Below are positions 1 through 38,482 of a DNA stretch of 38,482 bases, one piece after another. Both the position numbers and the translations under genes were made by a program. The notes under the pieces were generated by a model, which worked only from the letters and a program-made list of their open reading frames with translations, was not told where the DNA came from and did not search any database. Every line of letters starts with the position of its first letter. Position 1 is the first letter of the stretch. This DNA comes from Eubacteriales Family XIII. Incertae Sedis bacterium (GTDB lineage Bacteria > Bacillota > Clostridia > Peptostreptococcales > Anaerovoracaceae), in contig JAISMX010000111.1 of the NCBI GenBank assembly GCA_031276515.1, forward strand, positions 1 through 38,482, given 5' to 3'.

Positions 1-4563
<4,563 letters not shown>

Positions 4564-4564
4564 A

Positions 4565-6022
4565 ATGGGAAAACCCACGGGTTTTTTGGAATACGAACGG
4601 CTGGAAGCGGCGCATCGCCCCGTAGCCGAGCGCGTAAAGGACTACGATGAATTCGTCGCGGCCGGGGAGGCCGAAGCGCTGCGCGTACAGGGCGCGCGCT
4701 GCATGGACTGCGGCGTTCCCTACTGCCACGCGGGCTTCGTTGTGGAAGGATTTTCCATAGGCTGCCCGCTGTGCAACCTCATACCCGAGATCAACGATCT
4801 CGTGTATCGGGGCGATTACGCGGAGGCGTACAGGCGGCTCGCGAAGACCCATCCCTTTCCCGAATTCACGGGACGCGTATGCCCCGCGCTCTGCGAGGGT
4901 TCCTGCACGCTCGGCGAGCACGCGTCGCCCGTCACCATCAAGGAGATCGAGCGCTTCGTCAGCGACGAGACGCTGCGGCGGGGCCTTGAACCGAGACCGC
5001 CCCTGCTGCGCACGGGCAAGCGCGTGGCCGTCGTCGGCTCGGGGCCGGCGGGACTCGCCTGCGCCGAGCTTCTGAACCGGTTCGGTCACAGCGTCACGGT
5101 GTTCGAGCGCGCGGATCGCCCGGGCGGTCTGCTCATGTACGGCATACCGAACATGAAGCTCGACAAATCGCTCGTGCTGGCGCGCGTCGCGCTGATGGAG
5201 GAGGAGGGCGTGCGCTTCGTCCTCTCGTCGGAGGTGGGCGGCGACTATCCCGTGTCGGCGCTGATGCGCGATTTCGACGCGGCCGTGCTCTGCGCGGGCG
5301 CCACGAAGGAACGCGAGATCGACGTTCCGGGCAGCGGGCTCGACGGCGTGGTGAGCGCGGTGCGCTTTCTCGGCGCCGCGACCAAGAGTCTGCTCGACGG
5401 AACGCGGGACGCCGCGGGCAAGGCCGCTGCGGGCAAGGACGTGATCGTCGTGGGCGGCGGCGACACCGGCACGGACTGCGTTGCGACCGCCATACGGCAG
5501 GGCGCGAAGAGCGTCACGCAGCTTGAGATCCTGCCAAAGCCGCCCGCGGAGCGGACGGCGGGGAGCCCTTGGCCGCTTTGGCCCAAGCTGCACAAGACCG
5601 ATTACGGCCAGCGCGAGGCCATAGAGCTGTTCGGCGCCGATCCGCGCGAATACCTGACGACGGTGAAGGCGATAGAGGGCGCGAACGGGCGCGTCAGCGG
5701 CGTCAGAACCGTGCGCGTCGAGTGGGTTTCGCAAAACGGACGCCCGGCGCCGCGCGAGACGCCGGGAACGGAAAAGCTGCGCCCGGCGCAGCTGGTGCTG
5801 ACGGCCATGGGCTTCACGGGGCCGGAGCGCGCGCTCATCGACCGGCTCGACCTCAAGACGGACGCGCGCGGCAACGTCGCCACGGAAGGCGATTCGCACA
5901 AGAGCAGCCTGCTCTCCGTGTTCGCGGCCGGCGACATGCGGCGCGGCCCCGGCTTGGTCGTGTGGGGCATAGCGGAGGGTCGCCGCGCCGCGCGGGAGTG
6001 CAACGCCTTTATCTGTTCTTGA
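4565..6022 (+). CDS. gltD: Glutamate synthase small subunit (FAD/NADPH, Fe-S)
   Basis: MGKPTGFLEYERLEAAHRPVAERVKDY...; MDCGVPYCHAGF, GCPLCNLIPEINDLVYRGDY, GSGPAGLACAELLNRFGHSVTVFE. ATG at 4565 immediately follows the gltB stop. Confidence 0.97.
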   Translation: MGKPTGFLEYERLEAAHRPVAERVKDYDEFVAAGEAEALRVQGARCMDCGVPYCHAGFVVEGFSIGCPLCNLIPEINDLVYRGDYAEAYRRLAKTHPFPEFTGRVCPALCEGSCTLGEHASPVTIKEIERFVSDETLRRGLEPRPPLLRTGKRVAVVGSGPAGLACAELLNRFGHSVTVFERADRPGGLLMYGIPNMKLDKSLVLARVALMEEEGVRFVLSSEVGGDYPVSALMRDFDAAVLCAGATKEREIDVPGSGLDGVVSAVRFLGAATKSLLDGTRDAAGKAAAGKDVIVVGGGDTGTDCVATAIRQGAKSVTQLEILPKPPAERTAGSPWPLWPKLHKTDYGQREAIELFGADPREYLTTVKAIEGANGRVSGVRTVRVEWVSQNGRPAPRETPGTEKLRPAQLVLTAMGFTGPERALIDRLDLKTDARGNVATEGDSHKSSLLSVFAAGDMRRGPGLVVWGIAEGRRAARECNAFICS

Positions 6023-6791
6023 ACTCCGCGGACCGCTTTTCGAGGAAGGCCGTCATGCCCTCCCGCCTGTCCTCGGAAGCCGAGACGCTCACATAGGCCT
6101 CGAGCTCGAAGGCGACGCCGGAGGCAAGATCCAGATCGATGCCGGCGTTGATGGCCCGCTTCGCCATCTTCACGCCTATGGGCGATTTGGAGATCACGAG
6201 ACGCGCGTACTTTTCCGTCTCCGCGAGCAGGTCCTCGGCGGGGAATACCTTTTGGACGAGTCCGATGCGCAGCGCTTCGGCGGCGTCGATCGTCTCCGCG
6301 CCGAAGATCAGGTACTTCGCCGTCCCCTTTCCGACGAGGCGCGGAAGGCGCTGCGTGCCGCCAAACGCCGGCATGATGCCCAGATTCACCTCCGGCTGCC
6401 CGAATTTCGCTTTGTCCGAGGCAAAGCGAACGTCGCAGGCCATGGCGAGCTCGCAGCCGCCGCCGAGGGCGAAGCCGTTGATTGCCGCGATGACGGGCTT
6501 GTCGATGTTCTCGATCAGCGCCATGACCCGCTGGCCTTTTTTCATCATCTCCCGGCCCTCAAATGTCGTCAGATCCTTCATCTGCGCGATGTCCGCGCCG
6601 GCCACGAAGGCCTTGCCCGCGCCCGTGAGTATGGCCGCGCGCAGCGCCTCGTCCTCGTCGATGCGGGAAAAAACGTCGCCGAGCTCGGCCAGCAGACTCG
6701 TGTTCAGCGCGTTCAGCGCCGCCGGCCTGTTCACGGTGACGAAGGCAAGCCCGTCCCGCACCTCAAACAGCAGATTTTCATAGTTCGCCAT
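6009..6791 (-). CDS. Enoyl-CoA hydratase/crotonase family protein
   Basis: MANYENLLFEVRDGLAFVTVNRPAALNALNTSLL..., AFVAGADIAQMKD, NGFALGGGCELAMACDVRFAS, NLGIMPAFGGTQRLPRLVG. The 3' end overlaps the gltD 3' end by 14 bp (convergent). Confidence 0.93.
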   Translation of the reverse strand: MANYENLLFEVRDGLAFVTVNRPAALNALNTSLLAELGDVFSRIDEDEALRAAILTGAGKAFVAGADIAQMKDLTTFEGREMMKKGQRVMALIENIDKPVIAAINGFALGGGCELAMACDVRFASDKAKFGQPEVNLGIMPAFGGTQRLPRLVGKGTAKYLIFGAETIDAAEALRIGLVQKVFPAEDLLAETEKYARLVISKSPIGVKMAKRAINAGIDLDLASGVAFELEAYVSVSASEDRREGMTAFLEKRSAEFKNR

Positions 6792-6807
6792 ATCGATTCT
6801 CCTTGTT

Positions 6808-8169
6808 TTACAATTTAAATTCCTTTTTCGTGTCCGCCAGCGCCTCATCCAGTCTGGAAATCACGGCGTTGATGCTTTCGTCGCTCAGAACGGCGGGCGG
6901 CTCGATGCGGACCGTCTTGGCGTTCACGAGGGTTCCGGCCGTCATGACGCGCCGCGCGAAAAGCCCCTTCGTGACGCTGTAGCCGATCTCGGCCTCCGGA
7001 AACTCCATGCAGATCAGCAGTCCAGCGCCCCTGTACGCGGTCAGCACGGTCGGATATTTCTTCTTGAGCTCCTCTAATTTGCTCATGATGTAGTCGCCCT
7101 TTTTCTTGCACATGCCGGGGACGTCGTTTTCGAGCATGAACTTGATCGTGGCGATCGCGGCGGAGCAGGCCAGCGGATTGCCGCCGAAGGTCGGCGAGCC
7201 GAGTATCCACGGGTTGTTGATCAGCTTGTCCACCCACATTTTGGGACGGGCGATGATGCCGGTGATCGGCATGATGCCGCCGCCGAAGGCTTTGCCGTAG
7301 GTCATGATGTCGGGTACGACGCCCTCGTATTCGCAGCGCCACATCGTGCCGGTCCGGCCCATGCCGGTCTGTATCTCGTCGAGGATCAGCGCGACGCCGT
7401 ACTTGTCGCAGATTTCGCGCACCTTCTTTAAATATCCGGCGGGCGGGATGACGACGCCGGCTTCGCCCTGTATCGGTTCGAGGATGACGGCGGCGACCTT
7501 CTCGCCGACGGTCTGCAAATTCTTCACGGCCGCTTCGAGCGCGTCCGCGTTGCCGTACTCGACGTGCTGCACCTGCTGCACCATCGGGATGTAATCCTCC
7601 CTGTAGCCCCCCTTGCCGCCCATGGAAATCGCGCCCATGGATTTGCCGTGGAAGGCGCCGACGCTCGAGATGAACCACCTGCCGCCCGTCGCGAGGCGGG
7701 CCAGCTTCAGGGACATCTCCACGGCCTCCGCGCCGCCGTTCGTGAAGAAGCAGTATTGCAGATCGCCCGGCGTGATCATCGCGAGTATGTTCGCGAGATA
7801 GCCCCTGAGCGGATCCACGAGCTCCTGCGAGTGAAGCGCGTATTTGTTGAGCTGCGCCTGCACCGTCTTCAAAATCTCGGGATTCCTGTGGCCGCAGGTG
7901 AATATGCCGAAGCCGCCGAGACAGTCGATGAACTGCGTCCCGTACAGATCCTCAAAATGGTCCACGCTGTCCGTCCACTCCACAAAGGCGGCGTCGGTGG
8001 ACACCGACTTCCTGTATTCCAACCATCCCGGGTTGACGTTCTCATTGAAATTATTGATGGATTCCTTGACGATGCTGTCCTTTTCTTCCTTTGTGAGCGT
8101 CTCTCTTTCGATAAAGCCCACCACCTTACGGGCCTGTTCCAATGCGAGCTCTCTGTTGTAAGCAGTCAT
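6808..8169 (-). CDS. Class-III PLP aminotransferase, putrescine aminotransferase-like
   Basis: MTAYNRELALEQARKVVGFIERETLTKEEKDSIVKESINNFNENVNPGWLEYRKS...; FTNGGAEAVEMSLKLAR, LDEIQTGMGRTGTMWRCE, MTYGKAFGGG (PLP Lys). GGAGG 5' of the ATG. Confidence 0.9.
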   Translation of the reverse strand: MTAYNRELALEQARKVVGFIERETLTKEEKDSIVKESINNFNENVNPGWLEYRKSVSTDAAFVEWTDSVDHFEDLYGTQFIDCLGGFGIFTCGHRNPEILKTVQAQLNKYALHSQELVDPLRGYLANILAMITPGDLQYCFFTNGGAEAVEMSLKLARLATGGRWFISSVGAFHGKSMGAISMGGKGGYREDYIPMVQQVQHVEYGNADALEAAVKNLQTVGEKVAAVILEPIQGEAGVVIPPAGYLKKVREICDKYGVALILDEIQTGMGRTGTMWRCEYEGVVPDIMTYGKAFGGGIMPITGIIARPKMWVDKLINNPWILGSPTFGGNPLACSAAIATIKFMLENDVPGMCKKKGDYIMSKLEELKKKYPTVLTAYRGAGLLICMEFPEAEIGYSVTKGLFARRVMTAGTLVNAKTVRIEPPAVLSDESINAVISRLDEALADTKKEFKL

Positions 8170-8456
8170 GATCGTACCTCCATTTTTAATTGTGACCTTT
8201 TTTGTGAATGCGCCGGAAGGGCCTTTGCGCGGCCCCCGCAATCGCCGCATTTCTTATTTACATAACATTCAAGTTTCATGCCGGATTGCGAATTTTCTGC
8301 ATTTGGTCGCGCGCGCGTCGCCGATGCGGCAAAAAACGCGGAATGGCAACGAAATACGCGAAACGGATATGTCATACCTTGGCATCTTGGTATGCGATTC
8401 GTATCGCGATAGAGACAAGAATCTCATTATTGAGAAACATCTTTGCCTTATTTTTG

Positions 8457-8485
8457 TTGACATGCGCATAAAAAACAAGGAAAAT
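8457..8485 (+). promoter_or_regulatory. Possible sigma70-type promoter upstream of sppA
   Basis: TTGACA (8457-8462), 17-bp spacer, GAAAAT (8480-8485, 4/6 match). Confidence 0.4.
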
Positions 8486-8561
8486 AGAGTAAAGGTTTTC
8501 ACACGAGACGCGAGCCGCCGCGAGGCCGTTTGCGATTGCGGCGCCACAAAAGGAAATTGCC

Positions 8562-9713
8562 ATGTATGAAGATTACGAAAGCAAAACCACCGACAAAGAA
8601 AACGCGCGGATCGCCGCGGATCGGCCAAACGCGGGAGCGCGAGCGGAGCCATGGGATCGCTCTCGGCCTGAGGTGCGGGAAAGGGGCGAGGTGCCGGGAG
8701 GACGCCGCGCGGGCGGATGGAGGAAGGGCGCGCTGATCTATGTCGCCGTCCTTGCCGGAATTCTGCTGATAGGCTTCGCGATTATGAAGATGTTTTCGGG
8801 TTCCGACGACGCCTCATACGCCGCGCCGAACAAACCGTACATCGCGCAGCTCAACGTGATCGGAACCATAAGCGCTTCCTCCGAAGGCGGCGTGTTCGGA
8901 AGCGAAGCCGCTTACAATCATGGATGGACGCTCTCGCTCCTCGACGAGCTCATATACGACAACAACAATCAGGGACTGATCCTTTTCGTCGATTCTCCGG
9001 GCGGCGGCGTATACGAGAGCGACGAGCTTTATCTCAAACTCAGGGAGTACACGGATGAGACGGGATGCCCCGTGTACGCGGTTATGGGTTCCATGGCGGC
9101 CTCCGGCGGCTACTACATCGCCGCCGCCGCCGAACGCATCTATGCGAACCGCAACACGTGGACGGGCTCCATAGGCGTGACGATGGGAACCATGTTGGAC
9201 GTCAGCGATTTTCTCGAAAGCCACGGCGTCAAGGTCGAAACCATCATCGCGGGCCGCAACAAAGCCATGGGCAGCAGCTTCGCGCCCATGACGGATGAAC
9301 AGAAGAGCATATTCCAAGGCCTCATCGACGAGGCCTACGATCAATTCACGGGCATCGTCGCCGAAGAACGCGCGCTCGACCTCGAGTATGTGCGCGGGCT
9401 GGCGGACGGCAGGATATACACGGCCGCGCAGGCTCTCGAAAACGGTCTCGTGGACGACCTCGGCGACCTCGAAACGGCGTTTGACGACATGTGCAAAGAG
9501 TATGGACTCGTTTCCTGCGAATGGACGGAATTCAACTATACGGACGATTCGCTGTTCGGTATGCTGTTCGGCGCGACTGCGGAAAAGGGAGCGGCGGCCA
9601 TGCTGTCTTTCTTTTCGGATATGCTCACGCGGGAGGGCGGAGATGTCGAGGCGATGCTCAAATTGGCGGAAAACCGCGTTCCCGCGCCGCAATATCTGTA
9701 CGGCGGCCGGTAA
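8562..9713 (+). CDS. sppA: Signal peptide peptidase SppA, S49 family
   Basis: One N-terminal TM segment (ALIYVAVLAGILLIGFAIM); LFVDSPGGGVYESDELY; catalytic Ser in GSMAASGGYYIAA; Lys in AGRNKAMGSSFAPMT. Confidence 0.92.
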   Translation: MYEDYESKTTDKENARIAADRPNAGARAEPWDRSRPEVRERGEVPGGRRAGGWRKGALIYVAVLAGILLIGFAIMKMFSGSDDASYAAPNKPYIAQLNVIGTISASSEGGVFGSEAAYNHGWTLSLLDELIYDNNNQGLILFVDSPGGGVYESDELYLKLREYTDETGCPVYAVMGSMAASGGYYIAAAAERIYANRNTWTGSIGVTMGTMLDVSDFLESHGVKVETIIAGRNKAMGSSFAPMTDEQKSIFQGLIDEAYDQFTGIVAEERALDLEYVRGLADGRIYTAAQALENGLVDDLGDLETAFDDMCKEYGLVSCEWTEFNYTDDSLFGMLFGATAEKGAAAMLSFFSDMLTREGGDVEAMLKLAENRVPAPQYLYGGR

Positions 9714-9747
9714 TCCGCCGCCGCGGACCGCATCGTCCGCCGCGGGG

Positions 9748-9768
9748 AAACGCGTCGCTTGCGTTTTT
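9748..9768 (+). terminator. Possible rho-independent terminator of sppA
   Basis: AAACGC-gtcgctt-GCGTTT stem running into a T-tract (gcgttttttt). Short stem. Confidence 0.5.
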
Positions 9769-9812
9769 TTCGTATGACGGCGCCTTTCGTCTCGACGGCA
9801 TATGCCCGTTTT

Positions 9813-10538
9813 TCAATCAAATCCTTTCTCGGCGAATTCGGCGGAAGGGTCGCTTTCCCGAGGCGGTTTCGATAGCTCGAAATAGTCCTTTTTGAAGCGA
9901 ATCAAGCCCTCGCCGCGCATCATGCTCAGCTCGTGCGACAGCGAGCTGCGGTTGACGCCGAGGTACTGCGCAAACTGCTCCCTGCTCATGTGGATGCGGA
10001 AGCCGCTCTCGCCCGTCCGCGTTTCCATATTGCGCAAAAATACCAGAATCCTCTCGCGCAGCGAACGCTTGTACAGGACGTCTATCTTGTAGAGCTTCTT
10101 GATGTTCTCGTTGGCGAGGAAGCGTATCAGATTGACGCTGAACCTCTCGTGCATCGCTCCGCGCAGAGCTCCGGCGCGCATGAGCGCGTCATAGCGGAAG
10201 ATCAGGAGCGTGGCGTCCGTCAGGCAGCCGATCCGAAAGGGGCAGCGCTTCGTCACCGTGCAGGCGATGTCGAGACCGACCGAATCGCCCGCCCCATAGT
10301 GCGCGATCAGCTCCACATGTCCGCCGTAGCCGTTTTTTTCGCAGACCAGTTTGCCTTCCGCCACAATCGCGAAGAAGTCGAGCTCGCCGCCTTCCTCCGC
10401 GAGCGATTCGCCGGCCGCGCATCGGCGCAGGGACGCTTTCGAGAGCTTGCGCAGCAACGCGCACTCCTCCGGCCCAAAGTCGCCGAAGATCCGCGTTTTC
10501 ATCATGATGCGGTTCAATTCGCCCTCTGTCATGGACAT
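9813..10538 (-). CDS. Crp/Fnr-family transcriptional regulator
   Basis: N-terminal cyclic-nucleotide-binding-like fold (LRRCAAGESLAEEGGELDFFAIVAEGKL); C-terminal HTH (MSREQFAQYLGVNRSSLSHELSMMRGEGLIRFKKDYFEL). Directly abuts the LTA-synthase stop. Confidence 0.88.
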   Translation of the reverse strand: MSMTEGELNRIMMKTRIFGDFGPEECALLRKLSKASLRRCAAGESLAEEGGELDFFAIVAEGKLVCEKNGYGGHVELIAHYGAGDSVGLDIACTVTKRCPFRIGCLTDATLLIFRYDALMRAGALRGAMHERFSVNLIRFLANENIKKLYKIDVLYKRSLRERILVFLRNMETRTGESGFRIHMSREQFAQYLGVNRSSLSHELSMMRGEGLIRFKKDYFELSKPPRESDPSAEFAEKGFD

Positions 10539-12575
<2,037 letters not shown>

Positions 12576-12669
12576 TTGTTGATTCTCACACACACATTCC
12601 GATAAAACACACACGATTTGCCCGGAGCGAACCGCTCCGGCGCCGCCGAAAAGCAACGGAGGCGTAGGG

Positions 12670-13545
12670 TCAAGCGCGGGGGGCGAAGGCGCGGACGGCG
12701 TCCGCCACCGCCGCGAATTCGCGGAGATCCAGCGTCTCCGCGCGGCGCGCGGCGTCTATGCCGGCCGATTCCAGCGCGCGGCCGATTTCCTCCTTGCCGC
12801 ATCCGGCGAGGCCGGTCAGCGCGTTCAGCAGGGTTTTGCGGCGCTTGCCGAAGCCCGCGCGCACGACGGCGAAAAACATGGCCTCGCTCTGCGGCCGGAC
12901 GGCCTTTTCCCACCGGAAGTCGAAGCGCAGCACCGACGAATCCACCTGCGGCTTGGGGATGAAAACCTCCCGCGACACCCGGGCGATGAAACGCGTCTCG
13001 CAGCGATAGCGCACCGCCACGGTCAGAGCGCCGTAGGCCTTTTCGCCGGCGCGCGCGCTTATGCGCTCCGCGACCTCCCTTTGCATCATGAAAGTCATGC
13101 CGTCGGCCTGCGGGCCTTCCTCCAAAAACCGCAGGATGACGGGGGTCGTGATGCAGTAGGGCAGGTTGCCGATGATCTTGAGGCCGCCTCGCTCCGTCTC
13201 GTCTCGGCGCAGCAATTCGCAAAGATCGATTTTCAGTATATCGCCTTGTACGACGCGTATATTGTCATAATTTCCCAGAACATCCGCGAGCAGGGGTATG
13301 AGGCGAGCGTCCAGCTCGACCGCGACCACGCGGCGGGCTTTTTCGGCCAGTGCCGCCGTCAGCACGCCCATGCCGGGGCCGACCTCGAGCACACAGTCGT
13401 CCTCTCCTATGCCGGCGCCCTCGACGATGCGGTCGACGACGTTCTTGTCGACCAGGAAATTCTGACCAAAGCGTTTGACGGCGCGAATCCCGTATCGCTC
13501 GCCGAGCTCGCGAACGGCGGATGGCGCGTACAGCTTCCGCATCAT
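12670..13545 (-). CDS. rsmA: 16S rRNA (adenine1518/1519-N6)-dimethyltransferase
   Basis: FGQNFLVDKNVVDRIVEGAGIGEDDCVLEVGPGMGVLTAALAEKARRVVAVELD; IIGNLPYCITTPVILRFLE. Confidence 0.97.
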   Translation of the reverse strand: MMRKLYAPSAVRELGERYGIRAVKRFGQNFLVDKNVVDRIVEGAGIGEDDCVLEVGPGMGVLTAALAEKARRVVAVELDARLIPLLADVLGNYDNIRVVQGDILKIDLCELLRRDETERGGLKIIGNLPYCITTPVILRFLEEGPQADGMTFMMQREVAERISARAGEKAYGALTVAVRYRCETRFIARVSREVFIPKPQVDSSVLRFDFRWEKAVRPQSEAMFFAVVRAGFGKRRKTLLNALTGLAGCGKEEIGRALESAGIDAARRAETLDLREFAAVADAVRAFAPRA

Positions 13546-13961
13546 TCGGCGTCCGCCTTTTCGTCCGAGGGCGCGCCGTCCGCCGCATCCTCGGCGTCGC
13601 GCTCCGGCAGCACGTAATATATTTCGCCGGGCTTCACCATGCGGAGCCGCGTGCGCGCCTGCTGCTCTATGTACACCGGGTCGTTTATGTACTCGAGCTC
13701 GCTTTCGAGACGCGCTTTCTTATCGAGAGCGGCATCGAGTTCGGCCATGGCCCGCGCTTCGTCCGCTTTCAGCGCGACGATGCGGACGGCGTAGACGCTC
13801 GACATGACCAGCAGGAACAGCAGGATCGCGATGTAGAATTTGCGGTAGGCGAACATGCGGTTTCCGCGCCTTCGGGATTTTTGAAGCGCGCGCTTCTCCT
13901 TGCGGTTTTCCCGCGCCTCCGCCATGCTTATGATGCGTTCGTTCCTTGTTCGTCTGTTCAT
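13542..13961 (-). CDS. FtsB/DivIC (septum formation initiator)-like protein
   Basis: Small bitopic protein: basic N-terminus, one TM (FYIAILLFLLVMSSVYAV), coiled coil (LDAALDKKARLESELEYINDPVYIEQQARTRLRMVKPGEIYYVLPE). ATGA-type overlap with rsmA. Confidence 0.82.
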   Translation of the reverse strand: MNRRTRNERIISMAEARENRKEKRALQKSRRRGNRMFAYRKFYIAILLFLLVMSSVYAVRIVALKADEARAMAELDAALDKKARLESELEYINDPVYIEQQARTRLRMVKPGEIYYVLPERDAEDAADGAPSDEKADAE

Positions 13962-14042
13962 TCGGTTCGCGTCTCGCGCCCGTGTTATACCATTCCGATT
14001 GTGTTTAATTTGCGCACCGTCACCGCCAAAGCCTTCTCGGCT

Positions 14043-14071
14043 ATTCTATCACAAAAATGCCCGTTGTACAA
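14043..14071 (-). promoter_or_regulatory. Putative sigma70-type promoter for ftsB-like/rsmA
   Basis: Minus strand TTGTAC - 17 bp - TAGAAT. Confidence 0.6.
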
Positions 14072-14132
14072 CAATTAAAAACGCGCATTTTTCAAGCAAA
14101 AACGTTACGGGAGATTCCGGAACAATTTTTGC

Positions 14133-14162
14133 TTGACGCGTCGCGGCGGCGCGCGTTATAAT
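14133..14162 (+). promoter_or_regulatory. Putative sigma70-type promoter for metK
   Basis: TTGACG (14133-14138) - 18 bp - TATAAT (14157-14162), about 30 bp upstream of the riboswitch. Confidence 0.75.
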
Positions 14163-14190
14163 AATGTTGTCAACATAACAACCGAATATC

Positions 14191-14418
14191 CCCTTATCGA
14201 GAGCGGCAGAGGGAATAGGCCCTGTGAAGCCCGGCAACCTGTGACGCCGATCCTCAATCAAAGCATTCCATATGACGAGGATTGGCGAATATCGTTTTTT
14301 ATTGTCCGTTCCAAAATTCGGAACGGGAGTCAAATCGAAAACGGTATGACGTCCGACGCGTACGCGCGCGGATCGCAAAGGTGCCAAATCCTACAGACCG
14401 GAGGTCTGAAAGATGAGG
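14191..14418 (+). ncRNA. SAM-I (S-box) riboswitch aptamer with greatly expanded P3
   Basis: Core: CTTATCgAGAGcGGcaGAGGGAataGGCCCtgTGAagCCCGGCAACC ... GGTGCCAAATCCtaCAGaccggaggtCTGaAAGATGAG. P1 = CTTATC/GATGAG (one G-U). P3 strands 14233-14239 and 14380-14385. Lies directly upstream of metK. Confidence 0.95.
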
Positions 14419-14461
14419 AAGCATACACCGGCCTCTTCATCGTCAGCGATGGAGAGTTTTT
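14412..14461 (+). terminator. SAM-I expression platform: intrinsic terminator with competing anti-terminator
   Basis: CTCTTCATCG-TCAG-CGATGGAGAG (14433-14456, 10 bp with one G-U) then TTTTT. GATGAGGA (14412-14419, 3' P1 strand) can instead pair with TCTTCATC (14435-14442). Confidence 0.85.
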
Positions 14462-14498
14462 CTTGTGCGAGGGGAGAACAAGGAGAGGAAGGAGCAAT

Positions 14499-15689
14499 AT
14501 GAGCAAGAGGTTATTCACATCCGAATCCGTTACCGAGGGACATCCCGACAAGATCTGCGACCGGATTTCCGACGCGATATTGGACGCCATTCTCGAAGCG
14601 GACCCGAACGGCAGGGTGGCCGCCGAGAGCACCGTCACGACGGGCCTCGCGCTGGTCGTCGGCGAGATTTCGACGAGCACCTACGTGGACATTCCCAAGC
14701 TGATACGCGAGGTGATCAACGAGATCGGCTACACCAAAAGCGAGTACGGCTACGACGGCAACACCTGCGCGGTGCTGACCGCGATCCACGAGCAGTCCGG
14801 CGACATCGCGCTCGGCGTGGACAAAGCGCTGGAGTATAAGGAAGGGACCTTAAACGACCAAATCGAAGCCACGGGCGCGGGCGATCAGGGCATCATGTTC
14901 GGCTTCGCCTGCGACGAAACGCCGGAGTTGATGCCGCTGCCCATCTCGCTGGCGCACAAGCTAACGCTGCGCCTTGCCGAGGTGCGGAAGTCCGGGCTGC
15001 TGCCCTGGGTTCGCCCCGACGGCAAATCGCAGGTCACCGTGGAGTACGACGGCGACAAGCCGGTTCGCGTGGACACCGTGCTGATCTCCACGCAGCACGA
15101 CCCCGACGTCTCGCAGGAAGAAATACGGAAGGAGATCATCGAAAAGGTGATCCAAAACGTGATCCCGGCCGGGCTTCTCGACGCGCAGACCAAATACTTC
15201 GTGAATCCGACGGGCCGCTTCGTGATCGGCGGGCCGAACGGCGACTCCGGGCTGACCGGGCGCAAGATCATCGTCGATACCTACGGCGGCTACGCGCGGC
15301 ACGGCGGCGGCGCTTTCTCCGGCAAGGACCCGACGAAGGTGGACCGTTCCGCGGCCTACGCCGCGCGCTACGCCGCCAAGAACATCGTCGCGGCGGGGCT
15401 TGCGAAAAAGATTGAAATCGAACTGGCCTACGCCATCGGCGTGGCGCGTCCCGTATCCGTACTCGTGGACAGCTTCGGGACGGGCGCGATCGCCGACGAC
15501 AAGCTCGCGGCCCTCATCGAGAAGCATTTCGACCTGCGGCCGGCCGCCATCATCCGCGACCTCGACCTGCGCAGGCCGCTCTACAAGCAGGTGTCGGCCT
15601 ACGGCCACTTCGGCCGCCCGGATCTCGATCTGCCGTGGGAGAAGACGGACAAGGCGGAGCTTTTGAAAAAGGACGCGGCGACGATATAG
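14499..15689 (+). CDS. metK: S-adenosylmethionine synthetase
   Basis: [32 protein letters not shown]...; [35 protein letters not shown]. The ORF-track start at 14133 runs through the riboswitch and is not the real start. Confidence 0.98.
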
Positions 15690-15737
15690 GCCGCGAAGCC
15701 GAAACGAGACGAATGCCAAACGAATATATTCAATCAA

Positions 15738-15883
15738 AACCACTCTAACGCCGCGATATTTTTGTTCAGATCGGGTTCTGATGGCGAATTTTGGCCCCGG
15801 AGCGTACATGAGACGTACGTGAGGAGCCGAAATCCGTCATCAGGTTCCGAGATGGGCGAAAATTGCGTGGCGTTTGAGTAGTT
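15738..15883. repeat. Imperfect palindromic intergenic element, 146 bp (MITE/REP-like candidate)
   Basis: Left arm 15738-15795 and reverse complement of right arm 15826-15883 align ungapped over 58 nt with 42 identities. The outer end resembles 34167-34191. Confidence 0.7.
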
Positions 15884-15887
15884 ACTA

Positions 15888-16805
15888 TTATTCCGCGCGT
15901 CCGGCGGTTCGCATATAATGAAACAAATACTGCTGCGCGATGCCCGCGTAAGGCCCGAAGCGGGCCGCGGCGCGGGCCGCCGCGTCCTTCTCGTCCACGC
16001 CATAAAACGCGCGCATGGCGCGCTTCATCCACACATCCACGGGGAAAGCCTCCATGCGCCCGAGGCCGAAGAGCAGTACGCAGGCCGCCACCTTGGGTCC
16101 CACGCCCGGGAGCGACAGCAGCGCCTTTTCGGCTTCGTCGATCGCCGCGCCGCGCAGCGTTTCGAGCCAAGCCGCGCCGCCGGCCTCCGCGACCTTTCGC
16201 GCGGTCTTGACCAGATATTCCGCCCTGTAACCCAGACGGCAGGACGCCAGATCCCCCTCGGAGAGTCCGGCCAAGACCTCTATGCGCGGGAAAGCGAAAA
16301 AATCGCCGCAAGCCGCGCCGCCGTCGATGCGCGCGCCGCAAGCCGCGCACAGGCGCTCCACGCAGCCCATGATGCGGGGAATGTGGTTGTTCTGCGATAT
16401 GATGAAGGAGATCAGCGCTTCCCAAGGCTCCTGATTCAGGATGCGTATGCCGGCGCCGTGGGCGACGGCGCGGGCCATGACCGCGTCCTCCGCGGTCAAG
16501 GTACGCTTGATCTCGCCGTAATCCCGCCCGAGATCCAGATAATGCTCCCAAAATCGCCGGTCATTGGATTCTTCGCCGTCCTCTTCGCCGCGTGACGCGG
16601 CGGCGGTGATTTTCCGGATTTTTACATCTCCCGCGCCGCTTTCCGAATTCGTGAGCGCGAAGGAGATGTTGGCGGCGCGGCCGCGGGCGACGCCCGTGTG
16701 GCTGCCGTCGTTTTCGCGCTTCCACCTGAAGGCTTGCCCGCATTCGAATATCTGCAAGGCGTCAAAATCCTCGACGTTCCGAAAAACGATCGCGTCTCCG
16801 CTCAC
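15888..16805 (-). CDS. 8-oxoguanine DNA glycosylase / AlkA-type HhH-GPD glycosylase
   Basis: FECGQAFRWKRE, PWEALISFIISQNNHIPRIMG, LPGVGPKVAACVLLFGLGRMEAFPVDVWMKR. GTG start overlaps the upstream TGA (aaGTGAgc). Confidence 0.9.
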   Translation of the reverse strand: MSGDAIVFRNVEDFDALQIFECGQAFRWKRENDGSHTGVARGRAANISFALTNSESGAGDVKIRKITAAASRGEEDGEESNDRRFWEHYLDLGRDYGEIKRTLTAEDAVMARAVAHGAGIRILNQEPWEALISFIISQNNHIPRIMGCVERLCAACGARIDGGAACGDFFAFPRIEVLAGLSEGDLASCRLGYRAEYLVKTARKVAEAGGAAWLETLRGAAIDEAEKALLSLPGVGPKVAACVLLFGLGRMEAFPVDVWMKRAMRAFYGVDEKDAAARAAARFGPYAGIAQQYLFHYMRTAGRAE

Positions 16806-17608
16806 TTCAACCCTCGCACTTCTATGTTGACGGCGGCGGCGTTGAAGGCGGTCATGCCTTCCACCCGATCCGCGATTCGCCGCTGCAAATCCGTCGCCGC
16901 GTCGACGACATTCACGCCGTAGCGCATGACGAGCGAGAGGTTGACCACCGCGCCGGATTCCCCGTTGTCCGCCGCCGCTTTGATCACCGAAACCACACCG
17001 GCTTCGCCTCTGCATACGATCAGCGCTATGTCCGTCAGCGCGCGCGTCGATATCGTGTACTTGCCGGGGTAGCTGAAGGAGGGTCGAACCACCGACCTGC
17101 TCGAAACCCGCGTAACGCCGCTCCGCCCTTCTCGGATCATCTTGAGAGGGTGCATGAAATAGCCCGAGAATTCCTTTTTGAGCTGGATGGACGGCGCCGG
17201 TATGATGTGCTTTCCGAGTTCGTTTCGCTGCACGCTCGCGATCCTGCGCTCCTCCTCGGTCGTAATCGCTTCTATGTATATCGTTTCGGAAGGTCTTGGG
17301 AGACCCAGCCTGTCCACAATCTTTTCGATCATCTTGTCCGAGGTTCCGATCACGAGAATCGACGCCGGCGCGACCGATTCGATCTTCCTCGCCACCATGT
17401 CGCGGTGCTCCTCCTCCGTGAACAGGGCCGTTTTGATGGCCTTTACCCTCGTGTCGCGGCGCTTTGCGGATATGCCGGCCAGCACGCGGTTTCCGAGTAT
17501 GAAGAGGCCGTCGTCCAGAATGCTCTCTATCGACAGTTTTCTGCACAGGCCGATGGCCTGATAGCTTTTTCCGCTGCCGCTTTTCCCAACAAGCGCATAA
17601 ATTTTCAT
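16802..17608 (-). CDS. P-loop NTPase N-terminal domain fused to Asp23/Gls24-like C-terminal domain
   Basis: MKIYALVGKSGSGKSYQAIGL (Walker A); C-terminal FSYPGKYTISTRALTDIALIVCRGEAGVVSV...NLSLVMRYGVNVVDAATDLQRRIADRVEGMTAFNAAAVNIEVRGLK fits the Asp23/Gls24 pattern. Confidence 0.8.
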   Translation of the reverse strand: MKIYALVGKSGSGKSYQAIGLCRKLSIESILDDGLFILGNRVLAGISAKRRDTRVKAIKTALFTEEEHRDMVARKIESVAPASILVIGTSDKMIEKIVDRLGLPRPSETIYIEAITTEEERRIASVQRNELGKHIIPAPSIQLKKEFSGYFMHPLKMIREGRSGVTRVSSRSVVRPSFSYPGKYTISTRALTDIALIVCRGEAGVVSVIKAAADNGESGAVVNLSLVMRYGVNVVDAATDLQRRIADRVEGMTAFNAAAVNIEVRGLK

Positions 17609-17609
17609 G

Positions 17610-17638
17610 TTTACTTACCGCCGGCAATCCGGTATACT
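17610..17638 (+). promoter_or_regulatory. Putative promoter for ferredoxin
   Basis: TTTACT - 17 bp - TATACT. Confidence 0.5.
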
Positions 17639-17681
17639 GTACGTGTTGTTTGTAACGTTATTGTTTAAGGAGGGATTACGC

Positions 17682-17849
17682 ATGGCCTATACGATCAATG
17701 ATTCATGCATCGCCTGCGGCGCTTGCGCGTCGGAATGCCCCGTCGACGCCATTTCCGATGGGGATATTTACACGATTGACGGCGATAAGTGCATCGACTG
17801 CGGCGCTTGCGCGAGCGTCTGCCCCGTGGACGCTCCCGTCGAGGGATAG
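17682..17849 (+). CDS. 2[4Fe-4S] ferredoxin, 55 aa
   Basis: MAYTINDSCIACGACASECPVDAISDGDIYTIDGDKCIDCGACASVCPVDAPVEG: two CxxCxxCxxxCP motifs; AGGAGGG RBS. Confidence 0.97.
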   Translation: MAYTINDSCIACGACASECPVDAISDGDIYTIDGDKCIDCGACASVCPVDAPVEG

Positions 17850-17894
17850 TGACGCGCTGACGCGCGACGCCGGATCTTCGGGGTTTGTCGGATG

Positions 17895-17926
17895 AACGGC
17901 CGTTTCTCGCGAAGCGGCTGTTTTTT
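17895..17926 (+). terminator. Intrinsic terminator of the ferredoxin gene
   Basis: aacGGCCGTTTC-tcgc-GAAGCGGCTgtttttt stem with two G-U pairs and a T-tract. Confidence 0.75.
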
Positions 17927-17966
17927 ATCGGTCAATTATTCAATCACATGTTTGCGCGGTTGCATT

Positions 17967-18608
17967 TCATTGCAAATTGTCCGTTCTGTTGATGTAATAT
18001 ATCAAGGAATGCAAGCTGTCGCTCAGATGCACGTTTTCGAGGGCGACGAGGCTTGGCGTTTGCAGATCCACGGGCGCGAAATTCCAAATGCCCTTCACCC
18101 CGCCCTTCACGAGATCGTCCGCCGCGCGCTGCGCGCTCTCCGCTCCCGTCGTGATCACGCCGATGTCGACGAAATTTTCCGCCAAGTACACCCCGAGCTC
18201 GTCGAAATCCGATATCGCGAGACTGTTGACGCGCCGGCCGACCAACTCCGGCTTCACGTCGAACATGGCGAGCACCGAAAACCCGGTCCCGTAGTTGTGC
18301 ATGTAATTCGCAATCGCCTGCCCCAGATTGCCGGAACCCACGATCACGATGCCGTAATCGCGGTCGACGCCGAGGATGACGCCTATCTGCCTGTGGAGGC
18401 TCTCGACGTTGTAGCCGTAGCCCTGCTGGCCAAAACCGCCGAAATTGTTCAAATCTTGCCGAATCTGCGAGGCCGTATAGCCGATCATCTTGCTCAATTC
18501 ACCGGATGATATTCTATCGACGCCTTTTTTTTTCAATTCTTCGAGGTACCGCCTGTACTTGGGCAATCTCTTTATGACGGCATTTGAAACCTTGATGGGA
18601 TTCTTCAT
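17967..18608 (-). CDS. rex: Redox-sensing transcriptional repressor Rex
   Basis: VSNAVIKRLPKYRRYLEELKKKGVDRISSGELSKMIGYTASQIRQDLNNFGGFGQQGYGYNVESL; GSGNLGQAIANY. ATG at 18608 is preceded by GGAGG. Confidence 0.97.
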   Translation of the reverse strand: MKNPIKVSNAVIKRLPKYRRYLEELKKKGVDRISSGELSKMIGYTASQIRQDLNNFGGFGQQGYGYNVESLHRQIGVILGVDRDYGIVIVGSGNLGQAIANYMHNYGTGFSVLAMFDVKPELVGRRVNSLAISDFDELGVYLAENFVDIGVITTGAESAQRAADDLVKGGVKGIWNFAPVDLQTPSLVALENVHLSDSLHSLIYYINRTDNLQ

Positions 18609-18621
18609 TTTGAACGCCTCC

Positions 18622-18649
18622 AAAACAAAAACCCGGCCTCAACCGGGTT
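18622..18649 (-). terminator. Intrinsic terminator downstream of acpP, before rex
   Basis: Minus strand AACCCGG-ttgagg-CCGGGTT followed by TTTGTTTTG. Confidence 0.75.
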
Positions 18650-18722
18650 GCCGGCCGACAATAGCACGTGTGCATGCGCATCATCAGCAGGATTAAGCGT
18701 CGCCATGCGAAGTGCGGCGGAT

Positions 18723-18956
18723 TTATTTTTTAATCTGCTCCTCGACATAGCGCGCAATATCGCCGACACTTTGAAAATTTTCGGCCTCATCATCGGGTAT
18801 TTCTATGTCGAACTCATCTTCTATTGCCATGATGATCTCAACCGCATCCAAGGAATCGGCTTCCAAATCCTTCATGAGATGCGTGTCCATTGTGATGACC
18901 GCTCCGTCCAACTGCAATTGTTCTATGATGATTTCCTTGATTTTTTCAAATGTCAT
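18723..18956 (-). CDS. acpP: Acyl carrier protein
   Basis: MTFEKIKEIIIEQLQLDGAVITMDTHLMKDLEADSLDAVEIIMAIEDEFDIEIPDDEAENFQSVGDIARYVEEQIKK; DSL phosphopantetheine site. Confidence 0.96.
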   Translation of the reverse strand: MTFEKIKEIIIEQLQLDGAVITMDTHLMKDLEADSLDAVEIIMAIEDEFDIEIPDDEAENFQSVGDIARYVEEQIKK

Positions 18957-19015
18957 GGCACATTCCTCCACACCTTTGCGCAAATAGATATCAGCAAGCT
19001 GTCATTTCCTAATTC

Positions 19016-19044
19016 ATTATAAAGGACAGTACTATGAACTGCAA
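19016..19044 (-). promoter_or_regulatory. Putative sigma70-type promoter for acpP
   Basis: Minus strand TTGCAG - 17 bp - TATAAT. Confidence 0.65.
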
Positions 19045-19069
19045 TATATTTTTTAAATTTTTTACTTAC

Positions 19070-19098
19070 TTGCGCGCAAAGGCGCTACGGTATATACT
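19070..19098 (+). promoter_or_regulatory. Putative sigma70-type promoter for stalk-domain gene
   Basis: TTGCGC - 17 bp - TATACT. Confidence 0.5.
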
Positions 19099-19143
19099 TA
19101 TAATGATTATGAACCCGTCCCTGCGATTTTTGAGGTTACTGAG

Positions 19144-20112
19144 ATGAAATTCGGCGTGAGACGCGCATTGTTCGCCATCATTCCCGTAATTTTTTTCATG
19201 CTTCCTTTTGCGGCTTTCGCAGCCGGCGCGGCCGTGCCGACGTCGGCGGTCATTCTCGTGGACGGCGTTTCGACGCCTTTTGACGCGTACAATATCGACG
19301 GGAACAACTATTTCAAGCTGCGAGACCTGGCTTTCGCGATGAACGGCGGCGCGAAGCAGTTCGGAGTGGATTGGGACGCGGAATCCGGCACGATCCTTCT
19401 GAAACCTGGCGAAGCCTACACGCCGGCGGGCGGAGAGCTGTCCCCGGGAGACGGCAAGGCGAAATCGCCGGTTTTGGCAAACGCGCGGGTGAGGTTGAAC
19501 GACGCGCTCGTCGCGCCGAGCGCGTACAATATCGATGGCAACAACTATTTCAAACTGCGGGATCTGGGAAGGCTCCTGCGCTTTGGCGTACGCTGGGACG
19601 CGGCTTCAAAGACCGTCATAATCGCGACGGACGAGGAGTATGCGGATGAAAACACGGTTTCATACATGAAATCCTTCGGCGCGTACAGCGTTGCGGCGGA
19701 TTGGTTCGAATCGGCGGAGCTTTCGCAGAACGACAGATACTTCTACTTGAAAAAAGGGCAGAACCCCGAAAAAAACGCGGGCATGATCTCCGTCGAGAGC
19801 GGCAGACATCGCTACGCGGCGGAAGACCATTCGGCGTTTCGCGACGTCGTCTACCGGCAGCTGCTGAAACAGGTGTCGAACGATCCCGACGCCGGCTTTC
19901 TTTTCGGCGACGGCACGACCACGGCGAAGGGCTATACGCTTTACGTGTTCACCATCGAATACGAGAGCGCCGGCAGAACGGATAGGATGTATTACATCGT
20001 CGGCGATTACAAATACGTCCTGATCACGGAGTCGGATGGGCATGACAAGAACGCCGAGGATATAACGGCTGTGTCCAAGGCTGCGGTGGACAGCTTCGAG
20101 TGGGCGCGTTAG
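19144..20112 (+). CDS. Exported protein with duplicated copper amine oxidase N-terminal-like (stalk) domains
   Basis: Signal peptide (ALFAIIPVIFFMLPFAAFAAGA). Two copies of YNIDGNNYFKLRDL followed by FGVxWDAxSxTxxI. C-terminal domain unrecognised. Confidence 0.85.
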   Translation: MKFGVRRALFAIIPVIFFMLPFAAFAAGAAVPTSAVILVDGVSTPFDAYNIDGNNYFKLRDLAFAMNGGAKQFGVDWDAESGTILLKPGEAYTPAGGELSPGDGKAKSPVLANARVRLNDALVAPSAYNIDGNNYFKLRDLGRLLRFGVRWDAASKTVIIATDEEYADENTVSYMKSFGAYSVAADWFESAELSQNDRYFYLKKGQNPEKNAGMISVESGRHRYAAEDHSAFRDVVYRQLLKQVSNDPDAGFLFGDGTTTAKGYTLYVFTIEYESAGRTDRMYYIVGDYKYVLITESDGHDKNAEDITAVSKAAVDSFEWAR

Positions 20113-20120
20113 CGAGGCAG

Positions 20121-21005
20121 CTAATAATACACCTCGGCGAGGTAGAGGCCCTGCGGCGGCGCCGTCGGACCCGCGTTGCGGCGGTCGAGGGATTCCACCG
20201 CTCGCCGCACGTCCTCCGGATCCATCCGGCCCGTTCCGGCCAATGCCAGCGTTCCCGCGATGATGCGAACCATATTGTAGAGAAAACCGTCGCCCGTGAC
20301 CTCTATGACGGTCATGCTCCGGCCCTCGCCGGCGGACTTTGTCTCAATGTTGAGACCGAAGAGCGTTCGCACGGTCGTTTTGCGCGCGTGGCCGCCGGCG
20401 GCCTGAAAGGCCCGGAAGTCCCGCGTACCCACGATGTGGCGGGCGGCGGCGCGCATGGCGTTTGCGTCGAGCGTCTCCGCCATCTGCCAGCAGGAATTGC
20501 GCAGAAATATGTCCGTTTGCGGCGTGCTCAGTATGCGATAGATGTATTTCTTGCCCTTCGCGTCGTAGCGCGCGTGAAAATCCTCGGGCATGCGCGCCGC
20601 TTCCCTGACGCGCAGATCGCCCGGCATTCCGATGCGCGGCACACGCCCCGCGTCGGTCTTGCTTTTGCCGGCGCAGACCCCGGTCTCGGCCAAACCCGCG
20701 CCGGCCTTGCCATCGGCCGGGCCGGCGTCCCGCGCCGGCAACTCTATTCCGCAGCCGAGCAGATTGTTGACCGCCCGCGCGAGCCGCTCCGCCGGGATGC
20801 CGAAATCGCCCCGAAAGCTCGCCCGCTGCCCGTAGGCGTGAACGCCGGCGTCGGTGCGGCTCGCGCCGTGGACGGAGACCTCCGCGCGGCAGACGGCCGA
20901 AAGCGCGGCCTCGAGCTCCCCCTGCGCGGTGCGCGCGCCGGGTTGCTTCTGCCAGCCGTGAAAGCCGGCGCCATCGTATTCCACCGTGAGCAAGATGTTT
21001 TTCAT
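20121..21005 (-). CDS. truA: tRNA pseudouridine(38-40) synthase TruA
   Basis: MKNILLTVEYDGAGFHGWQKQPGARTAQGELEAAL; SRTDAGVHAYGQ (catalytic Asp); GDGFLYNMVRIIAGTL. Contains an insertion around residues 90-129. Confidence 0.95.
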   Translation of the reverse strand: MKNILLTVEYDGAGFHGWQKQPGARTAQGELEAALSAVCRAEVSVHGASRTDAGVHAYGQRASFRGDFGIPAERLARAVNNLLGCGIELPARDAGPADGKAGAGLAETGVCAGKSKTDAGRVPRIGMPGDLRVREAARMPEDFHARYDAKGKKYIYRILSTPQTDIFLRNSCWQMAETLDANAMRAAARHIVGTRDFRAFQAAGGHARKTTVRTLFGLNIETKSAGEGRSMTVIEVTGDGFLYNMVRIIAGTLALAGTGRMDPEDVRRAVESLDRRNAGPTAPPQGLYLAEVYY

Positions 21006-21041
21006 GTGCGGGCGCGCACGACGGGTGCGCGGCGCGGCGCG

Positions 21042-21782
21042 CTACGGCGCGATTCCAAAATACAATCGCAGAACATACGCAAACTCCTCGGGAAACAACA
21101 AATACACGGCCGCGGCGCCCGCGATGAAAGGTCCCAATGGCGCTTCGTCCGAGGCCTTGACGCTGCCGCGCGCCAATCGCAGCGATAAAAATACGGCGCT
21201 GGAAACGGCCGTCATCAGCATGACCGCGATTATCCCCCAAAGTCCCGTTATTAGACCGCAGACCGCCGTCAGCTTCACATCGCCAAACCCCATTATTTCC
21301 CTTTTCATGATAAGACTTCCCAAGAACGCGATCAGGAAGAACAGCCCGCCGCCGAGAAGCATGCCGAACAGGGGCGACAGGAAGGCGTATTTCCACGAGC
21401 CGCCAAAGCCAAGCGCCGCGAAACCTATGCCCGTGACGGCCAGCAGTATCACGAATTGGTCGGGAATGATGCGATATTTGCCGTCCGACAAGCCGACGAG
21501 CAGCAGCGCCCACAGAGCGGGCAGGGCGGCGGCGCCGTAGGCCCACGATAGGAGGAGCGCCTTGAAGGCGGATGTCGCGAACACGAGGGAAAAGAGCAAG
21601 GCCCAGGGGTATTTGCCGATGCGCGGGGGCAGGTGCCTGTCGTCCGGAACTTCGTCATAGTCGCAGAGCCATTTCGCGGGCATCTTGTTGAACACGAAGA
21701 CCGCCCCGTAGCCGGCGAAGATACCCGCCGCAATCGACACGGCCATGGCCGCCGCGCGGGAAAACAGCATGATATTATCCAT
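21042..21782 (-). CDS. Prepilin peptidase, A24 family (PilD-like)
   Basis: Polytopic protein with SDGKYRIIPDQ and MGFGDVKL (GxGD) aspartate motifs. Confidence 0.85.
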   Translation of the reverse strand: MDNIMLFSRAAAMAVSIAAGIFAGYGAVFVFNKMPAKWLCDYDEVPDDRHLPPRIGKYPWALLFSLVFATSAFKALLLSWAYGAAALPALWALLLVGLSDGKYRIIPDQFVILLAVTGIGFAALGFGGSWKYAFLSPLFGMLLGGGLFFLIAFLGSLIMKREIMGFGDVKLTAVCGLITGLWGIIAVMLMTAVSSAVFLSLRLARGSVKASDEAPLGPFIAGAAAVYLLFPEEFAYVLRLYFGIAP

Positions 21783-22479
21783 AATATAATAAATATACCG
21801 TTATGACCCAATCCAAGAGGAGCTGTTCCGGCGCCGCGCCGTCTTCCTTCGCGCCGGCGGTCGATTCCGCGCCCGCGTCCTTCGCGCCCGCGCCTTTCAC
21901 GCCGTCTCGCGTCTTTGCGTCCGCGTCCTTGTCTCCGGTCTCCGCAGCGTCCGCGTCCTCCGCATCGCCGGAATCTTCCGCCGGCGCCGGTTCAAACGAG
22001 AAACTTCCAATTTTGTAGGTGGCCGTTTCGCTCTTTTCGAGCGAAGCCACGAAGCGCACGCCACCGTCATAGGAGGCGCGCACATGGACGGTGACGGGCA
22101 TCGAAAGGAGCTGCGGCTCGTCCGTGACCGCGCCTCCCGGCGCCTCGGGCACGCCGAGGACGACGCTCCGCAATTCGAGTCCAAGCGCGTCAACGTCCCG
22201 CGTGATGTCGTCGACCACGCCCGCAGGCGTCAAACCCTTGATGGGACGCGTTTCCAGCAATTGCCCCTGCATATCCGTTATGCGCTCGGAGATCAGCCCC
22301 GGATCGAGCATGATTTCGGCTATGGCGTCCTTTTCCTTCTCGAGCGCGATGTGCGCGTGGTAATTGCTCGCGAATTGCGCGCGCAGCGGCGGATACAAAA
22401 AATACGCGTAGGCGCAGAGCACGCCGGCCAGTGCGACGGCAAAGGAGATTCGCAGCAGCGCGACGCGTTCGTCCTTCAT
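21775..22479 (-). CDS. PilO-like type IV pilus assembly protein
   Basis: One N-terminal TM, periplasmic-type coil and fold (MKDERVALLRISFAVALAGVLCAYAYFLYPPLRAQF...LISERITDMQGQLLETRPIKGLTPAGVVDDITRDVDALGLELRSV); position after PilMN. Confidence 0.65.
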   Translation of the reverse strand: MKDERVALLRISFAVALAGVLCAYAYFLYPPLRAQFASNYHAHIALEKEKDAIAEIMLDPGLISERITDMQGQLLETRPIKGLTPAGVVDDITRDVDALGLELRSVVLGVPEAPGGAVTDEPQLLSMPVTVHVRASYDGGVRFVASLEKSETATYKIGSFSFEPAPAEDSGDAEDADAAETGDKDADAKTRDGVKGAGAKDAGAESTAGAKEDGAAPEQLLLDWVITVYLLYYG

Positions 22480-23984
22480 TCGCTCACCTCCCCCGCGGGG
22501 ACCTCCCAGGAGATCGTGACGACGCAGCGCCAAAGCCCGTCGTCGGTTTTGTTCATGACCACGGGATCCTCGACCGTCAAATTGCCGCCGCCGTTCATTT
22601 TCTCTTTGGCTTCGAGAAAAAAATCCGGGTCGGAGGTCGTGAAGGTCAGTTCCACGCCGGCGCCGCTGTTTTCATGCGTCATGCGCTCGACGCGCGACCT
22701 CGCCAGCAGCTCGTCGCCGATTTTGAGGAGCAGGTCGCCGTACTTCAGATTTTTGTTCTGCATGTAGGCTTCTTCGGCCATATGGCTCTGAAGCAGGGCG
22801 TTGAGCTGCCGCTGCGCGGCGAGCTTCTCCCGCGCCTCCGCGTAAATCGGTCTCGTTATGATGGCGACGCTTTTCGCGTTTTCCTCCTCTATATAGCGAT
22901 TCGCGAGCGGCATGGCGGACATCGCGGCGACCGCCGCCAATGAGAGAAACACCGCCGCGGCGCGCGCGACGCCGCGTTCCCGCCGCTTGCGAAAACCGCC
23001 GTACAGCAGATTCTTCTTCCTCAGGCGTCCCAATGCCGCTCCGGCCGACGAAATGGCTCTGACGTAGAGACCGGGCCTGTCCGCGAGTTCACCGCCGAGC
23101 GCCACGGCGCCGCTGAGCTCGTCCGCGTAAGCGTCCAAGCTTCGGCAAGGCGTGTTCATCCGCCCCGCCACGCGGTCGGCGAAGTCCGGCGCGACGACGC
23201 GCGTTCCAAGGAGCAGGATGCAGTCGGGCTTGGCGTTCGCGCCGCCCTCTCCGCTTTCGATCCGCGAGACGATCTCGCGCGTTTCTTCCTCGATGAACGA
23301 AAGGAGCTCTTCATCGGAAATTCCTTCGGAGATGGCGGATTCGCGCCTGTGAATCAAGCGCGTTTGCGCGAAGAAGAGGAAGCGGACGCAATCCTCGCTC
23401 ACGTCGAGACAGATGAGGTTCGCGCCGACGCGCACGTCGTTTTTCAGCAGGGCGTTCAGCAGTTTTCGCGTCATGTCCGACAGAACGGAGAGGGCCGAGG
23501 ACGCGAATCGAACCTTTATGCCCGCAAAGCGCAGCGATTTGATCAATGCGCGCAAGAATCCGTCGCTTATGGCAAATACGGCGCTCGTTAGCTTGTCCGA
23601 ATCGTCTCCGGCGCCGTAGAGCTCGTTTTCGACGATGTGGTTTCCAAGGCTCGCGGCCAGAAATGCTTCCGCTTCCGCCCGCGCCCTGCCGAAGCGATCC
23701 GAGGCGGACAGCTTGCGATGATAATATTCGTGATACGGCGCGATTTCGGAATGGAACAGGAGAGCAATGGGCGCCGGCGCGAGCCGGCTCCGCTTGAGCA
23801 TATCGGCGATGAAGCGCGCGAGCGCCTCGGGATCGTCCGCAAGGCCGCCGTCGCCGCCCTCCGTCTCCTCGCGCTCGGGCAGCGGAAACGCTCGGACGCC
23901 GCTCACGATGACGCGCTTGCCGCGCGTTTCCGTTTCGGCCATATGAAGCAAATGTCGCTCGATTTTTACCGTAAGCAGTTTCAT
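22476..23984 (-). CDS. PilM-PilN-like fusion, type IV pilus assembly
   Basis: MKLLTVKIERHLLHMAETETRGKRVIVSGVRAFPLPE... actin-like PilM-type N-terminal region, then RKRRERGVARAAAVFLSLAAVAAMSAMPLANRY (TM) and a PilN-like extracytoplasmic domain. ATGA overlap with pilO. Confidence 0.65.
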   Translation of the reverse strand: MKLLTVKIERHLLHMAETETRGKRVIVSGVRAFPLPEREETEGGDGGLADDPEALARFIADMLKRSRLAPAPIALLFHSEIAPYHEYYHRKLSASDRFGRARAEAEAFLAASLGNHIVENELYGAGDDSDKLTSAVFAISDGFLRALIKSLRFAGIKVRFASSALSVLSDMTRKLLNALLKNDVRVGANLICLDVSEDCVRFLFFAQTRLIHRRESAISEGISDEELLSFIEEETREIVSRIESGEGGANAKPDCILLLGTRVVAPDFADRVAGRMNTPCRSLDAYADELSGAVALGGELADRPGLYVRAISSAGAALGRLRKKNLLYGGFRKRRERGVARAAAVFLSLAAVAAMSAMPLANRYIEEENAKSVAIITRPIYAEAREKLAAQRQLNALLQSHMAEEAYMQNKNLKYGDLLLKIGDELLARSRVERMTHENSGAGVELTFTTSDPDFFLEAKEKMNGGGNLTVEDPVVMNKTDDGLWRCVVTISWEVPAGEVSE

Positions 23985-24979
23985 CGTTCGTGTACCCTGT
24001 ATATTTCGTCCGCGCCCGGCGGCTCGACGGAGCGCCGAAGGCCGCCGCCCACGATGACGACGCCCTCGCCGCGCTCCCGCACGGCCCCGATGCACGCCAC
24101 TTCGACGCCGGCCTCCCTTATGGCCGACAGCAGCGCGTCTTTTTTCGCGGGGCGCGCCGCGATCAGCATGGCGCCGCTCGAGATCAGGCGCAGAGCGTCG
24201 AGACCAAAATGCGCGCAGAGCTTTCGCGTGACGGCGGCGACGGGAATGGCTTCCTCCCATATCTCCGCGCCCGTTCCCGAGATTTCGCACATCTCCCAGA
24301 CGGCTCCGAGCACGCCGCCCTCCGTGACGTCGTGCATGCCGGCGGTTCCGATCCGCCCGGCTATCACGCCCTCGCGCACGACGCTGACGCGCGACAGCAT
24401 GGCTTCCGCTTCGAGCAGCTCCGCGTCGCTCAGCACGCCCGCGAGCTTATGTCCGCAATCGCTCGCCAGAATGCCCGTGCCTTCGAGACCGGCCTGTTTC
24501 GTGAGCAGCAGACAGTCGCCGGGCCGCATGTTCTTCGCGCTCTGCGTCGAGCCCTTCGCCGCGCGGCCTATGGCCGTCGAGATGATGACGGGCTTTGTCA
24601 CGGCCGCCGTGATCTCCGTGTGGCCGCCGATGATCTCCACGTCGAGCTCCTCCGCCGCTTCGGCCGCGCGGCGCATGAGCTCGCGAACCTCCTCCTCGCG
24701 CGTGCCTTCGGGCAGCAGCACGGCGAGCAGCACGCCAAGCGGCTCGGCGCCGCTCGCGGCGATGTCGTTGCACGACACGTGGATCGCGAGCGGGCCGGCC
24801 TGCGCCGCGGCCGCCGTGATGGGGTCGGTGGACAGGACGCACTCGTAAGGCGCGAAATCGACGACGGCGCAGTCCTCTCCCACGCCGGGCCGCGTTGTCA
24901 CCTCCGGTCTGCGATGCCGTATGTGCCGAAGCACGATGTCTTCGAGCAGTCTATTGTCAAGTTTTCCTATTTTTAACAT
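23981..24979 (-). CDS. AIR synthase-related (HypE-like) protein
   Basis: GVGEDCAVVDF...CVLSTDPITAAAAQAGPLAIHVSCNDIAASGAEPLGVLLAVLLPEGT..., IIGGHTEIT, GMHDVTEGGVLGAVWEM. Confidence 0.82.
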   Translation of the reverse strand: MLKIGKLDNRLLEDIVLRHIRHRRPEVTTRPGVGEDCAVVDFAPYECVLSTDPITAAAAQAGPLAIHVSCNDIAASGAEPLGVLLAVLLPEGTREEEVRELMRRAAEAAEELDVEIIGGHTEITAAVTKPVIISTAIGRAAKGSTQSAKNMRPGDCLLLTKQAGLEGTGILASDCGHKLAGVLSDAELLEAEAMLSRVSVVREGVIAGRIGTAGMHDVTEGGVLGAVWEMCEISGTGAEIWEEAIPVAAVTRKLCAHFGLDALRLISSGAMLIAARPAKKDALLSAIREAGVEVACIGAVRERGEGVVIVGGGLRRSVEPPGADEIYRVHER

Positions 24980-24982
24980 TAG

Positions 24983-26977
24983 TTATCGCAATTCCTCCGG
25001 CGGAACGCCGCTCTCCACCCACGCGGCGAAGCGCTCCTCATCGATCACGGCGACGCCCAGCGCCCGCGCGGCCTTGTTCTTCGCGGAGCCGGACAGGCTG
25101 TCGTTGTTGATCAGGCAGCTCGTCTTCGCCGTGACGGCGCCGGTCACCTTTCCGCCCAGCGATTCGATCAGCTCTTTCAGCGCGTTCCGGTTCGGATAGC
25201 GCGTCAGGCTTCCCGTGATCACGAAGACCCGGTCGCTGAGAATCCCGCCGGCCGCCTCCCGCGGAGCTTCTTCAAAGCGGATCTCGGCCAAGAGGCGGTC
25301 CAGGGCTTCGCGTTTTTGCGCGTCGCCGAAATAGCGCGTGAACGCTTCGGCGATGACCTCGCCTATGCCGTCCGCGGCCAAGAGTTCCTCTTCTTCGGCC
25401 TCTTGGATGCGGTCCCAGTCGTAGCCGAATGTGCGGCAGATCTGCTTCGCGCCCGCGAGACCCACGCCGGGGATGCCGAGACTGTACAGCAGCCGCACCT
25501 GCGTCGTGCGGCGCGCCTTGTCGACGGCGGCCAGCAGATTCGCGCAGGAGCGCGCGCCGAAGCCGTCCATGCCGGCGATGCGGTCCCGAAAGCGCTCGAG
25601 CCGGAACAGGTCGGCGGGCTCCTTGATCAGGCCCTCGTCCACGAGCTTTTCGAGGCTCGCCTCGGACAGGCCTTCCACGTTCATCGCGTCGCGGCTCACG
25701 AAATGCGCGAGGGATTTGATCTGCTTCGCGAGACAATCCTCGTTCGCGCAGTGGAGAAAGCGCACGCCGCTCTCGTCCCGGATCTCCGTTTCCCGGCCGC
25801 AGACGGGGCAGACGCGGGGGATTTCCGCGGCGCCGCTGCGCGTCAGGTTTTCCGCGATCTGCGGGATGATCATATTGGCCTTGTACACGGTGATGCGGTC
25901 GCCCGCGCCCAGCCGCAGTTCCTCCATGATGCTGATGTTGTGAACGCCGGCGCGGGACACGGTGCTGCCCTCTATCTCGACGGGATCGAATATCGCGATG
26001 GGATTGATCAAGCCCGTACGGGAGGCGCTCCACGCGATTTCGCGCAGCGTCGTCTCGCAGAGCTCGTCCGCCCACTTGAAAGCGATGGAATCTCTGGGAA
26101 ATTTCGATGTGCTGCCGAGCGAGGCGCCGTAGGCGAGGTCGTCGTAGGTCAGAACCAGGCCGTCCGATGGCAGATCGAAGTCCGCAATGCGCCGCTCGAA
26201 CCAAGCGACGCGTTCCGCAAGGCTTTCCGCGTCCACCTCGAAGCATTCGACGAGCGAAAAGCCCTGCGCGCGCAGGAATTCCATCTGCGCGGCGCGCGAG
26301 TTTTGAAAATCCGGCGCGTCTTCGCCCGTCGCGCTCACGAAGGCGAAGGCGTAAAAGCGCACGCGGCGCTCGGCCGTCACGCGGCTGTTGAGCTGGCGCA
26401 CGCTGCCGCTGCTCAGGTTGCGCGGGTTTTTGTACTTGAGGGCCGCGTCCTCTATGCCGGCGTTGATCCGTTCGAAGTCGGCATAGCCGATCACGGCTTC
26501 GCCGCGCAGCGAAAGCTCGCCTCCGTAGGGTATGCGCAGCGGCAGATTCGCGAAGGCGCGCGCGCTCGCGGTCACGACCTCGCCCACCTGCCCGTTGCCG
26601 CGCGTCACGGCCTTGAACAGCTCGCCGCCGCGATAGGTCAGCGCGACCGTGAGCCCGTCCAGCTTCCACGAGAGCAGACCCTTCTTGTCGCCGAGCCATT
26701 CCCGCAGCGCGGCGACGTCCTTTGTCTTGTCGAGCGAGAGCATGGGCGCGGCGTGCGCTTCCTTGGGCAGTTCGGAAACGACCTCGTAGCCCACGTTTTG
26801 CGTGGGGCTGCCCGCGAAGACGAGGCCCGTCTTTTCCTCGAGGGCGGTTAGCTCGTCATACAGCTCGTCGTATTCGATGTTCGGCATGATCTCGCGATCT
26901 TCGCCGTAGTAGGCGCGCGCCGCCTCGGACAGGCGCTCCGTCAGCAGGCGTTGGCGCGCATGCGATTCTTGATCCAT
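24983..26977 (-). CDS. ligA: NAD-dependent DNA ligase
   Basis: YDELYDELTALEEKTG; LSWKLDGLTVALTYRGGELFKAVTRGNGQVGE (KxDG); Zn finger CPVCGRETEIRDESGVRFLHCANEDC; HhH region; C-terminal BRCT (FVITGSLTRYPNRNALKELIESLGGKVTGAVTAKTSCLI). Confidence 0.95.
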   Translation of the reverse strand: MDQESHARQRLLTERLSEAARAYYGEDREIMPNIEYDELYDELTALEEKTGLVFAGSPTQNVGYEVVSELPKEAHAAPMLSLDKTKDVAALREWLGDKKGLLSWKLDGLTVALTYRGGELFKAVTRGNGQVGEVVTASARAFANLPLRIPYGGELSLRGEAVIGYADFERINAGIEDAALKYKNPRNLSSGSVRQLNSRVTAERRVRFYAFAFVSATGEDAPDFQNSRAAQMEFLRAQGFSLVECFEVDAESLAERVAWFERRIADFDLPSDGLVLTYDDLAYGASLGSTSKFPRDSIAFKWADELCETTLREIAWSASRTGLINPIAIFDPVEIEGSTVSRAGVHNISIMEELRLGAGDRITVYKANMIIPQIAENLTRSGAAEIPRVCPVCGRETEIRDESGVRFLHCANEDCLAKQIKSLAHFVSRDAMNVEGLSEASLEKLVDEGLIKEPADLFRLERFRDRIAGMDGFGARSCANLLAAVDKARRTTQVRLLYSLGIPGVGLAGAKQICRTFGYDWDRIQEAEEEELLAADGIGEVIAEAFTRYFGDAQKREALDRLLAEIRFEEAPREAAGGILSDRVFVITGSLTRYPNRNALKELIESLGGKVTGAVTAKTSCLINNDSLSGSAKNKAARALGVAVIDEERFAAWVESGVPPEELR

Positions 26978-27014
26978 GTGTTCTTGCTGAACCTCCGTTT
27001 GTGCAATCCCGGTT

Positions 27015-29234
27015 TTATTTCTTGGCGATCGGCGCCATGCCGCGCGCCAGCTTCTTCTTGCCCGCGTCGTCGAACAGCACGGTCACGGTTTTGTCGTCCG
27101 CTTCTATTACGAGACCGTCGCCGAATTTGCTGTGGTAAACGAGGTCGCCGCTTTCGAGCGCGAAGCCCTCGAAACCCGCGTCCGCCGCATTGCCGCGCGC
27201 GACGCTCTTTTTGGCCTCGGAGAACGGGTCGAAGGGCCGGAACGCGCGGCTCGCCGCGTAGCCGTCGTTGCCGGTCGCGGCGGAATGAAAGATTCCGGAC
27301 GGCTTTCGCAGCGCGTCGCCGTCCACAAAGGCGGGATCTAACTCGTGCAGAAAGCAGGAAACTCGCATGAAATCGGTCTTGCCGTACAGCGTCCTGTTTT
27401 CCGCGCGCGTCAGAAAAAGCTTCTTCATGGCGCGCGTCATGCCCACGTAGCACAAGCGCCGCTCTTCCTCCACGCCGCCCTCTTTTTCGAGGGAACGCCG
27501 GCTCGGAAACAGGCCGTCCTCCATCCCCGGCATGAACACGACGGGAAATTCGAGTCCCTTGGCGCTGTGCAGCGTCATCAGGGTCACGGCGTCCTCGTTC
27601 GGGTCATGGTTGTCTATGTCCGAAAGCAGCGCGAGCTTCTCCAAAAAGTCCGCGAGGGAAATCAGAGGGTTTTCCCGCTCATAGCCCGCGATCACGGACT
27701 TGAAATCGAGCAGGTTTTCGACGCGGCTCTCCGCCTCGACGCTTTCTTGATCCGTGAGGGCCTTCAGGTAGCCCGTCCGCGCCAGCAGGATGTCATAAAT
27801 GTCGGAAACGCGCAGGTTCTCCTTCTCCTCGGCCAGCTCCGTCACCGCCTCCGCCATCTCCGCGACGGCGGAACAGGCCTTCGCGGACAAGCCTTCGCGC
27901 ACGGCCGGATCGGAAACGGCCGCCAGCAGACTCTCGCCCCGCTCCGCCGCGAGCGCGGCGAGCCTTTCGAGCGTCTTGCCGCCGACGCCGCGCTTGGGCT
28001 CGTTGACGACGCGCTCGAAGGACAGGTCGTCGGCCGGATTCTGCACGAGACGCATATAGGCCATCAAGTCCTTGATTTCCTTCCTGTCGTAGTACCTGAG
28101 CCCGCCGAGCACGCGGTAGGGGATGTCGCGCGCGGAAAGGGCCTCCTCGAAGGTTCTCGACTGGACGTTCGTGCGGTAGAGAATCGCGAAATCCCTGAAC
28201 GCGTAATCCGTGTCCGCGCGCATTTGCTCCACGCGCTCCGCTACAAAGGCGGCTTCGGCCTTTTCGTCGTTCAGACTGCGATAGGTGATCTTTTCGCCGG
28301 CATCCTTGTCCGTCCACAGTTTCTTGCGCTTGCGCGAGGGATTCCTCTCGATGACCGAATGCGCGCCGCCGAGGATGTTGGCGTGGGAGCGGTAGTTCTG
28401 TTCGAGCTTCACGACCTTGGTTCCCGCAAAATCTTTCTCAAAATTGAGAATGTTTGTGATGTCCGCGCCGCGCCACTGATAGATGCATTGGTCGTCGTCG
28501 CCCACGACGCAGATGTTTTTGTGTTCCTCGGCCAGCAGGCGTATAAAGCGATACTGCATCGCGTTCGTGTCCTGATATTCGTCCACCATGATATAGCGAA
28601 AGCGCGCGCGATAGGACGCGAGGATGTCGCCGTGCTTCGAGAGCAGCTTGACGGCGTTGAGCAGCAGGTCGTCGAAGTCCATCGCGTTGTTCTTTTTCAG
28701 GATGCTTTCGTATTCCGCGAACAGCGGCGCGATGATCTCGCCCACAGGCGAATCCCCTTCTTCCTTGGCGTATTGTTCCGGGCTCCGGCCTTTTTCCTTG
28801 TTGTCGCCGATGATGCTCAATACGTAAGCCGGCGTGAATTTTTTTTCCTTCACGTCTTGGGCCTTCAGGCAATTCTTGATCACGGTCTTTTGATCCGCCG
28901 GGTCGTACACGACAAAATCGCGGCCATAGCCCGCGGCTTCCGCGTGCGTTCGGAGTATGCGCAGACAGGCCGAGTGAAAGGTCAGGATCCACATGCGCGA
29001 ATTTCCGCCGATCAGCGCTTCCACCCTTTCCCGCATCTCGGCGGCGGCCTTGTTCGTGAAGGTGACGGCCAGTATGCTGTATGGGGAAACCCCTTCCTCG
29101 CGCACGAGCCGCGCGATGCGGTGCGTCATCGTGCTCGTCTTGCCGCTGCCCGCGCCGGCCAGGATCAAGAGCGGCCCGTCCGTGTGCATGGCGGCTTCTC
29201 TCTGCTCGGGGTTCAGCTTCGCCAAATAGTCCAT
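27015..29234 (-). CDS. pcrA: ATP-dependent DNA helicase UvrD/PcrA family
   Basis: MDYLAKLNPEQREAAMHTDGPLLILAGAGSGKTSTMTHRIARL; VDEYQDTNAMQYRFIRLLA; GDDDQCIYQWRGAD; TLHSAKGLEFPVVFMPGMEDGLFP; C-terminal tudor-like GDLVYHSKFGDGLVI. Confidence 0.96.
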   Translation of the reverse strand: MDYLAKLNPEQREAAMHTDGPLLILAGAGSGKTSTMTHRIARLVREEGVSPYSILAVTFTNKAAAEMRERVEALIGGNSRMWILTFHSACLRILRTHAEAAGYGRDFVVYDPADQKTVIKNCLKAQDVKEKKFTPAYVLSIIGDNKEKGRSPEQYAKEEGDSPVGEIIAPLFAEYESILKKNNAMDFDDLLLNAVKLLSKHGDILASYRARFRYIMVDEYQDTNAMQYRFIRLLAEEHKNICVVGDDDQCIYQWRGADITNILNFEKDFAGTKVVKLEQNYRSHANILGGAHSVIERNPSRKRKKLWTDKDAGEKITYRSLNDEKAEAAFVAERVEQMRADTDYAFRDFAILYRTNVQSRTFEEALSARDIPYRVLGGLRYYDRKEIKDLMAYMRLVQNPADDLSFERVVNEPKRGVGGKTLERLAALAAERGESLLAAVSDPAVREGLSAKACSAVAEMAEAVTELAEEKENLRVSDIYDILLARTGYLKALTDQESVEAESRVENLLDFKSVIAGYERENPLISLADFLEKLALLSDIDNHDPNEDAVTLMTLHSAKGLEFPVVFMPGMEDGLFPSRRSLEKEGGVEEERRLCYVGMTRAMKKLFLTRAENRTLYGKTDFMRVSCFLHELDPAFVDGDALRKPSGIFHSAATGNDGYAASRAFRPFDPFSEAKKSVARGNAADAGFEGFALESGDLVYHSKFGDGLVIEADDKTVTVLFDDAGKKKLARGMAPIAKK

Positions 29235-29399
29235 TTTGCCTCCTTGCCGCGACGCCGCGCTCGCGCGGTTTGCGTTATTCAATTGTACCATAAACGCCGC
29301 GAACAGGGAAGCGGGGAAATGTTTTTTGTCAGCGCAATGATCGACAAAAATACGGATTTCACCCGCGAATGCCGGGGCGCATCGCGGATCGGCGAAAGG

Positions 29400-29450
29400 A
29401 AAAAAGAAAAGGAACGGGGCATCGCTTTCACAATCGAAAGCGATGCCCCG
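29400..29450 (-). terminator. Strong intrinsic terminator downstream of cysK
   Basis: 15-bp perfect inverted repeat CGGGGCATCGCTTTC-acaatc-GAAAGCGATGCCCCG (29415-29450); on the minus strand followed by a T-rich tract. Confidence 0.85.
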
Positions 29451-29496
29451 CGGAGGTGTGGACGGTGTTGTTCCGGTTGCGGACTGGGTATCGCGC

Positions 29497-30426
29497 CTAT
29501 TCCTCGAACAGCGCGGTGGAGAGGTAGCGCTCGCCCGTGTCCGGCAGGATGATCACGATGTTCTTGCCGGCGTATTCCGGGCGCTTCGCCAGCTCGGAGG
29601 CGGCCCAAATCGCCGCGCCCGAGGAGATTCCCACGAGCAGACCCTCGGCTTTCGCGACCTCGCGGCCCGTCAGGAAGGCATCCTCGTTCTTGACCTTGAT
29701 GATCTCGTCGTATACGTCCGTGTTCAGCGTGTCCGGCACGAAGCCCGCGCCTATGCCCTGAATCTTGTGCGGCCCGGCGCTTCCCTCAGAAAGCACGGGG
29801 GAATCGAAGGGCTCCACGGCGATGACCTTGATTGCGGGATTCTTGGATTTCAGGTATTCGCCCGCGCCCGTGATGGTTCCGCCCGTGCCGATGCCCGAGA
29901 CGAACAGGTCCACCTTGCCGTCCGCGTCCTCCCAGATCTCGGGACCCGTGGTTTCCTTGTGAATCCGCGGATTGGCGGGGTTCACGAACTGTCCGGGTAT
30001 GAAGGCGCCCGGCGTTTCGGCCGCGAGCTCGTCGGCCTTCGCGATGGCGCCCTTCATGCCCTTGGCGCCTTCCGTCAGCACGAGTTCAGCGCCGTAGGCC
30101 TTGAGCAGCTTGCGCCGCTCGATGCTCATCGTTTCGGGCATCGTCAATATGACGCGGTATCCGCGGGCGGCGGCCACCGACGCGAGACCTATGCCCGTGT
30201 TGCCGCTCGTGGGCTCGATGATGACCGAGCCCGGCTTCAGCTTTCCGCTCTGCTCCGCCTCGTCGATCATGGCCTTCGCGATGCGATCCTTCACGCTTCC
30301 GGCCGGATTGTAATACTCAAGCTTTCCGATCAGGCCCGCCGACAGACCCTTGCTTTTCGCGTAGGCGTTCAGCCGGAGCAGCGGTGTCTTGCCGATCAAA
30401 TCCGTGAGACTCTGTGCTATTGCCAT
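29497..30426 (-). CDS. cysK: Cysteine synthase A
   Basis: [106 protein letters not shown]. Confidence 0.97.
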
Positions 30427-30556
30427 TTTGTGACCTCCTTTTTGATACTGCTTGCCTCCCGCTCCGCTTTCGCGCTTTCCGGCGCTCGGCCGGGTTTTCG
30501 GAGATGGGGCGGTCGGAATACATTGGTTTATATATATGTTTTCTAAGGTTAATTCA

Positions 30557-30585
30557 ATTGTACCGGCTCGATGCCGCTTTGTCAA
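30557..30585 (-). promoter_or_regulatory. Strong sigma70-type promoter for cysK
   Basis: Minus strand TTGACA - 17 bp - TACAAT; leader of about 120 nt to the cysK ATG. Confidence 0.8.
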
Positions 30586-30708
30586 CAGAAAAGCTGCGTT
30601 TTTTTTGCTCTGAAAATCCCCGCGTTCCTTTGATTGCATGTTTTTCAAAATTGATCGTATTGTAAATCGAAATAACGCTTAATTTTAATTTATAATCGAT
30701 AATATTGC

Positions 30709-30737
30709 TTGATAAAGTTGCAATCGAATGTTAGAAT
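30709..30737 (+). promoter_or_regulatory. Sigma70-type promoter for surface protein gene
   Basis: TTGATA - 17 bp - TAGAAT in an AT-rich island. Confidence 0.75.
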
Positions 30738-30844
30738 CAAGATGCCCGCATTTGTCTCCGCTCGACGGGCGTCCATTCGGAGTCTCCGCTCCGCCCGTCC
30801 GCCCTCGAGCAGGGACTTGTCAGTTGAGTAGGAGGCTCATATAA

Positions 30845-33769
30845 ATGGAAAAAAAGTTCTTTAAAATCGTATCGGCGGTCTTGGTCGCCGCACTCCTCGC
30901 CGCTCCGTGGTCATTCGGAGCGGCTTTGACGGGTACGGACGAAGCCGAAGTCGCTTCGCCCGCGCCCGCCGCAAGCGCGAACGACGCGCTCGGCGTTCCG
31001 CCGTTCTTTCCGGGAGGCGTCACACCCGGCGGCATTGCGCCGGGCGCGCTGCTTCCCTTGTTCAAGCCGGATGAACCGCCGCCTCCGGCCGTCGTCGAGA
31101 GGGCGCTTCCCGCGGACAGGGCCGCGTCGCCCGGCGCCATCACCCCCGGCGCCGTGACGGTAAGCGACTTCAAGTCTTTTGAAGCCGCCGTCAAGGACGA
31201 CAGCGTCAAGGAGATCGTGATCGACGCCGACATTACCATCGAGAGGAAGATCGAGGCGACGCGGAACAACGATTTGACGATCCGGGGCGCCGACAAATCG
31301 ATTCTTCTCATCGAGGACGAAAAATTGCCCGCAAACGCGTTGGATTTCACGATGACATTCAGGGGCAACTACAAAAATATCACATTCAGCGCGATCGAGA
31401 TACACGGACACAGCTACGGCGCTTCCGTAAACGCGCCCGTCAGAGGCGCGCGAGTCGTCTTTGACAACGTCAGGTACATAGGCCCGGCCTTGTATCACGG
31501 CGTCGTCGAGGGGAACACGGGCGTGATCAAGGACAGCGCCATCACGCTCCGCGTACGCAACGAGAAGGTCAGATACACGTCGGAGGCGATGCACGCGTTC
31601 AATGTGGAATTGGTCGGCGACGTCCGGATCACGAAAGAGGAGGAGTCGGGCGAGGATTACGACGAGATTTTCTATTTCTCGCTGCCGGAAGGGGACCTGA
31701 TCGTCGCGGAAAACGCCGACATCAAGATCGCAAACCTTTCCAAAGCGGCGGGATCCGCTTACTGGAGCGGTCTGCTCTTCATCGAAGGCGGCAACGCGAA
31801 CAAGCATTCGTTCGTCGTCAAGGACGGCGCGCGCTTCAGTTACGACGGAGTGGGCGGCTGCGTCCTCGAGCAATGGCCCCTCGACAAATTCACAATCGGA
31901 AAAAAAGCGGAGGTCAACATGCGTCTCAGCGTTCCCGGCGGCAAGAGCATGTTTCGCCGTGACGACAACGGCGCGTATTTCCGGGCGAAGGACATCGTCC
32001 TCGCCGAGGGCGCCGTCTGGAATTACATCCTTCGAGGGGACGCGGGAGAACGCAGGGACGCGCTGCTGGGCGCGGAAAATCTGACCGTTGGCGAAGGCGC
32101 CGTCCTGCGGGCCAAAGCGCCGGAGAACGTGAAGGGCGAGGACCTCCTGCGCTTTTACGGAAAGAAACCCCGCGTGACGCTGAACAAACCCAAGGAAGTG
32201 CTGCTCTACAACGGAGCGAGAACCTCGACGCCCGTGTCCGCGATCTCCGCGGCCCAAGCGGGCGACGGCTACGGCGTTTCCGCGGCGGGTCCCATCGAGC
32301 TCGACTTCATGGGCAAGGGCATCCGGGCCTGGGATGTCGGCAAAGAGAAGATCGGCATAGACGACAATTGGAAGGTGGACACCGCCGCCGCGCACGGCGA
32401 ATGGGGCGTTCCCGCGGCGCAGGGCCATCTCTTCACGCTGACCGCCGCGGTGGGAGGCGACGGCGCGCTGATCCATCCGAACTCCAAACCGCACGCGGGA
32501 AGCGCGCCGCCGAATCCGGATCCGGCCGATCCGCAGCGCGGCCTGAAGAGCTTCGCAAACAAGAGCGTGATCCAATTTGACGGCGAAGGGCATATCATCG
32601 ATGCGCCCGATGCCGCGGAACCGGAATCGGGCGCGAACAACGGCGCTTCGACCGGCAAGCCCGGGGCCGGCGCAAGCAACGGAGGTTCGGCCGGCAAGCC
32701 CGAGGCCGGCACAAGCGCGGACAACGGCGTTCCGGCCGGCAAGCCGGAAGCTGAGATCGCGAAACCGCAGCCGTCCGCGCCGCCCTCCGCCCCCGATTCT
32801 CTCGTCGTGAAGCCCACCGAAACCGCGCCCGACGCCGGCAAGGGCGGCGAAGCGAAAAAGCCCGGCAACGCTTCCGGCGGATCGAGCCATTCGGGCGGCG
32901 GCGGCGGTGACGGCGGCGGTGGCGGCTCATACTTCAAGCCCGGCGCCGGAAGCGGAGGCGCTTCGACCGCCAAACCCGGCGCGGGCGGCGCTTCATCGCT
33001 CAAGCCCGGCAAACCGGGAAGCGCTTCGGCCGGCAAGCCCGGAAACGGCGCTTTGACCGGCGAAAAGCCCAAGGATGAGGGCTCGAAAGAAAATCCCCCG
33101 TCCCCACCGCCGCACAAAGGCGGTCTCGCGGCCGGACCGGAGGACGAGAAGCTCGCCACGCCCGGCGGCATACGCGGCGGCGTGAGCGGAGGCAAACCAG
33201 ACGACGGCGCGGGAGACGCCGGCCCGCGTTCGGACGCCGGAGATCGCAAAGCGGATTCGCGAGGGAGAAGCGCAAGCGGCAGCCGTATCGAACGCGGGGG
33301 CGGAGAAGGCGCTTATTTTACCGGGAACGCGGCGGGCGCCGGACTTCGAGGCCACGCGAAGCGCTCGCAGGGCGCGAACGCGCGGGAATCGCGGCCCGAG
33401 AAGCCGGGAGCGCCGCATGGACTTTTCGGCGCGCCGAAGGCGGAGCAGGGGGACGCATGGGCGCTGCTCAACCTGCTCATCGCCATCTTGTGTTCGATTC
33501 TGACGGCGGCTGCGGCGATTCGGCTCGCGCGGAGCCGCGGAGATGAATCGGAGTGCGAAGCCGACGAAAAAAGGTGTACGGCCTTGCAGCGGCTCGGCAT
33601 GCTCGCGGGCGTTTCGGCGCCCATCGCCTTCCTTCTCACCGAGAACATGAGCGGTTCGATGGTGGCGGTCGACCGCTGGACGCTGCTTATGGCCGCGATC
33701 TTCGCGGCGCAGGCGCTTCTCATGGCGGCGGCCGGCATACGCGGAGAAACTTGGGACGAAAAAGCCTGA
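30845..33769 (+). CDS. Large exported surface protein: signal peptide, beta-helix/pectate-lyase-like adhesive domain, Gly/Pro/Lys repeat stalk, C-terminal membrane domain
   Basis: MEKKFFKIVSAVLVAALLAAPWSFGAAL signal; SDFKSFEAAVKDDSVKEIVIDADITIERKIEATRNNDLTIRGADKSILL (start of beta-helix); GKPGAGASNGGSAGKPEAG-type repeats; C-terminal DAWALLNLLIAILCSILTAAAAIRLA...VDRWTLLMAAIFAAQALLMAA. Confidence 0.8.
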   Translation: MEKKFFKIVSAVLVAALLAAPWSFGAALTGTDEAEVASPAPAASANDALGVPPFFPGGVTPGGIAPGALLPLFKPDEPPPPAVVERALPADRAASPGAITPGAVTVSDFKSFEAAVKDDSVKEIVIDADITIERKIEATRNNDLTIRGADKSILLIEDEKLPANALDFTMTFRGNYKNITFSAIEIHGHSYGASVNAPVRGARVVFDNVRYIGPALYHGVVEGNTGVIKDSAITLRVRNEKVRYTSEAMHAFNVELVGDVRITKEEESGEDYDEIFYFSLPEGDLIVAENADIKIANLSKAAGSAYWSGLLFIEGGNANKHSFVVKDGARFSYDGVGGCVLEQWPLDKFTIGKKAEVNMRLSVPGGKSMFRRDDNGAYFRAKDIVLAEGAVWNYILRGDAGERRDALLGAENLTVGEGAVLRAKAPENVKGEDLLRFYGKKPRVTLNKPKEVLLYNGARTSTPVSAISAAQAGDGYGVSAAGPIELDFMGKGIRAWDVGKEKIGIDDNWKVDTAAAHGEWGVPAAQGHLFTLTAAVGGDGALIHPNSKPHAGSAPPNPDPADPQRGLKSFANKSVIQFDGEGHIIDAPDAAEPESGANNGASTGKPGAGASNGGSAGKPEAGTSADNGVPAGKPEAEIAKPQPSAPPSAPDSLVVKPTETAPDAGKGGEAKKPGNASGGSSHSGGGGGDGGGGGSYFKPGAGSGGASTAKPGAGGASSLKPGKPGSASAGKPGNGALTGEKPKDEGSKENPPSPPPHKGGLAAGPEDEKLATPGGIRGGVSGGKPDDGAGDAGPRSDAGDRKADSRGRSASGSRIERGGGEGAYFTGNAAGAGLRGHAKRSQGANARESRPEKPGAPHGLFGAPKAEQGDAWALLNLLIAILCSILTAAAAIRLARSRGDESECEADEKRCTALQRLGMLAGVSAPIAFLLTENMSGSMVAVDRWTLLMAAIFAAQALLMAAAGIRGETWDEKA

Positions 33770-33795
33770 CGCGGACAAACGGCGGATGGCGATGT

Positions 33796-33827
33796 GCTTT
33801 GGCGGAGGAGATTTCCCCCGCCAAAGC
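33796..33827 (+). terminator. Hairpin downstream of surface protein gene (possible terminator, weak T-tract)
   Basis: GCTTTGGCGG-aggagatttccc-CCGCCAAAGC then gtttctccc. Confidence 0.5.
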
Positions 33828-33847
33828 GTTTCTCCCGCCAAAAGGTG

Positions 33848-33876
33848 TTGCGCCCAAACGCCATTTATAGTATCAT
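33848..33876 (+). promoter_or_regulatory. Putative promoter for TSCPD gene
   Basis: TTGCGC - 17 bp - TATCAT. Confidence 0.5.
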
Positions 33877-33915
33877 TAAAAAACAAAATGAATAGCGGAA
33901 AGGACACCTATAATC

Positions 33916-34167
33916 ATGAAATACGCTTACACGCCGCAAGGCGTTTGCGCAAGGCGCATAGAATTTGAACTCGAAGACGGAATCGTGCGAGGATTGACCT
34001 TCACGCGCGGCTGCGACGGGAACGCCAAGGGCTTGGGTCGCTTGGCGGAGGGCATGCCGGCGACGGAACTCATCGAAAAGCTATCCGGAGTGGACTGCGG
34101 CGGCAAGGGAACCTCCTGCCCGGATCAGTTGAGTGTTGCGTTGCGCGCCGCGTTGGAACGCGGTTGA
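33916..34167 (+). CDS. TSCPD domain-containing small protein (TIGR03905-type)
   Basis: MKYAYTPQGVCARRIEFELEDGIVRGLTFTRGCDGNAKGLGRLAEGMPATELIEKLSGVDCGGKGTSCPDQLSVALRAAL. Confidence 0.9.
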   Translation: MKYAYTPQGVCARRIEFELEDGIVRGLTFTRGCDGNAKGLGRLAEGMPATELIEKLSGVDCGGKGTSCPDQLSVALRAALERG

Positions 34168-34191
34168 AAACATCGCGGCGTTTGAGTACTT
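34167..34191. repeat. Partial copy of the terminus of the palindromic element at 15738-15883
   Basis: AAAACATCGCGGCGTTTGAGTACTT vs 15859-15883 AAAATTGCGTGGCGTTTGAGTAGTT: 20/25 identical; its reverse complement also matches the element's left arm (ACTCWAACGCCGCGATRTTTT). Confidence 0.5.
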
Positions 34192-34229
34192 TTTATCGAA
34201 CATTTAAGGAATAACCGGCAGAGAAGCGC

Positions 34230-35405
34230 ATGCGAAAATTTTTGATTAAGACATTTGTGCGGGATTATGAGAACGCGCGCGCCCCCGCCGTGCGGCGCGC
34301 TTACGGCAAGCTGGCCGGCGTCGTGGGTCTCTGCGCAAATCTCCTGCTCTGTGCCGCGAAGGTGGCCGTCGGGCTGCTCTGCGGCAGCATCGCCGTCGTG
34401 GCGGACGGCGTCAACAACCTTTCGGACGCGGCGTCCTCGGTCGTCATGCTCGTCGGCTTCCGGATGGCCGCCGCGCCGGGCGACAAACAGCATCCTTACG
34501 GACACGCCCGCATCGAATACATGACGGGCCTTTTCATATCCATATTGATCATCCTCGCCGGCGCGAAGCTGCTGACGAGCTCGTTCGACAAGATTTTTCA
34601 CCCCTCGGCCGTGGATTTCACGCTCCTCGCGTTCATCGTGCCGGCGGCGGCCGTGCCGGTGAAGATATGGCTGGCGTTTTTCAACATCTCAATCGGCCGG
34701 AGCATCGATTCCGGCGCGCTGAAGGCCTCCGGCGTCGACAGCAGAAACGACGTCGCGGCCACCTGCGCGGTACTCGCGGGATTGCTGATCGAACGCTTTG
34801 CGGGTCTGCCCGCCGACGGCTTCATGGGCTGCCTCGTCGCCGCGTTCATCGTGGTCTCGGGCGTGCGTCTGGCCATTGAAACCGCCGACCCGCTGCTCGG
34901 CAGGGCGCCGGATCCAAGGCTCGTCGCGGCGCTCGAACGGCGGATTTTGGAATGCCCCGGCATCATGGGGATGCACGATCTCGTGCTGCACGACTACGGC
35001 CCCGGCCGCACGCTGGCTTCGGTTCACGTCGAAGTCGATTCGCGCGACGATTTTCTGCGATGTCACGATGTCATAGACACGCTCGAACGCGAGGTGGGCG
35101 AAGAATTCGATCTGTCGATGGTCATTCACATGGACCCCGTGGACACGACCGACCCGCTCACCGCGGAGTTGCGGGCGCGCATGGAGAGCTTCGCGAAAAC
35201 GCTTGCGGGCGTCGTCGGCATACACGACCTGCGTCTCGTCAAGGGCCGCGTGCGCAAAAACATCATCTTCGACGTGGTGCTCTCGCCGGAGTGCAAGCTG
35301 CCCAAGGAAGAACTAACCGCGCTGTTTGAGGCGGAGCTCCGCTCCGTCGATCCGGCTTGCTTTGCCGTGATCAACTTCGACGCGGATTATTCGACCGGCC
35401 GCTGA
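34230..35405 (+). CDS. Cation diffusion facilitator (CDF) family transporter
   Basis: GSIAVVADGVNNLSDAASSVVMLVGFRMAAAPGDKQHPYGHARIEYMTGLFIS; HDLVLHDYGPGRTLASVHVEVD C-terminal cytoplasmic domain. Confidence 0.94.
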   Translation: MRKFLIKTFVRDYENARAPAVRRAYGKLAGVVGLCANLLLCAAKVAVGLLCGSIAVVADGVNNLSDAASSVVMLVGFRMAAAPGDKQHPYGHARIEYMTGLFISILIILAGAKLLTSSFDKIFHPSAVDFTLLAFIVPAAAVPVKIWLAFFNISIGRSIDSGALKASGVDSRNDVAATCAVLAGLLIERFAGLPADGFMGCLVAAFIVVSGVRLAIETADPLLGRAPDPRLVAALERRILECPGIMGMHDLVLHDYGPGRTLASVHVEVDSRDDFLRCHDVIDTLEREVGEEFDLSMVIHMDPVDTTDPLTAELRARMESFAKTLAGVVGIHDLRLVKGRVRKNIIFDVVLSPECKLPKEELTALFEAELRSVDPACFAVINFDADYSTGR

Positions 35406-35479
35406 GGGCGAGTCCCTCTGTCCCGAACGGCAACGGACGCCGTGATTTGGCGGCGCGCCGGGTCCAAGACCGCCGGGCG

Positions 35480-38400
35480 TCAGCGAAGCTTGATGTGTAC
35501 CTCGCGCAGCTGCGTTTCCGTGACCTCGCTCGGCGCGTCGAGCAGCAGGTTCCGCGCGTTGCCGTCGAGCGGGAAGGGGATGACCTCGCGGATGTTCGTC
35601 TCGCCCGTGAGCAGCATGACGATGCGATCCACGCCGGGCGCCATGCCCGCGTGCGGCGGCGCGCCGTACCGGAAGGCGTTGTGGAGGGCGCCGAATTTTT
35701 CCGTGACGTCCTTTTCCGAATAGCCCGCCAGCTCGAAGGCCTTGACCATGACGTCGGGCCGGTGGTTCCTTACGGCGCCGGAGGAGAGTTCGACGCCGTT
35801 GCACACGATGTCGTACTGCCACGCCAAGATTTCCAGCGGATCCTTGGAGAGGAGCGCTTCCATCTCGCCCTGCGGCATGGAGAAGGGATTGTGCGTAAAA
35901 TCGACGCGGCCGCTTTCCGCGTTGATTTCGTACATGGGGAAATCCGTGACGAAGCAGAATTCGTAGCGGTCGTTCGCGATCAGGCCGAGGCGTTCCCCGA
36001 GCTCCGCGCGTATTTGCCCGGCGTGTTTGGCCGCGAGCGACGCGGGTTCGTCGCTGATGAAGTAGAGCACGTCGCGCGGCTTCAGCGCCGCGAGGCGCGC
36101 GATTTCGGCGCGCCGGTCATCCGTGAAAAACTTGTCTATCGGCCCTTTGTAACCCATGTCCTCGTTCACGGCGATGTAGCCCAGCCCTTTCATGCCGATG
36201 GAGAGGGCGAATTTTTCCATCGACGAGAAGAAGGAGCGCGGCTGCTTCGCCGCCTCCGGCACGACGATGCCGCGCACGGTTTTGCCCTTGAAGGGCGCGA
36301 AATCGACGGAGGCGAAGAATTCCGAGAGATCTTGGATGACAAGCGGGTTGCGCAGATCCGGCTTGTCCGTGCCGTAGCGCAGCATGGCCTCCTTGAAGGG
36401 GATGCGCGCGAAGGGTGCTTCGGAAACGGCCTTGTCCGAGAAGCGCCGGAACGTCGAAACGAGAACGCGCTCCGCCACGGCGAAGACATCCTCCTGCGTC
36501 GCGAAGGCCATCTCGAAATCGAGCTGGTAGAACTCGCCGGGCGAGCGGTCGAGGCGGGCGTCCTCGTCGCGGAAGCAGGGCGCGATCTGAAAATAGCGGT
36601 CGAAACCCGAAACCATCAGCAATTGCTTGAATTGCTGCGGCGCCTGAGGCAGGGCGTAGAATTTGCCCTTGTGCTTGCGGCTCGGCACGAGGTAGTCGCG
36701 CGCGCCCTCCGGCGACGAGTTGGCGAGTATCGGCGTCTGTATTTCGATGAATCCCAGTTCTTCCATTTTATTTCGCAAAAATCGGATGATCTCCGCGCGC
36801 AGGACGATGTTGTCGTGTACCTTGGGATTCCTGAGGTCGAGGAATCTGTACCGCAGCCGCAGTTCCTCGCGCGTGTCCGTCGAGGCGTCCACTTCAAACG
36901 GAAGGTTTTGCAAGCTGTTTCCGAGGACGGTGATCTCCTCCGCTTTGAGCTCCACGAGCCCGGTCGCTATGCTCGGGTTCACCGTTTCGGGATCGCGCAG
37001 CAGCACGCGACCGCGCACGGAAACCACGCTTTCCTTGGTCAGGCCGCGCAGCTGCTCGTCGCTCACGACCACCTGCGTCACGCCGTAGTGATCCCGCAGA
37101 TCCAGAAAGGCCACGCCGCCGTGATTCCGCACCGTCATGACCCAGCCCGCGAGCCGTTCCTCCTTGCCGACGTCGGCGGGGCCGATGTCGGCGCAGGTTT
37201 TGCTCCTGTATCGGTTTGAAAAGCCCGGAGTTGCGCTCTCGCAGGGCGATGCGCCGCCGAATTCCACATTCTCGATGCCCGTGTGGAGGAATCGCCTGTC
37301 GCGCGTGCGGCGCGCTCCTTCCTCCGCCCATCTTTGCCGCAGCGACGTCAAGGTCGTCTGCGGGCGGGCCGGCTGCCGGTCCTCCGCGTCCTCCGCGGCC
37401 GCCGGTTCCGCTTCGGCCCGCGCGCCCGCGTCGCCGGCGGGGTTTTCGCACTCGTCCGCATCCCGCGCGGGAGCCGTTTTCGCAGGGGCGGACGCGCCCT
37501 TCCCGTCGTCCGCGGCATCCGCCGGGGCGGCGCTTATTCCGAGCTTCTTCCGCAGCGCGTCGCCCGCGGCGCGCGGGTCGGCCCGCCCTTCGAGCGCGCG
37601 CATGACTTGCCCGACGAGGAAGCCGAAAGCCTTCTCCTTGCCCGCCGCATAGTCCGCGACGGATTTGGGGTTCTCCGCGACGGCCCGTTCCGCCGCGCGT
37701 TCGAGCAGCTCGTCGTCCTCGATGCGCAGCAGATTGCGCGTCCGCACGTATTCCTCCGGATCGGCGTCGCGCCGGAAGATCTCCTCCACGACGCTCTTGC
37801 CCACGGTGCGGTTGATCTTTCCGTCCGCGATGAGCCGTATCGCGGCGCCCAACTTCCTGCCGTCCGTCGCGACGGCGTCGGGGTCGGCGCCCGTCTCCTT
37901 CACGAGGCGCAGGATGTCTCCGGCCACGATGTTGGCCGCTTCTCTTGCGTGTCCCGAAACGGCGGCGGCTTCCTCAAACAGCAGGGCGATGCGGCGGCTC
38001 GCCGTCAGCACGCCCGCCATGCGGGCGGCCATGCCGAATTCGCGCGTGTAGCGCGCGCGCTTTTGCTCCGCGAGCTCGGGCAGCTCCGCGCGCACGGAAT
38101 CGATCCATTCCGCCGTCACGCGCACGGGTACCAGGTCCGGGTCGGGGAAATAGCGGTAGTCCTGCGCGTTCTCCTTTGAGCGCATCGCGTAATTTTCGCC
38201 CTTTTCGTCGTCCCAGCGGCGCGTTTCCTGCACGATTTTGCCGCCGCCCTCGAGCACGGCGATCTGCCGCCGGCGTTCGTATTCTATGGCGCGCCAGATG
38301 GCCTTGAAGGAGTTCATGTTCTTCGTTTCCGTCCGCGTGCCGTATTCGGACGCGCCAACGGGGCGCACGGAGAGGTTCACGTCCGCCCGCATGGAGCCTT

Positions 38401-38482
38401 CCTGCATCCGGCAGTCCGAAACGTCCGTGTACACGAGAATCTCCCGCAGCTTTTCCAGATAGGCCATCACCTCTTCGGCGCT
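35480..38482 (-). CDS. GatB-AspRS fusion: Asp/Glu-tRNA amidotransferase subunit B (5' part off window) + about 106-aa linker + aspartyl-tRNA synthetase
   Basis: One uninterrupted minus-strand frame. GatB part (about 37538-38482): SDCRMQEGSMRADVNLSVRPVGASEYGTRTETKNMNSFKAIWRAIEYERRRQ, ENAQDYRYFPDPDLVPV, tail domain to LVGQVMRALEGRADPRAAGDALRKKLG. AspRS part (about 35480-37219): RLAGWVMTVRNHGGVAFLDLRDHYGVTQVV, ARDYLVPSRKHKGKFYALPQAPQQFKQLLMVSGFDRYFQIAPCFRDEDARLDRSPGEFYQLDFEM, GAPPHAGMAPGVDRIVMLLT. Confidence 0.9.
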   Translation of the reverse strand, partial: SAEEVMAYLEKLREILVYTDVSDCRMQEGSMRADVNLSVRPVGASEYGTRTETKNMNSFKAIWRAIEYERRRQIAVLEGGGKIVQETRRWDDEKGENYAMRSKENAQDYRYFPDPDLVPVRVTAEWIDSVRAELPELAEQKRARYTREFGMAARMAGVLTASRRIALLFEEAAAVSGHAREAANIVAGDILRLVKETGADPDAVATDGRKLGAAIRLIADGKINRTVGKSVVEEIFRRDADPEEYVRTRNLLRIEDDELLERAAERAVAENPKSVADYAAGKEKAFGFLVGQVMRALEGRADPRAAGDALRKKLGISAAPADAADDGKGASAPAKTAPARDADECENPAGDAGARAEAEPAAAEDAEDRQPARPQTTLTSLRQRWAEEGARRTRDRRFLHTGIENVEFGGASPCESATPGFSNRYRSKTCADIGPADVGKEERLAGWVMTVRNHGGVAFLDLRDHYGVTQVVVSDEQLRGLTKESVVSVRGRVLLRDPETVNPSIATGLVELKAEEITVLGNSLQNLPFEVDASTDTREELRLRYRFLDLRNPKVHDNIVLRAEIIRFLRNKMEELGFIEIQTPILANSSPEGARDYLVPSRKHKGKFYALPQAPQQFKQLLMVSGFDRYFQIAPCFRDEDARLDRSPGEFYQLDFEMAFATQEDVFAVAERVLVSTFRRFSDKAVSEAPFARIPFKEAMLRYGTDKPDLRNPLVIQDLSEFFASVDFAPFKGKTVRGIVVPEAAKQPRSFFSSMEKFALSIGMKGLGYIAVNEDMGYKGPIDKFFTDDRRAEIARLAALKPRDVLYFISDEPASLAAKHAGQIRAELGERLGLIANDRYEFCFVTDFPMYEINAESGRVDFTHNPFSMPQGEMEALLSKDPLEILAWQYDIVCNGVELSSGAVRNHRPDVMVKAFELAGYSEKDVTEKFGALHNAFRYGAPPHAGMAPGVDRIVMLLTGETNIREVIPFPLDGNARNLLLDAPSEVTETQLREVHIKLR

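Follow-up and report, generated by a model that had tools for sequence, protein, structure and literature searches.

How does a SAM-I riboswitch accommodate 140 nt between two core motifs that flank its P3 element, and does the additional RNA serve the switch, or is it simply tolerated? The question arises from the metK leader in the window, i.e., the whole stretch of 38,482 nt analyzed here.

The aptamer, its expression platform and metK

Positions 14191-14419 (+) were found to match the Rfam model of the SAM-I (S-box) riboswitch (RF00162) with a score of 73 bits (E 2.1e-15; gathering score 44.4), and the model was covered completely (1-108). This was the sole match above cut-off when the whole window was scanned, and a single SAM-I element was found in the assembly that contains it (1.93 Mb, 77% complete). 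The first-pass annotation had described a SAM-I element with all core motifs and a distance of 140 nt from GGCAACC to GGTGCC, i.e., an enlarged P3. Both statements hold. The Rfam alignment contains AGAG, GAGGGA..GGCCC, GAAGCC, GGCAACC, GGTGCCAA, TCC and GAAAGAT, and places a 129-nt local insertion in the P3 loop of a core that otherwise looks standard. In an alignment of the six leaders of the genus the same motifs are invariant or nearly so. The leader and the gene that it regulates consist of:

14133..14162 (+): sigma-70-like promoter TTGACG-18-TATAAT, 11/12 matches in a consensus scan (a sequence match, which is not proof of use)
14192..14198 (+): P1 5' strand, pairing with 14412-14418 (mean pair probability 0.996 in the fold)
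14233..14243 (+): P3 5' strand, core GGCA/A/CC and basal UGUG, pairing with 14374-14385 (Rfam alignment and fold); invariant in the aligned genus leaders except that G004 has GGU in place of the UGUG stretch
14374..14385 (+): P3 3' strand CGCAAAGGUGCC (Rfam alignment and fold)
14394..14408 (+): P4 hairpin CAGACC/GGUCUG (fold), with a stem that is invariant in the genus
14412..14441 (+): putative antiterminator, P1 3' strand GAUGAGG with CUCUUCAUC of the terminator 5' arm (complementarity read from the sequence)
14433..14456 (+): intrinsic terminator, a 10-bp stem followed by TTTTTCTT (terminator scan; pair probability 0.99 in the fold)
14499..15689 (+): metK, encoding SAM synthetase, the regulated gene

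The order promoter, aptamer, terminator and metK is the standard one: the promoter lies 5' and the terminator 3' of the aptamer, with metK downstream. The assignment of metK is based on Pfam matches to PF00438, PF02772 and PF02773 (S-AdoMet_synt N, M, and C) on 14499-15686. SAM-I riboswitches act by transcription termination; here, a high SAM level would be expected to terminate transcription and thereby lower metK expression. The antiterminator was not predicted in the fold at equilibrium. A polyamine-related gene downstream, as in the spermidine-sensing SAM-I variant (PMC10853860), is absent and metK is found in its place. The locus is a canonical and genuine SAM-I riboswitch, which judged from its sequence should bind SAM. 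It shares with RF00162 SAM-I elements the whole consensus core, P1-P4, the terminator platform and metK downstream; it differs in a P3 that is ~105 nt longer than in the genus and is predicted to form a four-way junction and not one hairpin.

An open frame (14133-15689) runs from the promoter through the entire riboswitch, insert included, and in frame into metK. We take it to be due to chance and dismissed it as a TTG-started gene because the start codon falls on the promoter. Divergent from metK, 12670-13961 holds an ordinary pair of genes, one DivIC/FtsB-like and one for an rRNA adenine dimethylase (RsmA/KsgA).

Place, fold and possible role of the P3 insertion

The leader was compared with five leader copies from four other genomes of the genus. 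The distance from GCAACC to the GGTGC region, measured in the same way for all, is 27-39 nt in the five congener leaders and 139 nt here, and among these genomes the ~105-nt insertion is therefore confined to that of the window. In the alignment the extra nucleotides are located between UGUGA and GUCCG, i.e., at a 2-nt bulge that joins basal and distal P3 in the genus, so that both parts of the ancestral P3 are left in place. Among the six leaders the core and the P4 stem are invariant, the terminator hairpin is kept with minor differences and metK is retained. Only at the P3 tip do they differ to a large extent. metK 3' of the leader is 90-95% identical in the four congener leaders with enough sequence, while in the fifth its start is truncated but matching. 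Thus, the insertion has disrupted neither the core that contacts SAM nor P4 or the terminator. One genome of the genus (G002) carries two SAM-I/metK leaders with differing P3 tips, on contigs C178 and C213 (L033 and L034); it may be a mixed bin, since it is 6% contaminated. The enlarged P3 contains:

14245..14349 (+): species-specific P3 insertion of ~105 nt, not found in the five congener leaders; GC content 43% vs. 62% for the window
14245..14287 (+): hairpin A, an inverted repeat of 11 bp with one G-U and a 21-nt loop (pair probability 0.99, z -4.5)
14289..14347 (+): hairpin B, inverted repeats 14289-14299/14337-14347 around 14305-14312/14320-14327 (pair probabilities 0.89 and 0.97, z -4.5)
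14351..14373 (+): ancestral distal P3 hairpin of the genus (GUCCG/CGGAU; fold), the same hairpin being found in most congeners

Compared to the DNA around it, the insert shows significantly more structure. Relative to dinucleotide shuffles, z was -5.7 for 14245-14347 and -4.67 for 14240-14379, while none of 420 control segments of equal length from the same contig reached -5. This is in agreement with the structured insert proposed by the first-pass annotation. Its 11-bp helix (14245-14255/14277-14287) was located exactly; its second hairpin, CCGTTCC/GGAACGG at 14306-14326, was correctly positioned, but the outer helix 14289-14299/14337-14347 that encloses it had been missed. In the fold of the full leader, P1, P3, P4 and the terminator were all predicted with high probability. 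Hairpins A and B were predicted closed, with basal and distal P3 both intact next to them; P3 is therefore predicted to form a four-way junction with the two hairpins side by side. Deletion of the insert in silico left the core fold the same.

A pairing of CGATCC with GGATCG had also been proposed, extending P3 and competing with hairpin A as a switch. The complementarity exists, although the CGATCC arm had been placed one base off; it is 14248-14253 that matches 14370-14375. As a competitor the pairing fails, and we regard such a switch as next to impossible. The penalty for forcing it is 11.7 kcal/mol for the aptamer and 12.9 kcal/mol for P3 alone, its pair probability is 1e-8 to 1e-9, and 14370-14373 are already used by the distal P3 that is conserved in the genus. 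Moreover, hairpin A would have been fully transcribed ~80 nt earlier, so that the pairing would come late.

P3 is peripheral and directed away from the SAM pocket, and its tip was already known to vary. We envisage that ~105 bp were inserted into its bulge and that the RNA would fold immediately, as two hairpins that are each self-contained, leaving basal and distal P3 free to form. With the SAM pocket, P4, P1 and the terminator unchanged, the switch should then work as in the relatives. The locus is most likely a canonical SAM-I riboswitch, with metK expression lowered at high SAM, and its P3 insertion is most likely tolerated and functionally neutral. A neutral, tolerated insertion accounts for all evidence. 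Long stem-loop-forming insertions that are not conserved are known to be tolerated by riboswitches (Barrick and Breaker, 2007; PMC2258182), and long P3 extensions of unrelated sequence recur above the Rfam cut-off in other lineages. Against neutrality stands that the structure of the insert exceeds that of its surroundings, something not required of a purely random insertion, and that a single insert sequence exists.

Of the two options left by the first-pass annotation, simple tolerance is the one supported. The other, a second sensing or protein-binding module, gained no positive support, the insert being found in one species only and lacking both a homologue that could show covariation and an Rfam relative. 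More generally, a functional second module that tunes the switch (a protein-binding site, second sensor, processing site or pause element) would fit the unusually stable fold and the retention of the insert in the leader of metK, a normally essential gene. We consider it improbable, since the insert was found in one genome only, is without Rfam family and relatives, and leaves core and platform the same when removed. A lax-threshold Rfam scan of 14236-14385 gave nothing nested in the insert beyond a chance-level match (E 3.2). Slightly less probable again is that the two hairpins represent a recently acquired regulatory domain grafted on P3, e.g., a protein-binding or pause module; metK would in that case have a second input besides SAM.

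Origin of the insertion

The insertion is flanked by an imperfect 7-bp direct repeat:

14240..14246 (+): left copy, TGTGACG (sequence)
14345..14351 (+): right copy, TATGACG, 105 bp away (sequence)

The copies are identical at 6/7 positions, with 5 bp perfect, and a repeat this good at a spacing of 105 is found at 0.23% of window positions. Together with the low GC content, the repeat gives a hint of transposition or slippage. It is conceivable, though on balance doubtful, that a small mobile or palindromic element of the MITE or REP kind transposed into P3 and left the insert as its relic. The repeat at the insertion boundary, a candidate target-site duplication, the GC content of 43% compared to 62% and the two strong hairpins would all agree with such an origin. 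However, no long terminal inverted repeat was found, and no second copy was present in the assembly, which is 77% complete at 1.93 Mb, or in the four congeners. The 351 genomes of the family gave only chance-like matches of 17-35 nt, and no match was found in phages or viral contigs. A mobile relic concerns the origin of the insert and is compatible with its being neutral and tolerated.

It is very unlikely that the insertion is an assembly error. The draft genome is fragmentary (169 contigs, 77% complete) and one strain was examined, but the genus-type leader is contiguous on both sides of the insert and joined to metK. The insert has no match elsewhere in the assembly and is placed precisely in the P3 bulge.

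Long P3 extensions in other lineages

A SAM-I core with 5-35 nt at the P3 position was found in 255 of 399 genomes sampled from the phylum, while an equally strict pattern found 91-151 nt in only two of the 399, the genome of the window and one other. The P3 is thus beyond the normal size, as had been proposed. Among 84,980 species genomes the strict long-P3 pattern matched 44 stretches. One of these, L081, was not counted as a real extension, as a run of N and another core lie within it. The others were mostly from Clostridium and Chloroflexi; most are long hairpins with imperfect pairing, and several have branches. A weak form of the pattern was not used within the family, since it mostly matched coding DNA and a reversed control also matched often.

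Twelve long-P3 loci, ten from the strict pattern or a similar one plus L148 and L155, were checked against Rfam, and nine of them were found to hold a long SAM-I element above cut-off. The longest confirmed span was 233 nt, compared to 229 nt for the window element. L093, L099, and L102 gave no SAM match above the Rfam cut-off and are unconfirmed as long-P3 loci. L155 (G464) and L095, both from Bacillota, have an identical 99-nt P3 extension and are apparently from the same species.

The SAM-I leader of G074 (L148), from another genus of the same family, likewise has an extended P3 (~80 nt, span 170), but this is one long imperfect stem, unbranched and of unrelated sequence. Long-P3 elements of Clostridium (L112 from C. 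jeddahtimonense, L075 and L096 from C. saudiense) have P3 extensions of 91-146 nt and Rfam-confirmed spans of 195-233 nt, and for some a branched P3 with two inner hairpins is predicted, like that of the window. They differ in being AT-rich imperfect hairpins of one recurring sequence family, with several SAM-I copies per genome, and their sequence is unrelated to the window insert.

In several Clostridium genomes, many separate SAM-I elements (L074, L075, L076, L079, L082, L086, L096, L100, L101, L104, L108, L110, L112, L113, and L116) have P3 extensions of ~100-146 nt and mutually similar, GTTAATAGTTAGTAG-like sequence. A few pair changes affecting both sides were seen, and several related stretches occur per genome. 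Duplication of leaders could explain them, as could a repeat with a preference for the P3 site. These repeated extensions are more interesting than the window insert.

As points against a special role, the first-pass annotation had named absence of the insert from close relatives with no covariation, and many equally large extensions already known. The insert is absent from the five congener leaders, which bears out part of the former, and about 40 comparable loci exist elsewhere, which bears out the latter in part. Compared to the variable insertions described for riboswitches (PMC2258182), the present one is larger than usual for SAM-I, and a dedicated study of long-P3 SAM-I elements was not found in the open literature searched. 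The insertion is a clear size outlier for its lineage, yet of a known kind; large P3 extensions are uncommon, not new. It raises no new mechanistic question. It is a natural example which suggests that the SAM-I P3 tip accepts ~100 nt of additional structured RNA with the rest of the leader unchanged. This supports the engineering of riboswitches with grafts placed on P3, and models used to search for SAM-I riboswitches must allow for large P3 inserts.
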